Source: Halosolutus amylolyticus (lineage in GTDB: Archaea > Halobacteriota > Halobacteria > Halobacteriales > Natrialbaceae). Taken from it: a stretch of 64,000 nucleotides of DNA. A program made the position numbers and the translations under genes. Under the pieces are notes generated by a model. That model had not been told where the DNA came from. It saw only the letters and a program-made list of their open reading frames with translations, and did no database searches. Where the stretch lies: positions 434,001 through 498,000 of the forward strand of contig NZ_JALIQP010000003.1 of NCBI RefSeq assembly GCF_023566055.1, read 5' to 3'. Below are positions 1 through 64,000 of the stretch, in pieces (position 1 is the stretch's first letter; each line of letters starts with the position of its first letter).

Positions 1-434
1 ACCCGGTGGAGGACGTCGTCGCGGTCGAACCGGCAGGGCGGCTCACCCCGTCGAATTACATCGACACGCCGACGGGAGCCCGGGTACGGGGGCAACTCAC
101 CCGCTGGGGGCTCGCCGACCTCGTCGCACGCGGGGAGACGCTCGAGAAGGTCGGCGCCCTGACCGGTCACACGGAGGGTCGAATCCAGGGAATCGACGCC
201 GTGACCTGTTTCACCGACGAGTTCTGCCGGGCCGGGCAGATCCGCTGGGGCGGCGAGATGGATCTGACCGACGGGGACAGCGGGTCGGTGAGCTACCATC
301 CCGATCCCGGCGGCGAGGACGGTGACGTCCTCGTCGCGGGATTCAACAACGCCCGGACCTGGTGGCCGGGCCAGAGCTACGTCTGGGGCGTCGCCGCCTA
401 CAAACTGACCGAGCAGTACGGCTATCACTTCTGA
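1..434 (+). CDS. Chymotrypsin-like serine protease, C-terminal part (cut by window edge)
   Basis: The reading frame is open at the left edge, so the true start lies outside the window; a GTG at position 6 is unlikely to be it. The visible part of about 143 residues has the chymotrypsin-fold active-site signature DGDSGS, followed by a hydrophobic strand and the aromatic C-terminal segment usual for this fold. The serine of GDSG would be the nucleophile; the histidine and aspartate of the triad would lie upstream and cannot be checked. Two cysteines (TCFTDEFC) could form a disulfide in an exported enzyme. Substrate unknown. Family call is fairly firm; exact subfamily is not. Confidence 0.65.
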   Translation, partial: PVEDVVAVEPAGRLTPSNYIDTPTGARVRGQLTRWGLADLVARGETLEKVGALTGHTEGRIQGIDAVTCFTDEFCRAGQIRWGGEMDLTDGDSGSVSYHPDPGGEDGDVLVAGFNNARTWWPGQSYVWGVAAYKLTEQYGYHF

Positions 435-494
435 ATCCCGTATGACACCCACACACGTCCACGAACACACCCGGTTCGAGCGAGGAGCGGTACG

Positions 495-710
495 ATGAGC
501 AACGATCGGCGGCGATCGAGTCGCGGCGGAGCGGGGCGGAGTATCGTGAGCCTCGGGACCCGGCTGTTCCTCGACGCGGTGGTCGTCACCCTCTGGGTGG
601 TCTTCGTGACGCTTGTCTTCCTCACGACCGGCTGGCCGCAGTGGGCGTTCTACACCGCGCTCATCCTCGGCGTCGGCGGCTACGTCCAGCTGACGGCGAG
701 CTGGTGGTAG
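495..710 (+). CDS. Small two-helix membrane protein
   Basis: A 71-residue protein of unknown function. It has a basic, serine/arginine-rich N-terminus (about 20 residues) followed by two hydrophobic helices, roughly residues 24-46 and 49-68, ending in tryptophans. The gene lies 60 bases after the protease and converges with the nucleotidyltransferase gene, with only three bases between their stop codons. Small membrane proteins of this shape are common in haloarchaea; no function can be inferred from the sequence. Confidence 0.6.
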   Translation: MSNDRRRSSRGGAGRSIVSLGTRLFLDAVVVTLWVVFVTLVFLTTGWPQWAFYTALILGVGGYVQLTASWW

Positions 711-713
711 TCC

Positions 714-1694
714 TTACCGATCGTCGGGAATCCGCGTGTACGGACCGATCAGGGCGCGATCGAGATCGAAGCCGCTGATCGTGGCACCGTCGTCTACGAT
801 AGACCGCCGCACCGTCGTCGCTTCGAGTTCGACGTCCGGAAAGATCACGGACCGTTCGACGTCGGCGTCGACGAGGGTCGCATCCGGCATCACGTGGACG
901 GTGTCACCGACGTCGCTATCCCGAACCGTCGCCGAATCGGCAACGTGTGACTCCCCGTCGAGGTACCAGGCGACGGCGTCGAGGTAGCTCTCCCGGGTGC
1001 CGATGTCGAACCACGCGCCCTCGAAGGTGAACGCGGAGGTCGGCTCCCGGTCCTGGAGCCACTGGACGAACCACCCGGGCTCGTCCGGATCGTTCCCTGC
1101 CTCGAGATACGGGGCAAACAGCGACAGCGTCTCCCCGGGGAACGCGTAGCAGCCGATCGAGACGAGCGTACTCTCCGGTTCGTCCGGTTTCTCCTGGAAG
1201 TCGACGACGCGCTCGTCGTCCAGTTCGACCACGCCGTACGACGTGGCCCGCTCCCGGGAGCCGACGTCGCAGGCAGCGATGGCCGGCCCGTCCCGTCGGT
1301 CGAAATATTCGAGAAAGTCGTCGACGGCGAAGTCGAAGAGATTGTCCCCCGCGATCACGAGCAGATCCTCGTCTAGCCCCTCCCGGTCGATCAACTGCTC
1401 GAGCGCGCCGACGACGCCGAGTTTTTCCTCCTCGTGTTCGGTCTCCTCGACGGACAGCCGTGGTTTCTCGTAGGGACCGTCCTCGAGGTGGGACTCGAAG
1501 TCGGCGGCGAACCGTTCGTTCGTGCTCACGTAGACCTCGTCGATCCGATCGACCGCCTCGAGTTCGGCGTAGATTCGATCGACGACGGTCGTCTCCCCGA
1601 GCGGGAGGAACATCTTCGGTCGGTGTCTCGTGATCGGCCAGAGTCGAGTCGCGTAGCCGCCGGCGAGGACGACGGCAGTGGTGGAGTCTGTCAT
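714..1694 (-). CDS. Sugar-phosphate nucleotidyltransferase (glucose-1-phosphate type)
   Basis: A 326-residue NTP-transferase that should join a sugar-1-phosphate to an NTP, giving NDP-sugar plus pyrophosphate. The N-terminus has the nucleotide-binding signature VVLAGGYATRLWP (tyrosine-alanine in place of the usual x-Gly) followed by the RPKMFLPLG element. GDNLFDF matches the GDN metal-binding motif. From about residue 235 the sequence becomes hexapeptide-like, consistent with a short left-handed beta-helix. The start is the ATG preceding TDSTTAVV; the frame stays open far upstream but overlaps pgk there. It lies eight bases after pgk on the same strand. An NDP-glucose supply role for the nearby TreT-like enzyme is my inference. 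Confidence 0.85.
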   Translation of the reverse strand: MTDSTTAVVLAGGYATRLWPITRHRPKMFLPLGETTVVDRIYAELEAVDRIDEVYVSTNERFAADFESHLEDGPYEKPRLSVEETEHEEEKLGVVGALEQLIDREGLDEDLLVIAGDNLFDFAVDDFLEYFDRRDGPAIAACDVGSRERATSYGVVELDDERVVDFQEKPDEPESTLVSIGCYAFPGETLSLFAPYLEAGNDPDEPGWFVQWLQDREPTSAFTFEGAWFDIGTRESYLDAVAWYLDGESHVADSATVRDSDVGDTVHVMPDATLVDADVERSVIFPDVELEATTVRRSIVDDGATISGFDLDRALIGPYTRIPDDR

Positions 1695-1702
1695 CTCGGA
1701 TC

Positions 1703-2914
1703 TCAGTGCTGGCCCTCGAGTACGTCGATTCCGGCGAGCGGTTCGCCCGTGAGCGCTCGAACGTACGCCCCGCCGGCGATCGAGACGCGCGAAAAGTCCT
1801 CCTCGTCGAAGCCGTACAGTTCGACGACGCGGGCGGTGTCGCCACCGCCGACGACCGAGAAACAGTCGGCCTCGGCGATCGCCGACACGACCGTCACGGT
1901 TCCGTCGGCGAACCGCTCGTCCTCGAAGACGCCGAGACTCCCCTTGACGAACACCGCTGCGGAGTCGGACGCGAGAGCAGCGTAGCGGTCGGCCGTCTCG
2001 GAGCCGACGTCGAGGAAGGGGTGGGTCTTCCGAATTCCGTCGAGCGTCTGCTCCCTGCGCTTCCCGTCGTCGTCCTCGTCGGCGAGGTCGGTCGGGAGAA
2101 ACAGTTCGTCGCGGTAGGCCGCGAGGATGCGCTCGAGGTCGTCCCGATAGGTCTCCCACTGGTGGTCGAAGCGGGAAGTCCCCGCGACGTCGTAGCCCAC
2201 GTCGTGGCCGTCGGCCCGCAAGAAGAGTTCGCCGACGACGCCGCCGAGACAGAATCGATCGACGGTGTCGTCGAGCCGTTCGATGATCGGGATGGAGTCC
2301 TCTGCCTTCGTGCCGCCGAGGACCATCGTGACCGGCCCGTCGAACTCCCGCTCCCGGATGGCCGTGATCGCCGTGTACTCCTGTTCCATCACGCGACCCG
2401 CGTAGGCGTCCATCACGCGCGGAAAGCCGACGATCGAGGCGTGCGATCGGTGGGCAGCCGAGTACGCGTCCCCGACGTAGGCGTCGAACTCGGGAGCGAG
2501 CGTCCGGACCAGATCCGTTTCGGCCTTCGTATCGGGGTCTTCCTCGGGTAACTCCCCGTCGCACATCCGGACGTTCTCGAGGAGGAGCACGTCGCCCGAC
2601 TCGAGGTCGTCGATGGCCGCGAGTGCGTCATCGCCGTCGGTGTCGGGAACGAACTCGACGCGGTGGTCGAGGTGACCGGCGAGGATCTCGGCGTGTTGCT
2701 CGAGCGAGACGAACGTGTCCCGGCCCGGCCGGCCCTGGTGGGCCAGCAAGGCGATGGCGTGGTCGTCCGCGAGCAGTTCCTGGATCGTCTCGGCGTGACG
2801 GGCGAACCGGCGACTGTCCTGGACGGTGCCGTCCTCGACGGCGGCGTTGACGTCGATTCGGACGAGCAGTCGGCGATCGCGCTCTATGTCGTCGATGGTT
2901 CGAAACGTAGTCAT
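1703..2914 (-). CDS. pgk: Phosphoglycerate kinase
   Basis: A 403-residue phosphoglycerate kinase interconverting 1,3-bisphosphoglycerate and 3-phosphoglycerate with ATP/ADP, in the cytosol. Family marks: the N-terminal RIDVNAAV (DxN substrate site), AHQGRPGRD, VLLLENVR, VLGGTKAEDS and the C-terminal nucleotide motif VVGGGDTARV. Length is normal for archaeal enzymes. I start at the ATG before TTFRTIDD because it places the first beta strand near the N-terminus; another in-frame start lies 27 bases upstream. It follows gap on the same strand across a 110-base gap that contains a palindromic repeat, and is followed closely by the nucleotidyltransferase gene. Confidence 0.95.
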   Translation of the reverse strand: MTTFRTIDDIERDRRLLVRIDVNAAVEDGTVQDSRRFARHAETIQELLADDHAIALLAHQGRPGRDTFVSLEQHAEILAGHLDHRVEFVPDTDGDDALAAIDDLESGDVLLLENVRMCDGELPEEDPDTKAETDLVRTLAPEFDAYVGDAYSAAHRSHASIVGFPRVMDAYAGRVMEQEYTAITAIREREFDGPVTMVLGGTKAEDSIPIIERLDDTVDRFCLGGVVGELFLRADGHDVGYDVAGTSRFDHQWETYRDDLERILAAYRDELFLPTDLADEDDDGKRREQTLDGIRKTHPFLDVGSETADRYAALASDSAAVFVKGSLGVFEDERFADGTVTVVSAIAEADCFSVVGGGDTARVVELYGFDEEDFSRVSIAGGAYVRALTGEPLAGIDVLEGQH

Positions 2915-2941
2915 GGCTGGGGGCTCGTGCGTGCGCGTCAC

Positions 2942-3024
2942 CGTTTCCGGACCGCTGCCAGTCGTTTCCAGCGCAACCGCGACCGGGCTGTGGTTGTGCC
3001 GGCAAATCGGTACACCATTCCGTA
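2942..3024 (-). repeat. Palindromic stop-adjacent element, diverged copy
   Basis: Read along the gap gene (minus strand), this begins directly after the gap stop codon with TACGGAATGGTGTACCGA. It then carries GGCACAACC and GGTCGCGGTTGCG, which can pair into a stem of about ten bases. By eye it is about 75 percent identical over its first 68 bases to the elements at 45373-45452 and 51763-51841, in the same orientation to the upstream gene. The distal end is diverged. It could act as a terminator or processing hairpin between gap and pgk. Confidence 0.7.
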
Positions 3025-4095
3025 TCAGTGGACGACGGTCCGTTCGGCGTCGATGCTCCCCGATTCCCTCGCGACGTGCTTTGCGAGTTTGATCATCTGG
3101 TTCGAGAAGCCGTACTCGTTGTCGTACCAGGCGAGCACTTTCACGGTGTCGTTGGCCGCGACCATCAGGGACTCGAGATCGACGTACGATGCGAACGGCA
3201 GCCCGACGATGTCCCGGGAGACGATCTCATCGTCGGTGTAGCCGAGGACGCCGGCCAGTTCGTCGTCGGCCGCTGCCCGGATCGCGTCGAGCACTTCGTC
3301 TCGCTCTACGTCTTCGTCGATGTTGACGGTGATGTCGGTGATCGAGCCGTTCGGGACCGGGACCCGCATCGCCATCCCCTCGAGTTTTCCCTCGAATTCG
3401 GGGAGTACCTTGCTGGTCGCGCCGGCCGCACCGGTCGTCGTCGGAACGATGTTCTCGGCGGCGGCGCGGCCGCGCCGTCGCTTGTCCATGGGGCCGTCCA
3501 CGAGCCCCTGACTACCGGTGTAGGCGTGGACCGTCGTCAGGAGCCCGGAGACCACGTCGAACTCTTCGTTGAGGACCTGCAGGACCGGCGCGACGGAGTT
3601 CGTCGTACAGGAGGCGTTCGAGACGACGTCTTCGCCGTCGTACTCCTCGTGGTTGACGCCGTAGACGAACATCGGCACCGCTTTTTCGCCCTTCGGCGGC
3701 GCCGAGATGATCACTTTGTCCGCGCCGGCCTCGAGATGCTGGGCGGCCTCGTCGTGGGTCCTGAACAGCCCCGTCGCCTCGAAGGCGACGTCGACCTCGA
3801 GGTCGTCCCACGGGAGTTCCGACGGTTCGTGCTCGGAGAGCAACTGGAACTCCTGGTCGTCAACGAAGAGGGTGTCGCCGCGACGGGAGACTCCGTCGAG
3901 TCGGCCGTGAACCGAGTCGTACCGGAGCAGGTACTCCATGTCGTCGTCGTCCATCACGTCGTTGATTGCCACGAGGTCGACGTCGTCATGGGTCAGCGAC
4001 GCACGGAGGAGACACCGGCCGACCCGTCCGAAGCCGTTGAGTCCGATTCGGAGGGGCGCGCCGGTTCCAGCGCTGTCGTCTGTATCTGCGTCCAT
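3025..4095 (-). CDS. gap: Glyceraldehyde-3-phosphate dehydrogenase, bacterial-like (type I)
   Basis: A 356-residue phosphorylating GAPDH, converting glyceraldehyde-3-phosphate, NAD(P)+ and phosphate to 1,3-bisphosphoglycerate. The NAD-binding motif GLNGFGRVGR is near residue 18 and the catalytic motif SNASCTTN places the nucleophile at Cys163. HAYTG, the phosphate-binding ATSKVLPE region and the C-terminal WYDNEYGFSNQ are all present. This is the bacterial-type enzyme, not the archaeal type II GapN-like form. An acidic N-terminal extension of about 14 residues is typical of haloarchaeal versions. It is divergent from the trehalose synthase gene and upstream of pgk. Confidence 0.95.
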   Translation of the reverse strand: MDADTDDSAGTGAPLRIGLNGFGRVGRCLLRASLTHDDVDLVAINDVMDDDDMEYLLRYDSVHGRLDGVSRRGDTLFVDDQEFQLLSEHEPSELPWDDLEVDVAFEATGLFRTHDEAAQHLEAGADKVIISAPPKGEKAVPMFVYGVNHEEYDGEDVVSNASCTTNSVAPVLQVLNEEFDVVSGLLTTVHAYTGSQGLVDGPMDKRRRGRAAAENIVPTTTGAAGATSKVLPEFEGKLEGMAMRVPVPNGSITDITVNIDEDVERDEVLDAIRAAADDELAGVLGYTDDEIVSRDIVGLPFASYVDLESLMVAANDTVKVLAWYDNEYGFSNQMIKLAKHVARESGSIDAERTVVH

Positions 4096-4234
4096 AGCTG
4101 GAGGTCCACCTTCAGCAGATAAATTTGTTGGCCGAATCGTTAGATATCTCGAGATACATGCCTTCTAACCGGTGTTATCGGGTAACCGACCCTAACTGAT
4201 ACTAGCGTCGTCGTCGTCGTGACGAGTACCGACG
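4096..4234. promoter_or_regulatory. Divergent promoter region of gap and the TreT-like gene
   Basis: This AT-enriched stretch separates two divergent genes. Reading toward gap there is an AAATTTATC box about 25 bases before the gap ATG, fitting a leaderless archaeal promoter. A perfect 12-base palindrome, TATCTCGAGATA, lies at 4145-4156 and could be an operator serving both genes. A GTC-rich run at 4205-4219 precedes the trehalose gene. A known sugar regulator of haloarchaea, TrmB, binds TACT-N7/8-GAGTA; I do not find that spacing here. Confidence 0.45.
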
Positions 4235-5479
4235 ATGCACCCTCCCTCACTCCTGGAGCGATCGATCGAGGCGTACGCCACCGTGACGGAGCGCGACCGC
4301 CTCGAGCGACTCCGCGAACTCGCCGAGACGCTTTCCGGCGTCCGGATCCTTCACGTTAACTCGACCGCGACGGGGGGCGGTGTCGCGGAACTACTCCGAT
4401 CGATCGTTCCGCTCTGTAACGACCTCGGTGTCGAGACCGACTGGCTCGTGATGGACGCCGACGACGACTTTTTCGAAGTCACGAAGGCGGTCCACAACGG
4501 ACTCCAGGGGAGCGGCGAGCCGCTGACAGCGGAGATGAAAGCGATCTATCGGGAGGTCACCGAGGCCAACGCAGCCGAAATCGAGGCCGAGTACGACCTC
4601 ATCGTCGTCCACGATCCACAGCCGCTTGGCATGCTCGAGCGACTCGCGGAACGGATGCCGGACGCACCGATCGTCTGGCGCTGTCACGTCGATCTCACCG
4701 ACCCGGTCGACGAGTATCGTGCGTTCGTCTCCGAGTACACGGATCGGATCGATCACGGGATTTTCAGCCGCACCGCGTACGCCAAAACGATCGACGTTGC
4801 GGAGACGAGCGTCGTCTACCCGTCGATCGATCCGGTGACGGAGAAGAACCGATCGCTCGACGAGGCGGAGCTAGCGACCGAACGCGATCGATTGGATCCG
4901 CTCTCGTTCGACGAGCCGGTCGTGACGCAGGTATCGCGTTTCGACCCGTGGAAAGACCAGTTCGGAACGCTCGAGGCGTACCGAACCGCCAGGGAGGCGG
5001 TTCCGGAACTCCAGCTAGTGCTGGTCGGGGGGATGGCCGGCGACGACCCCGAGGGGCTCGAACTGTACGAGCGGGTCGCCCGCGAGGCGGTCGACGACCC
5101 CGACGTCCACGTCATGACCGACCTCCCCGACACGACGGTAAACGCCCTGCAGCGGCTGTCGGACGTCGTCGTCCAGAAGTCCCTGCGCGAAGGGTTCGGG
5201 CTCGTGGTCGCGGAGGCGCTCTGGAAGGGGACGCCGGTCGTGGGTTCGACCGCCGGCGGCATCCCCTTGCAGATCGTGGACGGTCACAACGGGTATCTCG
5301 TCGAGCCCGACGATGCCACGGGCGCCGGCAATCGTCTCGTCGACCTGCTCGAACACGACGAGCGGCGGACGACGTTCGGCGAGAACGCGCGGGAACACGT
5401 CCGCGATCGGTTCTTGCTCCCGCGTCAACTCGTGGACCTCCTCGAGATCTTCGTCGAGGCGCTGGAACGCAATTCCTGA
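4235..5479 (+). CDS. treT: Trehalose glycosyltransferring synthase-like GT4 enzyme
   Basis: A 414-residue family 4 glycosyltransferase resembling TreT, which makes trehalose from NDP-glucose and glucose. The N-terminal domain carries the TreT-type element NSTATGGGVAELL followed by a WLVMDADDDFF stretch and FFEVTKAVHNGLQG. VWRCHVDLT and the C-terminal donor-site segments VSRFDPWKDQ, LREGFGLVVAEALWKGTPVVG and STAGGIPLQI match GT-B enzymes. The gene is divergent from gap and 75 bases before a universal stress protein gene. Trehalose would serve as an osmolyte or carbon store. Other sugar-1-phosphate specificities within the family cannot be excluded. Confidence 0.8.
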   Translation: MHPPSLLERSIEAYATVTERDRLERLRELAETLSGVRILHVNSTATGGGVAELLRSIVPLCNDLGVETDWLVMDADDDFFEVTKAVHNGLQGSGEPLTAEMKAIYREVTEANAAEIEAEYDLIVVHDPQPLGMLERLAERMPDAPIVWRCHVDLTDPVDEYRAFVSEYTDRIDHGIFSRTAYAKTIDVAETSVVYPSIDPVTEKNRSLDEAELATERDRLDPLSFDEPVVTQVSRFDPWKDQFGTLEAYRTAREAVPELQLVLVGGMAGDDPEGLELYERVAREAVDDPDVHVMTDLPDTTVNALQRLSDVVVQKSLREGFGLVVAEALWKGTPVVGSTAGGIPLQIVDGHNGYLVEPDDATGAGNRLVDLLEHDERRTTFGENAREHVRDRFLLPRQLVDLLEIFVEALERNS

Positions 5480-5554
5480 CGGCGACGGCGAACGGACCCG
5501 GTCGACCCCCACACGATTATCCGCCGAGGCGGTGAAGCAACGCAGGATGCTCCC

Positions 5555-6448
5555 ATGAGCCGGTTCATCGAATCGATACTGATACCGACCGACGGCAGCG
5601 ACGGGGCGCTCGCGGGGGCCAAACGCGGGATCGCGCTCGCGTCGCGGACGGACGCGAACGTCCACGTCCTGTCGATCCTCGAATCTCGAGTCCGGGGGGC
5701 GAATTTCGACGAGCTGGAGTTCCCGCCGCTCGAAGAGAACGCCGAGGAAGCGGTCGAGGAAATCGCGCGGATCGCCGCGGACTACGACGAGGGCCTCGAC
5801 GTTACGACCAGGGTCAGGGAGGGGACTCCGTTCCAGTCGATCCGGGAGTACGCCAACCGGCGCGAGATCGACGTCATCGTCATGGGGACGAAAGGCCGAA
5901 CGGGGATCGACAGGGTTCTCCTCGGCAGCGTGACCGAGAACGTCCTCCGCACGGCGCGGACCCCCGTACTCGCGGTCCCGCCGAACACCGACGAGCCCGG
6001 GATCGCCGACGTCCCGTTCGACCGACTCCTCTTGCCCACGGACGGCAGCGACGGGGCGGCGATCGCGACCGAGTGGGGGATCGAACTCGCGAGTCGGCTC
6101 GGGTCGTCGGTCCACGCGCTCTACTCGATCGACACGAGTCCGTTCGCCGACGCCCGAGAACGCGTCGAACTCCTCGAGGCCTTCGAGCACAGGGCCGAAG
6201 AGGCGCTCGACGCGGTCCAGGAGCGCGGCGAGGACGCCGGCGTAAGCGTCTCGGAATCGATCGCAACCGGGTCACCGGTGGCCGAGATTCCCACCTACGC
6301 GACCGAGAACGACGTCGACCTGATCGTCATGGGGACCCACGGCCGGACGGGGATCGGCCAGTGGTTCCTCGGAAGCGTCACCGAAAACGTCGTCCGCCAG
6401 GCCGAGGTGCCGGTGTTTTGTGTGCCGGTCAGCGCCGAGACGCCGTGA
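5555..6448 (+). CDS. Tandem universal stress protein (two UspA domains)
   Basis: A 297-residue cytosolic protein made of two UspA domains, about residues 1-147 and 150-295. Each starts with a ILIPTDGSDGA-like strand-loop and ends with an ATP-type motif: MGTKGRTGIDRVLLGSVTENV in the first (quoted in part) and MGTHGRTGIG with LGSVTENV in the second. These G-x2-G-x9-G-S motifs are associated with ATP binding in the family. Two fused domains mimic the usual UspA dimer. It sits between the trehalose synthase gene and the convergent ADP-dependent kinase gene, suggesting a stress or energy-sensing link, which is inference only. Confidence 0.9.
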   Translation: MSRFIESILIPTDGSDGALAGAKRGIALASRTDANVHVLSILESRVRGANFDELEFPPLEENAEEAVEEIARIAADYDEGLDVTTRVREGTPFQSIREYANRREIDVIVMGTKGRTGIDRVLLGSVTENVLRTARTPVLAVPPNTDEPGIADVPFDRLLLPTDGSDGAAIATEWGIELASRLGSSVHALYSIDTSPFADARERVELLEAFEHRAEEALDAVQERGEDAGVSVSESIATGSPVAEIPTYATENDVDLIVMGTHGRTGIGQWFLGSVTENVVRQAEVPVFCVPVSAETP

Positions 6449-6474
6449 CGACCGTCGTCCGCAATACGGCGTGG

Positions 6475-7848
6475 CTACCGATCGTTGGAGACGGCGAGTT
6501 CCAGAACGAAACTCGAGGACGAGACGATGTCGCCGATGCCGACCGTGCCTGCCGGCTCGTCGACGATGCGGTTCGGACAGGCAGCGACCGAAGGCGTAGC
6601 CAGAACGCCGTCGTCGGTCGTCTCGTCTACGTGATCCGCCAGCAGTTCGATCGCTTCCCGTCCCATCTCCGAGGGCTCGTACTCGAGGCCGGTCTCGAGG
6701 TCCTCGGCGGACGTGATCTCCCCGCGGGCCGCCTTGGTGGCGGCGTTGACGGCGGAAAACTCGAGTCCCCGTCGAAGGGCCGCCGGCGAGTGGTACGACT
6801 CCATCACGGCGAGGTGGTACTCCATCGCGTGTAACTGGATGCAGTCGACGCCGAGTTCCTCGCGGATCCCCTCGAGCATCCGGTAGTGATCGAGTATTTC
6901 GTCGGGTTCGAACGGGGTCGCCTCCGACGGTGGGTCCGCCACGACCTCCCGGCCCGCGTCCTCGTGGAGGATCGTCAACTCGTGTGTATCCACACCGACG
7001 ACGTTTGCCTCCGGCAGGATCCACTCGTATATGCTGTCTCTGAGGTCGTCGTCGTGGGTGACGGCGTACTCGACGTGAACGTCGACGTCGCTCCCCGATC
7101 GAAGGCGGCGGATGACGTCGCGTGCGTGACGATGCGTCTCCTCGTAGCCGTCGTCGACGACGTCGGGCGTGAGGTTGTGATACCCCGCGAGGAGGGCGCC
7201 GTCGACGGCTTCGCCGACCTGGTCGATCGCCGCGTCGAGTTCGCCGGCAGTCAGGTCGAACTCCGGGGGTCTCGAGGCGGCGATGAACCGGGTGTCTTCC
7301 GTCGCACGGACGCCGAAGAGTTCGTCTCCCTCCCGGAACTCGAACACCCAGTTAATTTTCGTTCGATCCGTACTGACCGCCTCGGACAGGGGACAGTAGC
7401 TGACCTGACCGTCCTCGGCGGTCGGATACCGAACCTCGTCGGGGTGTTCGAACATCGATAGCTGCCGCTCGGAGACCATGTACGTGTACGTGATCGGTGC
7501 CGCCCCCAGCGCGGTGAGCAGATTGGTCATGATCCCCGCCTGACCGCCCATCTGCTGGCTGTCCGGCTGGAGTTCCGCCTCGAGCGTGGCCGCGAAGTCG
7601 TCGGTCATCGCGATCTCGTCGCCCCGGCTGGCCGCCATCGTGTGTCCGATCGCCGCCGCGAGTTCGCGTTTCGACTCCAGCGGACTCGGGGGCACGTCGG
7701 AACCGGGATCGTCCGGCCGATCGAGGAACGACTCCAGTTCCTCGTCGACTCGGACGATCGCGTCGACGTTCGCGTTGTACGCGACGAACACCGGCAACTC
7801 CTCGAGCGCAGCGATGTCCGCCACCAGTTGGGCGTGGGCGTCCTGCAT
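6475..7848 (-). CDS. ADP-dependent sugar kinase (phosphofructokinase/glucokinase family)
   Basis: A 457-residue member of the ADP-specific phosphofructokinase/glucokinase family, which phosphorylates glucose or fructose-6-phosphate with ADP as donor. Family signs: VAYNANVDAI near the N-terminus, GGQAGIMTNLL, the FEFREGDELFGV strand, GYHNLTPD, the HVEYAVTHD stretch, LHAMEYH and the terminal VGIGDIVSSSSF, whose aspartate corresponds to the catalytic base. Length is normal. The sequence does not decide between glucokinase and phosphofructokinase. The gene converges with the universal stress protein gene and lies near FBPase, aldolase, PGK and GAPDH genes. Confidence 0.88.
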   Translation of the reverse strand: MQDAHAQLVADIAALEELPVFVAYNANVDAIVRVDEELESFLDRPDDPGSDVPPSPLESKRELAAAIGHTMAASRGDEIAMTDDFAATLEAELQPDSQQMGGQAGIMTNLLTALGAAPITYTYMVSERQLSMFEHPDEVRYPTAEDGQVSYCPLSEAVSTDRTKINWVFEFREGDELFGVRATEDTRFIAASRPPEFDLTAGELDAAIDQVGEAVDGALLAGYHNLTPDVVDDGYEETHRHARDVIRRLRSGSDVDVHVEYAVTHDDDLRDSIYEWILPEANVVGVDTHELTILHEDAGREVVADPPSEATPFEPDEILDHYRMLEGIREELGVDCIQLHAMEYHLAVMESYHSPAALRRGLEFSAVNAATKAARGEITSAEDLETGLEYEPSEMGREAIELLADHVDETTDDGVLATPSVAACPNRIVDEPAGTVGIGDIVSSSSFVLELAVSNDR

Positions 7849-7877
7849 GGCACGGCTCCCTCCCAGACCCAGCGGGT

Positions 7878-7990
7878 TAATCCTGGGGTGCCCGTGCCGT
7901 CCGTCGTTCCCCTCCTAATCTGGGGTGACCGTGCAGTCGGTCGTTCCCCTCCTAATCTTGGGGTGACCGTGCAGTCGGTCGTTCCCCTCC
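7878..7990. repeat. Three tandem copies of a 37-38 base repeat
   Basis: Three head-to-tail units at 7878-7915 (38 bases), 7916-7952 (37) and 7953-7990 (38). Units two and three differ by a single inserted T; the first has a few substitutions. Each unit has a TAATC start, a GGGGTG core and a GTTCCCCTCC end. The array sits between the ADP-kinase start and the PEP synthase remnant and does not encode an obvious peptide. With no spacers between units it is not a CRISPR array. Confidence 0.9.
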
Positions 7991-8027
7991 GACTTGTTGC
8001 CGTGCGCGTAGCCCGAACGACGAACCG

Positions 8028-8426
8028 ATGTCACGAGCGACGTTCGTCCGGCGGTCAGAGGGGGTAAGCGGCGACGACACGAACGCGGTCGGCGGAAAGA
8101 GCGCGAATCTCGGCGAACTCGCGGACCTGTTCGACGGCTTCTCGATCGGGTCGAACGACCTGACCCAGCTCACCCTCGGCGTCGATCGCAACTCGGAGAA
8201 ACTCGCGCCGCTTTTCGACGAGACCGACGAGGCGGTGACGCGATCGATCGCCTCGCTGATCGAGGACGCCAACCGCCACGGCCGGCCCGTCGGCATCTGC
8301 GGCGATGCGCCCTCGACGATTCCGGAGTACTCCGAGTTCCTGCTCGAGGCCGGTATCGATTCGATCTCGGTCTCGCCGGACGTCGCGGTGGAGACGATCC
8401 TGACGGTCGCAGAATACGAAAACTGA
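8028..8426 (+). pseudogene. ppsA: PEP synthase remnant with large in-frame internal deletion
   Basis: This 132-residue frame joins the extreme N-terminus of phosphoenolpyruvate synthase to its C-terminus. Residues 18-31 (DTNAVGGKSANLGEL) match the start of the N-terminal nucleotide-binding domain. From about residue 35 the frame continues with FDGFSIGSNDLTQL, GICGDAPS (catalytic-type Cys91) and GIDSISVSPD, all from the C-terminal PEP/pyruvate-binding domain. A full PEP synthase is usually about 750-800 residues, so some 600-plus residues, including the phosphohistidine domain, are missing. The reading frame is intact across the junction. It cannot be a working synthase. Whether the short product is made is unknown. 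Confidence 0.85.
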
Positions 8427-8439
8427 TTCGGGCCGTCGC

Positions 8440-9297
8440 TCACTCGAGCGCGTCCTCGAGTCGATCGATCAGGTCGGCGTTGCCGACGTGCAGGGGAACG
8501 CGATCGTGAACGTCGGTCGGGTCCACGTCGAGGATCGACTGCCTCCCGTCGGAGGATCGGCCACCGGCCGCTTCGATGAGGTACGCGATCGGATTCCCCT
8601 CGAACTGCAGGCGGAGCTTTCCGCGGGGGCTATCCTCGAGGGCCGGGTAGGCGAAGATCCCGCCGTAGGTCAGCACCTGGTTGACGTCGCCGATCATCGC
8701 CCCGCCGTAGCGAAGTTTGTGGTCGGGGTTCGATTCGATCTCGCGGACGTATTCCCGGAAGTCGTCGGGCCAGTCGGGGACGCGCCCGCCGAAGCCGTAG
8801 ACGAGCGGGTCCTCGGGGAGGGTGACGTCTTCCTCGACGACGGTTCGTTCGCCGCCGGTGAGTTCGTACTTCGTGACGGTCCCGTCGCGAGCGTACGCCA
8901 TCGTCGTGATCGGCCCGTAGAGGATCCACCCGGAGGCGACCAGCGCGGAGCCGGGAGCGGGAAGCGGTTCGTCGTAGATGCCGAAGACCGTCCCCATCGT
9001 GTTGTTCGACTTCAGGTTCGAGGAGCCGTCGAGGGGGTCGACGGCGACGGTGATCCGGTCGTCCTCGCAGTCGACGATATCGGACCGCTCTTCGCTCGCG
9101 TACTGGGCGACGCCGTCGATCGACGAGAGCCGATCGGCGAGCAGTTCGTCGGCCCACACGTCCGCCTCGGCCTGGGTCTCGCCGCTGGGGTTCTCCGCGT
9201 CGGCTTTCCCCCGGCGACCGACCAGTCCCTGGCGGATCTCGGTTGCCGAGCGGGCGATCGTGGCGACGACGTCGTCGACTGGATCGGCGTCCGTCAT
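8440..9297 (-). CDS. fbp: Fructose-1,6-bisphosphatase
   Basis: A 285-residue class I fructose-1,6-bisphosphatase, hydrolysing fructose-1,6-bisphosphate to fructose-6-phosphate in gluconeogenesis. The metal-binding motif DPLDGSSN is at residues 87-94, with the upstream EE pair of the active site (ASEERSD) and downstream RYGGAMIGDVNQVL and GKLRLQFEGNPIAYL elements that bind substrate. The start chosen is the ATG two bases after the aldolase stop codon, giving an operon with aldolase transcribed first. The frame is open upstream but overlaps fba there. It converges with the PEP synthase remnant. Confidence 0.93.
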   Translation of the reverse strand: MTDADPVDDVVATIARSATEIRQGLVGRRGKADAENPSGETQAEADVWADELLADRLSSIDGVAQYASEERSDIVDCEDDRITVAVDPLDGSSNLKSNNTMGTVFGIYDEPLPAPGSALVASGWILYGPITTMAYARDGTVTKYELTGGERTVVEEDVTLPEDPLVYGFGGRVPDWPDDFREYVREIESNPDHKLRYGGAMIGDVNQVLTYGGIFAYPALEDSPRGKLRLQFEGNPIAYLIEAAGGRSSDGRQSILDVDPTDVHDRVPLHVGNADLIDRLEDALE

Positions 9298-9299
9298 TC

Positions 9300-10094
9300 C
9301 TACTCGGTCGCCTCGAGTGCGGCGTCGGCGGTTTCCTCCTCGAAGATGACCTGCTCGAGCGCGTCGAGGATGCGGGTGGGGTTCTCGCGCTGCCAGACGT
9401 TGCGCCCGACAGCCAGTCCCTTCGCCCCGGCGTTGACGGCGGCCTCGACGGTCGAGAGGAACTCGTAGTCGGAGGTCTTCGAGCCGCCGCTCATGACGAC
9501 TTTCATATCGCCAGCGCATCTGCAGGCGTGTTCCATCGCCTCGGGGCTACCGGGGTACTTGACCTTCGCGATGTCGGCGCCCAGTTCGAGACCGAGGCGG
9601 GTCGCGTAGGAGATGACCTCCGGCTTGGTGTCGTTCTTGAGCCCCTGGCCGCGCGGGTACGACCACATGACGACCGGCAGGTCGTGCTCGCGGGCGTCCT
9701 CCTGGACGTCGCGGAACTCCTCGGCCATCTCGACCTCGTGGTTCGAGCCGCCGTAGAGGGTAAACCCGACGGCGTCGGCGCCGATCTCGGCCGCGTAGTC
9801 GACCGAACAGTTCACCGCCGAGTCGTACTCGCCCATCCAGAGGTTCGAGGTCCCGTTGACCTTCAGCAGGAGGTTGACGTCGTCCTCGTAGCTGGGGTAG
9901 TACCCCTCCGCGATCCCCTTCTGGACGGCCATGCAGGTGACGGCGTCGTGGGTCGCCGTCTCGAAGACCGTCGACGGATCCAGCTTCTCCGGGACCTCCT
10001 CGAAGTCGACGGGGCCGTGTTCGAGCCCGTGGTCCATCGCGAGAATCAGTGACTTGCCGTCGCGAACGATCGGAGAGTCGTCGATCGGAATCAT
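9300..10094 (-). CDS. fba: Class I fructose-bisphosphate aldolase (DhnA family)
   Basis: A 264-residue archaeal-type class I aldolase, forming or cleaving fructose-1,6-bisphosphate through a lysine Schiff base. Family marks are LAMDHGLEHGP near the N-terminus, GFTLYGGS, VVMWSYPRGQG, and ADIAKVKYPG, which contains the likely Schiff-base lysine (Lys177, with Lys179 nearby). SGGSKTSDYEFL and GLAVGRNVWQ match the phosphate-binding region. It is the first gene of a two-gene unit with fbp. A TATA-like box (10119-10125) lies about 25-31 bases before its ATG. Confidence 0.92.
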   Translation of the reverse strand: MIPIDDSPIVRDGKSLILAMDHGLEHGPVDFEEVPEKLDPSTVFETATHDAVTCMAVQKGIAEGYYPSYEDDVNLLLKVNGTSNLWMGEYDSAVNCSVDYAAEIGADAVGFTLYGGSNHEVEMAEEFRDVQEDAREHDLPVVMWSYPRGQGLKNDTKPEVISYATRLGLELGADIAKVKYPGSPEAMEHACRCAGDMKVVMSGGSKTSDYEFLSTVEAAVNAGAKGLAVGRNVWQRENPTRILDALEQVIFEEETADAALEATE

Positions 10095-10118
10095 CTGGTA
10101 GATGGTCCACTAGGCCGC

Positions 10119-10164
10119 TATATATCTCTGATGGTCCGGATTATTCGAATTACTCATTCGAGTA
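10119..10164 (-). promoter_or_regulatory. fba-fbp promoter with upstream inverted repeat
   Basis: Facing fba, a TATATAT box lies at 10119-10125, spaced for a leaderless transcript. Further upstream, at 10151-10164, is a perfect inverted repeat TACTC-ATTC-GAGTA. Its half-sites match those of the haloarchaeal glycolysis/gluconeogenesis regulator TrmB (TACT ... GAGTA), but the spacing is five bases between TACT and GAGTA rather than the seven or eight known for Halobacterium. A position upstream of the TATA box would suit an activator. Assignment to TrmB is tentative. Confidence 0.5.
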
Positions 10165-10233
10165 GTAAAGGTGTGGCTGGTTCCCGTCTCCGGATCCGGC
10201 TACAGTGGGAGTACCGGAACGAGTGTGCGATCG

Positions 10234-11028
10234 TCACGCGACCAGTTCGCGCGCGTTGTGGCGCCAGGTGCGGACGTGCAGGACGTCGAAATCGAGGGCG
10301 TTGGCGATCGCGAACGCGTCGACCGTCGCCAGCCGTTCCGCCGAGACGACCCCGGCCTCGGCCAGCCGATCGGCGTCGTCCGGGCCGACGCCCGTGACGG
10401 CGGTGACCGGCGTCGGTCTGGGGTAGGGTCGATCGGCGGGTGCGTCTCGTTCGACGTCGATCTCGCGGGATTCGGTGTACTCGAACGACTGCCAGTTCTC
10501 GTCCCCGCTGACGGCGATCCACTCGCGCTCGGCGTCGCCCAGCCCCCGGACCTCACTCGATCGGCGATCGAGGTCGCCGTCGTTCTCGAACGACCACGGG
10601 AGCGAGAACCGCCGCCGGAGGTCGGCCGCCAGCGGTTCGTCGACGCCCCGGTCGAGCAACATTCGGTAGGAGTACTCCTTGTTCGCGACCGCGTCGGGGT
10701 CGATACCGGCCGCCTCGAGCGACTCCCGCTCGGCCGGGTCGAGTCGCGGATCGACGTCGTCCGGCATCGATCCCATGCCGAAGACGACCCTGGTCGCCGA
10801 GAACGCGTCACCGTCCCGATCGGTCCCCGCGTACGGTCGTGGTTCGGCGTCCCGGTCGGTCCCCGCGCCTCCCGTCACGTCGGCGTCCCGATCGATCGGT
10901 CCGTCCTGCTGGAAGTCGCCGCTTCGATCGACTCCGTCGTCGCCCACCCGGTCGGCGTGGCCGTCCGCGTCTCGATCGCCGTGTAGGAATTCCTTGCTCA
11001 CGCGATTCACCGGTTGTCCGTAGCTCAC
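10234..11028 (-). CDS. Helix-hairpin-helix domain protein with acidic N-terminus
   Basis: A 264-residue protein of unknown function. The first 75 residues are a low-complexity acidic stretch rich in Asp, Gly and Arg. The middle (about 80-190) contains FGMGSMPDDVDPRLDP and a WSFENDGDLDRR region. The C-terminal 60 residues, TPVTAVTGVGPDDADRLAEAG onwards, form a typical helix-hairpin-helix of the kind that binds DNA backbone or acts in protein contacts. It stands alone between the aldolase and symporter genes. A role in DNA transactions is only suggested by the HhH unit. Confidence 0.6.
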   Translation of the reverse strand: MSYGQPVNRVSKEFLHGDRDADGHADRVGDDGVDRSGDFQQDGPIDRDADVTGGAGTDRDAEPRPYAGTDRDGDAFSATRVVFGMGSMPDDVDPRLDPAERESLEAAGIDPDAVANKEYSYRMLLDRGVDEPLAADLRRRFSLPWSFENDGDLDRRSSEVRGLGDAEREWIAVSGDENWQSFEYTESREIDVERDAPADRPYPRPTPVTAVTGVGPDDADRLAEAGVVSAERLATVDAFAIANALDFDVLHVRTWRHNARELVA

Positions 11029-11112
11029 ACTCTCTCATCTTGAAAGTTACCCACGAAACCGATCGAAAGAACGCCCGATACTCGTCGGCAGTTCGAGGCG
11101 GGTGACCGCCGG

Positions 11113-12558
11113 TTACTGATCGAGTGCCGTCTGCTCCGTCTCGGTGCTCGAGCCGGCGGTGGCGAGACTCACGCCGACGAGCGTGGCCGCCGTCACTGGC
11201 CACGGCAGCAGCGGGAAGTACTCGGGCAGGTACCAGAGGTTGCCGATCGAAACGCCCATTCCGATGATCACGGCTGCGAGAACGGCCTCGGCAGTCGTCC
11301 GCTTCCAGAAGAGAATGAACAGTAGCGGGAACCCGACGGTGACGCCGAGTCCGACGTAGGCGAACTCGATGATATCGAAGATCGTTCCGGGACGGACCCA
11401 CGCGAGGGCGACGCCGAGGACCGCGACAGTCGCGACGGTCGCCCGACCCAGCAGGATGAGCGTCGTGTCGCTCGCGTCGGGATTGATCCGTTCCTCGTAG
11501 AAGCGCGTGATGTCCGAGGAGGTGACCAGCAGCATCGAATCGGACGTCGAGAGGATGGCGCTGACGATCGCCGCGAGCAGAATCCCGGCGACGACGGGCG
11601 GGAAGAGGTCGACGATCGCGGTCATCGCGACGTTCTCCGGGTTGCCGATGTCGCTGTAGAGGACGCGGCCGGCGACGCCGATGAACAGCGGAATGGTCAG
11701 CCGAAGCGACTGGAAGGAGACGGCGATCACCGACGCCTTGCTGACGATCGATTCGGAACGGATCGCCTGGAAGCGCATCAGGGAGTGGGGCTGGCCGATG
11801 GTCCCGAACGCGAACGTGATCCAGGCGAGAACGCCGATCGTGAGCGCCATCCCCGCGTCACCGGCGGTCATCGACAGGAGGTCCGGATTCGCCGCGTTCG
11901 CTTCGGAGACGAACGCGCTCCAGCCGCCGATTTCGGCGAGCATCAGGATCGGAAGCGCGAGGACGGCGACGAAGATCAACACGCCCTGGAAGACGTCCGT
12001 CCAGACGGACGCGTTGAAGCCGCCGAGCATCGTGTACGCGCCGACGGCGACGCCACCCACCAGAATCGCCGTAGTGTAGTCGATGCCGAGGCCGGTATCC
12101 ATCGCCTGTCCGACGGCGATGATCTGTGCGCCGATGTACGACACCATGAACGTCACGACCGCGAACGTCACCACGAGTCGGATCGTCGGCCCGATCGCGT
12201 CGTCTTCGAAGTACGCTGCGATGTGGTCGGTGACGGTGATCGTGCCGAGTTCTTCGGAGTGGCGGCGCAGCGGCGAGGCGACGTACCGGTACATGAAGAC
12301 GACCAGGAGAATCATCGTCAGCGAGAACCAGAGGCCGCTCAGACCCACGGCGAAACCGACGCCGACCCACGCGAAGAACGTCCATCCGCTGGCGACCGAC
12401 GACACTTCCGAGATGGCGATCGGCCACGTCCCGACGTCACGGCCGGCCAGCATGTAGTCCGAGAGCTGCTTCGTCTCTTCGGTCAGGAAGAAGTAGAGCC
12501 CGATGGCGACGAGGACGAGCAGGTAGAGCCCGAACGTCGCCTGGAGTCCGATCGACAT
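11113..12558 (-). CDS. Sodium:solute symporter, PutP-like
   Basis: A 481-residue member of the sodium:solute symporter (SSS) family with about 13 hydrophobic helices. Typical elements: LSDYMLAGRDVGTWPIAISEVSSVASGW near residues 34-60 (quoted in pieces LSDYMLAGRD and SSVASGW), GGFNASVWTDVFQG, FGTIGQPHSLMRF and the AIVSAILSTSDSMLLVTSS helix that carries the sodium-site serines. These resemble proline transporters, and the neighbouring ornithine cyclodeaminase also concerns proline, but the substrate is not proven. Its ATG overlaps the stop codon of an upstream 44-residue membrane protein gene, so the two are probably translationally coupled. A divergent HTH-10 regulator lies upstream. Confidence 0.88.
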   Translation of the reverse strand: MSIGLQATFGLYLLVLVAIGLYFFLTEETKQLSDYMLAGRDVGTWPIAISEVSSVASGWTFFAWVGVGFAVGLSGLWFSLTMILLVVFMYRYVASPLRRHSEELGTITVTDHIAAYFEDDAIGPTIRLVVTFAVVTFMVSYIGAQIIAVGQAMDTGLGIDYTTAILVGGVAVGAYTMLGGFNASVWTDVFQGVLIFVAVLALPILMLAEIGGWSAFVSEANAANPDLLSMTAGDAGMALTIGVLAWITFAFGTIGQPHSLMRFQAIRSESIVSKASVIAVSFQSLRLTIPLFIGVAGRVLYSDIGNPENVAMTAIVDLFPPVVAGILLAAIVSAILSTSDSMLLVTSSDITRFYEERINPDASDTTLILLGRATVATVAVLGVALAWVRPGTIFDIIEFAYVGLGVTVGFPLLFILFWKRTTAEAVLAAVIIGMGVSIGNLWYLPEYFPLLPWPVTAATLVGVSLATAGSSTETEQTALDQ

Positions 12559-12692
12559 TATCGACGCCCCCAGACGGTAACGCTGCCATCGCCGCGCTGG
12601 TCGTCGACGACCGACAGGCCGTAGGCGACGAGCGGGATCAGAATCATCAGTGCGAGGACGAGTGCCGTGAGAGGTGGTAACCCGAGTATCAT
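12558..12692 (-). CDS. Symporter small accessory membrane protein
   Basis: A 44-residue reading frame whose TAA stop shares its last base with the symporter ATG (TAATG). The protein starts MILGLPPLTALVL, has one hydrophobic helix from about residue 5 to 27, and ends in a charged cytoplasmic-type tail with a terminal WGRR. Small single-helix partners are known beside SSS-family transporters in prokaryotes and are annotated as symporter small accessory proteins. The overlap argues for coupled, stoichiometric synthesis. A TATA-like TTTTTATA lies upstream on this strand near 12713-12725. Confidence 0.75.
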   Translation of the reverse strand: MILGLPPLTALVLALMILIPLVAYGLSVVDDQRGDGSVTVWGRR

Positions 12693-12836
12693 CAGATCGT
12701 CTCTCTCAGTAGTGGAGTATAAAAACACCCCCTAATGCGGAGCCGAGAGTGTAACCTCGTCAGCACAACCGGCGATCGGGTGCCTGTTAGACGAAAAATC
12801 GGTCGTTTTCATCACTGGATCGACAGAAACGCATAG

Positions 12837-12854
12837 CAACCGTTATACCGGTTG
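12837..12854. promoter_or_regulatory. Inverted repeat before the HTH-10 regulator gene
   Basis: The sequence CAACCG-TTATAC-CGGTTG is a perfect six-base inverted repeat around an AT-rich centre, ending 19 bases before the regulator ATG. The TTATAC centre could itself be the TATA box, so binding here would block or gate transcription. The arrangement, a divergent regulator and transporter, suggests autoregulation. No protein is shown to bind it. Confidence 0.4.
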
Positions 12855-12873
12855 TGAAGAGATGCCGCGGTAG

Positions 12874-13596
12874 ATGAGTATCGAACCGCAGGACACCGAC
12901 GGCGTTTGTCTCACGCTCGACATCTGGCACCCAAACTGCTGGACGACATCGGTCACCGCAGACGTCGATGCGGGGTTGCTCGGCCATACGGTGTACACGT
13001 CCGTCGACGGCTCCGTGAACGGCCACTTCACCGTTTACGCGGACACGACCGATGCCGTCGAAGGCTGCATCGCGGAAATCGAGGAGTCGCCGCTGACGGG
13101 CGAGGTCACGGCCATGCACCGGCGCCACGACTTCACGCACGCGATCGCCGCGCCCGGGAACGCGACCCAGGACGTCTTCGTCGAGTACGATCCGGACAAC
13201 AGCATCACGGAATCGCTCGTCTCACGGGGGTTCATCCACAACGCGCCGATCCACGTTCACGACGGCGAGGAACACTGGCCGCTGTTTCTCGCCGATCCGA
13301 ACCGCGAGGATCTCCACGAGAACCTCACGTCGCTACGCGAGGAGGAGGACGCGGACGTCTCGATCGAGAAGATCACCCGATCGCGGTCGGCGGCGCAGTC
13401 GAACGCCGATCTGCTATCCGTCCGCCAGCGGGAGGTCCTCGAACTCGCTTGCGATCGAGGCTACTACGGCTGGCCGAGAGCGGTGTCGCTCGACGACCTC
13501 GCCGACGAACTCGAGATCGCGAAACCGACCGTCCTCGAACATCTTCGCAAGGCCGAGGCGAAGATCCTCAACGCGGAACTCGAGTCGACCCGATAG
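12874..13596 (+). CDS. Bacterio-opsin activator type HTH-10 transcription regulator
   Basis: A 240-residue regulator. Residues about 1-160 form an alpha-beta sensor region of the kind found in haloarchaeal Bat-like proteins (WHPNCWTTSVTADVD, YVEYDPDNSITESL-like strands). The C-terminal 55 residues are the HTH-10 domain: LSVRQREVLELACDRGYYGWPRAVSL and LADELEIAKPTVLEHLRKAEAKIL, quoted in part, with the recognition helix in the AKPTVLEHLRKAE stretch. It is divergent from the symporter and its small partner, which are its likely targets, and converges with ornithine cyclodeaminase. The inducer is unknown; an amino acid is a reasonable guess. Confidence 0.85.
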   Translation: MSIEPQDTDGVCLTLDIWHPNCWTTSVTADVDAGLLGHTVYTSVDGSVNGHFTVYADTTDAVEGCIAEIEESPLTGEVTAMHRRHDFTHAIAAPGNATQDVFVEYDPDNSITESLVSRGFIHNAPIHVHDGEEHWPLFLADPNREDLHENLTSLREEEDADVSIEKITRSRSAAQSNADLLSVRQREVLELACDRGYYGWPRAVSLDDLADELEIAKPTVLEHLRKAEAKILNAELESTR

Positions 13597-13617
13597 CACC
13601 GCCGATCCTCGACGCGG

Positions 13618-14601
13618 TCACTGCCCGTCGCTTCCGAACGAGACCTCGACCCCGATACCCTCGTCGACGGCGCGCTCGTAGACCGTCGACGCTGCCGTCA
13701 GGTCCATGACCGCGCTCCCGACGCTTTTCACCACCGAGAGTCCGTCCGCGCGCTCACTCGGCCGATCGCCGGTGAACGCCGCCGCCAGCGGCCGGAGGTC
13801 TCCCTCCGCCAGCGACGTCCTGCGAAGGTCGCCCGTCTCGATCGCCTCCTCCGGCACGTCGGCGAACACCCGGTCGGCGCGCTCGACGAGGTCGGCCTCG
13901 AGTTCCTGCATCGAGGGCTCGTACGCGCCGATCGCGACGACGAGTTCCGCGTCGGTCGCGTCGGCCGGGAAGACGGGCTCCGAACTGGTCGTCGTCGTGA
14001 CGACGACGGACGCGTCCGAGACGGCCGCGGCCGCCGTCTCCGCCGCATCGGCCGGAATCCCGTCCGCCCGAAGGTCGTCGGCGCAGGCGTACTTCGAGTC
14101 GCTCGGCGAGTAGATCGACACCGCGTCGAGTGTCGACGTCGCGGCGATCGCCCGCGTCTGCCAGCGCGCCTGTACACCGGCGCCGATGACCGCAAGTCGA
14201 ATCGGCTCTGACGCGAGTGCCCTGGCCGCGAGGCCGCCCACGCAGCCGGTTCGGACGTTCGTTACGCGCGTTCCAGGCATGTACGCGACGGGCGTCCCGG
14301 TCCGGGCGTCGGTGAGCGCGATCTGGGCCTGGATCGTCGGGAGGCCCCGCGATTCGTTGCCCTCGTGGACGCTCGCGAGTTTCGTCACGTAGTACGGTTC
14401 GTCGTGGACGGCCGCCGGCATCGTCAGTCCGGTCCCGAGCGGGTCGTCCCCCTCAAGACCCGTCCCGACCGGGAAATGCGGTCGATCGGGTCGTTCGACC
14501 CTCCCCGCGGCCTGTTCCTCCAGCGCGGTCTCGACGGCCGGGAGGATCGTCTCCACGTCACACAGCGACTCGACCGCCCCTGCAGTGAGCACCGTGACCA
14601 T
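13618..14601 (-). CDS. Ornithine cyclodeaminase / mu-crystallin family protein
   Basis: A 327-residue NAD(P)-dependent enzyme of the ornithine cyclodeaminase family, whose members convert ornithine to proline plus ammonia or act as imine reductases. Family signs: LPTIQAQIALTDARTGTPVA, the dinucleotide motif AVIGAGVQARWQTRAI, and VGAVVVTTT-type strand followed by VVAIGAYEPSMQELE and DLTAASTVYE near the end. I start at the ATG before VTVLTAGAV; an ATG 27 bases upstream is also possible. It converges with the HTH-10 regulator and is divergent from the acyl-CoA pathway gene. Substrate within the family cannot be fixed from sequence. Confidence 0.85.
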   Translation of the reverse strand: MVTVLTAGAVESLCDVETILPAVETALEEQAAGRVERPDRPHFPVGTGLEGDDPLGTGLTMPAAVHDEPYYVTKLASVHEGNESRGLPTIQAQIALTDARTGTPVAYMPGTRVTNVRTGCVGGLAARALASEPIRLAVIGAGVQARWQTRAIAATSTLDAVSIYSPSDSKYACADDLRADGIPADAAETAAAAVSDASVVVTTTTSSEPVFPADATDAELVVAIGAYEPSMQELEADLVERADRVFADVPEEAIETGDLRRTSLAEGDLRPLAAAFTGDRPSERADGLSVVKSVGSAVMDLTAASTVYERAVDEGIGVEVSFGSDGQ

Positions 14602-14720
14602 AGGCGGGTGGTCCGCCGCCAGTAGCATATCGGTACCCCCTAATGGGACCCGTCGGCGCGGCGAGTCGACGCCGTGACAGAACCAGCACACTTACGCCAC
14701 CCTTCGAACTACTGCCGCGT

Positions 14721-15575
14721 ATGGTACGCGACGGGATCGATCGAATCGGCGTCGTCGGCGCCGGAACGATGGGGAGCGGAATCGCACAGGTGGCCGCCAC
14801 GCACGGCTACGACGTGGTGATGCGGGACATCGAACCCGAGTTCGTCGAGAACGGTTTCGACACGATCGACGACAGTCTCGGCCGACTGGCCGGCCGGGAC
14901 GCACTCGAGGACGACCCCGAAACGATCCGCGATCGGATCGAGGGGACGACAAGCATCGAGGCGCTCGCCGACTGCGACCTCGTGGTCGAAGCCGCCCTCG
15001 AGGATCTCGAGGTCAAGCAGGACGTCTTCGAGGACCTCGAGCGCGTCTGCGACGACGACGTGGTGCTCGCGACGAACACCAGCACGATCTCGATCACGTC
15101 GATCGCGTCGGCGATCGACCGCCCGGAACGCGTCGTCGGCCTGCACTTCATGAACCCGGTGCCGGTGATGGAGGGCGTCGAGGTCGTCGTCGGGGAGAAG
15201 ACCACCGACGAGGTCGTCGACCTGGCCCACGAGGTCGCCGAGGATCTCGGGAAGACGACCTGGGAGTCCGACGACAAACCCGGCTTCGTCACCAACCGCA
15301 TCCTCATGCCCTGGATCAACGAGGGCATCCGGGCCTACGACGAGGGCGTCGCCTCGAAGGAGGACATCGACGCCGGGATGGAACTCGGGACGAACGTCCC
15401 GATGGGGCCGCTGACGCTGGCCGACCACATCGGCCTCGACATCTGCCTGCACGCCTCCGAGACGCTCCACGAGGAACTCGGCGATCGGTACAAACCCGCC
15501 TACCTGCTCAAGCGGAAGGTCGAGGCCGGCGAACTCGGCAAGAAGACCGGCACAGGGTTCTACGAATACGAGTGA
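14721..15575 (+). CDS. 3-hydroxyacyl-CoA dehydrogenase
   Basis: A 284-residue stand-alone 3-hydroxyacyl-CoA dehydrogenase, oxidising L-3-hydroxyacyl-CoA to the 3-keto form with NAD+. The N-terminal Rossmann motif is GVVGAGTMGSGIAQVAA, followed by ADCDLVVEAALEDLEVK, ATNTSTISIT, and LHFMNPVPVMEGVEVV, which holds the catalytic histidine. GFVTNRILMPWINEG and the C-terminal GTGFYEYE are family typical. Length matches the monofunctional (HBDH/FadB2-like) class. I start at ATG 14721 because it places the glycine motif correctly. It may work with the acyl-CoA dehydrogenase encoded 3 kb away. Confidence 0.93.
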   Translation: MVRDGIDRIGVVGAGTMGSGIAQVAATHGYDVVMRDIEPEFVENGFDTIDDSLGRLAGRDALEDDPETIRDRIEGTTSIEALADCDLVVEAALEDLEVKQDVFEDLERVCDDDVVLATNTSTISITSIASAIDRPERVVGLHFMNPVPVMEGVEVVVGEKTTDEVVDLAHEVAEDLGKTTWESDDKPGFVTNRILMPWINEGIRAYDEGVASKEDIDAGMELGTNVPMGPLTLADHIGLDICLHASETLHEELGDRYKPAYLLKRKVEAGELGKKTGTGFYEYE

Positions 15576-15660
15576 AGCCCCGCGGCGGGATCGAACCCCA
15601 CGTCCCGACCTTGGCACCTGTTGGAATATCTTTATTTCTTCCGAGGCGAACGTCGGAGAT

Positions 15661-16872
15661 ATGTCCCCGCCGAACACGCCCTCGCGCCGCAGTGCCCGTC
15701 GTCTTGGCATCGTCGTCCTCATCGCACTCGGCGTCCCGGTCGCGAGTGCCGGTCTCGCCGTCGGCGCCTATCCGCCGCTGTCGGTCTGTGGCGTCTGCGA
15801 CTCGATCGACGGCGCGTCCGACGCCGGAACGCTCGACGTCCACGTCGACGAACACGGCGATTCCCACTGGATCGCCCGCGTTCCGGTCACCGAGAGCGCC
15901 GCCGAGACCTATCGAACCAACCAGACCGCGCTCGAGGCGGCCGTCGACGAGGGCTGGTATCGCTACGACGTCGCAATCGACGACGCCCGGAACGTCGACG
16001 CCTCGATCGAGGACGGGACCGTCCGCGTGGCGTACACCGTCGCTGACGTCGCCGAGTCCGGCGTCGATGGCGGCTGGGTCTTCGACTATCTCTACGCCGG
16101 TGGGACGCGGTACCGGTACGACCTCCTGGCCGATCGCGTCACGATTCACGCACCCGACGGGGCGCGGGTGACGAACTCGCCCCCGAACGCCCGCGTCGAG
16201 GACGGGTCGGTGACGTGGACGAGCGACGACGGGATCGCCTCGAAGACGTACGTCACCTACGGCCCGTCCGGCGTCTCCGGCACGCTCGCCTCGTGGGGGA
16301 CGGCCGGCGTCGTCTACGGGCCGCTGGTGCTGTCACACGGGCTCCGCGCGGGTCTCGCCCCGATCGCGATCGTCGGCCTCGCGACCGTCGCGGCCGGACG
16401 ACTCGGCGGCGGCCGGTGGGGCGTCGCCGGCGGCGCCGGCCGAACCGTCGGTGACGCTGGCCGTCGCGGACTCGATCGGGTCTGTACCCGGTTCGACCGG
16501 TCCCTCGATCAGCGGACGCTCGCCGGGGTCGCCGTCGGCACGGCCGCCCTGCTCTGTGCGGTCAGCTGGCTCGCGTTCGGGCTGGGCCAGGCGATCCTGC
16601 TCGGGACGTTCGGGGTCGCGACGGCGGCGTTTCTCCCGCTCGGTCACGCGCTCGAACGGGACGAGTCCGCGTGGCGATTCGGCCTCTTGGCAGTCGCGGC
16701 ACCGCTCGCGGCGACGATCGCGTTCGCGCCGTACTACGCGGCCGGGCTCGGTCCGTCGCTCGCCGGGCTGCTGTTCGTCCCGTGGGCGATCGGCATCGGG
16801 GTCGTCGGCTACTGGCTCTCGCTCGTCGGTCGGCGCGTCGGCGGGGCCGAAAGCGAGTCCGATCCGGGATAG
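15661..16872 (+). CDS. Exported-domain membrane protein of unknown function
   Basis: A 403-residue protein. After a basic N-terminus (NTPSRRSARRLG) a hydrophobic helix at about residues 13-38 could be a signal anchor. Residues 40-220 form a soluble, strand-rich domain with a CGVCDS pair and acidic composition suited to the outside of the cell. Residues 225-390 contain about five hydrophobic helices separated by short basic loops. I do not recognise the family. The gene is 85 bases after the hydroxyacyl-CoA dehydrogenase gene and is preceded by a TTTATTT box about 25-30 bases before the ATG, so it probably has its own promoter. Confidence 0.65.
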   Translation: MSPPNTPSRRSARRLGIVVLIALGVPVASAGLAVGAYPPLSVCGVCDSIDGASDAGTLDVHVDEHGDSHWIARVPVTESAAETYRTNQTALEAAVDEGWYRYDVAIDDARNVDASIEDGTVRVAYTVADVAESGVDGGWVFDYLYAGGTRYRYDLLADRVTIHAPDGARVTNSPPNARVEDGSVTWTSDDGIASKTYVTYGPSGVSGTLASWGTAGVVYGPLVLSHGLRAGLAPIAIVGLATVAAGRLGGGRWGVAGGAGRTVGDAGRRGLDRVCTRFDRSLDQRTLAGVAVGTAALLCAVSWLAFGLGQAILLGTFGVATAAFLPLGHALERDESAWRFGLLAVAAPLAATIAFAPYYAAGLGPSLAGLLFVPWAIGIGVVGYWLSLVGRRVGGAESESDPG

Positions 16873-16942
16873 GGTAGCTGTAGAGCGGCGTTTCGGCCAT
16901 CCCCCGCAGAGAACGGCGAGGGACAATCGGAGCAGCTATCGC

Positions 16943-17434
16943 TCAGACGAAGTCGATCGTGAGCGGATACTCCCAGACTTCTCCGTCCGCGGCTTTGACC
17001 GCCGCGACGAGACAGAACACCGTATCCAGTAGCCCGACGAGGATCGCGGTGAAGACGCCGACGATGACGAGCGTCAGCACCATCGAGACCAGCATGTAGA
17101 TCGCGAACGACAGTTGCCAGTTGACCGCGTTTCGCGAGTTTTCGCGGACGAACTCGTCGTCGGTCGAGAGCAAGAGTACGGCCGGCCCGATCGCCCACGT
17201 GAACAGCGCCAGGACGTGCGTGAGAGCGGCGATCGTCTTCGGGTCCGTCCCCGATCCGGTGGCGTACCCGGCCGGATCGGTACCCGTGTCCCGGGCTCGC
17301 GACTCCGAGCGGTCCCACTCGGCGGTGCTCGATCCCGGGTCGTCGTCATCGGCTGGTGTCGACACGTCGACCCCGCAATACTGGCAGTAGACGCTCGAGT
17401 CGGGGATCTCCTCGCCACACGACGGACAGTACAT
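16943..17434 (-). CDS. Zinc-ribbon DUF4870-type membrane protein
   Basis: A 163-residue protein starting with a zinc ribbon (MYCPSCGEEIPDSSVYCQYCG, quoted here as CPSC and CQYC pairs), an acidic linker, then a DUF4870-like membrane domain from about residue 70. The pattern LTHVLALFTWAIGP, RENSRNAVNWQLSFAIY and a final segment rich in VIVGV/ILVGLLD helices is typical of that family. Function is unknown for the family as a whole. It lies between the convergent membrane protein gene and the squalene synthase-like gene, transcribed with the latter's strand but 91 bases away. Confidence 0.8.
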   Translation of the reverse strand: MYCPSCGEEIPDSSVYCQYCGVDVSTPADDDDPGSSTAEWDRSESRARDTGTDPAGYATGSGTDPKTIAALTHVLALFTWAIGPAVLLLSTDDEFVRENSRNAVNWQLSFAIYMLVSMVLTLVIVGVFTAILVGLLDTVFCLVAAVKAADGEVWEYPLTIDFV

Positions 17435-17525
17435 ACCACTGCTGTTCCGGGCCTCGCCGTCAAAATTACGGTTCGTTCCGCGTTCGTCCGCGTCGGTCCG
17501 TCGCCACGCGCGGCGATCGTCAGCG

Positions 17526-18572
17526 TCAGTGGTGAAGCGGTTTCTCGGCCATCTCCTTGCGCAGGTCCTGCAGGTTCGATCGCGAGACGCCGTCGTCGAA
17601 CTGCTGGAGGAGCGCGAACACCTCCGCTCGCGAGACTTTCACGTCGCCCTCCCGGATGACGTCCTCGGGGCGTTCGCGGAGTTCCCGCATCGTCCCGACC
17701 GCGAGCAGGTAGGGGATCGCCCACGCCGAGAGGCGGTTGCCGTGACTCTCCGGGACGATCTCGAGGTAGCGCTGGGCGTCGTCGAGGTACGTTTCGGCCC
17801 GGCCGGTGACGCGCTTGATCACGGTCGTGACGCCGCTGTGGTTCGACTCGTCGGTGACGGCTTCCAGGTCGACGTCCTCCTCGGCGAGCCACTCGGCCGG
17901 GAGGTAGACGTTGTTCTCCTCGTGATAGTCGTTCTCGACGTCCTTGGCGATGTTGACCAGTTGCAAGAGCAGTGCGAACGATCGCGCGTTCGTGCGCAGT
18001 TCGTCCGCACGGTCCTGCGAGGCCCCGCGAGCGACGAGCCCCGTGATGAGTTTGCCGACGGTGCCGGCGGCGTACCAGCAGTACTCCTCGAGTTCCTCGA
18101 GCGTCTGCAGGCGGAGTCCGCCCTCCTCGGCGTACCGATCGGTGAACATCGCCATCCCGCCGACGAGTTCGCGGACGGGATCGCGCATGATCTCCCGCGG
18201 TTCGTCCTCGAGCGCGTCGAACGTCCGGAGGACCCGCGGCGTCTCGGCGACGACCTCCCAGTCGGCGTTCGGCTCGTCCGGGATCCACGGCTCGACGTCG
18301 TCCATGAACGCCTCGACCGTCACGTCGGCGTCCGGATCGAGCAGCCGATCGTACTCGCTCAACAGGGCTGCCTGCGTCTCCGGCGGAATGTGACCCGCGT
18401 CCTCGATGGTGTCTGCAACCCGGCAGAGGAGATACCCCAGACAGATGTGTCTCGACATCGGCTCTTCGAGCCGATCGATAGTGATCGAAAAAGTCCGCGA
18501 AACGCCATGAACCGCCTCGAAACACCACTCGAAGTCGGCGTCGGCTGTCTCGTCGTGCTGTCCCGTGGTCAT
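17526..18572 (-). CDS. Squalene/phytoene synthase family enzyme, squalene synthase-like
   Basis: A 348-residue prenyltransferase of the head-to-head class. The two aspartate-rich Mg-binding motifs are present: RVADTIEDA in the first and NIAKDVENDYHEE in the second. The SRTFSITIDRL segment and YCWYAAGTVGKLITGL also fit. The pattern after SRTF and the LVNIAKDVENDY motif look more like squalene synthase (two farnesyl diphosphates to squalene) than the carotenoid enzyme phytoene synthase. Squalenes are normal neutral lipids of haloarchaeal membranes. It is divergent from the acyl-CoA dehydrogenase gene. Substrate preference is inference. Confidence 0.85.
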   Translation of the reverse strand: MTTGQHDETADADFEWCFEAVHGVSRTFSITIDRLEEPMSRHICLGYLLCRVADTIEDAGHIPPETQAALLSEYDRLLDPDADVTVEAFMDDVEPWIPDEPNADWEVVAETPRVLRTFDALEDEPREIMRDPVRELVGGMAMFTDRYAEEGGLRLQTLEELEEYCWYAAGTVGKLITGLVARGASQDRADELRTNARSFALLLQLVNIAKDVENDYHEENNVYLPAEWLAEEDVDLEAVTDESNHSGVTTVIKRVTGRAETYLDDAQRYLEIVPESHGNRLSAWAIPYLLAVGTMRELRERPEDVIREGDVKVSRAEVFALLQQFDDGVSRSNLQDLRKEMAEKPLHH

Positions 18573-18792
18573 CTACTCGCGTTTGGTTTGTTCCCATCCC
18601 GGAAAAACGCCGCGGTCCCGGCGGGATATTCCGATCGCTGACAGAAGCGGCCGATCGAGACCTGTCGACGACGGTGACGGCCCCGGTCCGTCGGCGGGAC
18701 GGGACTCGCGGCGCGGCGGAAATCGACACCACGACGAACAACGAGACACCCGTACGAAAACAGTAAAGAACCGACCGACCGATACTCCCGCT

Positions 18793-19938
18793 ATGGACTT
18801 TGCGCTCTCAGTCGAGCAAGGGCAGATCAGGGACATGGTGTCGGAGTTCGTCGACGAGGAGGTCGTTCCCGTCGCGGACGAGATCGATCACGACGACGAG
18901 TTCCCCCACGACCTGGTGAGCGAGATGGCCGACCTCGGGCTGATGGGCATGCCATTCCCCGAGGAGTACGGCGGCGCCGGCCTCGACTACCACTCCTACG
19001 CGATCGGACTCGAGGAGATCTCGCGCGGGTCGGGCGGCCTGGGGACGATCGTCGCCGCCCACACGTCGCTGGCGGGCAACATGCTCTACGAGTTCGGCGA
19101 CGAGTCCCAGAAGGAGGAGTACCTGACGCCGCTCGCGGCCGGCGAGGACGTCGGCGCGTTCGCCCTCTCGGAGGCGGGTGCGGGGAGCGACGTCCCGGCG
19201 ATGGAGACCACCGCGGAGCAGGACGGCGACGAGTACGTCGTCAACGGCGGCAAACTCTGGATCTCCAACGGCTCCGAAGCCGACACCGTCACGCTGTTCG
19301 CGAAGACCGACCCCGACGCGGGGAACAAGGGCATCTCCTCCTTCGTCGTCCGGCCCGAGGAGGACGACGGCTTCTACGTCGAGGGCACCGAGGAGAAACT
19401 CGGCGACAAGGGCTGTCCGACGGCCGAACTCCGGTTCGACGACCTCCGGCTTCCCGAGGATCGCCTGCTGGGCGAGGAGGGCGATGGGTTCGTCCACGCG
19501 CTGAAGACCCTGAACGGCGGCCGCATTACGATCGCCGCCCGCGGCGTCGGCATCGCCCGCGCCGCCTTCGAGGAGGCTCGCGACTACGCGAACGAGCGCG
19601 AGCAGTTCGGCCAGCCGATCGGCGAGTTCCAGTCGATCAAGCACAAACTGGCCGACATGGACACGAAGATCCAGGCCGCCAAGCTGCTGATGCACAAGGC
19701 CGCCGACAAGAAGATCCGCGGCGAGAACTACATCAAAGACGCCGCCCAGGCCAAACTCTACGCCTCCGAAGTGAGCCGCGAGGTCGCCAACGAGGGCATC
19801 CAGATCCACGGCGGCTACGGCTACACCAAGGACTTCGCCGCCGAGCGGTTCTACCGCGACGCCAAACTCAACGAGATCTACGAGGGCACGAGCGAAGTGC
19901 TCCGGAACACGATCGGCGATCAACTGCTCGACGAGTAA
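18793..19938 (+). CDS. Acyl-CoA dehydrogenase
   Basis: A 381-residue FAD-dependent acyl-CoA dehydrogenase that introduces the alpha-beta double bond into acyl-CoA. It has the usual three-part fold: helical N-domain, central beta domain with FALSEAGAGSDV and LWISNGSEAD, and helical C-domain with REQFGQPIGEFQSIKHKLADM (in part), IQIHGGYGYTKDF and YEGTSEVLRN. The glutamate of YEGTSE is the expected catalytic base. The start is the ATG before DFALSVEQ; the frame continues upstream through noncoding sequence. Chain-length preference cannot be told. Confidence 0.94.
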   Translation: MDFALSVEQGQIRDMVSEFVDEEVVPVADEIDHDDEFPHDLVSEMADLGLMGMPFPEEYGGAGLDYHSYAIGLEEISRGSGGLGTIVAAHTSLAGNMLYEFGDESQKEEYLTPLAAGEDVGAFALSEAGAGSDVPAMETTAEQDGDEYVVNGGKLWISNGSEADTVTLFAKTDPDAGNKGISSFVVRPEEDDGFYVEGTEEKLGDKGCPTAELRFDDLRLPEDRLLGEEGDGFVHALKTLNGGRITIAARGVGIARAAFEEARDYANEREQFGQPIGEFQSIKHKLADMDTKIQAAKLLMHKAADKKIRGENYIKDAAQAKLYASEVSREVANEGIQIHGGYGYTKDFAAERFYRDAKLNEIYEGTSEVLRNTIGDQLLDE

Positions 19939-19963
19939 CCGGTCAGTCCCGACTGCGGTCTTC

Positions 19964-20254
19964 TTATCGGCGTTCCTCCGCTTCGAGGCGCGATCGCATC
20001 CACTCGTAGTGCTCTCGGACCCGCCGCTCGCCGGCGTCGGTCAGCGCGTAGACGTCGTGAATCCCCTCGGTGCGCTTCTCGACGAATCCCGCGTCGACCA
20101 GCGCCGACAGCGACCCGTAGAACGACTTGGGCTCGAGCCGATCGTCGTAGTGCGATTCGAGGTCGGACTTCAGCTGCTGGCCGCGCATCTCGCCGCCGGC
20201 CGCGAGCAGGACGCAGATGTCGCGTCGCCGGCCGCTCCGGAGCCACTTCGCCAT
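19964..20254 (-). CDS. PadR-like winged-helix transcription regulator
   Basis: A 96-residue protein consisting almost entirely of one winged-helix domain. MAKWLRSGRRRDICVLLAAG begins helix 1, GQQLKSDLESHYDDRLEPKSFYGSLSALVDAG spans the recognition helix, and VEKRTEGIHDVYALTDAGERRV forms the wing (quoted in parts). The C-terminal EHYEWMRSRLEAEERR helix is short, as in the small PadR class. The start is the ATG before AKWLRSG. It lies 64 bases downstream of the membrane peptidase gene on the same strand and converges with acyl-CoA dehydrogenase. Target genes unknown. Confidence 0.75.
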   Translation of the reverse strand: MAKWLRSGRRRDICVLLAAGGEMRGQQLKSDLESHYDDRLEPKSFYGSLSALVDAGFVEKRTEGIHDVYALTDAGERRVREHYEWMRSRLEAEERR

Positions 20255-20318
20255 GGGTCGACGTCCGCACGGCACCCGCTCGAAGGTTCCGGTTCCGACC
20301 GCGTCGGGCAGCCGATCG

Positions 20319-21221
20319 TCAGACGAGGAACCGACGTACCCGATCGATCGCCGCCCACGCGAGACCCCCGGCGATCGCCACGGCGAGCAGGAGTCGGGCC
20401 CCGAGTTCGAGGCGGGCGGTGCCGTCCGGCCGCAGTTCGTGGCGGAAGAGCACCCAGCCGTCGCCGCCGACGACCACGTCCCCGGTGCCGACGGCGAGGG
20501 CGTGAAAGACCAGCGCGCCCAGCGTCGCCGTACCCAGGACGAGGGTGCCGACGGTCCCAGTAACGATCGACGCGAGCGCGTCCCAGCGGGGGCCGCGATC
20601 GCCGGCCGCGTCGGGAGCGCCGTAGATGGCGATCCCCTGTGCGTCGGCGCGGGGAAGTTCGGCAACCCGGACGGTCGCCGGATACCGGGCCAGCGCGGCG
20701 GCCATGCGGAGGTCGCCCACCGATCCGGCGGCGTTCGCCGCGAGGACGACGACGAGGAGCGTGGACGAGAGGATCGCCATCGCGGCGATCCCGGCGGCCG
20801 TGATGCAGACGAACGGGGCGAGCAGGGCGACGAGCAGCTGGTTTCGCGTGTAGCTCGTCCCGCCCGTCGCGGCGTAGGCGTACGGCAGGAGGAACGTCGA
20901 GACCCCGACCCCGAAGGAGGGCGTCCCACCGTACCGGGCCATGAACAGGCCGTGGAGGAGTTCGTGCAGGACGACGACGAGCGCAACCAGGGCGAGCGCG
21001 ACGACGAGCCGATCGAGGACCGCCGAGGGCGCGACCGCGGGGACCACGACCGGTTCGAACGGCTCGCCGCGGATCGCCCCGCGAAGCCGGCCGAACGCGT
21101 ACGCGAAGCCGAAGAACGCGACCACCGAGACGGCGATCGTCCGGGCTGCGATCGACCGCGTGGGGCGAAAGGTCGCGATCGGCCGCGGCTCCGGTGCCGC
21201 GTCGGACTCCGTCGCTGTCAC
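20319..21221 (-). CDS. Membrane zinc metallopeptidase-like protein (DUF3267 type)
   Basis: A protein of about 300 residues with a HELLHGLFMARYGG motif in a transmembrane helix, which is the HExxH zinc-binding signature of intramembrane-type peptidases grouped as DUF3267. Around it are about five hydrophobic helices. NAAGSVGDLRMAAAL follows and could supply the third zinc ligand (Asp). The annotated start is a GTG chosen because the frame stays open another 800 bases upstream through two other genes; a GTG nine bases earlier is equally possible. Residues 190-230 form an outside or cytosolic loop. Substrate unknown. Confidence 0.7.
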   Translation of the reverse strand: MTATESDAAPEPRPIATFRPTRSIAARTIAVSVVAFFGFAYAFGRLRGAIRGEPFEPVVVPAVAPSAVLDRLVVALALVALVVVLHELLHGLFMARYGGTPSFGVGVSTFLLPYAYAATGGTSYTRNQLLVALLAPFVCITAAGIAAMAILSSTLLVVVLAANAAGSVGDLRMAAALARYPATVRVAELPRADAQGIAIYGAPDAAGDRGPRWDALASIVTGTVGTLVLGTATLGALVFHALAVGTGDVVVGGDGWVLFRHELRPDGTARLELGARLLLAVAIAGGLAWAAIDRVRRFLV

Positions 21222-21362
21222 GCCAGACACTCTCGAGGGTTCGGAAAAAGTCGTATCGGTGTCGGTCGATCCGTCCGGCCCCGCCCCGGCCGCTGGTCGC
21301 CCGTCGCGTTCCCGGCTGCCGAAACCGACAGCTTCCCGGTGTTCGATTCCGGACTGTCTGTC

Positions 21363-21659
21363 ATGAGCGACGACCAGACCGCTGAGGCGAACGGGATCCG
21401 GGCGACCTACGAGGAGACGGCGACGGAGCGGCTCCTCGAGTTCCGATCGACCGACGAGTCGACGCGTGCCAGCGGGACCGCCGCGATCGCCCAGAACGTC
21501 GAGGGCTACGCGATGCTGAAGGTTCGCCCGACCGCGGACGGCGACGAACTCGAGCGCTACTACGGGTTCGACATGGCGCTCGATCATGCCGGCGAGTTGC
21601 TGGGAGTCTCGCCGCACGACCTCCCGGTGCCGCCGGCCGCCGAAGATATGGGGATGTGA
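21363..21659 (+). CDS. Small conserved-looking acidic protein
   Basis: A 98-residue acidic soluble protein with no recognised domain. The core alternates strands and helices (ATERLLEFRSTDESTRASG, NVEGYAMLKVRPTADGD in part, ERYYGFDMALDHAGELLG), and it ends with a proline-rich SPHDLPVPPAAEDMGM tail. Codon use and acidity are like the neighbours, and the gene fits exactly between the divergent peptidase and convergent zinc-finger genes, so I judge it real. It resembles uncharacterised haloarchaeal proteins of similar size; I cannot give a function. Confidence 0.65.
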   Translation: MSDDQTAEANGIRATYEETATERLLEFRSTDESTRASGTAAIAQNVEGYAMLKVRPTADGDELERYYGFDMALDHAGELLGVSPHDLPVPPAAEDMGM

Positions 21660-21702
21660 CGTCGCCGCGCCTCGAGCGAAACCGGGAGGATCGTCCGGGT
21701 CA

Positions 21703-21996
21703 TCACGCGACGATCGCGTACGTGAGCAAGAAGCCGAAGTACAGCAGGACGATGCCGCCGAGGACCTGGAGGCGGAAGCGTCGCATCGCGGTGCGCTCCT
21801 CGCGGACGGCCCGTTCGAAGGCGGCGCGCTCGCGATCGGCGAGCCGATCTGGGTGCGTGCGGCCGCAGTGGAGCCGTCGCAGGCGACGGTCCCGGAACGG
21901 CTGCCCGCAGTACGGACACCGCTCGGCCGGTTCGGAACCAGGGTCCGTCGTCGGGACCGGGGAAGACGCTGTTGGGGCAGTCTCGGGATCACCCAT
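21703..21996 (-). CDS. Small zinc-finger protein with one C-terminal membrane helix
   Basis: A 97-residue protein. Residues 27-48 hold a CPYCGQPFRDRRLRRLHCGRTH motif (CxxC ... C ... H, quoted in part), a plausible single zinc site. A charged helix (about 50-75) leads to a hydrophobic segment, LQVLGGIVLLYFGFLLTYAIVA in part, that should anchor it in the membrane with the zinc finger in the cytosol. The start ATG precedes GDPETAPTA. It converges with the small acidic protein gene and is divergent from the heme O synthase gene. A role in cytochrome oxidase maturation is possible from location only. Confidence 0.65.
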   Translation of the reverse strand: MGDPETAPTASSPVPTTDPGSEPAERCPYCGQPFRDRRLRRLHCGRTHPDRLADRERAAFERAVREERTAMRRFRLQVLGGIVLLYFGFLLTYAIVA

Positions 21997-22165
21997 CGAC
22001 ACGGTACCCTGACGAACGGGAACCGCAACTATGTGTGTTGGGGCGACGGTCGCTCGCTGCGAGACGGCCCCGTCGATTGGATCTCGCCGCGAGACAGGCC
22101 GCCGACGGGGGCCAAAAGCGAGACGAATAAATAGCCGGAGCCGAAGAATCCAGACGAGAACAGCC

Positions 22166-23599
22166 GTGACAACCGAGTCGTTCCCCCGTCCGATCGGCAC
22201 GCACCGACGGTTTTCAGCGCTGCTCGCGACGACCGCGATCGGCGTCTACCTCCTGTTGATCGTGGGGGCGACGACGTCGCTGACGAACGCGGCGTCTGCG
22301 TGTTCGACGTGGCCGACCTGTCACGCGCCGACCGATCCGCTCAGCCAGACGGAACTCGCGATCGCGTGGGGCCACCGGATCACCGCCGTCCTCGTCGGCC
22401 TGCTGGTCGCGGCGACGGCGTTCACCGCCGCGCTTGGCGACGTCTCCCGCCGCGTCCGGACGACCCTGCTCGCGGGGGCGTTCCTCTACGTCGTCCAGGT
22501 CGGCGTCGGTGCCGTGACGGCGACGGTCGGTCCCGCCGCGATCGCGCCGGGACTGCACCTCGCGCTCGGCCTCGTGATCTTCACGGCCGTCGTCCTCGCG
22601 CTCGCGTGGGATCTCGAACTCGAGACCGGTCAGGAGGACGACGTCATCGAACAGCCGGAGCCGATCGCGGAACCGGCCGATGCGGCGGCCGAGCGCACGC
22701 TTCCCACGGGACGGCTCGCCCGCGCCCGGCTGACCGCCTTCGCGTACTTCAAAATGATGAAGCCCCGGCTGATGTGGCTCCTCTGTCTCGTCGCCGCCGC
22801 GGGGATGGCCCTCGCCGCGGGCCCAGCGCTCGACGCCGCCACGATCGTCGCCACGCTCGGCGGCGGCGTGCTCGCGATCGGGGCCTCGGGGACGTTCAAC
22901 CACGTCCTCGAGCGCGACGTCGATCGGCAGATGTCGCGGACGTCCGATCGGCCGCTGGCGACCGACCTCGTGCCGGTCCGCAACGCCTTGCTCTTCGGGC
23001 TCTTCCTGACGGCGGCGTCGATGACCGTCTTCCTGACGATCAACAGGCTCGCGGCGGCGCTCGGGTTCGCCGCGATCGTCTTCTACAGCGTCGTCTACAC
23101 GCTCCTCCTCAAGCCGAACACGGTCCAGAACACGGTCATCGGCGGCTTCGCCGGTGCGTTGCCCGCGCTGATCGGCTGGGCGGCGGTCACCAACGAGATC
23201 GGTCTCCCGGCGCTCGCGCTCGCGGGCGTCATCTTCCTCTGGACGCCGGCGCACTTCTACAACCTCGCGCTGGCGTACAAGGACGACTACGCTCGCGGCG
23301 GCTTCCCGATGATGCCCGTCGTTCGCGGGGAGACCGAGACCCGGAAACACATCGTCTACTACATCGCGGCCACGCTCGTGGGGACGATCGCACTCGCCTG
23401 GCTCACCGACCTCGGCGCGCTGTACGCCGGGACGGTCGCGGTCTTCGGCGGGATCTTCCTCTGGGCCGCCGTCCGCCTCCACTTCGAGCGCACCGAGGCC
23501 GCGGCGTTCCGGGCGTTCCACGCCTCGAACGCCTTCCTCGGAGCGATCCTCGTCGCGATACTCGTCGACGCGCTCGCCCTCTCGGGCCCGGTGTTCTGA
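22166..23599 (+). CDS. ctaB: Heme O synthase (CtaB) fused to a CtaA-like N-terminal half
   Basis: A 477-residue membrane protein starting at a GTG. Residues 1-155 resemble half of heme A synthase (CtaA/Cox15): four helices with GATTSLTNAASACSTWPTC and WGHRITAVLVGLL. After a 50-residue acidic linker, residues about 200-477 are the UbiA-type prenyltransferase CtaB, with FNHVLERDVDRQMSRTSDRPL (first Asp-rich motif, quoted in part), WTPAHFYNLALAYKDDYARGG and PVVRGETETRKHI. It adds a farnesyl group to protoheme for terminal oxidases. The fusion is known in haloarchaea. It is followed 67 bases later by a DsbA-like lipoprotein gene. Confidence 0.88.
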   Translation: MTTESFPRPIGTHRRFSALLATTAIGVYLLLIVGATTSLTNAASACSTWPTCHAPTDPLSQTELAIAWGHRITAVLVGLLVAATAFTAALGDVSRRVRTTLLAGAFLYVVQVGVGAVTATVGPAAIAPGLHLALGLVIFTAVVLALAWDLELETGQEDDVIEQPEPIAEPADAAAERTLPTGRLARARLTAFAYFKMMKPRLMWLLCLVAAAGMALAAGPALDAATIVATLGGGVLAIGASGTFNHVLERDVDRQMSRTSDRPLATDLVPVRNALLFGLFLTAASMTVFLTINRLAAALGFAAIVFYSVVYTLLLKPNTVQNTVIGGFAGALPALIGWAAVTNEIGLPALALAGVIFLWTPAHFYNLALAYKDDYARGGFPMMPVVRGETETRKHIVYYIAATLVGTIALAWLTDLGALYAGTVAVFGGIFLWAAVRLHFERTEAAAFRAFHASNAFLGAILVAILVDALALSGPVF

Positions 23600-23666
23600 C
23601 CGGGGACCGCCCCGTCGCGCGCCGGAATCCGCATCCCTAACAGTATCCAGTTCGTACCCCCAGCCG

Positions 23667-24311
23667 ATGCACCGCCGTTCGTTTCTGACCGCGGCCGCCA
23701 CCGGCACGACCCTCTCGATCGCCGGCTGTACGGCGCTCTTCGAGGCGTCGCTCCCCGACGAACTCGAAGGGACCGATCCGGACCCCGACCAGCTCCCGGC
23801 CCCGTCGATCGGCTCCGGGCCCGTTCCGATCGACGCGTACGTGGACTTCGCCTGCCCGCACTGTCACGACTTCCACGAGGACGTCCTGCCCGACCTCGAA
23901 AATCGTCTCCTCGATGCCGACGAGGCGACCTACCGCCACCGCGACTTCCCGCTGCCGGCCGGCGATCGGTCGATCGCGATGGCCAACGCCGCGCGGGCGG
24001 TCCAGGCGGAGACGAGAACGGAGGACGACCCGGCCGGCGAGTTCTTCACGTACAAACTGGCCGTGATCGAGGCCGACGACCTGAGCGACGACGGCCTGGC
24101 GGCGATCGCTGCCGACGAGACCGACGTCGAGGCGGCCGTCGTTCGCGACGCCCTCGACGCGGGGACGTACTATCCAACGCTTGCGGCCGACTGGCAACGC
24201 GGTGACGACCACGGGGTTGCCGAGACGCCGACGGTCCTGGTCGACGGGGACGAGGTCGACGACCCGTTCGACGCCGACGCGATCGTCGAGCGCGTCCGGG
24301 ACGCCGCGTAG
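23667..24311 (+). CDS. DsbA-like thioredoxin-fold lipoprotein
   Basis: A 214-residue exported protein. The N-terminus has a twin-arginine-like MHRRSFL and a lipobox ending at Cys21 (SIAGC), so it is probably lipid-anchored outside the cell. The thioredoxin fold carries CPHC at residues 63-66 in VDFACPHCHDFHE, followed by YRHRDFPLP, an alpha-helical insertion, and the cis-proline strand AETPTVLVDG. It likely makes or reduces disulfides in exported proteins. Placement just after ctaB suggests a part in oxidase copper-centre assembly, but that is inference. Confidence 0.83.
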   Translation: MHRRSFLTAAATGTTLSIAGCTALFEASLPDELEGTDPDPDQLPAPSIGSGPVPIDAYVDFACPHCHDFHEDVLPDLENRLLDADEATYRHRDFPLPAGDRSIAMANAARAVQAETRTEDDPAGEFFTYKLAVIEADDLSDDGLAAIAADETDVEAAVVRDALDAGTYYPTLAADWQRGDDHGVAETPTVLVDGDEVDDPFDADAIVERVRDAA

Positions 24312-24361
24312 CTGTCGCGGGTGACTGGGGCCGGCGACCGACGGCTGGCCCGCCCGAGGCG

Positions 24362-25984
24362 TCAGGTCAGTTCGGACGCCGACTCGAACGCGTCGATCGC
24401 CTCGTCGTCGCCCGCGAGCAGGAGGCTATCGTCGGGTTCGAACACGAACTCCGACGGGACGTCCGTGACGATCTCGCCCGATCGCTCGACGCCGACGAGG
24501 ATACAGTCGGTCTCCGGAATCTCGGTGTCTGCGAGCGACTGCCCCGCGAGGTCGTCGGCGTCGAATCGGACCACCTGTAGCTGCCGATCGTAAGAGAGGA
24601 TCTCTTCGCGGAGGACGTCGAGCGCGAGCAGTCGGCCGCTGATGTCGGGGAGGCTGAGGACGTAGTCGCCGCCGGCCCGCCGGACCTTGCTCTCGTTTTC
24701 CGAGTCGTTCACCCGGACGACGATGTCGAGGTCGGCGGCGAGTTCGCGGGCGACGAGGACCGAGAGGATCGCCTCGTCATCGTCCCCGATCGTGACGACG
24801 TACGCGGTCGCCGTCTCGAGGTCCGCCTGCCTGAGTACCGATTCGCGCGTCACGTCGCCCACGACGTCGACGTCCTCGTCGTCCTCGACGTCGATGACCG
24901 TGCAATCGATGTCGGCCGATCGGAGTCGCTCCCGGACCGTCGAGCCGACCTCGCCGTAGCCGGCCACGACGACGCGTGATTCCTCGGGACGGGCGGGGGC
25001 AGTCCGAGCCTCGAGGGCTTTCAGTTGGGCCTCGCTCCCGGCGAGGAGCAACACGGTGTTCTCGTCGATCTCGAGGTCCGGCGACGGGGAACTGACGAAC
25101 TCGCCGTCCGTCCAGAGGCCGGCGAGCGAGACGTCCTCCGACTCGAGGATGTCCGTCTCGGCCAGCGTCTGGCCGCAGATCGGACTCTCCTCGAAGACCG
25201 TTACCTCGACGAGGGAGAAGTCCTCGCCGAGACTCGTCACGTCGCTCAGCCGCGGGTCGAGTTCCGTCTGGATCCGTTCGGCGATTCGCTGTCCGAGCAG
25301 GTGACGCGGCGTCACGACGGCATCGGCCCCGGCGTACCGCATCGGCCGCTCGAACGTGAGGTCCCTGCTCATGACGGCGATCCGGACCGTCTCGGAGCGT
25401 TCCCTGACTGCGAGCACGACGCTCGCTGCGATCTCGTCGGCGGTGTCGATCACGACCGACGCGGCCTCGTCGATCCGCGCCCGATAGAGCGTCTCGACGG
25501 CCGTGGGGTCCCCGTGGACTACCGACACGCCGGCCTCGTCCAGTTCCAGCGCTTCCGCCTCGTCCTCGGCGACGACGACGTAGTCGACGCCGCGCGCCTC
25601 GAACTCGTCGACGAGCCGATCGCCCCGCGGCGAGTAGCCACAGACGACGACGTGGTCGGTCAGATCCGTGGTCCGTGGAACGTCGGGAGAGAGCGTCTCC
25701 TCGAGGATCGGCTGGAAGACGTAAGGCAGGACGATAAACAGGATCAGGAAGGTGCCGAGGTCCATCGCCATCACGAACAGGTTCGAGAGGGGCGAGTCCC
25801 ACGGCGAGTCGGAGCCGTACCCCGTTCCCGTGACGGTCTCGACGACGACCTGCGAGTGGTGGAAGTAACCCGCCGATCGGCCCTCGACGGCGACCATGAG
25901 GTAGTGATACAGGATCGACGTCAGGAAAATGAGGACCAGAATCCCGCCGATCGTCTTGGCCGCCCGCCGTTGCCAGCGCTCCAT
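24362..25984 (-). CDS. Ion channel-TrkA (RCK) protein, first of a pair
   Basis: A 540-residue membrane protein. Two helices (about 8-30 and 60-85) flank a pore segment, VVETVTGTGYGSDSPW, whose filter reads GTGYG instead of the potassium-type TVGYG. Two tandem RCK halves follow, each with a TrkA-N Rossmann domain (VVVCGYSPRGDRL near residue 110 and VVVAGYGEVGSTV near 335) and a TrkA-C domain. It probably gates potassium flux in response to a bound nucleotide. I use the ATG before ERWQRRAA; one 33 bases upstream is possible. It is paired with the similar gene just upstream on the same strand. Confidence 0.83.
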   Translation of the reverse strand: MERWQRRAAKTIGGILVLIFLTSILYHYLMVAVEGRSAGYFHHSQVVVETVTGTGYGSDSPWDSPLSNLFVMAMDLGTFLILFIVLPYVFQPILEETLSPDVPRTTDLTDHVVVCGYSPRGDRLVDEFEARGVDYVVVAEDEAEALELDEAGVSVVHGDPTAVETLYRARIDEAASVVIDTADEIAASVVLAVRERSETVRIAVMSRDLTFERPMRYAGADAVVTPRHLLGQRIAERIQTELDPRLSDVTSLGEDFSLVEVTVFEESPICGQTLAETDILESEDVSLAGLWTDGEFVSSPSPDLEIDENTVLLLAGSEAQLKALEARTAPARPEESRVVVAGYGEVGSTVRERLRSADIDCTVIDVEDDEDVDVVGDVTRESVLRQADLETATAYVVTIGDDDEAILSVLVARELAADLDIVVRVNDSENESKVRRAGGDYVLSLPDISGRLLALDVLREEILSYDRQLQVVRFDADDLAGQSLADTEIPETDCILVGVERSGEIVTDVPSEFVFEPDDSLLLAGDDEAIDAFESASELT

Positions 25985-26101
25985 ATACGAGTATTGATCT
26001 CCCCGTTTATGAACCATTTTCGACAGCGACGGCGCCGCCCGGTACGGACCGCCTGGCCAGGATCCGATCCGTCGACACCCGTTCCGGGAGCCGTTGGCCC
26101 C

Positions 26102-27730
26102 TCACCGCGCGACCTCGATGAACCGGTTGACCGTCTCGTCGCTCCCGGCGACGATGAGTGTGTCGTCTTCCCGGATGGTGAACTCGGGCCCGAGGGTGGT
26201 CAGTAACTCCCCGCCCCGTTCGGCGGCGACGACCGTACACCCGAGTCGCGCACGAACGTCGGCCTCGCCCAGGCTCTGTCCGGCGAGTTCCGGCGCCGTC
26301 ATGCGGACGATCTCGAACTGCGTCTCCGGCGTCAGGACCTCTTCGTCCTCGAGTAACACCGAGGAGAGCATTCGGCCCGTCACCGTCGACAGCGCGAGGA
26401 CGTATTCGGCGCCCGCCCGGTAGAGCTTCCGGACGCTTTCGGTCTCGTTGGCCCGTGCGATCACCTCGGTGTCGGGGGCGACCTTCTCGAGGACGAGCGT
26501 GGCGTAGATCGCCGCCGTGTCGTCGTCGAGCGCGAGCACGATCGATCGGGCGTTCTCGACGCCGGCAGTGGCGAGCGCGTCCGGGTCCGTGACGTTCCCG
26601 ACGACGTCGACGTCCGCCTGGTCGTCGCTGTCGATAACCGTGTGCGGGACGTCGGCGTCGTCGAGCGTTTCGCTGACGGTGCGCCCGACTTCGCCGTAGC
26701 CGGCGACGACCACGCGATAGGAGCCGTCGCCGGACGGGGAGATCGTTCGCGAGGTCAGTTCCGTGAGCGTCTCGTGAGAGCCGGCGACGAGCAGGATCGT
26801 ATTTCCGTCGATGACCGTCTCGGGGTTCGGTGCCGGCTGGAATTCGCCGTCGAACCACGCCCCGATCACGTTGACGCCCAGCCGATCGCGCATGCTCGAC
26901 TCGGCGATCGTCCGGCCGGCGAGATCGCTGTCGCGCTCGACGAGGAGTTCGGCGATCTCGAGTTGGTCGCCGAGTTCGATCGTCTCCTGGAGTTCTGCGG
27001 TCACCGATATCGTGGCTTTTCCTGCGAGGCTGTGTCCGAGCAGGTGTCGCGGCCGAACGACGTCGTTCGCGCCGGCATAGCGGTGGTAGGTTGCGACCTC
27101 CCGATCCTCCGCGACGCTGATGATCCTGACGTCGTCGCGGAGTTCCCGTGCCGTGAGGATCACTTCGGGATTGGCCTCGTCGGAGACGTCGATCACCAGG
27201 GCGCGGGCGTCGTCGACGTTCGCGGCCCGGAGGGTCTGCTCTTGCTCCGGGTCGCCGAGCATCGCGTCGATACCGTCGTCGACGAGGTCCATCACCGTCT
27301 CCCGATCGTCGTCGATGAAGACGGACGGGACGCCCGCGGCCTCGAGTTCGTTCCGGAGTACGTCTTCGCGTTCGGTGTGCGAACAGATGATGACGTGGTC
27401 GGTGAGGTCGGTCGACTCCGGCGGTTGCGTCGCGAGCGCCTGTTTGAAGAGCGGGACGACGACCAGCGGCAAGGCGAGGAAGACGAGCAACACCCCGCTG
27501 AGATTCATCAGGATCACGATGAGGTTCATGGGCGCACTCGTCCAGGAATCCGTATCGCCCCCGAACCCGGCGGTCGTCAGGATCTCGACGACGATCTGTA
27601 TCGACTTGACCAGCGATCGGTCCGTCCCCTCGAACGTCGCCATCCCCCACTGGTAGAGGACGGCGTAGAAGAGGACGAGCCCGAATACGGGGACGAGCGA
27701 AATCCCGATGCGTCGCCACCACGTATTCAT
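26102..27730 (-). CDS. Ion channel-TrkA (RCK) protein, second of a pair
   Basis: A 542-residue paralogue of the preceding channel protein, with the same order: two membrane helices around a pore loop, then two RCK units. The pore reads VEILTTAGFGGDTDSW, giving a TAGFG filter, so both members of the pair differ from TVGYG and from each other. The Rossmann motifs are VIICSHTEREDVLR in the first unit (glycines replaced, so nucleotide binding there is doubtful) and VVVAGYGEVGRTV in the second. The two genes are 117 bases apart and may form a heteromeric channel. Potassium selectivity is expected from family, not proven. Confidence 0.83.
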   Translation of the reverse strand: MNTWWRRIGISLVPVFGLVLFYAVLYQWGMATFEGTDRSLVKSIQIVVEILTTAGFGGDTDSWTSAPMNLIVILMNLSGVLLVFLALPLVVVPLFKQALATQPPESTDLTDHVIICSHTEREDVLRNELEAAGVPSVFIDDDRETVMDLVDDGIDAMLGDPEQEQTLRAANVDDARALVIDVSDEANPEVILTARELRDDVRIISVAEDREVATYHRYAGANDVVRPRHLLGHSLAGKATISVTAELQETIELGDQLEIAELLVERDSDLAGRTIAESSMRDRLGVNVIGAWFDGEFQPAPNPETVIDGNTILLVAGSHETLTELTSRTISPSGDGSYRVVVAGYGEVGRTVSETLDDADVPHTVIDSDDQADVDVVGNVTDPDALATAGVENARSIVLALDDDTAAIYATLVLEKVAPDTEVIARANETESVRKLYRAGAEYVLALSTVTGRMLSSVLLEDEEVLTPETQFEIVRMTAPELAGQSLGEADVRARLGCTVVAAERGGELLTTLGPEFTIREDDTLIVAGSDETVNRFIEVAR

Positions 27731-27757
27731 CGTTCCCGTATAGACACTGGAGCGTAT

Positions 27758-28190
27758 CTAACCTGGCGGTTCGACGACGGCTCGGAATCGCGTCCCGCCG
27801 ACTGCGCGTCCACACGTCGAGCCGCGTCGATCGACCAGATTCGGCCAGTACGTCAGGACCTCGAGCCCGTCTATCCGTTCGAAGTGGTCCACGTCGTCCG
27901 TCACCACCGGAACGTCGTGAACGAGAGCCGTCGCAGCGATCATCACGTCGGCATCCTCGATCGTCGTCCCGTCGCGCCGGAGCGTCGCGTCGATCTGCCC
28001 GGCGGTGGTCGCACAGTCGCGATCGAACGGACCCTCCCGGAGATCCTCCAGGAGGGTCCGTACCACGGCCCGCTCCCGATCGGTCGCCTCCGCGAGGTGG
28101 ATGCCGTCCCAGAGCTCCATCACGGTAATCGAACTCACACGCGCCGTCCCGCGATCGTCCGCAGTTTCCACCGCCGACGCGACGCTCAGT
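27758..28190 (-). pseudogene. VapC-like PIN-domain toxin lacking its N-terminus
   Basis: The translated frame carries most of a PIN ribonuclease domain: SSITVMELWDGI with the second acidic residue, DADVMIAATALVHDVPVVTDD with the third and fourth, and the closing EVLTYWPNL. The first strand and its catalytic aspartate (normally in an ILDTS-type start) are absent; the sequence before VETADDRGTA is arginine-rich translation of the neighbouring 59-residue gene. No antitoxin gene is adjacent. A short, inactive product from an internal GTG is conceivable. I read it as a decayed toxin gene truncated at about 28190. Confidence 0.6.
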
Positions 28191-28365
28191 AGCCGCCTTC
28201 GCCCTCGAAACAGTTCCCGCAGTAGTCGACGTCGGTCCCGAGTTCTTCGTCGGAGACGACTTGCGTTCGTGACGACGGGACGTGGGTGAGCGAGCCACAC
28301 GCCGTCTCGTTCGAATCGATTCCTCGGTGAACCGTCTTCGTGTTGCTGTTCAGAATCCGGTACAT
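28186..28365 (-). CDS. 59-residue cysteine-containing small protein
   Basis: A short frame starting MYRILNSNTKTVHRG and ending CFEGEGGY. It contains NETACGSLTHV and YCGNCFEGEGG, giving three cysteines plus histidines, a plausible small metal site. Similar tiny haloarchaeal proteins with TACG and CxxC motifs exist, but no function is established. The gene overlaps the truncated VapC frame by a few bases at its 3-prime end, and its own start lies 106 bases from the divergent HalOD1 gene. Confidence 0.6.
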   Translation of the reverse strand: MYRILNSNTKTVHRGIDSNETACGSLTHVPSSRTQVVSDEELGTDVDYCGNCFEGEGGY

Positions 28366-28470
28366 CGATCGCGCAGACGACACGCCCGTCCCTAAGTGTA
28401 CTCCCAACACGATTTGCGCTTGCGAGTGCACGCGAGACTGTCTTCCGGGCACGGCATTCCGTCTGAGACG

Positions 28471-28794
28471 ATGGATCCGACCGATTCGACAGTCCGCGAC
28501 TTCGGCGCCGGGGGCGAGACGCACGTCTGTACCTACGAGTACGACGCCGAAACGCCGGCGAGCATCGCCGTGATCCACGCGATCTGTGCCCTGACCGACG
28601 TCGACCCGATCGACGCGCCGACCGAACTCGGGTTCGTGTTGTACGAGCACGTCGACCCGAACGCGCTCGACACGCTCCTCGCGGACGGGACGGGGGACGG
28701 AGACGTCGTCGTCTCGTTCGAGGTCACGAACGGGTACACGTACGCGGTCGACGTCGCCGACGACGGTCGGGTCGTCGTCCGACGGGACGCGTGA
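28471..28794 (+). CDS. HalOD1 output-domain protein
   Basis: A 107-residue single-domain protein. The pattern SIAVIHAICALTDVDPIDAPTELGFVLYEHVDPNALDTLL (in part), followed by VVVSFEVTNGYTYAVDV and a basic end, matches the haloarchaeal output domain HalOD1, often found beside or fused to receiver and other signalling domains. Stand-alone versions like this are common and of unknown target. The start is the ATG before DPTDSTVRD. It lies alone between the small cysteine protein and the oxidoreductase. Confidence 0.8.
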   Translation: MDPTDSTVRDFGAGGETHVCTYEYDAETPASIAVIHAICALTDVDPIDAPTELGFVLYEHVDPNALDTLLADGTGDGDVVVSFEVTNGYTYAVDVADDGRVVVRRDA

Positions 28795-28856
28795 CGCAGG
28801 AATCGCGAGCGTATCGCCTCGGACGCGTGAGCGACGGCCGAACTGCTCGGCCTCGA

Positions 28857-29813
28857 TCACCGGAACGACGGCAGCACCTCCTCCTCGTAGAACTCGAGCG
28901 CGAGTTCCTGCTCGGGGCCGATCTGGTGGACGTAGACGTGATCGTAGCCGGCGTCGATCGCCTGCTGGATGCTGTCGATGTGGGCCTGCGGATCCGGGCT
29001 GGTGGTCGTGCCGGCCTCGGCGATATCCTCCTTCTCGACCAGCTGGGCGGCCTGCTCGAAGTGAGCCGGCGTCGGGAGTTCCTGGCCGAGTTCGCCCGGG
29101 ATCGAGCCGTTGGGCCAGTACTCGTAGACCGTGTCGATCGCCTCTTTTTCAGTCTCGGCGTAGCAGCCGTGGAGTTGCGTGTACGTCGGCCCGTCGCCGC
29201 CGGCGTCCTCGTAGGCCTCGATCGGTTCCTCCTTCGGGCCGGAACACCAGAGCCCGTCGGCGTTCTCGGCGGTCCACTCGGCGGTCTGGGGACCGAACGC
29301 GCTCGCGATCGTCGTCGGCTGTTCGTCGGGGACCGTGTAGAGTCGGGCGTTCTCGACCGTGTAGTACTCGCCGTGGTGGCTCGTCGTCTCGCCGGTCCAG
29401 AGCCGGCGCATGACGTCCATCGCTTCGTCCAGCATCTCGAGACGGACGTCGTGCTCCGGCCACCGCTGACCCGTGACGTGCTCGTTTAAGTTCTCGCCGG
29501 TCCCGACGCCGAAGGTGAACCGGTCGTCGAGCATCTCGTCGACCGTGGCGACGGCGTGGGCGACGTTGACCGGGTGAATGCGCATCGTCGGGCACGTGAC
29601 CCCGACGCCGACGTCGATCTCGTCGGTCGTCGTCGCGATCCCGCCGAGCGTCGACCAGACGAACGGCGACTCGCCCTGTGCGGAGACCCACGGGTGGAAG
29701 TGATCGGAGATGGAGACGAAGTCGAAGCCGACCTCCTCGGCGTGGCGGGCGTTCTCGACGAGGGTCTTCGGTCCGTGCTCTTCGCTCGAGAGGGTGTAGC
29801 CGAGTTCGACCAT
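28857..29813 (-). CDS. F420-dependent LLM-class oxidoreductase (glucose-6-phosphate dehydrogenase-like)
   Basis: A 318-residue TIM-barrel enzyme of the luciferase-like F420 family. LGYTLSSEEHGPKTLV at the start, ISDHFHPWVSAQG, GVGVTCPTMRIHPV, FGVGTGENLNEHV and LYTVPDEQPT match the subgroup that includes F420-dependent glucose-6-phosphate dehydrogenase. Residues in SDHFHPW are at the position of the catalytic histidine in that enzyme. The real substrate in haloarchaea is not settled; the group is broad. The gene is divergent from the ABC exporter genes. Confidence 0.85.
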   Translation of the reverse strand: MVELGYTLSSEEHGPKTLVENARHAEEVGFDFVSISDHFHPWVSAQGESPFVWSTLGGIATTTDEIDVGVGVTCPTMRIHPVNVAHAVATVDEMLDDRFTFGVGTGENLNEHVTGQRWPEHDVRLEMLDEAMDVMRRLWTGETTSHHGEYYTVENARLYTVPDEQPTTIASAFGPQTAEWTAENADGLWCSGPKEEPIEAYEDAGGDGPTYTQLHGCYAETEKEAIDTVYEYWPNGSIPGELGQELPTPAHFEQAAQLVEKEDIAEAGTTTSPDPQAHIDSIQQAIDAGYDHVYVHQIGPEQELALEFYEEEVLPSFR

Positions 29814-29935
29814 GGGATGATCGGACGACGATCGGCGGCCTAATGGTTGGCCCTGCGACGGCAGTCACGCGACCGGGCGGTCGGCCGACCGACGGAATCG
29901 AACCCCTTACCCGCCACGCGTGGCTACCGGCCCGT

Positions 29936-30883
29936 ATGGAAGCCGTGGTCGAGGCGGACGACGTTCGGAAAACCTACGGCGAGACGATCGCGCTGTCCGG
30001 AGCCTCCCTCTCGGTCGAATCCGGCGAAGTGTTCGGGCTGATCGGGCCGAACGGGGCGGGGAAAACGACCCTCGTTCGGGCCCTGACCGGGACGACGGAC
30101 CCCGACGACGGAACCGTGCGGGTTCTCGGCGAGTCGCCGACGACCGTCGATCGGCACCGGCTCGGCGTGCTCCCCCAGGCGTTCTCGCCGCCGGACCGGC
30201 TGAGCGCCCGCGAGTTACTCGCCTACTACGCCGGCCTCTACGACGAGGCCCGCGATCCCGACGCGGTGCTGGCTGACGTCGGCCTCGCCGACGCCGGCGA
30301 CACGTGGTACGAGAACCTCTCGGGCGGCCAAAAGCGCCGGGTCTGCGTCGGCGCGACGCTGATCAACGACCCCGACGTCTGCTTTCTCGACGAACCGACG
30401 ACGGGGATCGACCCCGCCGGCAGACGGACCATCTGGGAACTGATCGAAGACCTGGCCGCCGGCGGGACGACCGTCGTCCTCACCACCCACGACATGGCCG
30501 AGGCCGAGCGACTCGCCGATCGGGTCGGACTGCTCGCCGACGGATCGCTCGTCGCGCAGGGGACGCCCGGGGCGCTCGTCCGCGAGCACGGCGGATCGAG
30601 TCGACTCACGGTCGAGACGTCGGCCGACCCGTCGGCGCTCGAGGACCTCGCGTTCCCGGTCGACGCCTGCGACGGCGCGCTCGTCGTCCGCGACGTCGAC
30701 CCCGCCGAGATCGGGGCCGTCGTCGACGTCCTCGACGATCGCGGCGTGGCCTACACCGGCCTGACGTGGGCCGAACCCGATCTCGAGGACGTCTACCTCG
30801 CGCTGGCCGACGACGCCGAACGCGCACGGACCGATCGAATCGGCACTGCCGCCGGACTCGCGAAAGCGGGTGAGACGGCGTGA
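29936..30883 (+). CDS. ABC transporter ATP-binding protein (ABC-2 exporter)
   Basis: A 315-residue ATPase with Walker A GPNGAGKTTL, Q-loop LPQAFSPP, signature NLSGGQKRR, Walker B VCFLDEPTTGID and switch histidine TTHDMAEAE. After about residue 225 a DUF4162-like C-terminal domain follows. It powers the adjacent ABC-2 permease, which would export a drug, lipid or other small molecule. I start at the ATG before EAVVEADDV; the reading frame continues upstream into the divergent promoter region. Its stop overlaps the permease GTG start (GTGA), so the pair is coupled. Confidence 0.92.
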   Translation: MEAVVEADDVRKTYGETIALSGASLSVESGEVFGLIGPNGAGKTTLVRALTGTTDPDDGTVRVLGESPTTVDRHRLGVLPQAFSPPDRLSARELLAYYAGLYDEARDPDAVLADVGLADAGDTWYENLSGGQKRRVCVGATLINDPDVCFLDEPTTGIDPAGRRTIWELIEDLAAGGTTVVLTTHDMAEAERLADRVGLLADGSLVAQGTPGALVREHGGSSRLTVETSADPSALEDLAFPVDACDGALVVRDVDPAEIGAVVDVLDDRGVAYTGLTWAEPDLEDVYLALADDAERARTDRIGTAAGLAKAGETA

Positions 30884-31653
30884 CCCGACTGGGCCGCGTC
30901 GGGGCCGAGACCGGAGCCGGCTGGCGATCGTTCGTCCGTCGCCGGACGGCGGTCTTCTTCACGTTCTTCTTCCCGGTGATCCTGATCGTCATCTTCGGCG
31001 CGCTCGTCCGGACCGATCCGACGGGCGAGGGGCTCTTTACGGAGCCGCCGGCGTATTACGTCCCCGGCTACCTCGCCGTCGTCGTCCTCTTCACGCCGCT
31101 GTCGCGCATGGGCAGCGAGGTGGCGCGCCACCGCGAGGGGAACCGCTTCGAGAAACTCGCGACGACGCCGCTGACGCGGGCCGAGTGGCTGCTCGCCCAG
31201 ACCGTCGTCAACGCCATCATCATCGGCCTCGCGAGCCTGCTCATCCTCGGGCTAGTGATCGTGCTGACGGGCGCCGAGATCGTCTTCTCGCCGCTTCTCG
31301 TCCCCTACGTCCTCGTCGGCGTCGTCTGTTTCAACGGCGTTGGCGCCATGCTCGGGAGCTACACCGACTCCCAGGACGGGGCCGTCGCCGCCAGCAACGC
31401 GATCGGCCTCCCCCTGCTCTTCCTCTCGGAGACGTTCATCGCGCTCGACCAGTTACCCGGCTGGTTCGAGCCGCTGGTGAACCTCTCGCCGCTCACCTAC
31501 TTCGCCCGCGGCGTCCGGTCCGTGACTTCCCCCGACGCCGGTGCCCTGGCGGTCGCCGGCCTCGATCCCGCGCTGGCGAACCTCGCGATCCTCTCGGGGC
31601 TGGCCGTCGTCGCGTTCGCGCTCGGAGCCCGATCGATCCCGCGGACGGACTGA
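30880..31653 (+). CDS. ABC-2 type permease
   Basis: A 257-residue integral membrane protein with six hydrophobic helices. FVRRRTAVFFTFFFPVILIVIFG opens the first helix (quoted in part), MGSEVARHREGNRFEKLATTPL is the conserved cytoplasmic coupling region, and LFLSETFIALDQLPGWFEPL with SPLTYFARGVR near the end are typical of ABC-2 exporters. The GTG start overlaps the ATPase stop. Downstream are two stem-loops at 31660-31716. The exported substrate is unknown. Confidence 0.88.
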   Translation: MTRLGRVGAETGAGWRSFVRRRTAVFFTFFFPVILIVIFGALVRTDPTGEGLFTEPPAYYVPGYLAVVVLFTPLSRMGSEVARHREGNRFEKLATTPLTRAEWLLAQTVVNAIIIGLASLLILGLVIVLTGAEIVFSPLLVPYVLVGVVCFNGVGAMLGSYTDSQDGAVAASNAIGLPLLFLSETFIALDQLPGWFEPLVNLSPLTYFARGVRSVTSPDAGALAVAGLDPALANLAILSGLAVVAFALGARSIPRTD

Positions 31654-31716
31654 TAGGGTCTGCTGTACCGATTTTTCGAATCGAACAGCAGAAGCCGCGT
31701 CGTTTTTCGAACGCGG
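31654..31716 (+). terminator. Two stem-loops after the ABC permease gene
   Basis: Directly after the TGA are two hairpins. The first (31660-31691) pairs CTGCTGT with ACAGCAG around a T-rich loop. The second (31695-31716) pairs CCGCGT with ACGCGG around CGTTTTTCGA. T runs within the loops and immediately after the gene suggest termination. The first 20 bases, ATAGGGTCTGCTGTACCGA, also resemble the start of the palindromic elements found after three other stop codons in this window. Confidence 0.55.
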
Positions 31717-31866
31717 GGCATCACGTTTCAACATGTAATACGATAATGTAATCTGCAGTAAACTATCTAGAACGTATTTGAACAGTTCATATAATTTCTG
31801 GACTGTTGCATCTATCGAACGTGCTGGTCGTATACTTATCACGTGATGAAATACGTCACATCCGAA
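31717..31866 (+). promoter_or_regulatory. AT-rich promoter region of the LVIVD gene pair
   Basis: This is one of the most AT-rich stretches of the window. A TATACTTA box at 31831-31838 sits about 30 bases before the ATG at 31867, fitting a leaderless transcript. An inverted repeat GAACAGT ... ACTGTTGC spans about 31785-31810 just upstream of it and could be an operator. The composition contrasts with surrounding coding DNA. Confidence 0.5.
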
Positions 31867-33123
31867 ATGTCTCGACAACGTGACCGTACGAACCGGCGAA
31901 CAGTACTGAAGGCGTTCGGTGCGACCGCGATCGGTCTCGGTGCGGTGAGTTCCGCGGCGAGTGCAACTGCGGGAGAAGGCGATCGTAGTGCGCGACTGGA
32001 ACTGGTCGGACACACCACGCTCGGCGCGCGAGACGGCGCGAATACCCACGGCGCCGTCAGTGAGGCGCACGACCTCGCGGCAGTGGGGTCGTTCATCGCA
32101 GTCGATCCCGAATTACGTATCATCGACATTTCGGATCCCGCTAACCCGGAAATGACCGCGACGATCGAAACCGGTCCGGGTGGGGACATCCGGAACTCGG
32201 ACATCCATCCGTCGGAACCGTGGGTGTTCACCGCCAACGAGGGATCGGTCGACGAGGACGGCGAGGGCGCCGGATGGTCCATCGTCGACGCGAGCGACAA
32301 GCACGATCCCGAACTCGTCTCCCACAACACCATCGAGGGCGCGACCAGCGGCGTCCACAACGTCCAGGCCTTCAAGGATGAGTACCTCATCACGGCGGGC
32401 CACGGACTCGGGATCGTCGTCTTCGACATCACCGATCCTACAGAGCCCGAGAGGCTGTCGGTCTACCCGGCCGGCGAGGACGGCGCGCACGCCGCGCACG
32501 TCCAGGGCGACTACGCGTACATCGCAAGTCGGGACACCGGCCTGGAGATCCTCGACCTGAGCGATCCCGAGAACCCTGAACTGGCTGCCGCGTTCCTTTA
32601 CGAGGAACACCAGGACGAGACCGAAATGCACCTCGGGCACGCCCATCACGCGGTCCCGCACCCATCGAGGGACATCGTCCTGCTGGGCGAAGAGATCGGA
32701 ACGGGCGAACCCGGCTACAAGCACATCATCGAGTACGACCTCGAGGACGGCGAGACCGAACTACTGTCGTCGTTCCAGTTCCCGCAGCACGCTACCCAGA
32801 CCTCCGAAACGGTGTTCTGGTGGACGGGGCACTTCTCGGACTGGGGCGTCGGCGACCAGGAGGACGTCCTGTTCAGCGGCGACTACAAGGCCGGCGTCCA
32901 GGTGTTCGACTGTTCGGATCCCGAAGACCCCGTACGAATCGACCAGTACATGCCGACCGAGGGCGTCGGTGAGGTTCGCCGAGAAGACCCCGAACGGTTA
33001 GGGCTGGTTGACAACGTCCCGTTCACCTGGGGTGCGGAAAGCTCGCTCGCGGGAGACAGCGGGCGCGTCTACGTCTCCGACGCCACGACCGGGTTCTACG
33101 TCTTCGAATTCGAGGGATACTGA
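31867..33123 (+). CDS. LVIVD-repeat Tat-exported protein, first of two
   Basis: A 418-residue protein with a twin-arginine signal (NRRTVLKAFGATAIG) cleaved near residue 40. The mature part is built of LVIVD repeats, each with a strand then a D-x-S-D-P-x-x-P turn: IIDISDPANPEM, IVDASDKHDPEL, VFDITDPTEPER, ILDLSDPENPEL and VFDCSDPEDPVR. These form a beta-propeller-like surface protein. His-rich loops (LGHAHHAVPHP) could bind metal. The start chosen is the ATG before SRQRDRTN; an ATG eight codons earlier would lengthen the n-region. Thirteen bases separate it from its paralogue. Function unknown. Confidence 0.82.
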   Translation: MSRQRDRTNRRTVLKAFGATAIGLGAVSSAASATAGEGDRSARLELVGHTTLGARDGANTHGAVSEAHDLAAVGSFIAVDPELRIIDISDPANPEMTATIETGPGGDIRNSDIHPSEPWVFTANEGSVDEDGEGAGWSIVDASDKHDPELVSHNTIEGATSGVHNVQAFKDEYLITAGHGLGIVVFDITDPTEPERLSVYPAGEDGAHAAHVQGDYAYIASRDTGLEILDLSDPENPELAAAFLYEEHQDETEMHLGHAHHAVPHPSRDIVLLGEEIGTGEPGYKHIIEYDLEDGETELLSSFQFPQHATQTSETVFWWTGHFSDWGVGDQEDVLFSGDYKAGVQVFDCSDPEDPVRIDQYMPTEGVGEVRREDPERLGLVDNVPFTWGAESSLAGDSGRVYVSDATTGFYVFEFEGY

Positions 33124-33136
33124 GAGGTGACCAACG

Positions 33137-34435
33137 ATGGTACGAGAGCCAACACTGTCACGACGAACCGTTCTCGAATCGCTCGCAGCTGTCGGCGCGA
33201 TCGGTAGCGTCGGAGTGGCGAGCGCCGCGCCGTCGGATGGGAGCGACGATCAGTTACGACTGTTCAGCGAGCAGGCCGTCGGCGACGCCCGTGAACTGGT
33301 CACACAGCAGAACTACGCGTACGTGGCGACCACCGACGGAATGGCCGTCGTCGACTGGCGCAACCCGCGGCGGCCAGAACTGGTGGCGAAGATCGAGGCG
33401 TCGCCACCCCACGAGATCGGCGGCGACGACGAGGGAAGCGTCGGCGGTATCCTCGACGTGAAGGTCGACGGCGACGTCGCCGCGATGGCGCACAACGGCG
33501 GGACGGGCATCACGACGGTCGACGTGAGCGATCCGGCGAACCCCCAGGAGTTGGCGTTCTACGACGACGTCGACTCGACGGGTGTCCACAACTGCTTCCT
33601 CTACGAGGGCCACGCGTATTTGACGGTGGGCGATTCCCGCGAGACGCCGTTCGATTACACCGGCGTGGAGATCGTCGATATCAGCGATCCGTCGAACCCC
33701 GAATTAGCGGCAATCTGGCGGTTGCGCGACGAATTACCGGGATTCGCTGCTGCCGGCGTCAATCCAAACCACGATATCTACGTCCAGGACGACCTGGTGT
33801 ACAACGCGTTCTGGGACGCTGGCGTCGTCGTGCTGGACGCGAGCGATCCGAGCGACCCGCAGCTGGTCAGTCAGTTCGGCGAGGCACCCGAGGCGGACAC
33901 GCCGATGGGAGATGACTTCCCTTACGAGCGGTACCTCACGAATCCCGGCAACGCCCACTACGTCCAGCCCTCGCCTGATGGCGACTACACCTACGTCGGC
34001 GACGAGACGTTCCCGAACGCGTTCGAGGAACCCGAGAACGATACCTACGGCGGCGTCCGGATCTTCGACACCCGCGACTGGGACGACGTCGAGCAGGTGG
34101 GGTTCGTCTCGCCGCCGGATGCCGACGCCTTCCGGACGTCGCACAACTTCGACGTGACCGCGAACCGTCTTCACACCTCGTGGTACGACGGCGGCGTCCA
34201 GGTCCACGACGTCACTGACCCGTCCGATCCCGAGAAACTCGCCTCCTACCGGACCGACGACACGTCCTTCTGGGCCGCAGTTCGCGAGCGCGGGTTCACG
34301 CTCGCCAGCGATATCGGTGGCGGTCTCGTCGTCCTCCACGACGATCGCGGTCGGGCGCGGTCGCCGGGATTCGATGGGGACGGACCGCCGGAAGATCCGG
34401 GCATCGACGTCTCCACGACGGGGGACGGGACGTAG
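33137..34435 (+). CDS. LVIVD-repeat Tat-exported protein, second of two
   Basis: A 432-residue paralogue in the same operon. The Tat signal SRRTVLESLAAVGAIG precedes a mature domain with six LVIVD repeats: VVDWRNPRRPEL, TVDVSDPANPQE, IVDISDPSNPEL, VLDASDPSDPQL, IFDTRDWDDVEQ and VHDVTDPSDPEK. The blades are regular enough for a six-bladed propeller. A Pro/Gly/Asp tail follows. Overall identity to the first protein looks low outside the repeats, so duplication is old. The pair may act together on the cell surface. It converges with the histidine kinase gene. Confidence 0.82.
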   Translation: MVREPTLSRRTVLESLAAVGAIGSVGVASAAPSDGSDDQLRLFSEQAVGDARELVTQQNYAYVATTDGMAVVDWRNPRRPELVAKIEASPPHEIGGDDEGSVGGILDVKVDGDVAAMAHNGGTGITTVDVSDPANPQELAFYDDVDSTGVHNCFLYEGHAYLTVGDSRETPFDYTGVEIVDISDPSNPELAAIWRLRDELPGFAAAGVNPNHDIYVQDDLVYNAFWDAGVVVLDASDPSDPQLVSQFGEAPEADTPMGDDFPYERYLTNPGNAHYVQPSPDGDYTYVGDETFPNAFEEPENDTYGGVRIFDTRDWDDVEQVGFVSPPDADAFRTSHNFDVTANRLHTSWYDGGVQVHDVTDPSDPEKLASYRTDDTSFWAAVRERGFTLASDIGGGLVVLHDDRGRARSPGFDGDGPPEDPGIDVSTTGDGT

Positions 34436-34562
34436 CGAAACCGGAGTGGCGGAAGTCGGATCACGACTGCGCCGAACGCCGGGTCCCGACGACCTGATAC
34501 TGGCGCGGTGCGGCCGATCGCGCCTCGCGTCTCGGACACCGGTGTGCTGGCTCCCGGCCGGG

Positions 34563-37304
34563 TCAGGTTTCGTCGACCCCATCGGCTGCCGGGAGCGTGA
34601 ACGAAAACCTCGAACCCTCGCCTGGTTCGGACTCGACCCAGACCTCGCCGCCGTGGCGCTCGACGATGCGCTCACAGAGTGCGAGTCCGATGCCGCTGCC
34701 GGACCCCTCGTCGACGGCGTGCAGGCGCTCGAAGACGTCGAAAATGCGATCGGTATCCGCGGGATCGATCCCGATTCCGTCGTCCTCGACCGAGATCACC
34801 CACTCGCTGCCCTCGCGGTGGGCCGAAACGTCGATCCGCGGCGGTTCGTCTCCCGAGTACTCGATCGCGTTCGAGAGCAGGTTCTGGAAGACCTGGCGCA
34901 ACTGGTTGCCGTCGCCCACGACGCGCGGGAGCGGTTCGGCCGTGATCTCGGCGTCGTGCTCCTCGATCTGGAGTTGCAGATCGCGGCGGGCGTTGGCGAA
35001 GCTGTCGTCCAGTTCGATCGGTTCGAGCGGGTCGCCCCGCGTCTCGACCCGGGAGAATTCGAGCAGGCCGTCGATCATCTCGCGCATGCGGTCGGCGCCG
35101 TCGACGGCGAACTCGATGAACTCCCGGCCCTCCTCGTCCAACTCGTCGCCGTACCGATCCTGGACGAGTCCGAGGTAGCTCGAGACCATCCGCAGGGGCT
35201 CTTGCAGGTCGTGGGAGGCCACGTAGGCGAACTGCTCGAGTCGCTCGTTCGACTCCTCGAGCCGTCGCTGGTACTCCTTGCGCTCGGTGACGTCCTGGGC
35301 CATGAGCATCCCGGCGAACACCTCGCCGTCGGTGTCTCGCACGGGGACCGCGTGGACGGTCCAGTCCCGTTCGCGGAACGCGACGTCGACCTGAGTCGTG
35401 GTTCCCTCGAGTGCGCCACGACACGCCGATTCGAGCGTCGGGGCGATCTCGTCGGGGGAGAACTCCTCGATCGTCGCGCCGACCACCTCGCTGGCGTCGA
35501 GATCGATCTCCCCGAGCGCCTGTCCGCCGACGAGGCTGTACCGGAGGTCCTCGTCGAACAGGGCGATCGTCCCGTTCGGGAAGTGTTCGAGCACCGTCTG
35601 GTAGCGCTGTTCGCTCTCCTCTAGGGCCCGCTCGCGCTCTTTGCGCCGGGTGACGTCGGTGTCGATGCCGACGATCCGATCGACGGTGCCGTCCTCGCCG
35701 CGGACGGGTGTCGCCCGGGCGTGTATCCACCGTCTTTCGCCGTCCGGTCTCTCGATCCGGAACTCCTCGTCGTACTCCGCCTCGGGAAGACCGGTGTACG
35801 CCTCCCGGACCCGTTCGCGGTCGTCGGGATGGACGACCTCGAGAAACGAGAGCGCGTCGTCGTACAGCGAGTCGCGATCGAGTCCCCAGACCTCCTCGTA
35901 GGCCGGGTTGATGTAGGTCAGCGATGCCGGATCGTCGGTGGTCATCCAGACGACCTCCTCTAAGTGCTCGCTGAGCGTTCGGAACCGCTCTTCGCTCTCG
36001 CGAAGCTTCGCCTCCATCTCCTTGCGCTCGGTGACGTCGCGGACCACCCCGATCCGTCTGGTTCCGTCCTCCGTGGACTGGATCGTAAACCGGTTTTCGA
36101 CCGTCCGGGTGTCGGTCCCGTCCGACCCCACGACGATCGATTCCTCGAACGTCGGGCTCCTCCGCGAGGTGGCCACGTCGGTCTGGTCGGCCTCGATGGA
36201 CGCGAACGCTTCGCCGAACACGACTGACGCGTGGGTTCCGTGCAGTTCGTCGCGGCCGAACCCCGTCAGTGCCGCGAACGAGTCGTTGACCAGTTCGAAG
36301 CGGCGCTCCTCGTCCAGCACGTAGATGCCGTCGTGGGCCGTCTCGACGATGGTCTCGTAGCGCTCGAGGTCCCGTTCCCGGTCGAACCGGTCCGTGACGT
36401 CCTCGAGCGCGAAGACGACGGCGTCGAGTTCCCCGTCGCAGTCCCGAACCGGGGCCCCGTTGATCGATACCCAGACCCGCTCGCCGTCGGGCCGCAGGAC
36501 GCCGGTCACCTGGTCGAACACCGGCTCCCCGGTCTCGACGACCTTCGGGAAGGGCAACTCCTCCGCCGCCAGCGGTTCGCCGTCCGGACCCACCTCGTCC
36601 CACTCCGGATCGTCGTACCGGAGGTTACCGATTTGCGCTTGCTTCCGGCCGAAAATCTCCTCTGCCCGGTCGTTGGCGAATCGCAGTTCGCCGTCGACGT
36701 CGACGATCGTGATCCCGATCGGACTCGTCTCGACGATCGTATCCGCGAGGGCGGCCTCCTCGTCGTGTCGGCGGGTCTCGCGGCCGTTCCGGATCGCCGA
36801 CGCGAGAACGTTCGCCACGTTTCGGACGAACGCCGCGTCCCCCTCGTCGAATTCCCGCGGCACGGTCGCGTGGGTTCCGAGGACGCCCCACGGGTCGTCG
36901 GTCGGACCGACGATGCAACTGACGCCGCTGACGATCTCGTGTTCGAGAAGCAGGTCCGGCGCGTCGAACCGTTCCTCGGTACGGAGGTCGTCGACGACGA
37001 CCGGATCCGCCACCCCGAGCGTGTAGCCGGCCTGCGAGTCGCGCGTGGCCGAAACCGTCTCCGAGCCGACGACGTCGTCATCCCACCCGCAGCCGTCCCG
37101 AAGCAGGAAGCGATCGTCCCCGGGCAGCAACTCGAGGAGTTTGCAGGTGTCCGTTCCCAGGGTCGTCCGTACGGCTTCCGTCGCGTCCCGGAAGAGCCGA
37201 TCGAGATCGGGATCCTCGAGCACTCGGTCGCCGAGGTCGGCCACGACCCGTTGCTGGCGAACGTGGTCGTGGCGGTCCGATTCGGGATCGGAGGAGGGAT
37301 TCAT
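34563..37304 (-). CDS. GAF/multi-PAS sensor histidine kinase
   Basis: A 913-residue soluble sensor kinase. Order: a GAF-like domain (about residues 20-165), then four PAS domains (about 170-290, 300-420, 430-550 and 555-675), each ending in a DVTER- or DVTDR-type coil, then HisKA with the phosphorylatable histidine in [11 protein letters not shown], and an HATPase with [19 protein letters not shown] and [18 protein letters not shown] boxes. There are no membrane helices, so it senses an internal signal. I start at the ATG before NPSSDPES. A receiver protein gene is divergent 187 bases away and is a likely partner. Confidence 0.9.
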
Positions 37305-37491
37305 CTCGGCTGCGCTAATCCGCGACCGGCCGTAAAGGCTTGCATTGAAAACCACAGAATCACGATCGGCTCACAGGACCCGCTGGACGCGCCGACTCCG
37401 GAGCCCGCCCCCACAGCGACCGGATCGATCGACACCACGTAATTAGGGGGCGCCCTTACACCGCTAGGTCCCCGAATTCCTCGTGAGCACC

Positions 37492-37941
37492 ATGACCGCC
37501 CATACCCCGTCCGAGCCGATCGACATCCTCCTCGTCGAAGACAACCCGGGCGACGTCCGCCTCACGCGGGAGGCGTTCAAATCGACCGACAGCGAGATAC
37601 GCTTTTGCACCGCCACCGACGGTGACGAGGCGCTGGAGTTCCTCCACCGGTGCCAGCGGGACGACTCGCGATCCTGTCCCGACATGATCCTCCTGGACCT
37701 GAACCTCCCGCGGGTGGACGGCTTTACGATTCTCGAAGTGCTCGAACGCGACATCGAGGGGCCGCCACCGCCGGTGCTCGTTCTGTCGAGTTCGGCCGAC
37801 GAGGCGGACATCGCCAGGAGCTACGAACGCGCCGCGAACGCGTACCTCACCAAGCCGACCAGCCCCGACGAGTTCAGTTCGATCGCCCGCGCGATCGAAC
37901 GGTTCTGGATCGAGTCGGCCCAGCACCCCGCACCGACGTAA
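37492..37941 (+). CDS. Receiver-only response regulator
   Basis: A 149-residue single-domain response regulator of the Rcp1-like class. The acidic pair is E16-D17 in LLVEDNPGD, the phospho-acceptor is Asp69 in MILLDLNLP, and the conserved lysine is Lys121 in AYLTKPTSP. There is no output domain, so it may act through protein contacts or as a phosphate relay. It is divergent from the large histidine kinase gene. A GTG three codons upstream could also start it. Confidence 0.9.
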   Translation: MTAHTPSEPIDILLVEDNPGDVRLTREAFKSTDSEIRFCTATDGDEALEFLHRCQRDDSRSCPDMILLDLNLPRVDGFTILEVLERDIEGPPPPVLVLSSSADEADIARSYERAANAYLTKPTSPDEFSSIARAIERFWIESAQHPAPT

Positions 37942-37966
37942 GGACGATCCCGCCTCGACCTCCGGC

Positions 37967-38434
37967 CTACTCGTCTCTTCCCATCCGATCGGTGTAGTCC
38001 CAGGTCGAGACGACGGCCGGGTCGATCGTGATCGTCACCTCCTCGCGATCCTCGCGGAGGAGGTTCCGGGCCAGCGGCGAGTCCGTGCCGCCGAGGTAGC
38101 GCTCGAGGAGGTCTCGAAGCGTCTCCTTCTCGGGATCGGGCTCGATCGCGGCCGTGCCACGACCGCGGACGCCCCTGTACGGCGGGTGGTTCGACGATAT
38201 CTCGAACGCGACGCCCTCGTGCTCGCGAAGAAACGCGACGACGTCCGCGTCGGTTCCCGTCGCACACTGGAGGACCCAGTCGGCGGCGTCGTCACCGGCC
38301 GATCGGCAGCGGTACCACAGCGAGACCATCCAGAGGGTACCCGACGGCGTCTGACAGGCCAGGCGGACCGGAATCGTCGCTTCCGCGAGAAACGAGCGAA
38401 TCTCGTCGGTCGAGAGGGGGCCGCGGACGTTCAT
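37967..38434 (-). CDS. Pyridoxamine 5-phosphate oxidase-like flavin-binding protein
   Basis: A 155-residue split-barrel protein. The order IPVRLACQTPSGTLWMVSLWYRC (in part), LQCATGTDADVVAFL, VAFEISSNHPPYRGVRGRGTAAI and a C-terminal VTITIDPAVVSTWDYTDRM matches the PNPOx-like family, which binds FMN, F420 or heme. The reaction is unknown for this type. The start chosen is the ATG before NVRGPLST; an in-frame ATG nine codons upstream exists. It converges with the response regulator gene. Confidence 0.78.
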   Translation of the reverse strand: MNVRGPLSTDEIRSFLAEATIPVRLACQTPSGTLWMVSLWYRCRSAGDDAADWVLQCATGTDADVVAFLREHEGVAFEISSNHPPYRGVRGRGTAAIEPDPEKETLRDLLERYLGGTDSPLARNLLREDREEVTITIDPAVVSTWDYTDRMGRDE

Positions 38435-38473
38435 ACAGGAGCTATCGGCCTCGAGGGGCATAAACGCGGGCCG

Positions 38474-39496
38474 TCAGGTCGCGTCGTCGATCAGTTCCTG
38501 GACGTCCACGCGCCGACCGGTGTCGGCCGCCTCGTAGGCGGCCTCCGTCAGCGCGGTGACGGACAGGCCCACGGTCGCCGGAACCTCCGGTTCGGCTGTG
38601 CCCTCGATCGAGTCGAGAAAGTTCTGGAGTTTGGACGTCGTGAGCGACGCGAAGTCGGTCTGGGCTTCGATGACGCTCTCGTAGACCGCCGCGTCGCGCT
38701 CCGCGAGGCGGATTCGCTCGCCGTCGAAGGTGACCCGACCGTTCGTCCCCCAGATCGTGTACCCCTCGAACGGCGCGAGTTCGACCCCCTTGCCGCTGAT
38801 CGTCACGCCGCCCAGCACCCGCTGGCCGTCCCGGTCGAGTTCCACGGAGAGCGAACTGTTGACGTCCACGCCGGGGCTCGCGTACTCGATCGTCGCCGAG
38901 ACGTGCGTCGGCTCTGCGTCGGTGAGCCAGAGGATCGCATCGAGCAGGTGCGAGCCGGTGTCGTAGAGCTGGCCGCCGCCGGAGAGTGACGTGTCGACCC
39001 GCCAGGTCCCCTCGTGGAGGTCGATCCAGTTCTGGCCGATGGCGGCGTTCACGGCGTGGATCTCCCCGATCCGGCCGCTGTCGACGATCCGTTTGATCTC
39101 CGTAAACCCCGGGTGGAAGTGGCGCTGGTAGCCGATCTGGATCACGAGATCGTTCCGATCGGCTCGCTCGATTAGGTCGACGGCGTCCGCGACGTCGGTC
39201 ACCATCGGCTTCTCCAGATAAACGTGAACGTCGGCCGCGAGACAGGCCCGCGCCTGGTCGTAGTGGAGCGTGTGCGGCGTGACGATCAGGGCGACGTCGA
39301 CCTCGTCGCCGTGGGCCGCGAGCATCTCTCCCGTCTCGGCGTAAGCGGGCGCGTCGAACTCGCTCTCGAACACCGATCGCGCGTCGGCCGAGACGTCGAC
39401 CCCGGCGACCACGTCCACGCCGTCGAGTCCGGCCAGGATCTCGAGTTCGAGCTGGCCGAGGCCGCCGATACCGATCGCCGCTGCACCGAACTGCAT
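38474..39496 (-). CDS. Gfo/Idh/MocA family oxidoreductase
   Basis: A 340-residue NAD(P)-dependent sugar or inositol-type dehydrogenase. The N-terminal dinucleotide motif is GIGGLGQLELEIL, the catalytic loop EKPM is in HVYLEKPMVTDVADAV, and IGYQRHFHPGFTEIK plus GGGQLYDTGSHLLDAILWL provide the substrate-side lysine/aspartate/histidine residues. Length is normal. The start is the ATG before QFGAAAIGIG. Candidate substrates are polyols or sugar derivatives; context does not narrow it. It is 40 bases upstream of the PNPOx-like gene on the same strand. Confidence 0.88.
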   Translation of the reverse strand: MQFGAAAIGIGGLGQLELEILAGLDGVDVVAGVDVSADARSVFESEFDAPAYAETGEMLAAHGDEVDVALIVTPHTLHYDQARACLAADVHVYLEKPMVTDVADAVDLIERADRNDLVIQIGYQRHFHPGFTEIKRIVDSGRIGEIHAVNAAIGQNWIDLHEGTWRVDTSLSGGGQLYDTGSHLLDAILWLTDAEPTHVSATIEYASPGVDVNSSLSVELDRDGQRVLGGVTISGKGVELAPFEGYTIWGTNGRVTFDGERIRLAERDAAVYESVIEAQTDFASLTTSKLQNFLDSIEGTAEPEVPATVGLSVTALTEAAYEAADTGRRVDVQELIDDAT

Positions 39497-39644
39497 ACAC
39501 GCTGAGGCCACGTCCGGGCGGAAAAGCGCTTGCCAACCGATCGCGTGACGTGACATTCGCGTCGCCAGTACGGTCTTCGTTGCCGATCCGTCCGGGGTGA
39601 GTCTCACCGGAAACTACTCTCACTCGGCTAGCGTACGGCACTCC

Positions 39645-39788
39645 ATGCCCGTCTGCCCCGGCTGCAAGTCCCGGCTCTCCCACGGCGACTGTATCGAACA
39701 CTTGCGCTACTGCAAGTGGGTCTGGAGCGACCACCCCGAACGGGAGTCGCGGTGGGGCGAACAGCTCCTCGAACAGCTTCGCGAATGA
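39645..39788 (+). CDS. 47-residue CxxC zinc-binding-type protein
   Basis: A tiny protein beginning MPVCPGCKSRLSHGDC, with further Cys at residue 23 and His at 19 and 30. The spacing CxxC-x8-C-x3-H-x3-C is plausible for one zinc ion. The rest is a charged, tryptophan-rich helix (YCKWVWSDHPE). The start ATG lies at 39645; a longer frame upstream has no matching composition. It stands between two genes on the other strand. Function unknown. Confidence 0.55.
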   Translation: MPVCPGCKSRLSHGDCIEHLRYCKWVWSDHPERESRWGEQLLEQLRE

Positions 39789-39831
39789 CGACGTGCGATC
39801 GCGGCGAACACGCCCCCGGCGCGAGCAGCCC

Positions 39832-40434
39832 CTAGAACGGGAGCAGGAACGTCGGCGTGAACGTGTAGTCGAAGGCGTGGTTGAGTAACACGTAGGTGAC
39901 GACCCCGAGGACGAGACTCAGGATCCACGAGCCGGCGGCGATCCGGCCGACCCTCGCGTGGGCGGTGTCCCGCAGTTCTGCCGGCGTGTGGGTCAGCCCG
40001 AGGATCAGCGCGTAGAGGACTACCGGCACGGCCACGATCGAGAGGACGATGTGGATCGCCAGCATGATCAGGTAGGCGTAGTAGACGAGATCGGGCCCGA
40101 CGAAGTACTTCTCGCCACCCCCGCCGACCCGGAGCAGGTAGACGACCAGGAACAGCAGGATCAGCCCGAACGCGCCGGTCATCGCGAAGCGGTGTTTCTC
40201 GATCTCGCCCGCACGGATCCAGCGCCAGCCGGCGACGAGCAACACCGTCGCCGACGCGTTGATGATCGCGATCGCGTGCGAGAGGACGTGCACCTGCTCG
40301 TTCGTGAGATCGGGATAGAACGGGACGTCGAGGACGAACGTCCCGACGACGAGTCCGTAGCCGACGATCGTCAACAGGAGCGTTACGCCGATCGGGCGCT
40401 CTCGAAGGCGTCGTCTCGCGTCCGCGGTTGCCAT
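39832..40434 (-). CDS. DUF420-type membrane protein
   Basis: A 200-residue protein with about five hydrophobic helices. The positions of NEQVHVLSHAIAIINASATVLLV, RWIRAGEIEKHRFAMTGAF and HIVLSIVAVPVVLYALILGL (quoted in part), with several intramembrane histidines, match the DUF420 family, which is often found near cytochrome oxidase genes and may help assemble the oxidase or its heme. No oxidase gene is adjacent here, though the heme O synthase gene lies 16 kb away. The J-domain gene is next upstream on the same strand. Confidence 0.8.
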   Translation of the reverse strand: MATADARRRLRERPIGVTLLLTIVGYGLVVGTFVLDVPFYPDLTNEQVHVLSHAIAIINASATVLLVAGWRWIRAGEIEKHRFAMTGAFGLILLFLVVYLLRVGGGGEKYFVGPDLVYYAYLIMLAIHIVLSIVAVPVVLYALILGLTHTPAELRDTAHARVGRIAAGSWILSLVLGVVTYVLLNHAFDYTFTPTFLLPF

Positions 40435-40483
40435 TGTCGAGGGTTAGGAAAGCGTCCGTATCTGTCTTGCCCTTCCGGACGGC

Positions 40484-41239
40484 TCACCGGTCGAACGGCA
40501 GTCGATCGAGCCGTTCGCGGACGAGGGGTTCGATCTCGAAGAGGTAACGCTCCGTGTCCTCGACGCCGGTCCCGTCCGAATCGGGGACGTGCTGGGTGTA
40601 GATGACCTCTCTGACCGTCACGTCCGCGGGGATGTCCGTCGCGATCACGACCGCACTGAGTCCGCGGCCGGGTCGGAGGTCGACGTCGGTGCCGCACCAT
40701 CGTCGCGGGAGTCGATCGGCGTGCGGGGCGACGATGCTCGAGCCCTCGTAGAGGAAGCCGTCGTCGCCGACGAAACTGGCGTTCGCGTTCCCGTCCCAGT
40801 GGAGCGTTCGGGAACTCGTGTTGTGGACCTCGAAGAACGCGACGGTCCGTTCGGTCGCCACGTTGACCTGGCCGTCGACGAGCCGATCGAGGTCGAGGTC
40901 GTGGACCAGTCCCGACAGGGAAAGCGTGAGATAGTGGCCGCTGACGGTCAGTGCGTGATCTCCGGGCGGGTCGCGGTCGGCCGGGTCGTAGGTCGGCCCC
41001 GCCCGTCGACCGTCCGGCGGTTCGATGTCCCCTGCCGGAACAGCACCGCCGTCGGTCTCGTGGGCGGCCGGTGCACGCTCGTCCACGAGTTCCTCGTAGG
41101 CGGTCTTGATCCGCAGAAACCGTTCGCGAGAGCCACCCTGGTCGGGATGATGGTCCGTCAGTAGCTCCCGGTAGGCTCGCCGGACCGCCGCCTCCTCGGC
41201 GTCCGGCGAGAGCCCGAGGACCTCGTAGTGGCTCTCCAT
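40484..41239 (-). CDS. J-domain (DnaJ-like) protein
   Basis: A 251-residue protein. Residues 1-60 are a J domain: HYEVLGLSPDAEEAAVRRAYRELLTDHHPDQGGS (in part), with the HPD tripeptide that stimulates DnaK ATPase. After an acidic linker, residues 95-251 form an all-beta domain with LHWDGNANASFVGDDGFLYEGS, of a type seen in haloarchaeal J proteins but without known function. It lacks the zinc and peptide-binding regions of true DnaJ. It likely recruits DnaK to a specific client. Confidence 0.85.
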   Translation of the reverse strand: MESHYEVLGLSPDAEEAAVRRAYRELLTDHHPDQGGSRERFLRIKTAYEELVDERAPAAHETDGGAVPAGDIEPPDGRRAGPTYDPADRDPPGDHALTVSGHYLTLSLSGLVHDLDLDRLVDGQVNVATERTVAFFEVHNTSSRTLHWDGNANASFVGDDGFLYEGSSIVAPHADRLPRRWCGTDVDLRPGRGLSAVVIATDIPADVTVREVIYTQHVPDSDGTGVEDTERYLFEIEPLVRERLDRLPFDR

Positions 41240-41398
41240 CGTGACGGTACTTTCTGTGTGGACGAAAAGAGTCTTTCTCCTGCGTATCTCCCGCGATCGG
41301 CGGTGGACCCGCGGTCCTCGTACGGATCGTTGTAACGTGTTACCGGTGTTCCCCGCCCCGGTCGGGCGATCACCGGTAACGAATCACAACAGACCGTC

Positions 41399-41686
41399 TC
41401 AGTCGACGACCGTCTCGTCGATCGTCACCGACCCGCACTCCTCGACGGTGATCCTGTGGCCGCAGTACGTGAACGAGACGGAACCGCCGGGGCGGGACGC
41501 GTTCCCGGGCCGATCGGCAAAGATCGCGTCGAGCGCGTCGGGGTCGACGACCTCGTGGAGCGACTCGTACTCCGGCGGCCCGAGTTCCTCCGGTTGAACT
41601 CCCTTTACAGTTGCAACTGCCTCGACGACCGCCTGGCTCGGCGGCCGCTGAACCGTCGTATCGACGCCGTCACCGCCCCCCTCCAT
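41399..41686 (-). CDS. HalOD1 output-domain protein
   Basis: A 95-residue protein with the HalOD1 pattern SQAVVEAVATVKGVQPEEL, then LHEVVDPDALDAIFAD and VSFTYCGHRITVEECGSVTI. It is the second stand-alone HalOD1 protein in the window. A TTTATTCG box lies just upstream of its start on this strand. No receiver or sensor gene is adjacent, so its partner is unknown. Confidence 0.8.
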   Translation of the reverse strand: MEGGGDGVDTTVQRPPSQAVVEAVATVKGVQPEELGPPEYESLHEVVDPDALDAIFADRPGNASRPGGSVSFTYCGHRITVEECGSVTIDETVVD

Positions 41687-41877
41687 GCTACTCGCTCCTT
41701 CCCAGGCCGATCGAATAAATGTATCCCTTTCGGGTCGGGATACTGATAGACCTGATCCTTCGGTACCTTCGGTATCGAAGGCTGTGCTGTCGGGCGACAG
41801 GCGTCCGGTTTTGTAGTGTTCGACGATAACAAAATTCGCCGCAATTCGACGATCGTACTAGATTACGGATACGAATC

Positions 41878-44694
41878 TCAGGAGATGTGTATGGCGGGCT
41901 TTCCGGGGCGGGCTTTCGCGGCTGACTCCGAACCCGGCGTGGCCGTCCGGACGGCCACGTCCGCGTCGAACTCGTCGGTTACGAGCCACGTCGCCCGTTC
42001 CAGGAGAGAGCGCTCCCGATCGCGAGGGAGTTGCTGGCCGGCCTCCGGGTCCAGGTCTGCGAGGAACGACGCGACGGTCTCCCGATCCACGGGAACCGCC
42101 TCGTCGACGGCCCGATCGACGATCGACGCGCGCTCCTCGGACTCGTCCGCGGCCCGGAGCGCCGCGACCCGGTACTTCCAGTCCGGCGCAACGACCAGTT
42201 CGATCCGTTCGGGATCGTCGATCGCCGCCACGTCGACGATGTCGCGGACGTCGTCGACGGTCGTTTCGATGAGTCGCCGCTCGCGCTCGTAGGCGGTGAC
42301 GTCCCGATCGGGGTCGGGCCAGTCCGCTTCGACGACGAGTCCGTCACCGCGGAGTTTGTTCCAGAGTTCCTCGCCGAGGTGTGGTGCCATCGGGGCCAGC
42401 AGCGCCGCCAGCGTCAGCAGACCCCGCCGGTAGGTCGCCTCGTGGGGCCGATCGAACTCACGGTAGCGCCGGAGCAGGCGCGCGAGTTCCCGGATCTCCG
42501 TCGCCGCACGGTGGAACCGGAACCGCTCGTACTCGTCGGTCACCGCGGCGATCGTCCGATCGATCTCGGCGGCGAGGTAGTCGTCGTGGTCGCGCCGTTC
42601 GACGCGGGTCTCGTCCTCCGTGACGAATTCGGTCACCATCCGATGGACGGTCTGCTGGAGGTCGTAGGCCCCGCGTACGTCGTTCGCGGTCCACTCGAAG
42701 TCCTGTTCCGGATGGGCCGCCGAGAGGAGGAACAGCCGCGTCGTCTCCGCGCCGTACTCCTGTGGCGTGACGACGTTCCCTTTCGAACTGGACATCTTCT
42801 CGCCGTCGTACAGCACCGTTCCCTGACTGACGAGTTTCTCGACGGGTTCGCGCCGGTCGAGCAGGCCGATGTCGGCCAGCGCCCGAGTGAAGAAGCGAAT
42901 GTACAGCAGGTGGAGCACGGCGTGTTCGTCGCCGCCGACGTAGACGTCGACCGGGAGCCACTCGGCGGCCCGATCGACGTCGAACGGCGCGTCGTCGAGG
43001 TCCGGCGAGAGGAATCGCAGGAAGTACCACGAGGAGTCGACGAAGGTGTCCATCGTGTCCGTCTCGCGGCGGGCAGGTCCGCCACACTCCGGGCAGGTCG
43101 TCTCGCGGAAGGTGTCGTGTTCCTCGAGCGGGTTCCCCGTCGTCCGGACGAACTCCGGCAGTTCCACGGGGAGATCCTCGTCCGGCACGAGGACGTGACC
43201 ACAGTCGTCACAGTGGACGACCGGGATCGGCGTCCCCCAGTAGCGCTGACGGGAGATCAGCCAGTCCCGCAGCCGGTAGGTGACGTCGTCCTCGATCGCG
43301 TCGTGCTCGTCGGGCAGTTGCTCCCGGACGGTGGCACTCTCGAGTCCGTCGTACGCCGGCTGATCCGGGATCGAGAGCCGTCCCTCGCCCGTGTACGCCG
43401 CCGACTCGAGGTCGAGGTCCGGGTCCGGGACATCGTCGGCCGCCTCGGGGACGAGGACCGACTCGATCGGCAGGCCGTGTTCGCGGGCGAACGCGTGGTC
43501 GCGATCGTTGTGCGCGGGGACACCCATCACTGCGCCGGTCCCGACGTCGTCGAGGACGTAGCCCGCGACGTACACCGGCAGTTCCTCGCCGGTCAGCGGG
43601 TTCACCGCACGCGCGTCCGTTTCGACGCCGTCGAAGCCGACCTCGTCCGGCCCTCGCTCGCGGACCGTTGCCACGTAGTCCGCGACCGCGTCGTCGGCTT
43701 CGGCCAGTTCCCGCGCGAGGTCGTGACCCGGCGAGACGGCGACGTAGGTCGCCCCGAAGACCGTCTCGGGGCGGGTACTGAACACGTCGACCGCGGTAGT
43801 CCCGTTTCCGCGGCCGTCGTCGCCGATCGGTTCGACGTCGAACGTGAGTCGCGCGCCTTCCTGCCGGCCGATCCAGTTGCGCTGGATCTCCCGGACGCCG
43901 TCGGGCCACTCCGCGAGATCGTCGAGGCCCTCGTACAGTTCCTCGGCGTAATCGGTGATCGTGAAGAACCACTGGTCGAGTTCCCGGCGACCGACTGGGG
44001 TCTCACACCGCCAGCAGACCCGATCGTTGCCGCTCGCTCGTTCCGAGGCCTCACTACGTTCGGCCTCGCGGCTCGCGGCCTCGTCGCTCGCTCGTTCCGA
44101 GGCCTCACTACGTTCGGCCTCGCGGCTCGCGGCCTCGTCGCTCGCTCGTTCCGAGGCCTCACTACGTTCGGCCTCGCGGACCTCGACCTGTGCGTCGGCC
44201 AGCACGGTCTCGCAGTCCGGACACCAGTTGACCGTCGCGGCCTCGTACTCGACGAGTCCCTCCTCGTAGAGGCGCTTGAACAGCCACTGGTTCCAGCGGT
44301 AGTAGTCTGGCTCGCAGGTGGTTATCTCCCGGGACCAGTCGTAGCCAAAGCCCATCGTCTCGAGTTCCTCGCGCATCCGGCGGATACATGCCTGCGTCCA
44401 GGATTCCGGATCGCTCGCCCGCTCGTAGGCGGCGTTCTCCGCCGGGAGGCCGAACGCGTCCCAGCCCATCGGATGGAGGACGTCGTCGCCCTGCATCCGT
44501 CGGTAGCGGGCGTAGGCGTCCGTGATCGCGTAGTTCCGGATGTGGCCCATGTGGAGTTCCCCGGAGGTGTAGGGGAACATTCCGAGGACGTAGGTCGGAT
44601 CCACCGCGTCGTCGTCCAGTTCGTAGACGTCGTCGCGCTCCCAGACGTACTGCCAGAACTCCTGCACTTGCGCGTGGTCGTAATGACTGGTCAT
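41878..44694 (-). CDS. leuS: Leucyl-tRNA synthetase, bacterial-type, with repeat insertion
   Basis: A 938-residue class I synthetase charging tRNA-Leu. The HIGH-type motif is PYTSGELHMGHIRNY (residues 41-55) and the KMSKS-type motif is GEKMSSSKGN (631-640). The editing domain (about 280-470) holds GTGAVMGVPAHNDRD. A zinc knuckle, CPDC at 158-161 and CWRC at 227-230, is split by an insertion at about residues 172-222 made of near-identical 18-residue repeats (REAERSEASERASDEAAS), encoded by the DNA array at 44032-44178. The enzyme should be essential, so the insertion must be tolerated. No neighbouring tRNA gene. Confidence 0.93.
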   Translation of the reverse strand: MTSHYDHAQVQEFWQYVWERDDVYELDDDAVDPTYVLGMFPYTSGELHMGHIRNYAITDAYARYRRMQGDDVLHPMGWDAFGLPAENAAYERASDPESWTQACIRRMREELETMGFGYDWSREITTCEPDYYRWNQWLFKRLYEEGLVEYEAATVNWCPDCETVLADAQVEVREAERSEASERASDEAASREAERSEASERASDEAASREAERSEASERASGNDRVCWRCETPVGRRELDQWFFTITDYAEELYEGLDDLAEWPDGVREIQRNWIGRQEGARLTFDVEPIGDDGRGNGTTAVDVFSTRPETVFGATYVAVSPGHDLARELAEADDAVADYVATVRERGPDEVGFDGVETDARAVNPLTGEELPVYVAGYVLDDVGTGAVMGVPAHNDRDHAFAREHGLPIESVLVPEAADDVPDPDLDLESAAYTGEGRLSIPDQPAYDGLESATVREQLPDEHDAIEDDVTYRLRDWLISRQRYWGTPIPVVHCDDCGHVLVPDEDLPVELPEFVRTTGNPLEEHDTFRETTCPECGGPARRETDTMDTFVDSSWYFLRFLSPDLDDAPFDVDRAAEWLPVDVYVGGDEHAVLHLLYIRFFTRALADIGLLDRREPVEKLVSQGTVLYDGEKMSSSKGNVVTPQEYGAETTRLFLLSAAHPEQDFEWTANDVRGAYDLQQTVHRMVTEFVTEDETRVERRDHDDYLAAEIDRTIAAVTDEYERFRFHRAATEIRELARLLRRYREFDRPHEATYRRGLLTLAALLAPMAPHLGEELWNKLRGDGLVVEADWPDPDRDVTAYERERRLIETTVDDVRDIVDVAAIDDPERIELVVAPDWKYRVAALRAADESEERASIVDRAVDEAVPVDRETVASFLADLDPEAGQQLPRDRERSLLERATWLVTDEFDADVAVRTATPGSESAAKARPGKPAIHIS
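44032..44178. repeat. 54-base tandem repeat inside leuS
   Basis: Two full 54-base units (44032-44085, 44086-44139) and a partial third (44140-44178) are almost identical at DNA level. They encode, in frame, repeats rich in Glu, Ala, Ser and Arg between the two cysteine pairs of the leucyl-tRNA synthetase zinc knuckle. Identity of the DNA units indicates recent expansion. Confidence 0.92.
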
Positions 44695-44877
44695 TCTCGG
44701 GAAAGCCGTTGGCGCTTACTCGGCGTGCCGGCTATATGATTGTTCGGCCGATCGACCGGTTCCGATCGCGACGGAGCGGTCGTCGATTCGGACCCGATCG
44801 GCGACCGGGCGGGACCGATCGACGCTGTGGGCGCCGCCTAACAAAACCGGTCGCGATCGAAGTCGGACTCGATTCGC

Positions 44878-45372
44878 ATGTCCGGCGAGGATCCGGTGCC
44901 GTCCGATCGCGTCGTCCTCCTCACGGTCGCGGTCGTGCTGGGAACGGGCTGTCTGCTCGTCGTCGCGTTCGCGCCCGGACTGGTCCTGGACGGGTCGACG
45001 CCGTCGGAGTCGGGCGAGAGAGCGGAGACGCCGCTCGTCGTCGATCGGAACGTCACCGGGACGGGGGACGGGAACGAGACGGCAACTGCGGAGACGCCGG
45101 GAACCGACGAGGGGTCGTCCGAAGACGGGTCCGACTCGGAGACGGCGTCGGGAAGCAGTGCGGACGAACCCGATTCGGACCGGTCCGAATCGCGGAACGA
45201 ACGCGGCGGTGCCGATCGCGCCGATGGGGCGCCGGACCGCGAGGATGAGGAAAACCCGCCGGACGACGGCGACGGCCCGCCGGATCACGCCGGCGGTTCG
45301 GGGCCGCCAGACCACGCCGGGTCGCCATCTGACGGCGATCGCGGACCGCCGGATCACGCGGGCCCGGACTGA
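44878..45372 (+). CDS. Membrane-anchored low-complexity acidic protein with PPDHAG repeats
   Basis: A 164-residue protein with one N-terminal hydrophobic helix (about 12-35, VVLLTVAVVLGTG and on) acting as signal or anchor. The rest is Asp/Glu/Ser/Gly-rich and disordered-looking; the last 45 residues hold three PPDHAG repeats (GPPDHAGGS, GPPDHAGSPS, GPPDHAGPD). Histidine-containing repeats could bind metal or serve as a cell-surface spacer. I do not recognise a family. A palindromic element begins in the base after its stop codon. Confidence 0.6.
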   Translation: MSGEDPVPSDRVVLLTVAVVLGTGCLLVVAFAPGLVLDGSTPSESGERAETPLVVDRNVTGTGDGNETATAETPGTDEGSSEDGSDSETASGSSADEPDSDRSESRNERGGADRADGAPDREDEENPPDDGDGPPDHAGGSGPPDHAGSPSDGDRGPPDHAGPD

Positions 45373-45452
45373 TACGGATTGCTGTACCGAGTTACCGGCG
45401 CAACCGCCGCCCGGATCGCGGTTGCGCCGAAAATGACTTACAGTAAACCGTA
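45373..45452 (+). repeat. Palindromic stop-adjacent element, 80 bases
   Basis: It begins directly after the TGA of the preceding gene. Outer arms TACGGATTGCTGTAC and GTACAGTAAACCGTA (two mismatches when paired; one base between the inner T and arms differs here) and inner arms CGGCGCAACCGC and GCGGTTGCGCCG would fold the whole element into one long hairpin. The copy at 51763-51841 is nearly identical. It lies between convergent genes, so a bidirectional terminator role is possible, but its conservation is far above that of ordinary terminators. Confidence 0.85.
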
Positions 45453-45489
45453 TGACGTGTACGCCGGGACGTCGGCGCAGCGATCCGTA

Positions 45490-45903
45490 TCACTCGTCGG
45501 TCTCGAACTCGAGCGCGACGCCGTTGATGCAGTACCGTTTGCCGGTCGGCTCCGGACCGTCATCGAAGACGTGCCCGAGGTGGCCGTCGCAGTTGCTGCA
45601 GACGACCTCCGTGCGGACCATGCCGTGGCTCCGGTCGATCTTCGTCTCGACGGCGTCGTCGTCGGCCGGATCCCAGAAACTCGGCCACCCGGATCCGGAG
45701 CCGAACTTCTCGTCCGTCGTGAACAGTTCCTGGCCGCAACCGGCACAGCGGAAGACGCCATCTCCGTCGACGTTCAGCAGCTCGGAGGAACCGCGGGGTT
45801 CGGTGCCACACTCCCGCAGGACGCGGTACTGGTCGTCGTCCAGTCGGTCCCGCCAGTCGTCGTCCCGCTCCGATCGCTCGTCGTCGGACAGTTGGTCTGT
45901 CAT
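45490..45903 (-). CDS. msrB: Peptide-methionine (R)-S-oxide reductase
   Basis: A 137-residue MsrB, reducing methionine-R-sulfoxide in proteins. The two zinc CxxC pairs are CAGC and CSNC; the active-site motif is GKRYCINGVALEF with the catalytic cysteine; GSGSGWPSFWDP and GHLGHVFDDGP are the conserved substrate loops. An acidic 25-residue N-terminal extension is present. The start ATG precedes TDQLSDDE. It converges with the PPDHAG protein gene. Confidence 0.95.
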   Translation of the reverse strand: MTDQLSDDERSERDDDWRDRLDDDQYRVLRECGTEPRGSSELLNVDGDGVFRCAGCGQELFTTDEKFGSGSGWPSFWDPADDDAVETKIDRSHGMVRTEVVCSNCDGHLGHVFDDGPEPTGKRYCINGVALEFETDE

Positions 45904-46166
45904 ACCGTCTCGTAGGCGTCGAAGCCATTTGAGTGGCGTCCCTCCGAGCGCGGGCCGACGATCCCGGCCGATCGGCGCGTCGGGAGCGGTCACGACGGCC
46001 GTTCGTGCCGGTCACGAGCGATCGACGGACTAGCTCCCGGTAGACGAACTCCGGGCGGAACACCGGTATCGTCCGGCAATTCGGTACCCATTCAAGAGGC
46101 CACCGTCAAGACTGGCCTGTACCTGCGGGCCGAACCGAATAGGGTGTCGCGCCCGACCGAACGGAT

Positions 46167-46484
46167 ATGGAAACACGATGGGCGACCGTGGACGGTGTCT
46201 CCGTAGAAGTTCCTGCGGACTGTACCTGCGCCGACCTTCGAGAGGCGTTCCGGAAGCCCGACGACGCCGTCCTGATCGCCGTGACCGGCGACCTCGTGTC
46301 CGTCGTCCACGACGAGGAGACGCCACTCACCGAACTGGTCGCGGGCTGTGCCGAGACGTACTATTTCTGGCGGGACGAGGAGTACACCCGAACCGGGATC
46401 CTCGACGTGCCCGAACTCGAGGCGGCGGTTGCCGACGACGACGCGGCCGAATCGACCTTCCAGCGGCCCGGAATCGATCAGTAA
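46167..46484 (+). CDS. Small protein, possibly beta-grasp fold
   Basis: A 105-residue soluble protein of unknown family. The run of short strand (RWATVDGVSVEVP), helix (TCADLREAFRKP), strand (AVLIAVTGD), strand (LVSVVHDEE) and a short helix-turn resembles a beta-grasp, ubiquitin-like order, but this is judged by eye only. There is no C-terminal diglycine; the protein ends RPGIDQ. Two cysteines lie in ADCTCADL. The gene has its own upstream space and no operon partner. Confidence 0.55.
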   Translation: METRWATVDGVSVEVPADCTCADLREAFRKPDDAVLIAVTGDLVSVVHDEETPLTELVAGCAETYYFWRDEEYTRTGILDVPELEAAVADDDAAESTFQRPGIDQ

Positions 46485-46991
46485 TCGTCACGGCTCGACC
46501 CATTCTCGCCGCCAGCAACGACGATCGTTCCCGACGGATGCCCCCTCGAGTGCCGTCGGGAGTCCTCCCGTAGTCCGGGTAACGTTCCCAGTTCCGGTGC
46601 TACTCACAGTCGGTTCCCGACGACGCTGACCTGCTTCGGCCAGCCGATCGAATCCGTCGTACGGGTCTCCCTCGCGAGAGCCGACGCTCCCGGCGGGGCT
46701 GGCGGTTCCCGGGACTGTTTCCCCGCGTGAAACGGTTTATCGAGAGTATAGTGAACTACCGAGGAGCGAAACTGCCGGGTAATGAAGCCACCTGAACCGG
46801 TGTGTTGCGGGCGCCCCAGTCCGCAGCGCATCCCGACTCGCCCGCTGGATCGCGCTCCACCAGCCGGCGTGGTGAGATCGACCGAACGACTTGCCACCCA
46901 GTGCGTCACTGGGTCCCCCATCGACCGGCCGGGACCGGGGAGAACGGACGGTTCGACGGGTGCGTGACTTACCGACCACTGTATACTGACA
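46485..46991. other. Gene-free stretch with promoter-like motif
   Basis: No supported gene. Open frames on both strands here have no recognisable domain. The stretch holds a two-part motif at 46735-46755, TTTAT-CGAGAG-TATAGTGAA, similar to ones before four glycan-region genes, and presumably carries the promoter and a leader of about 240 bases for the repeat protein at 46992. Confidence 0.5.
46735..46755 (+). promoter_or_regulatory. Shared two-part promoter-like motif, copy 1
   Basis: The sequence GTTTATCGAGAGTATAGTGAA matches the pattern TTATTCG-N4-ATAGTAA with one base missing in the first half. It points at the surface repeat protein gene, 237 bases downstream. Confidence 0.45.
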
Positions 46992-47987
46992 ATGCGCCGT
47001 AACGTCCGACACAATCGTGCGAAGTCGCGATCGATTCAGACCAGCGTCCAGGTGTTGCTCACCGTCAGCGGAATCGTCCTCCTGCTGGCCGGACTCACGC
47101 TCGCCGCGAGTGGCGCGTCCGTCGGCGGGGCGCTCGGGTCGGTGAGCGACGAATGGGACGGTTCGGATTCGGGCGACGACGTGGACGGAGCGGACGACAT
47201 ACCCGACGACGCGGACGGGAGCGACGACGCGAACGAGACTGACGACGCGGACGGGAGCGACGACGCGAACGAGACTGACGACGCGGACGGGAGCGACGAC
47301 GCGAACGAGACTGACGACGCGGACGGGAGCGACGACGCGAACGAGACCGATAGTGGCGATCAGGACGACGGACCCGGAGAGGACGGCTCCGGGGACGACG
47401 GCACCGACTCCGACGGTAACGAGACCGACGGCGACGACGGCGGAAACGAGACCGACGACGACGGACCGCATACGCTGACGGTGATCGTCGAAGACGACGA
47501 CGGCAACGCGATCGACGACGCCACCGTCGAGGTCGACGTCGCGTTCGGCACGACCGAGGAGCGAGACGTCGACGTCGACGGCGAAGCCGAGTTCGAACTC
47601 GAGGACGGCCGGTACACCGTCACGGGGACTGCGGACGGCTACGCCGACACGAGCGAGCAGGTCGAGATCGACGGCGACGACGAGACGGTCACGCTGACGC
47701 TCGAATCGACCGACGACGGCGCCGACGATGGCACCTCAACGCTGACCACGATCGTCGAAGACGACGACGGCAATGCGATCGACAACGCGACCGTCGAAGT
47801 CCAGGAAGACAGCCTCTTCGGCTCGAGCGAGGAGCGAGACGTCGACGGCGACGGCGAAGCCGAGTTCGAACTCGAGGACGGCGACTACACGGTGACGGCG
47901 ACCGCGGAGGGCTACGACGAGTCGACGACCGACGTCACGATCGACGGCGACGACGAGACGATCACGCTGACCCTCAAGGAAAGCTGA
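46992..47987 (+). CDS. Exported repeat protein with two carboxypeptidase-regulatory-like domains
   Basis: A 331-residue protein. A basic N-terminus leads to a hydrophobic segment (about 19-42, VQVLLTVSGIVLLLAGL) acting as signal or anchor. Four exact 12-residue acidic repeats (DDADGSDDANET) follow at about residues 72-119. Two Ig-like domains of the carboxypeptidase-regulatory type come after (about 158-238 and 248-331), each with TIVEDDDGNAIDDATVEV, a GEAEFELEDGxYTV strand and ITLTL end. They are homologous to each other. It is probably a surface-anchored stalk protein with calcium-like acidic repeats; binding is inference. Confidence 0.72.
   Translation: MRRNVRHNRAKSRSIQTSVQVLLTVSGIVLLLAGLTLAASGASVGGALGSVSDEWDGSDSGDDVDGADDIPDDADGSDDANETDDADGSDDANETDDADGSDDANETDDADGSDDANETDSGDQDDGPGEDGSGDDGTDSDGNETDGDDGGNETDDDGPHTLTVIVEDDDGNAIDDATVEVDVAFGTTEERDVDVDGEAEFELEDGRYTVTGTADGYADTSEQVEIDGDDETVTLTLESTDDGADDGTSTLTTIVEDDDGNAIDNATVEVQEDSLFGSSEERDVDGDGEAEFELEDGDYTVTATAEGYDESTTDVTIDGDDETITLTLKES
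47205..47348 (+). repeat. Four tandem 36-base repeats in a surface-protein gene
   Basis: Four 36-base units (47205-47240, 47241-47276, 47277-47312, 47313-47348) are identical except for one base in the last. Each encodes DDADGSDDANET. Exact identity at synonymous positions indicates recent expansion, making copy number likely to vary among strains. Confidence 0.95.
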
Positions 47988-48179
47988 CCGCGTCCCGACG
48001 CGCCCCAGTATCATCGGCCCAGCTTCACTGGCTCCGGGGGCAGATACACCAGCCACCCGCTCTCCCGTACCGGCGATTTTCTCGACCCTGTACGGCTGGT
48101 TGACGAGACATCGATCACGACGCATACTGATACGTCGATCCGCTCTTCCCGAGCGGGCGTGTGGTCGCCCGGCCAGGGG

Positions 48180-48264
48180 CTACAGTAACCAGTGAAACTG
48201 TGTAGATATCGATCGCACGACGGCTGTGCGATCGGGTGTCCGCTGATTTTCAGTAGCTACGACA
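48180..48264 (+). repeat. 86-base palindromic element, copy 1 (diverged)
   Basis: The ends CTACAGTAACCAGTGAAA and TTTTCAGTAGCTAC form an imperfect inverted repeat. The centre GATCGCACGACGG ... TGTGCGATCGGGTGT matches the better-preserved copy at 48679-48764 in the same orientation. No flanking target duplication is evident. Confidence 0.75.
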
Positions 48265-48678
48265 GCGTCCGACCATGCGGTCGCATACCCTGGTCCCGGT
48301 AGACGTCTGGATCGGGTCCAGGGGTGACTATGACCGTCGGCCCGGCACCCGGGCGCCGGGCCACGTGGCTCCGGTATCGGAGCGGATTGCCCAGGTCCCG
48401 GGTCGGCGATGGTCGGTGAGTCTGGCATCGACGGTGGTCCACGTGACACCGGAATCGAAGCCAGTCCCCGTTTCCAGTCTGCCGGTGCAAACCGAGCGAC
48501 GCTCCGGCACAATCCGATCGAACCGCGTCCGTGAGCAGACAGTGGCTCGAGGCACCTACGCCGAGCGTCGTGACGATCGATCGCGGACGAAATCGGGCCC
48601 GGGGTCCAGTGATCGGTCCGGGACGCGGTTCACGGTCGTTCGGCTGACGAGTCGCCGCTCGTTCCTGCTGGCGCTGGA

Positions 48679-48764
48679 CTATAGTAGCAACTGAAACGAT
48701 TTACACACTGATCGCAAAGACGTCCTGCGATCAGGTGTGCATTGACTTTCAGTTGCTACTATAG
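48679..48764 (+). repeat. 86-base palindromic element, copy 2 (best preserved)
   Basis: Terminal inverted repeats are perfect over 18 bases: CTATAGTAGCAACTGAAA at the left end and its complement at the right. Inside, ACACTGATCGCA and TGCGATCAGGTGT continue the palindrome with one bulge. It has no coding capacity, like a MITE. The flanks show no clear target-site duplication. Confidence 0.88.
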
Positions 48765-49254
48765 CGCGCGACGGCGCACCGAAATCGAGTTCGAGCAGTC
48801 GGCGCGCTCCGTGTCGTAGTTCATCCACCCCCGTCGTCGAATCGATTGCCACCGACGGGCAACGATCGACTCCCGTTCGGTGGGCGCCGCCGCATCTTCG
48901 AGACGACACCATGCATTCGACGCCGCTGTGCGTCTACTACGAAACGAGAGTGGGAACGGTCGAACCGAGGAAGAGAACAGGTCGAGCCGACGGCGGAGAC
49001 GACTCCCGACCGAATCGACTTGCCTGGGGATCGATCGCACGAACGCCGTGTGGCGGCGACGCCGATCGAGAGCGCCGACCGGGACTCGGCACCACCGATC
49101 TGGATCCAGGTACCACGGATCGCTGGTCGACGCTGTAACCGACTACGTCGCACGAACTGGAGCGGAACTATCGCAGGACGGACGTGGATGGCGGCCGCTT
49201 GCCGTCTTCGGTTCGAACGATGCAGGAAAAGGCGTTATTTCGGGACCGACGGGC

Positions 49255-51063
49255 TCATTCGACCGTCACGCTCTTCGCGAGGTTGCGCGGTTTGTCGATC
49301 GGTCGATCGAGCAGTTTCGCGGCGTGGTAGGAGAGCAACTGCAACTGGACGTTTGCGAGCAGGCCCGCCCAGACGGGGTGGGTCTCGGGAACCGACAGGT
49401 GGGCGTCGGCGACGTCGACGAGCGGGTGGTCGTCCGGCCCGACGGCGACGATCGGCGCACCGCGGGACTGGGCCTCGATCGCGTTGGTTCGAGTCTTGTC
49501 GTCGTCGCTGCCCGTCGAGACGGCGATCACCGGCGACGCCTCGGTCACGAGGGCGAGCGGGCCGTGTTTGAGCTGACCGGACGCGAAGCCCTCCGCGTGT
49601 TCGTAGGTGATCTCCTTGAACTTCAGCGCCCCCTCGAGCGCCACCGAGTGACCGAGGCCGTTCCCGATGAAGAAGTACGACTGGCTGTCGAGAAACTCCT
49701 CCGCGAGGGCCTCGGCGTCGGTGGTCTCGAGGACGGTCTCGACCTGCTGGGGCAGGTCCGCGAGGGTCTCGAGCATCGCGGCGCGATCCCCGTGGGGCGT
49801 CGCGTCCGGCACGTCCCCGGCGATGCGCTGGGTGAGCAACGCGAGCGTGACCGCCTGCGAGGAGTAGGTCTTCGTCGCGGCGACGCCGACCTCCGGGCCC
49901 GCCCGGATGTAGACCGCGTCGTCGGCTTCGCGCGCCGCCGTCGACCCGACCACGTTCGTGACCGCGAGCGTTCGTGCGCCCCGATCGGCACCCGTCCGGA
50001 GCGCGTCGAGCGTGTCAGCGGTCTCGCCGCTCTGGGTGACCGCGACGACGAGCGTGTCCTCGTCGACGGGGCCGGCCATCGAGTCGTACTCGCTCGCGCG
50101 GAGGACGTCCGTCCGGACGTCCGCCGCCCGCAACAGCTGTGCGCCGTACATCGCCGCGTGGTACGACGTTCCGCAGGCGACGAACTGGACGGTCTCGACG
50201 TCTTCGAACGTCCCCGGTGACAGCGCGTCGAGCGCCACGTCACCGTCGTCGATCCGCCCCTCGATCGTGTTCGAGAGGGCGGTGGGCTGGCCGTGGATCT
50301 CCTTCAGCATGTAGTGGTCGTACCCGCCTTTCCCCGCGTCTTCGGGATCCCAGTCGACGGTGTCGACGGGACGATCGACCGGGTTCCCCGCGAGGTCGGT
50401 GATCCGGTAGGAGTCGGGTTCGAGGACGACGAGGTCGCCGTCCTCGAGGTAGATTACCTCGTCGGTGTGATCGAGGAACGCGGGCACGTCACTGGCGAGA
50501 TACCACTCCGCCTCGTCGAGACCGAGCACGAGCGGGGAGCCCTTCCGAGCCGCGTAGACCCGCTCCTCGCCGTCGACGATCGCGGCGATGGCGTAGCTCC
50601 CGTCGAGGGTGTCGACGGCTCGCCGAACCGCTTCCTCGGTGTCGTCGACCGTCCCCAGGTACTCGTCGATGAGGTGCGGGATGACCTCCGTGTCGGTGTC
50701 GCTCTCGAACTCGTGGCCCTTCTCGCCGAGTTCCGTCCGGAGTTCGTCGTAGTTGTCGATGACGCCGTTGTGGACGACGGCGACGTCGCCCGCGGTGTCC
50801 GTGTGCGGGTGGGCGTTCTCGTCCGTCGGCGGCCCGTGCGTACTCCAGCGGGTGTGTCCGATCCCCATGTTCCCGTGGGGCCGGGTGTCGAGCGAGGACT
50901 TGAGGTCCGAGACCTCGCCGGACGTCTTGTGGACCTTGACGCCCGAGCCGTTCTGGACGGCGATCCCCGCCGAGTCGTAGCCGCGGTACTCGAGGTTCTC
51001 CAGTCCCGACAGTAGCGTCTCCGCCGCCTCACCCTGGCCGATGCGGGCGATGATTCCGCACAT
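49255..51063 (-). CDS. glmS: Glutamine-fructose-6-phosphate aminotransferase
   Basis: A 602-residue enzyme making glucosamine-6-phosphate from fructose-6-phosphate and glutamine, the first step to UDP-GlcNAc. It starts MCGIIARIG, with Cys2 as the glutaminase nucleophile after methionine removal, and has GYDSAGIA, GHTRWSTHG and VVHNGVIDNY of the class II amidotransferase. Two SIS sugar-isomerase domains follow, with VACGTSYHAAMYG, TQSGETADTLDAL, ATKTYSSQ and the terminal PRNLAKSVTVE. A shared promoter-like motif lies about 220 bases upstream. It feeds the glycan genes that begin at 52860. Confidence 0.96.
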   Translation of the reverse strand: MCGIIARIGQGEAAETLLSGLENLEYRGYDSAGIAVQNGSGVKVHKTSGEVSDLKSSLDTRPHGNMGIGHTRWSTHGPPTDENAHPHTDTAGDVAVVHNGVIDNYDELRTELGEKGHEFESDTDTEVIPHLIDEYLGTVDDTEEAVRRAVDTLDGSYAIAAIVDGEERVYAARKGSPLVLGLDEAEWYLASDVPAFLDHTDEVIYLEDGDLVVLEPDSYRITDLAGNPVDRPVDTVDWDPEDAGKGGYDHYMLKEIHGQPTALSNTIEGRIDDGDVALDALSPGTFEDVETVQFVACGTSYHAAMYGAQLLRAADVRTDVLRASEYDSMAGPVDEDTLVVAVTQSGETADTLDALRTGADRGARTLAVTNVVGSTAAREADDAVYIRAGPEVGVAATKTYSSQAVTLALLTQRIAGDVPDATPHGDRAAMLETLADLPQQVETVLETTDAEALAEEFLDSQSYFFIGNGLGHSVALEGALKFKEITYEHAEGFASGQLKHGPLALVTEASPVIAVSTGSDDDKTRTNAIEAQSRGAPIVAVGPDDHPLVDVADAHLSVPETHPVWAGLLANVQLQLLSYHAAKLLDRPIDKPRNLAKSVTVE

Positions 51064-51283
51064 CAGCCGTTCACCTCCGTTCGCGAGACGTGCGTCGACC
51101 ACGGTACGCCATCCGGCGATCGGTGGGGGACGGATCGATCGACGGCTGCGTCGGTCGTGTCGCCTCGATTCGAGACCGCTGCCCGCAGTGCAGTACTGTT
51201 CCGTGTCATTGTTGATTCCTACCCGCGTCCGTCGTCCACTGCTGGACGGGCGGGCCTCCACTCTCCCCCAAAACGGACAGCGG

Positions 51284-51305
51284 CCATTACTATACGACGA
51301 ATAAG
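51284..51305 (-). promoter_or_regulatory. Shared two-part promoter-like motif, glmS copy
   Basis: Read toward glmS the sequence is CTTATTCGTCGTATAGTAATGG. It matches, with identical spacing, the motif before the nucleotide-sugar dehydrogenase gene (TTTATTCGAGGTATAGTAAAC). Confidence 0.5.
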
Positions 51306-51762
51306 ACGATCGCTGTCGACGGTATCCCGTCAGACACGGTTTCGCGCTGTGCAATTCGGCCGTTCGCGGCCGCGATCGTCACGATAGTTGGGGATGGATG
51401 CGCGTCTCGACGTCTCATCCTCGAGATCCCGCGGCCGACGCGCGCAGGTCACCGGGCCGGTATCGCGAGGAGGCGGCTGATCCCGCTTACTCGGGGCTTA
51501 AACGGCGTCAAACGTGAACGGGATTTGTGCGCGTCGTAACGGCGTGGCGACGCCACCGACGGTGCCGTCGCGATCGGAACGCGGGATGCGACTGGGACGC
51601 AGGTGGCAGGACGCGACTGGGGCGCAGTTGCCAAGGAACGACTGGAACGCGAGCCGATCGGGCGACGAGTGATGGGAAAAGTGGTGGTCGTCGGCGCGGT
51701 GGGGCCGGAATCGCTTCCGAGTGGTGCGAAACGGAGCGGTGACAACCGGCGCGATGGTGGCT

Positions 51763-51841
51763 TACGGTTTACTGTACGTCATTTCCGGCGCAACCGCGAT
51801 CCGGAGGCGGTTGCGCCGGTACATCGGTACAGCAATCCGTA
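51763..51841 (-). repeat. Palindromic stop-adjacent element, 79 bases
   Basis: Read along the winged-helix gene (minus strand), the element starts one base after its TAG with TACGGATTGCTGTACCGA and ends GTACAGTAAACCGTA. It is nearly identical to 45373-45452 over its whole length, including the inner arms around CGGATCGCGG. Orientation relative to the upstream gene is the same as in the other copies. Confidence 0.85.
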
Positions 51842-51842
51842 A

Positions 51843-52490
51843 CTATGGAAGCGGGTTCTCGACCTCCTCCGACCGCGTCTCATCGTCCGGGTCGCTCTCG
51901 GCGAGGGTGATGACGTTCTCCCTCCCGACCGACGACTTCTCGATCGTGCCGTCGGCGTCCATCTGTGAGCAGATCCTGCTGACCTTCGACTTCGACCAGC
52001 CGGTCTCGTCGGCGATCTGGTGCTGGCGAATGCGACCCTGGTTCGCGACGAGCAGTCGGACCACTTTCCCTTCGTCGCTCAGAAGTTCCGGTGGCGTCTC
52101 GGGCGAGAGGTACCGTTCGTATCCCAGGTGATCGTCGGTGCGTGAGTCGGTGCTCTCGTCCGATTCAGTCGTCGCCTGCGTGGGCAGCGGAATCGACGCG
52201 ACCCCGACGTCACGTTCCGACAGCATATCCGCGAGACGGATTCCGACGAGTCCGCTGACGAGCAGGAACAGAACCGCGACCATGGTGACTTCCCAGATCG
52301 ATGCCGCACGGAGCGGTTGCATCCAGGACAACGGTCCACCGGAGTGGATGCCGATCCTGGAACCGATCGCCGGGATTGCGATCGCGTCTACTTCGGAGTG
52401 GTAGCTCGGAGCGGAAACCATGCCAATCGGGTCTCTGCTGTGGATCGACGCGATCGAGATTCCGACTCCGGTCTGGGTAGTGGACACCAT
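51843..52490 (-). CDS. Membrane-anchored winged-helix regulator
   Basis: A 215-residue protein. A polar N-terminal region leads to one hydrophobic helix (about 68-90, EVTMVAVLFLLVSGLVGIRL). After a Ser/Thr/Asp linker, residues 125-200 form a MarR/IclR-like winged helix: LLSDEGKVVRLLVANQGRIRQHQIADETGW (in part), SKSKVSRICSQMDADGTIEK as recognition helix, and a VGRENVITL wing. The DNA-binding part would face the cytosol. It sits between glmS and the glycan cluster, whose genes are plausible targets. Start uncertain within the first 25 residues. Confidence 0.75.
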   Translation of the reverse strand: MVSTTQTGVGISIASIHSRDPIGMVSAPSYHSEVDAIAIPAIGSRIGIHSGGPLSWMQPLRAASIWEVTMVAVLFLLVSGLVGIRLADMLSERDVGVASIPLPTQATTESDESTDSRTDDHLGYERYLSPETPPELLSDEGKVVRLLVANQGRIRQHQIADETGWSKSKVSRICSQMDADGTIEKSSVGRENVITLAESDPDDETRSEEVENPLP

Positions 52491-52859
52491 GGGTTATCAC
52501 GGCTCTGTCGCGGTCGGTGCGTGTCGAGTCACGACCGTCGTGACCTCGCCGACCGCACTGGCAATCGGATCCGGGGGACCTTCATTATGAATCGGCACAT
52601 GAGCGTTTAACACCAGTATAAACGCCCGTCACGCCATCTTCCCGTCGATCCGGCAAACCAGTTAGTTCTCTTCTCGATCGGCCGGATTCGATCACCCGGC
52701 CCGCTTGCAACCGTTTATTCGAGGTATAGTAAACGGCCCCCGCCGACTTGGAGAGTCTGAGGCACGCCCCCGATTGCGGGCACAGCACTCCACACGCAGC
52801 AATCCGCACAGTAACCGTCGCACTCGGTCGTGTGACGGCCCTGCGACAACGTATCACCC
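52491..52859. promoter_or_regulatory. Promoter region of the nucleotide-sugar dehydrogenase operon
   Basis: No gene is seen in these 369 bases. At 52714-52734 the sequence TTTATTCGAGGTATAGTAAAC is bounded by CCGTTTA and TAAACGG, an inverted repeat, and matches the motif before glmS and other glycan-region genes. If this is the core promoter the transcript leader is about 110 bases. The left part serves the divergent winged-helix gene. Confidence 0.5.
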
Positions 52860-54260
52860 ATGACCACGACATTCAGCGACAAGAAGACGCGAGACGACGA
52901 TCGAGAGCACGACCGGTACGAACTCGACACGAACGACGGGGGAACCGCCCTCGAACACGTCGAGGAACCGTCCACACGCGAGGCGACGATCTGCGTCGTC
53001 GGGCTCGGCTACGTCGGACTGCCCCTCGCAGTCGGCTTCGCGCAGTCGGAGTACCGCGTGCTCGGGTACGACGTCGACGAGACGACCGTCGGACGACTGC
53101 AGGCGGGGATCGACACGACCGGCGACCTCTCCGACGAGGCGATCCAGGACGGGGACATCTCCTACACCACCGACGCGAGCGTGATCGGCGAGGCCGACTA
53201 CGTCGTCATCACCGTGCCGACGCCGATCGACGACGACGATCGGCCGGACCTGAGCTACGTCGAGAGCGCGGGGGCCACCGTCGGCTCGAAGATGACCCCC
53301 GGGACGACGGTCGTCCTCGAGTCGACCGTCTACCCGGGGTCGACGCGCGAGGTGCTCGTCCCGGCCCTCGAGGAGGCGTCCGATCTCGTCGCGGGCAAGG
53401 ACTTCTTCGTCGGTTACTCGCCGGAACGCGCCACGCCGGGCGATCCCGAGCACGGCCTCGAAGACGTCGTCAAGGTCGTCAGCGCGCAGAACGAGACGGT
53501 GCTCGACGACGTGGCGACGCTGTACGAGTCGATCGTCGACGCGGGCGTCCACCGCGCGCCCTCGATCGAGGTCGCGGAGGCGTGCAAGGTGGTCGAGAAC
53601 GCCCAGCGCGACCTCAACATCGCGTTCGTCAACGAACTGTCGATGGCGTTCGACGAGATGGGCGTCGACGCACAGGCGGTCCTCGAGGCGGCGGGTACGA
53701 AGTGGAACTTCCACGACTACCGGCCCGGCCTCGTCGGCGGCCACTGCATTCCGGTGGACCCATACTTCCTCGCGTACCGATCGGAACGGGACGGCTACGA
53801 TCCGGAACTCGTCCGGAAGAGCCGGCAGGTCAACGAGTCGGTGCCCGACCACGTCGCGGACATGACGATCAAGGCGCTCAACCGCTGTCACAAGACGCTC
53901 CGGGACAGCCGCGTGCTGGTCCTCGGACTGTCGTACAAACCGGGCGTCGGGGACATTCGCAGTTCGAAGGTCGACGAGGTCGTCGACGCACTCTCCGAGT
54001 ACGACGTCGACGTCGCGGGATTCGACCCGTTCGCCGACGACGACGCGGTCCGGGATGCGTTCGGCATCGAGGTCCAGGAGACGCTCTCGTTCGAGGGATT
54101 CGACGCGGTACTGCTCGCGACCCCGCACGCCGAGTTCGGGGAGCTGGATCTCGGAGCCGTGGCCGCCGAACTCGAATCGAACCCCGCACTGATCGACGTC
54201 GCCGGCACCTACGAGGAGGCCGACGCCGTCGATGCCGGATTCGTCTACCGGAGGTTGTGA
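52860..54260 (+). CDS. Nucleotide-sugar dehydrogenase (UDP-glucose/UDP-ManNAc type)
   Basis: A 466-residue enzyme that oxidises an NDP-sugar twice at C6, using NAD+, to give the uronic acid. After an acidic 40-residue N-terminal extension, the first Rossmann motif is VVGLGYVGLP (residues 47-56). The catalytic cysteine is Cys296 in GGHCIPVDPYFL, and LGLSYKPGVGDIRSS starts the third domain. The GGHCIPVDPYFL form is typical of the UDP-N-acetylhexosamine dehydrogenase (WecC/TviB) group rather than the UDP-glucose type. It leads an operon with three glycan genes and follows glmS in pathway order. Confidence 0.92.
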   Translation: MTTTFSDKKTRDDDREHDRYELDTNDGGTALEHVEEPSTREATICVVGLGYVGLPLAVGFAQSEYRVLGYDVDETTVGRLQAGIDTTGDLSDEAIQDGDISYTTDASVIGEADYVVITVPTPIDDDDRPDLSYVESAGATVGSKMTPGTTVVLESTVYPGSTREVLVPALEEASDLVAGKDFFVGYSPERATPGDPEHGLEDVVKVVSAQNETVLDDVATLYESIVDAGVHRAPSIEVAEACKVVENAQRDLNIAFVNELSMAFDEMGVDAQAVLEAAGTKWNFHDYRPGLVGGHCIPVDPYFLAYRSERDGYDPELVRKSRQVNESVPDHVADMTIKALNRCHKTLRDSRVLVLGLSYKPGVGDIRSSKVDEVVDALSEYDVDVAGFDPFADDDAVRDAFGIEVQETLSFEGFDAVLLATPHAEFGELDLGAVAAELESNPALIDVAGTYEEADAVDAGFVYRRL

Positions 54261-54264
54261 GACG

Positions 54265-55338
54265 ATGCGCGTCGTCGTAACGATCCAGCACCCCGGCCAC
54301 GTCCACTTCTTCCGCAACCCGATCGCGGAACTGGAGGCGCGCGGCCACGAGGTACACGTCTTCGCGCGCGAGAACGGCGTGGCGATCGACCTCCTCGAGG
54401 CCTACGACATCGACCACGAGGTGCTGGCCGGCGAGTCCGGCGGCCTGCTCTCGCTGGCCGCAGTGCAGGCGACCTACGAGTCGCGACTGTTGTGGCGTGC
54501 GAAACGGATCGATCCGGACGTGATCACGGCGATCGGCGGCGTCGCGGCCGCTCACGTCGCGTCGGTGCTGCGAACGAAGAGCGTCGTCTTCTACGACACC
54601 GAACACGCGACCCTCATCACGAAACTCGGCTACCCGTTCGCGGACGTGATCTGCACGCCCTCGTGCTACCGGGACGACGTCGGGCCGAAGCAGGTGACCT
54701 ACCCGGGCTACCACGAACTCGCCTATCTCCACCCCGATCGGTTCGACCCCGATCCGTCGGTGCTCGAGGCGGTCGGACTCGACGACGACGAACCGTTCGC
54801 CGTCGTCCGACTCAGCAGCTGGGGGGCCTCTCACGACGTCGGCCACGGTGGCTTCGACGACCCGCACGAGATCGTCGATCGCTTCGAGGACGAGGGGCTC
54901 ACGGTCCTGCTCTCGGCGGAAGGAGAACCGCCGGAGGACCTCGAGTCCTACCAGTTCTCGATCGCGCCCGATCGGATGCACGACCTGCTGGCGTACGCCG
55001 ACGTCGTCCTGAGCGAGGGGGCGACGACCGCGTCGGAAGCCGCGGTCCTCGGCACGCCGGCGGTCTACGTGAACCCGCTCTCGCTGGGCTACACGACCGA
55101 ACTCGAGTCGGAGTACGGTCTGCTGTTCGAGTACACCGGCGAGATGCGACACGTCCGCGGGCTCGAACGCGCCATCTCGATCACCGAGGTGCCCTCCGAC
55201 ACGTGGGCCCAGCGTCGCGCCGACCTGCTCGAAGACCGGGTCGACGTGACACGACTCGTCGTCCAGCAACTCGAAACGCTCGCGCGGACGCCCGCGACGA
55301 ACCGATCGACGCGCGCCAGCACCGCGAGCGAACGATGA
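54265..55338 (+). CDS. DUF354-type glycosyltransferase-like protein
   Basis: A 357-residue GT-B-like protein of the DUF354 group, common in archaeal glycan clusters. VVVTIQHPGHVHFFRNPIAELEARGHEV (in part) opens the acceptor domain, TAIGGVAAAHVASVL and YDTEHATLIT follow, and the donor domain has VLSEGATTASEAAVLGTPAVYVNP. The enzymes are thought to transfer sugars from nucleotide donors; no substrate is known here. Start ATG lies four bases after the dehydrogenase stop; its stop overlaps the next gene (ATGA), so the genes are co-translated. Confidence 0.82.
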   Translation: MRVVVTIQHPGHVHFFRNPIAELEARGHEVHVFARENGVAIDLLEAYDIDHEVLAGESGGLLSLAAVQATYESRLLWRAKRIDPDVITAIGGVAAAHVASVLRTKSVVFYDTEHATLITKLGYPFADVICTPSCYRDDVGPKQVTYPGYHELAYLHPDRFDPDPSVLEAVGLDDDEPFAVVRLSSWGASHDVGHGGFDDPHEIVDRFEDEGLTVLLSAEGEPPEDLESYQFSIAPDRMHDLLAYADVVLSEGATTASEAAVLGTPAVYVNPLSLGYTTELESEYGLLFEYTGEMRHVRGLERAISITEVPSDTWAQRRADLLEDRVDVTRLVVQQLETLARTPATNRSTRASTASER

Positions 55339-56297
55339 AGGTGCTCCAGCTGGTCACGACGCCGCGGCCGTTCTTCGACCAGCAGGTGTCGGTCCTCGAG
55401 GATCGCGGCGTCGACTGTACGGTACTCGGCGTCCCCGGCCAGCACGGCGGCGACTCGTCCCGATCGCCGGCGGCGTACGCGACGTACTATCCGAAGATCC
55501 TCTCGGAGATCCGGAACGGCGACTACGACCTGGTGCACGCGAACTACGGCCTCGTCGCGCCGTTCGCGCTCGCCCAGCCGACCCGGCCCGTCGTGGTGAC
55601 CCTGTGGGGAACGGACCTGATGAGCGAGCAGTCGTGGCTCCGATCGGTGAGCCGGTTCGGAGCCCGCCGGGCGGACGCCGCGATCGTTCCGAGCCGTCCC
55701 ATGGCGCGGGAACTCGATACCGGGCACGAACTGATCCCGTTCGGCGTCGACACCGATCGATTCAGGCCAATGGCGCGCGACGAGGCCCGCGAGCGCGTCG
55801 GCTGGGAGACCGATCGACCGATCGCGCTCTTCCCGTACGACCGCGACCGCGACGTGAAGGACTTCTCGCGGGCCCGCTGGATCGTCGATCGAGCGGACGT
55901 CGACCTCGACCTGCGGACCGTCTCGGGCGTCGATCACGAGGAGATCCCCGACTACATGAACGCGAGCGACGTCCTCCTCGTGACGTCGAAACGCGAGAGC
56001 GGGCCGATGGTCGTCAAGGAGGCCGCCGCGTGCAACCTGCCGATCGTTTCGACCGACGTGGGCTTCGTCCGCGAGACGATCGAGGAGGTGGACAACTGCG
56101 TCGTCAGCGACCACGACGGGGCCCTGATCGGTGGGCTCGAGCGCATCGTCGCCGACGGGGGTCGAGCCGACGGGCGCGAGTCGATCGACGGCCTCGGAAT
56201 CGACACACTGGGCGATCGGCTCCTCGACGTCTACCGCCGGGTGCTCGACGGAACCGGCGGGACGGGCCAGCCGACGGAGGTGAGCCATGGAGTATAG
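55335..56297 (+). CDS. Family 4-type glycosyltransferase
   Basis: A 320-residue GT-B glycosyltransferase. The short N-domain has VLQLVTTPRPFFDQQV and YDLVHANYGLVAPFA; the donor domain has IPFGVDTDRFRP, FPYDRDRDVKDF, and the E-x7-E motif region SKRESGPMVVKEAAACNLPIVSTDVG. It likely adds one sugar to a lipid- or protein-linked glycan on the cytosolic side. It overlaps both neighbours (ATGA with the DUF354 gene and 11 bases with the membrane protein gene), showing tight coupling. Confidence 0.87.
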   Translation: MKVLQLVTTPRPFFDQQVSVLEDRGVDCTVLGVPGQHGGDSSRSPAAYATYYPKILSEIRNGDYDLVHANYGLVAPFALAQPTRPVVVTLWGTDLMSEQSWLRSVSRFGARRADAAIVPSRPMARELDTGHELIPFGVDTDRFRPMARDEARERVGWETDRPIALFPYDRDRDVKDFSRARWIVDRADVDLDLRTVSGVDHEEIPDYMNASDVLLVTSKRESGPMVVKEAAACNLPIVSTDVGFVRETIEEVDNCVVSDHDGALIGGLERIVADGGRADGRESIDGLGIDTLGDRLLDVYRRVLDGTGGTGQPTEVSHGV

Positions 56298-58263
56298 ATC
56301 GCTGTCGGAACTGCGACCGCTGCGACTCGACACGGTCGCCGCGATCGCCGGCCTCCTGATCGCGATGGGGCTGTTCCCGCTCCGGCTGTTCGCGTCGCAG
56401 ATCTACCTCGACACGGTGCCGATCGTGCTCGGGACGGGCTGTGCGCTGTACCTGGTCGCCCTCTACCAGCAGGAGAACGCACGGACCCTCCCGACGCTTC
56501 CCTCGGGGGTGGCGATGGCGCTCCCGAGCCTCGTCCTGACCGGACTCGCCGGGCTCGTCGTCCTGACGATCGTCCAGGGGACGCGAACGCACCTGTTCTT
56601 CGCGGGCGCGAGCGTCGTCGGGACGCTCGTCCTCGGCCAGATCCTCTTCACGAGCGATCGCGATTTCAAGCCGGGACTGTTGCTTTTCCAGGTCGTCTGT
56701 TTCGCGCTCGTCTTTCGCTTTACCGCGCTGTACGTGACGCCTGGCTACATCGGGATCGACATCTGGACGCACACGGAACTCGTGCGCGCGATCCTCACGG
56801 AGGGGACGCTCGATGCGATCTCCGACGACAAACACTACGCGTCCCCGTTCTACCACCTGCTGGTCGCCGCGTCGGCGTTGCTGTACGACGTGCCGATCCG
56901 CACGGCGGTGTACCTCTCGGTGGGGCTCGCGATGCCGCTCTCGATCCTGCTGGTCTACGCGGCGACGAACCTGCTCGTCTCCCAGCGGTGGGCGACGCTC
57001 GCGGCCGCGTGTTACGCCCTGGCGAGCCACGTCGTGATGTGGGGGATACATCTCATCCCCACGAGCCTGGGGCTCGTCTTCTTCCTCGGAATGCTGTACG
57101 CGCTGATCCGGGTGATGCGGATCGAGTACACGTTCCGGGACTTCTCGTTGCTCCTCCTGTTGAGCGTCGCCGTAATTCTCACCCACCAGGTGTCGACGTT
57201 CATCATGCTCGTGTTGCTGATCGCGGCGTTCGTCGCGCAGCTCGTGTTCGTCGTCGGTCCGCTCGGGCTGACGCGACTCGACGCGAGCGTCTTCCGGGCG
57301 AAGAAGCCGGTCAACCTCGTCGGTCTCGTCGTCTTCAACTTCGGGCTCACCATCTTCGTCTGGTCGCTGACGCCGTATCGCCAGCAGTCGTTCCTGGCGA
57401 CCGTCCTGAGTTTCTTCAGGCAGACGGTCGAGGAGAGCGCCGGCTTCCTCAACATCGCGAGCGACTCGTCGGCCGATCCGGCCCAGGCCGGGACCGAGAC
57501 GACGACGCTGCTCGAACAGCTCGTCCCCTACGTCGACGCCCTCGGCTTCCTGTTCCTGCTCGGCGCGACGTTCGTCGGCTGTCTGTACGTCGTCCACCGC
57601 CGGCGCGCCGAACAGTCGGTGTTCACGCTCCTGCTGGCGTCGGCGTTCATGCTCGTGTTCGTCATGGGGATGCCGATGTTCGGGATCCACACCTTCATCC
57701 CGACGCGCTGGTTCGCCTTCCTCTACGCGCCGATGGCGATCCTCGGCGCGATCGGGCTGCGAACCGTCAGCGGGAAGCTCTCGCCGGCGCTCGTCGTCAC
57801 CGTCCTCCTGCTGTTCGTGCTCGTCTACCCGGGCGCGATGATCTTCGCGACCGAGAGCAACATCGACAATCCCGCGTTCGACGACCAGCACGAGCGCCTC
57901 GCGTACGATCGGACGGAACTCGCCGCCGCGGAGTCGATCGCCGAGATAACCGGCTCGCCGGACGGCAGCGAGATCCGTCCCGATCAGCGACTCTACACCG
58001 ATCACCCCTACCAGACGCTGCTCAGCCGAACCGGCGCGTATCCGTCGACGACGACCGCGACGGTCCCCGACGGCGGCGGCGCGGACCACGACTACACCGT
58101 CTACCGATCGCGCCAGTCGTCCGACGCGGTCTACTTCTCGGACGAGCGCGGCGAGGGGCGGATCGAGCAGATCTCGCCGGACCGACTGTGTCGGCCCGAT
58201 CAGGCTACGGTCTACACGAACGGGGACGTGACGATGTGTACCCCGTCGCCGGCGAGTCGGTGA
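56287..58263 (+). CDS. Large GT-C-like membrane protein of the glycan operon
   Basis: A 658-residue protein with about 13-14 hydrophobic helices over residues 15-535 and a C-terminal soluble domain (about 540-658) that would lie outside. The first loop, GYIGIDIWTHTELVRAILTEGTL (in part), with an aspartate after the second or third helix and HYASPFYHLLVA, is like the substrate loop of GT-C glycosyltransferases using lipid-linked sugars. I therefore suggest a polyprenyl-phosphate-sugar transferase, but a flippase or polymerase cannot be ruled out. It ends the operon begun at 52860. Confidence 0.65.
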   Translation: MEYRSLSELRPLRLDTVAAIAGLLIAMGLFPLRLFASQIYLDTVPIVLGTGCALYLVALYQQENARTLPTLPSGVAMALPSLVLTGLAGLVVLTIVQGTRTHLFFAGASVVGTLVLGQILFTSDRDFKPGLLLFQVVCFALVFRFTALYVTPGYIGIDIWTHTELVRAILTEGTLDAISDDKHYASPFYHLLVAASALLYDVPIRTAVYLSVGLAMPLSILLVYAATNLLVSQRWATLAAACYALASHVVMWGIHLIPTSLGLVFFLGMLYALIRVMRIEYTFRDFSLLLLLSVAVILTHQVSTFIMLVLLIAAFVAQLVFVVGPLGLTRLDASVFRAKKPVNLVGLVVFNFGLTIFVWSLTPYRQQSFLATVLSFFRQTVEESAGFLNIASDSSADPAQAGTETTTLLEQLVPYVDALGFLFLLGATFVGCLYVVHRRRAEQSVFTLLLASAFMLVFVMGMPMFGIHTFIPTRWFAFLYAPMAILGAIGLRTVSGKLSPALVVTVLLLFVLVYPGAMIFATESNIDNPAFDDQHERLAYDRTELAAAESIAEITGSPDGSEIRPDQRLYTDHPYQTLLSRTGAYPSTTTATVPDGGGADHDYTVYRSRQSSDAVYFSDERGEGRIEQISPDRLCRPDQATVYTNGDVTMCTPSPASR

Positions 58264-58392
58264 ACATCCGCGCGCCGCCGTCTCACTCTCGAACGAGCAG
58301 GCGTCTCGACCACAGCCCGATCGGGACACGCGACTCCGTTGCAGGCCAACCCGGTAGTGATCCGTGAACCGGCGGGTCGCTCCTCGTGGCGC

Positions 58393-58572
58393 TCACCCCG
58401 ACGGTGAACTCGAGGTGGCCTGTACCAGTGCGAGCCCCGAGAGGAGGAGAGCGGCGGCAAAGACAGGATACGTGACGTACCAAGCGGTCCCCTCCAGAAA
58501 GAGGATTCCAAAGACGAGGAGAGTCATTCCGAGGATCAGAAAGACGACCCAGGTGTCGTTTTTTGCCTCCAT
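58393..58572 (-). CDS. 59-residue two-helix membrane protein
   Basis: A small protein starting MEAKNDTWVVFLILGM with two hydrophobic helices (about 8-26 and 30-52) and a polar Ser-rich tail. The ATG precedes EAKNDTW and the composition is normal for haloarchaeal small membrane proteins. It faces the glycan operon convergently. Function unknown. Confidence 0.55.
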   Translation of the reverse strand: MEAKNDTWVVFLILGMTLLVFGILFLEGTAWYVTYPVFAAALLLSGLALVQATSSSPSG

Positions 58573-58865
58573 AGTTCTGGGTTCCGTATGACAGCCAGAA
58601 ATAATTTGTTGTCCGGATAGTCGACGATCGGCCCACAGGTGTGTCCGTCCCACCAGACGTCGCTGGCGAACGGGACGCCACTCGACAGCGATAGTAGCCG
58701 CTTTCGGTCAGTGCACACCCGATCGCAGGACGGCTTAGCGATCAGTGTGTAAATTGTTTCAGTGGTTACTATAAGACCGACGGCAGCCAGCACCAGTACG
58801 AATCGGACGACGTCTGCGGCTTCGGTTCGCCCGTGAGGAGATATTCGGTCCCAGAGAAGAACCAT
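58536..58865 (-). pseudogene. Small membrane-protein gene interrupted by a palindromic element
   Basis: The frame begins MVLLWDRISPHGRTEAADVV and continues into one hydrophobic helix (RFVLVLAAVGLIV). At that point the 86-base palindromic element (58689-58775) starts, and translation proceeds through it and into noncoding-looking sequence. The first 33 residues look genuine (acidic, membrane helix); the rest does not. I read this as a gene cut by element insertion. The frame overlaps the 59-residue gene at its 3-prime end. Confidence 0.4.
58689..58775 (-). repeat. 86-base palindromic element, copy 3
   Basis: Inverted relative to the copies at 48180 and 48679. Read on the minus strand it starts TATAGTAACCACTGAAAC and runs through TTTACACACTGATCGC and CCTGCGATCGGGTGTGCACTGAC to CGGCTACTATCG. 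It aligns end to end with copy 2 with scattered differences. Confidence 0.8.
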
Positions 58866-59068
58866 CGACGCGATCTAGGAGTCCGTTGCGAGTCCCGTTG
58901 GCGTCGAGGTGAGCGGCCAGAGAACAGCCTGCGGGTCGTCTTCGATCCTCTTGCGCCGGATCGAAGACGACCGATCACGAGGGCCGCCGCGTAGGTCGAA
59001 GCCGATGTCCGGAAGGGTTCGTTCCCGGGGCGTACAGGAGACGCCAGTGAGGCGTCGTCAGGGCGACG

Positions 59069-60058
59069 CTATTCGACTTCGATCGGGAGGTGAACGACGC
59101 GATACGCCTCGTCAGCAGACGGCTCACCTGACGGCTCGCCGTCGTACAGGAGCAACGCTAGCCGGAACTCCCCGTCCGACGTCGTCGGGGTCACCTCGAG
59201 GCTCTGGCGGTGCGTCTCGCCGTCGGGAACCGTCGCCGTGGCCCGATCGAGTTCGGTCGACTCCTGGACGGTGACGTCGCCGTCCTCGTAGCTCACCCGC
59301 TGAAGCAACAGGACGGTCGTGTAGGTCCGATCCTCGTGTTCGCGGTTCGTGATCGTCGCCGCCAGTTCCTCGGTCTCACCGGCCGTGTAGGTCGACTCGT
59401 ACATCGTCTCTGTCTCGCCGGACAGCTCCTCGGTGTCGATCGAAAACTCCGTGAACCCGTCGTGCTGTGGCGGGTTCGCGACCGCGAACCCGGCACTCGC
59501 GACCAGCAGGACCAGACTGATCACGATGGCGGCGTTGTACGGTCGATGATTCCGGCCGCTGTAGAGTGAGGGCCGCGATCGAGTGAAAAGCAGCGTCGCG
59601 GTGGAGACCGACGGGACGAATCGCCGATCCGGTGCACACCGATAGCGAGCACCGATCGCGAGTAGTGCGAGGACGACGGTGAGAACTGAAAGGGCGGAAA
59701 GTACTGGACTGGCGGTCAAACCCCCAGGGGTTGCACTCGTGAAAAGGGCAATCGCCGATACGAGCGCGAGGCTAAAGGTTATTGACAGGACGATCCGTTC
59801 GATCGCCTCGAGTCCCCCGTCGACCAGCAGGGGGTTGCCGAGGCCGGTCTTCTCCTCGTCGAACGACTGGTAGTCGTCGGTCGGTCTGTCCGGAAACAAC
59901 GCGGAGACGAGCGCATACCCGGGTAGAAAGAGGACGAGCGGAATCGCGAGCGCGATTCGTACACCGCCGCCGAGTCCCGAAAATATGCCCAGGGAGAGCG
60001 CGCCGGTGACCGCGATGACGATCGCCTGATCGGCAAACCACCAGTTGGAGTCGCTCAT
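59069..60058 (-). CDS. DUF1616 membrane protein
   Basis: A 329-residue protein. Four hydrophobic helices lie before residue about 200, with the DUF1616 hallmark IPLVLFLPGYALVSALFP and ERIVLSITFSLALV near the N-terminus. A strand-rich outside domain follows (TEFSIDTEELSGETETMYESTYTAGETEELAATI in part). DUF1616 proteins are frequent in archaeal surface-glycan regions; their role is unknown. The start is the ATG before SDSNWWF, with a shared promoter-like motif 28 bases upstream. Confidence 0.8.
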   Translation of the reverse strand: MSDSNWWFADQAIVIAVTGALSLGIFSGLGGGVRIALAIPLVLFLPGYALVSALFPDRPTDDYQSFDEEKTGLGNPLLVDGGLEAIERIVLSITFSLALVSAIALFTSATPGGLTASPVLSALSVLTVVLALLAIGARYRCAPDRRFVPSVSTATLLFTRSRPSLYSGRNHRPYNAAIVISLVLLVASAGFAVANPPQHDGFTEFSIDTEELSGETETMYESTYTAGETEELAATITNREHEDRTYTTVLLLQRVSYEDGDVTVQESTELDRATATVPDGETHRQSLEVTPTTSDGEFRLALLLYDGEPSGEPSADEAYRVVHLPIEVE

Positions 60059-60448
60059 GTCGTCGGTATCTGGGGGCCAGAGGGGGTTTATTATCGCCCG
60101 AATAAGCCCCGATCGACGGGGCCGGTGTGACGGTCGTCTGACGGCCACGTATCACAATCTCGATACTGGTTCAGCATAAGTAACTTTCGCCGGTTCTGAA
60201 CCGTCCCAGAAATCAGAACGGTCGAAAATTCAGATTTAGCTTCCGAAATTTTCGTCAAGCATGGGAGAATAACAAAGATCGAAGTCTGTATCTATATCGT
60301 GACTATCAGGGCTTCTGGACCGATATTCTGGGGTTTAAAAATCGCACAAAGAGTTGTCTGACGCTGTGAAACTGGCTAAAGTATATCGTTCACGGATACA
60401 CGGTTTCAATCCTTTATTACCCACTTCTGATTAGGGAAGACTGGTGCG
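60059..60448. promoter_or_regulatory. AT-rich divergent promoter region
   Basis: A 390-base region with no gene, much richer in A and T than the rest. At 60086-60106 is CTTATTCGGGCGATAATAAAC on the minus strand, the shared two-part motif, 28 bases before the DUF1616 start. On the plus strand TTTATTA at 60413-60419 sits about 30 bases before the winged-helix ATG. In between, CGAAAATT (60223-60230) and AATTTTCG (60247-60254) form an inverted repeat, and AACCGT/AACGGT lie nearby. Several regulators could bind here. Confidence 0.55.
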
Positions 60449-61039
60449 ATGAACGCGACACATATCAGCTCAGAAGAACAGGGTGAGCAGGCCTCGGATG
60501 ACGCAGCTGACGCCCCCTCTGAAGAGCCAGCCTTTTCGAAAGACGAAATCTTTCACCTTCTGCAAAACGAGCGGCGTCGGATGGTCCTCCGGTACCTTCG
60601 CGGGACGGACGGCCCCGTCCGCATGCGCGATGTCGCTGAACAGGTCGCCGCGTGGGAACACGATACGACCGTCGAAGAGCTCACGTCGACCCAGCGCCAG
60701 CGCGTCTACATCCCGCTCTACCAGTCTCATCTCACGAAACTCGACGAAGCGGGTGTCATCGACTACCAGCAGAACCGCGGCATCGTCGAGCGAAAGCCGC
60801 TCGCAGATCAGGTCGATACGTACCTCGAACTGGAACCCGCCGACGAATCGGCGGCGGAACCCGGAACCGACGGGGCCCACTGGGGCGATTACTACATCGG
60901 CGCGACCGTCGTCGGCTACGTCGTCCTGCTGGGCGCGGTGATGGAACTTCCGTTCACCTCGTTCCTCTCCGGGATCGGGCTCAGTGCGCTGATCCTGATC
61001 CTCTATACGGTGCTCACGATCGGCTGGAACATCAACTGA
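60449..61039 (+). CDS. Membrane-anchored winged-helix regulator (DUF7344-like)
   Basis: A 196-residue protein. An acidic N-terminus is followed by a winged helix at residues 30-115: SKDEIFHLLQNERRRMVLRYLRG (in part), MRDVAEQVAAWEHDTT, RQRVYIPLYQSHLTKLDEAGVIDY and GIVERKPL. The phrase NERRRxVLRYL and IPLYQSHLPKL-type helix are typical of the haloarchaeal DUF7344 group. Two membrane helices (about 150-172 and 174-194) close the protein, so DNA binding occurs at the membrane. It is divergent from DUF1616 and convergent with a second protein of the same kind. Confidence 0.8.
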   Translation: MNATHISSEEQGEQASDDAADAPSEEPAFSKDEIFHLLQNERRRMVLRYLRGTDGPVRMRDVAEQVAAWEHDTTVEELTSTQRQRVYIPLYQSHLTKLDEAGVIDYQQNRGIVERKPLADQVDTYLELEPADESAAEPGTDGAHWGDYYIGATVVGYVVLLGAVMELPFTSFLSGIGLSALILILYTVLTIGWNIN

Positions 61040-61055
61040 CGATCGCTCGCAACCA

Positions 61056-61589
61056 CTACCCCGGAACGAACCAGACGGCAGCCGTCGTGACGAGTGTGAC
61101 TAGCACTGCAGTAAGAACCGACGTCGAGACGAGCGCGACGAGCACGACCAGGAACGCGATCGAGATCGCTCCCAGGGCGGTCAGCGAGAGCAGGTTGCGC
61201 TCGCCGCGCTGTGCGGGTCGTTCGACGAGGCCCTGTGCCTCGTCGAACTCGATGTCCCCGCTGGCGTCGAGTGCCGGCAACCGCTCCCGGTGGAGTCGCT
61301 CGTGGACGGCGGCCCACATCTCGATCGACGGCCGTGCAGGGCCGATCAGTTCGTCGGTGACCTCGTCGACGGTGACGGGCGTCTGCATCCCCTCTACGAT
61401 CGCCAGCAGGCTGTCGTTGGACTCCGGAAGGAACTCCCCGACCCGATCGCTCTCTCCGACACCCTCCCCGGAAAACTCGCTCCCCGTGGTATGATAGATC
61501 GTCACTCCTGCGGTAGTATCGGCATCTTCGTCACGCTCCTCGGAGGGAGCGTCGGGGGAAGAGCGAAACCACGACGGCGTCAGACGCAT
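61056..61589 (-). CDS. DUF7344-like protein with two membrane helices
   Basis: A 177-residue protein related in layout to its convergent neighbour: a wHTH-type region (about 45-120) with NDSLLAIVEGMQTPVTVDEVTDEL, EMWAAVHERLHRERLPALDASGDIEFDEAQGLVE (quoted in parts), then two hydrophobic helices (about 130-150 and 155-175). The winged helix is more diverged, so DNA binding is less sure. I use the ATG before RLTPSWF; a GTG 13 codons upstream would also be in frame. The stop codons of the pair are only about 16 bases apart. Confidence 0.65.
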   Translation of the reverse strand: MRLTPSWFRSSPDAPSEERDEDADTTAGVTIYHTTGSEFSGEGVGESDRVGEFLPESNDSLLAIVEGMQTPVTVDEVTDELIGPARPSIEMWAAVHERLHRERLPALDASGDIEFDEAQGLVERPAQRGERNLLSLTALGAISIAFLVVLVALVSTSVLTAVLVTLVTTAAVWFVPG

Positions 61590-61735
61590 ATTCCGCGGTA
61601 ACTGTTCGCGGTATATAAGTATACTCACGGTTTAGCGTTCCTGAACGATATAAATCGTTGTTAGACCCTCTTTCAACGGGTATCTACGGAATACAACTGT
61701 ACCAAACCGTGAAAACGCCGCCGCCGTCCCCGAGG

Positions 61736-63430
61736 TTACGCGACCGGGGATTCGGGCGGGTCGAGCCACGGCAGTGGTGGCTCCCGAGACTCCTGCCAGC
61801 GATCGAGCCACCCGCGCAGGTCGGTGAGCCTGAGTTTGTGTCTGGCCGGGAGACTGTGAACGTGCTCTGCGTCCGCCAGCAGCCGCCGATCGAAGTCGTG
61901 GCGGTCGAACAGCCGCTCGCGATCGGGCCACGGCGGTTCGAACGACGAGAGGAACGGCGTTTTTCGACGGACGAACCCCTCGATCTCGTTGAGCAGCGTC
62001 GCGTCGTGTGGCCGGTCGGGCGGCCGATGGCGGAGAATCTCGCCGTCGATTCGCTCGCACGCCCGGAGGAACGTCTCCGTCGTCCGGTGTTCCGGGGGCG
62101 TCCGGAGGTGCCAGTCGATCAGTTCGCGATCCGTCGCCAGAAACGACGTCAGGAAGTGATCCGACAGGTGGCCGTGGAACGGCACGGACGGCTGGTTGGC
62201 GATGCCACAGCAGGTGAGCCCGTTCTGCTCCCGGTCCGCGCGGGATCGTCTCGATTCGAACTCGTCCGCGATCGCGTCCCTGACGAACGCTTCGGGATCG
62301 ACGTCGAACGACGTGCGCTCGGCGAGTTCGAGGCTCGCCTCGCGGTCGTACCCGAACTTCTCGAGGAGCGACTCCACGGGGTCCGGGTCGGGATCGAGTC
62401 GTCCGGTCGGGACGCGCTTCCCGAGGACGTCGACGGTGTCCTGTGCGGTGAAGTGGCCGCGGAAGAACGTGTCACAGAGGAGGCCGTGGTACATCGTGTC
62501 GACGTCAATCTCGCCGGTATAGCCGGCGTGGTGGATGTGCAAGGACTCCTTGATCCCCTGCGAGTAGCGGATCTTCGACTCGCCGGGCCGGAGATACTGC
62601 TCGTCGGGCGGAAACGCGGTGTGGTTCGCGTCGTACTGCGTGGCGACGCGTTTCGCGCCGCGAACCTCCTGTGCGTCCGGCGCACCGACCGTGTAACAGC
62701 TCTCGATCGCGTCGATCTGCGAGAGGATGATCCGCGAGTCGTACCCCGCCGAGAGGAGCAGCCCCTTTCGCCCGGGGAGCACCGATCGCCGCTCTAGCGC
62801 CCGCTCGAGCCGATCGGCGAGTTCGCCCACGTAATCGAACTCCCCGGGCTGGTAGACGAATCGATCGAGCGGATCGACCGCCGTCGGCGTGAGCCGACTG
62901 TCCAGCGGGAGCCGATCGAGTTGCGCGACGGCGGTTTTCTCCCCGAGTGCGACCCCCAGATGGAGGTACTCGAGGATGCCGTCCCGGTCGAGGATCGGTT
63001 CGTCGATCGTTTCGGTGACCTCCGCGGCGTCGGTTCCGAAGACGCGAACCCCGGGGTCGTCGGTGTGGAAACACTCCCGCGACCGGACCGGATCCGTGGC
63101 GACGAACGCCTCACCCGCGTCCTCGTGGTCGAGGACGGCCAGGTACGACCCGTTGAGCGAGGACAGCGCGTCCCGTCCGTCCCGTTCGTACTGCTCGAGG
63201 AGCCAGCGGGCGGCGTTCGACTCGTCGTTGGGGACGTACACCTCGCCCCAGATGACACAGTAGCCGTCGGTACCCACGTGCCGGGCGCTCCAGCCCGGGG
63301 TCCCGAGGTCGGCGTCCCGGATCCCGACCGTGACGGTCGATCCGATGAGTACCTCGTCGAACTCGTCACTGGCTCTGAACCGCTCGAACGTCTCGATACC
63401 GCCAAATACGCCGAAGAGTTCCCTGTTCAT
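61736..63430 (-). CDS. Asparagine synthase-like protein lacking the glutaminase cysteine
   Basis: A 564-residue homologue of AsnB. The N-terminal half resembles the glutaminase domain (FGVFGGIETF, SSLNGSYLAVLDHED, ATDPVRSRECFHTDD), but the protein begins MNRELFGVFG, so the Cys2 nucleophile required for glutamine hydrolysis is missing. The C-terminal half has the PP-loop as LLLSAGYDSRIILSQ, in place of SGGLDS, and GESKIRYSQG and HHAGYTGEIDVDTMYHG motifs. It may adenylate and amidate a carboxylate using free ammonia, for example on a uronic acid, or have another role. A shared promoter-like motif lies about 91 bases upstream. Confidence 0.8.
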   Translation of the reverse strand: MNRELFGVFGGIETFERFRASDEFDEVLIGSTVTVGIRDADLGTPGWSARHVGTDGYCVIWGEVYVPNDESNAARWLLEQYERDGRDALSSLNGSYLAVLDHEDAGEAFVATDPVRSRECFHTDDPGVRVFGTDAAEVTETIDEPILDRDGILEYLHLGVALGEKTAVAQLDRLPLDSRLTPTAVDPLDRFVYQPGEFDYVGELADRLERALERRSVLPGRKGLLLSAGYDSRIILSQIDAIESCYTVGAPDAQEVRGAKRVATQYDANHTAFPPDEQYLRPGESKIRYSQGIKESLHIHHAGYTGEIDVDTMYHGLLCDTFFRGHFTAQDTVDVLGKRVPTGRLDPDPDPVESLLEKFGYDREASLELAERTSFDVDPEAFVRDAIADEFESRRSRADREQNGLTCCGIANQPSVPFHGHLSDHFLTSFLATDRELIDWHLRTPPEHRTTETFLRACERIDGEILRHRPPDRPHDATLLNEIEGFVRRKTPFLSSFEPPWPDRERLFDRHDFDRRLLADAEHVHSLPARHKLRLTDLRGWLDRWQESREPPLPWLDPPESPVA

Positions 63431-63520
63431 CGATACGCACCTCGGGGTGGCGTACGATCGAGGTGTGGCGTCGGCGTGGCCTCACGTACGCCTCTCGGTC
63501 ACCAGGAGACACGAGTTCGC

Positions 63521-63542
63521 CATTACTATGGCACCGTTAAGC
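63521..63542 (-). promoter_or_regulatory. Shared two-part promoter-like motif, AsnB-like gene copy
   Basis: Toward the AsnB-like gene the sequence is CTTAACGGTGCCATAGTAATGG. Its right half is identical to that before glmS (ATAGTAATGG); the left half is weaker. GCCAT-TACT-ATGGC is also a small inverted repeat. Confidence 0.4.
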
Positions 63543-63659
63543 GCCACAGCGGCGTTCGCGAGGCCGATCGGACAGGGTGTCGATATCGGCGACTGAAGAC
63601 CGGAGCCCCGACTATTGGATCTATAATAATAGGGTCGCTGTCAGTAGCTTCGGCCCGCT

Positions 63660-64000
63660 ATGACAGCGCAACGTACGACGCGACGACGGTTCCTCGCACT
63701 GTCGGGTGCGGCCGGTATCACCGGGATGGCCGGCTGTACCGATCGGCTCCAGTCGGCGACCGACCGCATCGGTGACGACTCCTCGGACGAGAACGGGACC
63801 GGCTCGGACGGTTCCACGGCGTCCGCGGTCACGGAGGGCGTTCCGCCGCTCGAAACCGAGTACGACAGTCGAGAGCGGTTTCGCCAGCCGGGGACGTCGC
63901 TGGACGACTTCAGCAACGTCGACGCCTGGGACGTCGTCCAGGGGTCGGGCGAGGCCGACGAGGAGGTCGTCTTCGACGGCGACCAGAGCCTCAGACTCCA
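63660..64000 (+). CDS. Tat-exported lipoprotein, N-terminal part (cut by window edge)
   Basis: The frame starts MTAQRTTRRRFLALSG, a twin-arginine signal, with a lipobox at GMAGC (Cys26), so it is probably a lipid-anchored exported protein. An acidic Ser/Asp/Gly linker follows, then GVPPLETEYDSRERFRQPG and a domain beginning DDFSNVDAWDVVQGSG and FDGDQSLRL, a pattern like the first strands of a jelly-roll or carbohydrate-binding module. Haloarchaeal polysaccharide deacetylase lipoproteins can begin this way, but the catalytic part is outside the window. A TATAATAAT box lies at 63622-63630, 30-38 bases before the ATG. Confidence 0.7.
   Translation, partial: MTAQRTTRRRFLALSGAAGITGMAGCTDRLQSATDRIGDDSSDENGTGSDGSTASAVTEGVPPLETEYDSRERFRQPGTSLDDFSNVDAWDVVQGSGEADEEVVFDGDQSLRL

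Follow-up and report, generated by a model that had tools for sequence, protein, structure and literature searches.

The repeat array in the zinc knuckle of Halosolutus amylolyticus leucyl-tRNA synthetase as a probable copy of a haloarchaeal protein-coding palindromic mobile element

The leucyl-tRNA synthetase (LeuRS) of Halosolutus amylolyticus, an essential enzyme, carries an array of identical repeats between its two zinc-binding cysteine pairs. Is this array a local accident of one permissive loop, or the resident copy of an element that also lives in other genes? The gene was analysed within a window of 64,000 nucleotides, and its insert was compared with LeuRS loops, unrelated genes and whole genomes of other haloarchaea.

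The array and its variation among LeuRS relatives

The LeuRS open reading frame scored 793.7 bits against the profile TIGR00396 (leuS_bact), above the cut-off of 548.4 bits. Its relevant features, in window coordinates, are the following.

41878..44694, minus strand: leucyl-tRNA synthetase open reading frame with the insertion, 938 residues, ATG start, bacterial type
44212..44223, minus strand: first zinc cysteine pair CPDC, residues 158-161, invariant in 34 LeuRS
44005..44016, minus strand: second zinc cysteine pair CWRC, residues 227-230, invariant in 34 LeuRS
44031..44179, minus strand: tandem array of 2.8 copies of 54 bp, 100% identical (TRF, score 298)
44125..44178, minus strand: unit 1, REAERSEASERASDEAAS
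44071..44124, minus strand: unit 2, same as unit 1
44032..44070, minus strand: unit 3, truncated, REAERSEASERAS
44152..44176, minus strand: hairpin of unit 1, arms CGAGGC/GCCTCG, apex CGAACGTAGTGAG at 44158-44170
44098..44122, minus strand: hairpin of unit 2
44044..44068, minus strand: hairpin of unit 3

The span 44032-44178 is exactly 147 nucleotides, or 49 codons (18+18+13), between C158-P-D-C161 and C227-W-R-C230; the reading frame is intact across the 149-bp array, and all four zinc cysteines are invariant in the alignment of 34 haloarchaeal LeuRS. The initial annotation, which described about 50 extra residues encoded by nearly identical copies of an 18-residue unit, was thus accurate: the loop has 65 residues compared with 17 in many relatives, and the TRF period is 54 bp. 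These 17-residue loops also show that the insertion is not common to all orthologues. The suggestion that the loop is permissive was borne out by 113 distinct haloarchaeal loops, which range from 14 to 65 residues and are often unrelated in sequence (8 of 151 LeuRS loci could not be read by the regular expression and were dropped).

Many Natrialbaceae LeuRS loops have 17, 35 or 53 residues, that is 0, 1 or 2 diverged 18-residue units, and 31 of the 38 rows with one or two units, as assigned by eye, are exactly 35 or 53 residues long, as expected for 17+18n. On a tree of LeuRS-flank sequences the unit count changed at least 15 times, with loops of up to 19 residues scored as having no unit and 14 of the 78 rows, which had other lengths, excluded. 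The insertion had been called recent. This holds for the multiplication, since the copies are identical and the nearest row on the tree (L169) has a single unit; it does not hold for the 18-residue unit itself, an old insertion in Natrialbaceae LeuRS that was repeatedly gained or lost. As the loops of relatives already contain diverged units, multiplication alone is recent.

Hairpin apex and covarying arms

Each unit holds a hairpin in which variable arms surround a fixed apex, CGARCGNAGYGAG. The design of the apex is C-GA-RC-GNA-GY-GA-G: a closing C-G pair, a GA/GA step, the pairs R-Y and C-G, and a GNA loop. When R is G, Y is C and N is A it contains GCGAAGC, an extraordinarily stable DNA mini-hairpin.

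In LeuRS the arm pair 8-22 occurs as all four Watson-Crick types and is Watson-Crick in 30 of 38 cases (shuffle mean 12.1); the synonymous codon pair 12-18 is Watson-Crick in 34 of 38 (shuffle mean 22.3). When independent sites were simulated along the tree, 30/38 was matched in 1 and 34/38 in 2 of 5000 runs. Second LeuRS units (n=10) gave no significant covariation, with 4/10 and 7/10 paired. The defining feature of the unit is a covarying hairpin in DNA or RNA rather than a peptide.

Pairing was also found around apices outside LeuRS, in sets that include loci fetched by apex patterns: arms of at least 4 bp were present at 23 of 78 apices, compared with 29 of 4397 control sites, and the remaining 55 lacked a perfect 4-bp arm. 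Flank pairing over six positions was 0.45-0.73, compared with 0.23-0.34, and 20 distinct arm sequences were seen. Because loci were fetched by apex pattern, tallies of the A..T, G..C, A..C and G..T forms are biased in these sets; the arm statistics are unaffected. In unselected LeuRS-region DNA, 9 of the 12 armed apices were LeuRS units, and elsewhere only 3 of 14 apices were armed; these apices outside LeuRS comprised six A..T, five G..C, two A..C and one G..T.

Folded as DNA, the H. amylolyticus LeuRS hairpin was no better than shuffled sequence (z -0.31, -0.99); folded as RNA it was weakly better (z -1.34, -1.46), and other units reached z -1.5 to -2.9. RNA folding reproduced the predicted structure exactly, down to the 2x2 GA step and the loop of three bases.

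Such covariation could arise without selection. In quasi-palindrome templated repair, one arm is copied from the other during replication, and the imperfect arm intermediates present in LeuRS (D/P, V/S, I/T and N/S) agree with this. Templated repair does not account for the apex alone being fixed across an order; we consider it a possible, though doubtful, origin of the pairing. It is moreover compatible with a mobile element and offers no alternative to dispersal.

The apex is abundant in haloarchaea. The A/T form, CGAACGNAGTGAG, was present in all 53 Halobacteriales genomes searched, in 1200 copies compared with 11 for the reversed control. The mismatched A..C form gave 211 matches, compared with 41 for its control. 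The G..C form gave 20 matches in the H. amylolyticus genome compared with 14 for its control, and this reversed-pattern control for CGAGCGNAGCGAG is invalid because the two patterns overlap when N is A. The loose pattern CGANNGNANNGAG gave 784 matches in the same genome compared with 189 reversed, a count that is uninformative, since common sequences of the GATCG type make up many of the 100 sites listed. Viral contigs contained no exact match to GAGGNCGARCGNAGYGAGNCCTC, a pattern covering LeuRS-type arms only, and plasmids yielded one matching record, the P-type ATPase of Halomontanus rarus.

Copies in unrelated genes and empty sites

The initial annotation had proposed that similar repeats are spread through other genes as a mobile coding repeat, and relatives do carry the 18-residue unit in unrelated proteins, in the same frame as in LeuRS: P-type ATPases, an aldo/keto reductase (AKR), a nitroreductase-family protein, DUF2249 and FrhB/FdhB. 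Outside LeuRS, 14 distinct units, spread over 9 loci and 5 gene families, were collected using peptide queries that were themselves units and a regular expression demanding the frame E.ERSE.S; the frame was consequently selected for, whereas the pairing was not. The arm pair was kept in 13 of the 14 and the synonymous pair in 13 of the 14, units that are not all independent because three are DUF2249 orthologues. Outside this set, the second unit of the Halomontanus ATPase (L359) has an unpaired arm, GAC with CCC. At the match L357 the arrangement of open reading frames differs from that at L342-L344.

Empty sites were sought for LeuRS, the ATPase and the helicase. The ATPase empty site is VVYLVREGELLAAF, compared with VVYLVRE[...RE]GELVAAF when filled, and the insert was absent from the six near relatives read. 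The 22-residue helicase insert, a related but non-identical element without CGCGAG borders, was absent from 22 of 22 relatives whose loop was read; 29 had been fetched, of which the regular expression missed seven (L278, L279, L286, L290, L295, L298 and L300). In LeuRS the empty site of relatives is the 17-residue loop.

In the H. amylolyticus genome, DNA related to the LeuRS insert was found in ATPase, helicase, FrhB/FdhB and luciferase-like genes, the last on matches at E 0.19, and all are sense-oriented, as in LeuRS. When the peptide of its LeuRS unit was searched against this genome, the only matches beyond LeuRS were two weak ones, at E 1.4 and 9.9.

This orientation would suit a hairpin acting in mRNA, in 3' processing, stability or regulation, which would have spread by duplication and been kept by selection on RNA structure, its residence in coding sequence being secondary. 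The RNA folds are consistent with such a role, as is the finding of an apex within 100 bp of a tRNA gene in 7 of 43 loci scanned. An Rfam scan of 11 loci at the gathering threshold returned nothing except 3 tRNAs. A function in mRNA leaves in-frame insertion into unrelated open reading frames unexplained, and a hydrophilic peptide that is tolerable may be all that favours the sense orientation and the frame; we judge it unlikely.

A plain coding minisatellite would be a disordered acidic LeuRS loop changing by slippage, its likeness to other proteins reflecting GC-rich Glu/Ser/Ala/Arg composition. The free variation of other haloarchaeal LeuRS loops in length and sequence and the perfect tandem repeats of H. 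amylolyticus agree with this. It is already disfavoured, and indeed very improbable, in view of an 18-residue unit, frame and borders common to at least four unrelated proteins, of arm covariation that extends to synonymous positions, and of the 1200:11 enrichment of the apex. That a longer zinc knuckle was selected to tune leucylation or editing is highly improbable: the zinc cysteines are intact and the insert lies exactly between them, but the unit count among relatives varies from 0 to 2 and changed at least 15 times on the tree, and the AlphaFold model of the whole LeuRS, built with 34 rows, is of too low a quality to decide the matter (mean pLDDT 68.2, pTM 0.48; pLDDT below 50 in residues 1-26, 29-55 and 71-104 and in the insert) and for this reason was kept out of the evidence. 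An artefact of assembly in copy number, which perfect tandem identity might suggest, is hardly credible for an array of just 149 bp with an intact frame and with one or two diverged units in relatives.

A coding palindromic mobile element and known systems

Very probably, the LeuRS insert is one settled copy of a protein-coding palindromic mobile element of haloarchaea, comparable to the Rickettsia palindromic elements. The copies were observed to be dispersed and to lie in frame in unrelated genes, relatives have empty sites for the ATPase and the helicase, the arms covary and the number of units changes. The element would consist of modules of about 54 bp, with a sister module of about 60 bp, arranged in tandem, with borders of CGCGAG (Arg-Glu codons) or a decayed version of this sequence. 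A module landing in frame at CGCGAG would add the hydrophilic Glu/Ser/Ala/Arg peptide REXERSEYS...ASGDAASRE, which loops could tolerate; residues X and Y are tied to each other, since the codons for them form the two hairpin arms. After settling, the element would gain or lose 54-bp units as wholes, presumably when its direct repeats slip or recombine, and in the zinc knuckle of H. amylolyticus it appears to have recently grown to 2 2/3 identical units. We infer that the dispersed copies came from active transposition; slippage probably drove the expansion in LeuRS, and the insert is presumably neutral for this enzyme. The copies showed no clean target duplication of foreign sequence, and the flanking CGCGAG may be target homology. 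Since the unit lies in frame in unrelated genes, proteins of relatives carry stretches of seemingly selfish DNA.

More tentatively, Halobacteriales might possess a mobile-DNA class of their own, with modules defined by the apex (GA/GA step and GNA loop), which an enzyme would read in single-stranded DNA before inserting the module at CGCGAG; the arms would be free to drift, because only their pairing would be read. Haloarchaeal proteins would then be continually built up with the Glu/Ser-rich coding frame of the element.

In-frame coding palindromes have been reported from Rickettsia, Wolbachia and one methanogen (in the available part of PMC2996958), and REPs within genes from some bacteria (available part of PMC3733652). 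The haloarchaeal element is abundant and order-wide, occurs in a group that includes laboratory strains, and has both filled and empty alleles, in an essential gene as well as in other genes; in it, nucleic-acid structure visibly dictates pairs of amino acids in proteins. As a genetic system it could lead to the enzyme that mobilises these elements and show what their peptides cost a host enzyme. Full-text searches found no description of it, nor did the available parts of PMC2841640 and PMC3119063, most subscription papers being outside the scope of these searches.

The known systems were compared by description. GTAG/CGTC REPs are likewise short palindromes, single or grouped, within and between genes, and the accessible part of PMC3733652 lists intragenic REPs in tRNA synthetases; their tag is GTAG or CGTC, and those of the GTAG kind often lie near RAYT genes. 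In our element the apex base needed for GTAG is N, and it is T only in the three LeuRS copies among 20 A/T-form sites of the H. amylolyticus genome; we rejected this assignment. The PATEs and SMRs of the haloarchaeon Haloquadratum are also small repeats that contain no transposase; the former are linked with IS605-type transposons, and SMR-A, about 110 bp with inverted terminal repeats, targets PATEs/IS605 (excerpts of PMC3119063). An IS200/IS605 Y1 transposase as mover and an IS605-derived PATE were both rejected in the H. amylolyticus genome, where none of the 3 Y1_Tnp (PF01797) loci, scanned over 3.4 kb around each, had an armed apex and a single unarmed apex-like match was found, at L269. 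Coding palindromes of Nematomorpha mitochondria are likewise inverted repeats kept within coding sequence; they reach 284 bp, with arms coding for conserved parts of proteins, and the abstract does not mention one element occurring in dispersed copies (PMC6649704). Archaeal palindromic repeats fused into protein genes (a 2005 study, cited in the available parts of PMC2229807 and PMC2996958) are similar and belong to another lineage.

The closest likeness is to the Rickettsia palindromic elements, which are also dispersed palindromes in frame within conserved protein genes, and which for their part are known outside genes too (Ogata et al. 2000, as cited in the part of PMC2229807 available). 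In both, the same palindrome lies in frame in several unrelated genes, here LeuRS, P-type ATPase, AKR, nitroreductase family, DUF2249 and FrhB/FdhB. Empty sites of the haloarchaeal element were seen in six near relatives for the ATPase, in 22/22 for the helicase, and as the 17-residue loops of LeuRS. No homology is claimed. The Rickettsia elements are 105-146 bp long with terminal inverted repeats (same part of PMC2229807), whereas the haloarchaeal element is built of GC-rich tandem modules of 54/60 bp, in which the apex is fixed and the arms vary and covary.

The LeuRS array and the age of its unit

The gene for bacterial-type leucyl-tRNA synthetase (LeuRS) carries a tandem array of a 54-bp unit encoding 18 residues. 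It is listed here with other tandem repeats of the window.

41878-44694, minus strand: LeuRS gene, 938 aa
44031-44179, within the LeuRS gene: perfect tandem array, 54 bp x 2.8 copies, score 298
47203-47370 and 47456-47975, in a 331-aa ORF: a 36-bp tandem repeat in 4.0 copies (100%), which encodes DDADGSDDANET repeats, and a 273-bp one in 1.9 copies (83%)
7878-7990: tandem repeat of 38 bp x 3.0, 92%

The initial annotation had placed a repeat insertion exactly between the zinc-binding CxxC pairs of LeuRS, and this is correct: the stretch (44032-44178) is exactly 49 codons long and is flanked by CPDC (residues 158-161) and CWRC (227-230). The zinc-pair cysteines are invariant in an alignment of 34 haloarchaeal LeuRS. 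The nearest solved relative, 2v0c from Thermus, was aligned on both sides of the loop. The AlphaFold model of LeuRS is poor over much of the protein and therefore has no bearing on a possible effect of the insertion on charging. The loop was read in 143 of 151 LeuRS loci, and the 113 distinct haloarchaeal loops have lengths of 14-65 residues, often with unrelated sequences; the site is thus permissive. Certain loops of other haloarchaea are His/Asp-rich (loci L060-L063, L076-L079 and others; for example GDDDHHDGT and GHSHTHGG) and possibly bind metal in their own right.

The window was assigned to Natrialbaceae from its best named matches. Many LeuRS loops of the family are 17, 35 or 53 residues long, a step of one 18-residue unit. 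This unit reads REXERSEYS...ASGDAASRE and is clearly a diverged form of the window unit. In a tree of the LeuRS flanks (78 rows including two outgroups, units assigned by eye), 25 rows have a short loop, scored as lacking a unit; one unit is present in 28 rows, two in 10 and 2 2/3 in the window, and 14 rows have other lengths. The number of units changed at least 15 times. The row nearest to the window, from a congener (L169, 91% identity over the flanks), has one unit, and two are present in the other congener (L174). The simplest view is that the identical copies, three in the window, arose after the split from L169, the alternative being a loss in L169. The expansion had been described as recent, which holds for the multiplication, in view of the identical copies and of the single unit of L169; the unit itself is old, since it occurs in diverged form in the LeuRS of relatives. 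One LeuRS loop is empty (L041, EEREDERV) and looks like the remnant of an excision between flanking repeats.

Copies in other genes

The proposal that the repeat is spread through other genes as a mobile coding repeat is supported, units being found in P-type ATPase, aldo/keto reductase (AKR), DUF2249, nitroreductase-family and FrhB/FdhB genes. In this genome, related DNA was detected at E 7e-13 in the N-terminal part of an FrhB/FdhB region, at E 6e-4 in a P-type ATPase, at E 1e-3 in a DEAD-box helicase and, weakly, at E 0.19 in a luciferase-like monooxygenase. A search with the unit peptide covered 125 family genomes, 21 of which matched at E 0.01 or better, mostly in LeuRS. The further hosts that it revealed are an aldo/keto reductase, DUF2249 proteins, a protein of the nitroreductase family and the FrhB/FdhB of a congener.

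Both filled and empty sites were observed. An ATPase insert of 38 residues (an 18- and a 20-residue module) is present in a congener (G016), in a family member (G067) and in Halomontanus rarus (NZ_CP119797.1), where the host gene is annotated as a heavy metal translocating P-type ATPase. The ATPase of this genome retains 15 insert residues, and the site is empty in six near relatives (e.g. VVYLVREGELLAAF). The helicase insert, 22 aa long, is absent in all 22 relatives whose loop was matched by pattern (29 fetched). Inserts in LeuRS, ATPase, AKR and DUF2249 are bordered on both sides by the Arg-Glu codons CGCGAG or a sequence close to them; their common frame may result from these borders, from modules that are multiples of three, and from the hydrophilic peptide encoded in that frame.

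Upstream of the FrhB/FdhB gene of this genome, tandem element modules contain four apices (G000:C1:827475-827899; L031:1976-2394). The frame starting with MGTDGE reaches a stop where the short AGTGAGTCCT is doubled within the array, and the congener's copy (L354) is open. This array seems unstable.

A hairpin with a fixed apex

On the coding strand the unit reads CGAGGX-CGARCGNAGYGAG-YCCTCG, where X and Y form the innermost arm pair. In the first units of 38 distinct LeuRS genes, this pair is Watson-Crick in 30, compared with 12.1 on shuffling, and all four types occur (GC 3, TA 11, AT 12, CG 4). Another pair joins two synonymous third codon positions, one of Glu (GAA/GAG) and one of Ser (AGT/AGC), and is Watson-Crick in 34 of 38, compared with 22.3 on shuffling. 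Of 5000 runs in which independent evolution was simulated along the tree from a paired start, 1 reached the value of 30 and 2 reached that of 34. The X/Y residue couples in LeuRS units are Ala/Ala, Gly/Pro, Val/Thr, Asp/Ser and Ile/Ile; where pairing is broken, the couples are Asp/Pro, Val/Ser, Ile/Thr and Asn/Ser. Tests of independent pairs along the starred branches agree in direction with the covariation but are weak by themselves: at the synonymous position, a mean of 4.8 out of 7 pairs agreed and none was opposed (median p 0.06). Second LeuRS units (n = 10) showed no covariation (arm pair 4/10, synonymous pair 7/10). Outside LeuRS, the arm pair is kept in 13 of 14 distinct units (nine loci, five gene families); the synonymous pair is also kept in 13, with a G-T in its remaining case. 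In a locus fetched after this count (L359), one unit is paired and the other is not. When the window unit was folded as RNA, it gave exactly the predicted hairpin (a 2x2 GA step, two pairs, a three-base loop) and DNA parameters gave the outer stem; folding energies were unremarkable relative to shuffles of this unit. Arm pairing may be maintained by selection, acting on either the DNA or the RNA, or by a templated repair process at quasi-palindromes.

The exact apex CGAACGNAGTGAG occurs 20 times in this genome (reversed control 0) and 1200 times in 53 genomes of the order Halobacteriales (control 11), all of which contain it (median 18). In the same genomes the mismatched A..C form CGAACGNAGCGAG occurs 211 times (control 41) and the G..C form 1667 times, a form for which the control is not valid. 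In the A/T form, one of the sense frames contains a TGA that spans the apex. Of 241 genomes sampled from the phylum beyond the order, 73 contain CGAACGNAGTGAG, mostly in 1-2 copies and at most in 11; G202, G228, G252, G348, G277 and G347 have 6-11 copies each (controls 0-1) and possibly carry the same element in other archaea.

The loose pattern CGA..G.A..GAG has 107 sites in 741 kb around LeuRS loci. RC..GY lies inside all 12 sites with arms of at least 4 bp, nine of which are LeuRS units, and inside 0 of 81 others; elsewhere in this DNA, 3 of 14 RC..GY apices have such arms. In a larger non-LeuRS set, arms of at least 4 bp were found at 23 of 78 apices, compared with 29 of 4397 control sites. 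Flank pairing was raised over six positions (0.45-0.73 versus 0.23-0.34), sliding the partners gave 0.15-0.42, and 20 different arm sequences occur in this set; the apex is therefore fixed, and the arms are free yet often paired. The apex also lies within a family of larger repeats, GACGYAAGCAC...CGAACGNAGTGAG...GCGCRCAGCGAG, whose outer inverted arms are long and which was observed in this genome and Haloarcula (L128, L129, L138, L139, L085:3360).

Proposed dispersal and known in-frame palindromes

We propose a palindromic mobile element whose modules would enter at CGCGAG, resident modules then being multiplied or lost through exchange between repeats. The dispersal of the copies, their shared frame and borders, the filled and empty sites, the covariation and the changes by whole units are observed; transposition itself and slippage are what we infer. 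No armed apex was found at any of the three loci that encode a Y1 transposase in this genome, and the LeuRS-type pattern had no match in viral contigs. A tRNA gene lies within 100 bp of an apex in 7 of the 43 loci scanned, and this favours a role of some copies as RNA or as integration sites.

L130, L137, L245, L254, L257, L260, L263 (around 1501): apex hairpins adjoining tRNA genes

In L130 and L137, part of the tRNA 3' end recurs in inverted orientation after the apex hairpin.

A full-text literature search found no haloarchaeal in-frame palindrome element; the Haloquadratum small repeats described in PMC3119063 appear to be other repeats than the present element. In-frame insertion of palindromes into protein genes is known from elsewhere: PMC2229807 reports Rickettsia palindromic elements in 19 reading frames and cites Methanocaldococcus elements in protein genes, and PMC3733652 includes tRNA synthetases among the hosts of intragenic REPs. 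The present element differs from known in-frame palindromes by its fixed apex with free arms, its order-wide spread and its CGCGAG borders.

Follow-up and report, generated by a model that had tools for sequence, protein, structure and literature searches.

The palindromic repeat of about 80 bp located at positions 45373 to 45452 of the window, i.e. of the whole 64,000 nt stretch of DNA analysed here, belongs to the transposase-less mobile elements (MITEs) and generates a 3 bp target-site duplication. It is non-coding and multicopy, carries terminal inverted repeats and a duplication of fixed length, and has empty sites in a relative. For this element, named TACGG element in the following, the best explanation, and in our view a probable one, is a MITE that duplicates TSA (S = G or C) at a target resembling a gene end and whose insertions are filtered by selection. 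No earlier account of the element was found in a literature search, whose coverage excluded most subscription journals.

The element is composed of the arms TACGGATTGCTGTACCGA and TACGGTTTACTGTAMGTCA, which enclose a 13 bp GC-rich hairpin stem. In the consensus the A arm reads TACGGATTGCTGTAMCGA and the B arm is imperfectly inverse to it, with the stem and a 10 nt loop situated between them; the terminal inverted repeats are TACGGATTGCTGTA.../...TACAGTAAACCGTA. The end motif matches the window 10 times, compared to 0.67 matches expected from shuffled sequences, and four clear copies, two near-identical and two diverged, were identified with a profile of intact copies. These copies, their neighbours and two weaker candidates are the following:

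2946..3024, minus strand: old diverged copy immediately 3' of the TGA stop codon of gap, left duplication gone and hairpin decayed
3025-4095, minus strand: gap gene with GAPDH domains, TGA stop codon adjoining the copy at 2946..3024
31654..31710, plus strand: weak A-arm relative after the TGA stop codon of an ABC-2 permease gene (7.4 bits, E = 4.7)
41321..41398, plus strand: old diverged copy (19.5 bits) with the B-arm end against the stop codon, reversed relative to the other copies of the window
41399-41686, minus strand: predicted gene, stop codon adjoining the B-arm end of the copy at 41321..41398
44878-45372: orphan gene without Pfam match, upstream neighbour of the copy at 45373, its TGA stop codon meeting the A-arm end
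45370..45372, plus strand: left TGA of the target-site duplication, at the same time the stop codon of the orphan gene
45373..45452, plus strand: young intact element copy (88.6 bits, profile of intact copies)
45453..45455, plus strand: right TGA of the target-site duplication
45453..45489, minus strand: possible remnant of an older copy, 37 bp, TACGGATCGCTGCGCCGA... (weak, E = 0.12)
45490-45903, minus strand: msrB/SelR gene, TGA stop codon directly preceding the remnant at 45453..45489
51763..51841, minus strand: young element copy of 79 bp, separated by a single base from the preceding TAG stop codon of the DUF7343/winged-helix gene
51843-52283, minus strand: DUF7343/winged-helix gene, ending in TAG plus one extra T before the element

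The near-identical elements of about 80 bases that the original prediction had placed 0-1 bases behind stop codons were thus recovered at 45373-45452 (distance 0) and 51763-51841 (TAG plus T), as was the diverged copy that follows gap (about 2946-3024). The 20-base relative at 31654, which had been counted as a fourth case, is not confirmed as a copy at its score of 7.4 bits and E = 4.7. Homology with two relatives (G001 and G002) stops exactly at the permease stop codon, and the A-arm-like sequence may be a relic or a chance match. With the possible remnant at 45453-45489, both convergent genes at this site may have received an element.

Each copy is situated between 3 bp direct repeats, TGA/TGA or TCA/TCA, which applies to nearly all intact copies (...CTGA[TACGG...CCGTA]TGAG... 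or the TCA equivalent). The elements as such are real, but these flanking direct repeats were overlooked. Of 50 young copies located in the tiled DNA, 41 have exact TGA/TGA or TCA/TCA flanks and a single one TTA/TTA, and the remaining flanks mostly deviate by one or two bases. With its length fixed at 3 bp and its sequence TGA or TCA, rarely TAA or TTA, the duplication corresponds to the 3 bp TNA duplication by which IS5-like or PIF/Harbinger-like elements are recognised. Empty sites in relatives, to which the original prediction had pointed as a check, were found when both flanks of a copy were joined and searched in G001, a congener of the window genome (G000). Sites lacking the element and carrying a single TCA correspond to the young copy at C2:197718 and to the old copy at C2:200630. 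The winged-helix site is empty in G001 as well, where the gene terminates with TGA, compared to TAG plus T in G000, and in the window genome the duplication at 51763-51841 is mutated.

Young copies fold into strong hairpins, with energies of -41 and -46 kcal/mol and z-scores of about -7. Together with the excess at stop codons in G000 over a null model of sequence preference (see below) and with 12 double changes that keep a stem base pair in mildly diverged copies, compared to 2.4 under independence, this folding would fit a mobile terminator, insulator or 3'-end mRNA processing or stability unit that is kept for the benefit of the upstream gene. We nevertheless regard such a unit as unlikely. 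The double-change excess of the stem is found likewise in the outer arms of the transposon, an outcome that subfamily structure or repair of the palindrome would lead one to expect, and in the old copy behind gap the hairpin is lost (z = -0.45). A scan of 45300-45550 for a hairpin plus T-tract, which does not reach archaeal U-tract terminators, retrieved no site, and the Rfam 15 covariance models retrieved no match in the window, so that a terminator or an Rfam RNA is unsupported by either search. Furthermore, the copies in G015, a genome of a third genus, lack a preference for stop codons, and both orientations are in use. Over 72 sites the A arm points toward the TGA in 41 and the B arm in 31 (p = 0.29), which rules out a fixed orientation. 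The claim that the element always has the same orientation is contradicted by this genome-wide split as well as by the reversed copy at 41321-41398 within the window, and the agreement among the four cases on which it was based is happenstance. The suggested mobile terminator or RNA-processing unit is unsupported, given that the scan retrieved no hairpin plus T-tract, that old hairpins decay, and that both orientations are used.

In about 40% of the G000 copies the 10 nt loop (element positions 36-45) is inverted with respect to the arms, although the arm haplotypes are the same, and mirrored polymorphisms common to both arms occur at positions 15/66 and 20/61. Loop inversion and mirrored polymorphisms suggest inversion or repair within the palindrome, by which its parts would flip or be copied from arm to arm.

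The search of the whole genome and of relatives that had been proposed revealed an element with many copies and a patchy distribution in the Natrialbaceae. By its core pattern, at least 85 copies occur in G000, for which a reversed control pattern gave no match. Among G000 and 40 relatives, matches were observed in 14 genomes, all of the same family, and in none of the 16 genomes from other families; of the two congeners, one has 4 matches and the other none, compared to 85 copies in G000. Matches listed from a scan of GTDB species genomes are likewise restricted to the Natrialbaceae (Salinadaptatus, Natrarchaeobius, Natronolimnohabitans, Natronococcus, Natronorubrum, Natrialba, Natrinema, and Halobiforma), and plasmids of this family carry the element, too. 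Viral contigs contained no match, and spread by viruses was dropped as an explanation.

The analysis covered 1.26 Mb of the G000 genome, 0.4 Mb from G015, and 0.3 Mb from Salinadaptatus halalkaliphilus (G014). The tiles on C2 and C4 and those of G014 were picked because they hold copies, which introduces no bias toward stop codons over other sites. In 918 kb of G000, a stop codon adjoins 23 out of 25 young and 17 out of 21 old copies. For young copies the observed share at stop codons is 92% in G000, 46% in G014 (12/26), and 15% in G015 (2/13), and the difference between G000 and G015 is significant (Fisher p = 4e-6). In the other named species, Salinadaptatus left out, 28 out of 50 young copies are located at stop codons by our own sum. 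The predicted insertion at stop codons therefore largely holds in G000, but it fails in G015 and with respect to a single orientation. Since the genome gene calls are our own codon-bias calls, chance or a gene-calling artefact has to be considered as the source of the association, to which we assign a negligible probability. Without weighting, stop codons account for 13.5% of the noncoding TGA/TCA sites, and against these sites the association has P about 2e-18. Moreover, on annotated public plasmids, independently of our own calls, 7 out of 11 copies exactly adjoin an annotated stop codon, namely those of genes encoding an archease, an FAD-dependent oxidoreductase, a PHP-domain protein, a glycosyltransferase, a VOC protein, a dienelactone hydrolase, and a universal stress protein.

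Statistically, insertion favours a palindromic target near CGAC-TSA-GTCG. Due to its resemblance to the common haloarchaeal gene end GAC TGA, TGA stop codons are better targets than other sites, with a mean target weight in G000 of 4.3 compared to 1.16 for other noncoding sites. In this motif model, which was learnt solely from non-stop insertions in other hosts (60 sites, positions assumed independent), the expected share at stop codons is 36% in G000, 20% in G014, and 32% in G015. The motif together with the loss of coding insertions accounts for G015, leaves a modest excess in G014, and leaves a clear one in G000, where 92% were observed against 36% predicted by sequence preference and restriction to noncoding DNA (p about 1e-8). 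Between convergent gene pairs of G000, in which an insertion endangers no promoter, 30 out of 34 copies are located at stop codons compared to 55-62% expected (p = 5e-5 to 8e-4), which corresponds to an about five-fold rate difference per target weight. It is not obvious that this further excess in G000 can be put down to selection against damage. It is conceivable, if improbable, that the mobilisation machinery in G000 recognises gene ends by more than the TSA motif, e.g., by a host factor or by the state of transcription or translation at the 3' end. If true, the element would target stop codons directly in this host and thereby evade selection.

Very unlikely, too, is an enzyme that truly targets stop codons by a route linked to the termination of translation or to the ends of mRNAs, rather than by a TSA motif alone. 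The high share of young G000 copies at stop codons relative to the motif expectation and the convergent pairs agree with such an enzyme, but copies of close similarity, with identities of up to 96-98%, are located in G015 and Salinadaptatus at TSA sites far from stop codons, including divergent promoter regions, and an intrinsic stop specificity is disfavoured by these two hosts. In addition, operon-internal stop codons of G000 are avoided although they are equally stop codons, and TAG, which makes up 22% of the stop codons of the genome, is almost never used by the element.

None of 148 copies is located in coding sequence, which makes up about half of the weighted target. Among 32 tandem sites, one has a co-directional gene within 30 nt of the stop codon compared to 30% expected (p = 1.3e-4), whereas equally tight convergent stop codons are not avoided (6/30 versus 22%). 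An enzyme that recognises a short motif is hardly able to make this distinction but selection is, and the absence from coding sequence together with the depletion inside operons points to selection after insertion. We propose that a transposase supplied in trans makes a 3 bp staggered cut at TSA. Insertion at a stop codon would give TGA-element-TGA, in which the reading frame still closes at its own stop codon and the element lies directly behind it; as the TGA is duplicated, the stop codon is rebuilt and the gene remains intact. Insertions in genes, operon interiors, and promoters would be purged, so that target preference and purging together would leave most copies directly 3' of stop codons, and host-dependent strictness of purging would make the association range from weak to nearly complete. 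Copies exactly behind unrelated genes are in accordance with a TGA target and its duplication, and a special terminator is not needed.

A gene-end-like target, combined with a duplication by which the stop codon is written anew, would be a simple route by which a parasite becomes harmless in gene-dense genomes. Since one element occurs in several hosts with about 15% to over 90% of its copies at stop codons, it may serve as a natural gauge of the purging of intergenic insertions. As a caution, repeats exactly behind stop codons are not necessarily regulatory.

Mycobacterial interspersed repetitive units (MIRUs) have likewise been described to insert at TGA-containing gene ends with the stop codon kept, and they are known from overlapping stop/start junctions within operons. 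Unlike MIRUs, the TACGG element avoids operon-internal stop codons (1/32 compared to 30%), is palindromic, and has a symmetric 3 bp duplication. With RUP of Streptococcus pneumoniae, Correia/NEMIS of Neisseria, and the haloarchaeal MITEs of Haloquadratum it shares a short, protein-free sequence with inverted repeats ending in TA, a stable hairpin, a target-site duplication, many intergenic copies, and mobilisation in trans, the transposase in case of the TACGG element being presumed (see PMC2229807 for a review of MITE traits and PMC3119063 for haloarchaeal MITEs). The reviewed MITEs are mostly A+T-rich and the targets of RUP hold a TA dinucleotide (PMC2229807), whereas the TACGG element is GC-rich, duplicates TGA or TCA at a palindromic gene-end-like target, and is in some hosts nearly confined to stop codons. 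SMR-A and PATE of Haloquadratum walsbyi are short transposase-free mobile repeats with palindromic features and a target preference, but without target duplication and, in case of PATEs, without inverted terminal repeats (PMC3119063); the TACGG element is likewise a short transposase-free haloarchaeal repeat, but duplicates its target. IS1272-type transposition replaces a target inverted repeat, with some copies close downstream of genes (PMC5678879). Both types are prokaryotic elements tied to palindromes, except that the TACGG element duplicates TSA and does not need a target hairpin.

A parent insertion sequence was not retrieved by a search for terminal repeats with TNA duplications on both sides. 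Among the core-less ends from about 125 genomes of the Natrialbaceae, no long element with matching ends was found, a search that misses ends sharing less than about 14 bp. No such element was found at 30 DDE_Tnp_1 loci either, and the PF01609 and PF13586 hits that were read, these being the transposase families covered, revealed no IS5-family DDE transposase with the terminal repeats of the element.

Same-ended relatives with other cores, nested copies, and joined-arm derivatives of 20-30 bp occur family-wide. The derivatives lack a core, e.g., TACGGTTTACTGTAATCCGTA followed by TGA (G000 C3:118202, G014:C11:72302, and G098:C114:15199), and may represent minimal units or products of deletion. 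Miniature elements that share the TSA duplication form a superfamily with ends of the type TACGG.., TAGGGATTATCG.. or TACTGTCGG.., and its members are often nested in one another (L122, L124, L128, L134, L135, L137, and L138). Head-to-tail neighbours of family copies, or insertions inside them, were observed at L118, L132, L136 (G015), and G000 C6:88910-89056. A second palindromic repeat family of about 85 bp, CTATAGTAGCAACTGAAAC...TTTCAGTTGCTACTATAG, is represented in the window at 48679-48764 and has many copies in G001 and G006. The TACGG element copy at G000 C2:22948 appears to be located inside a repeat of this second family.
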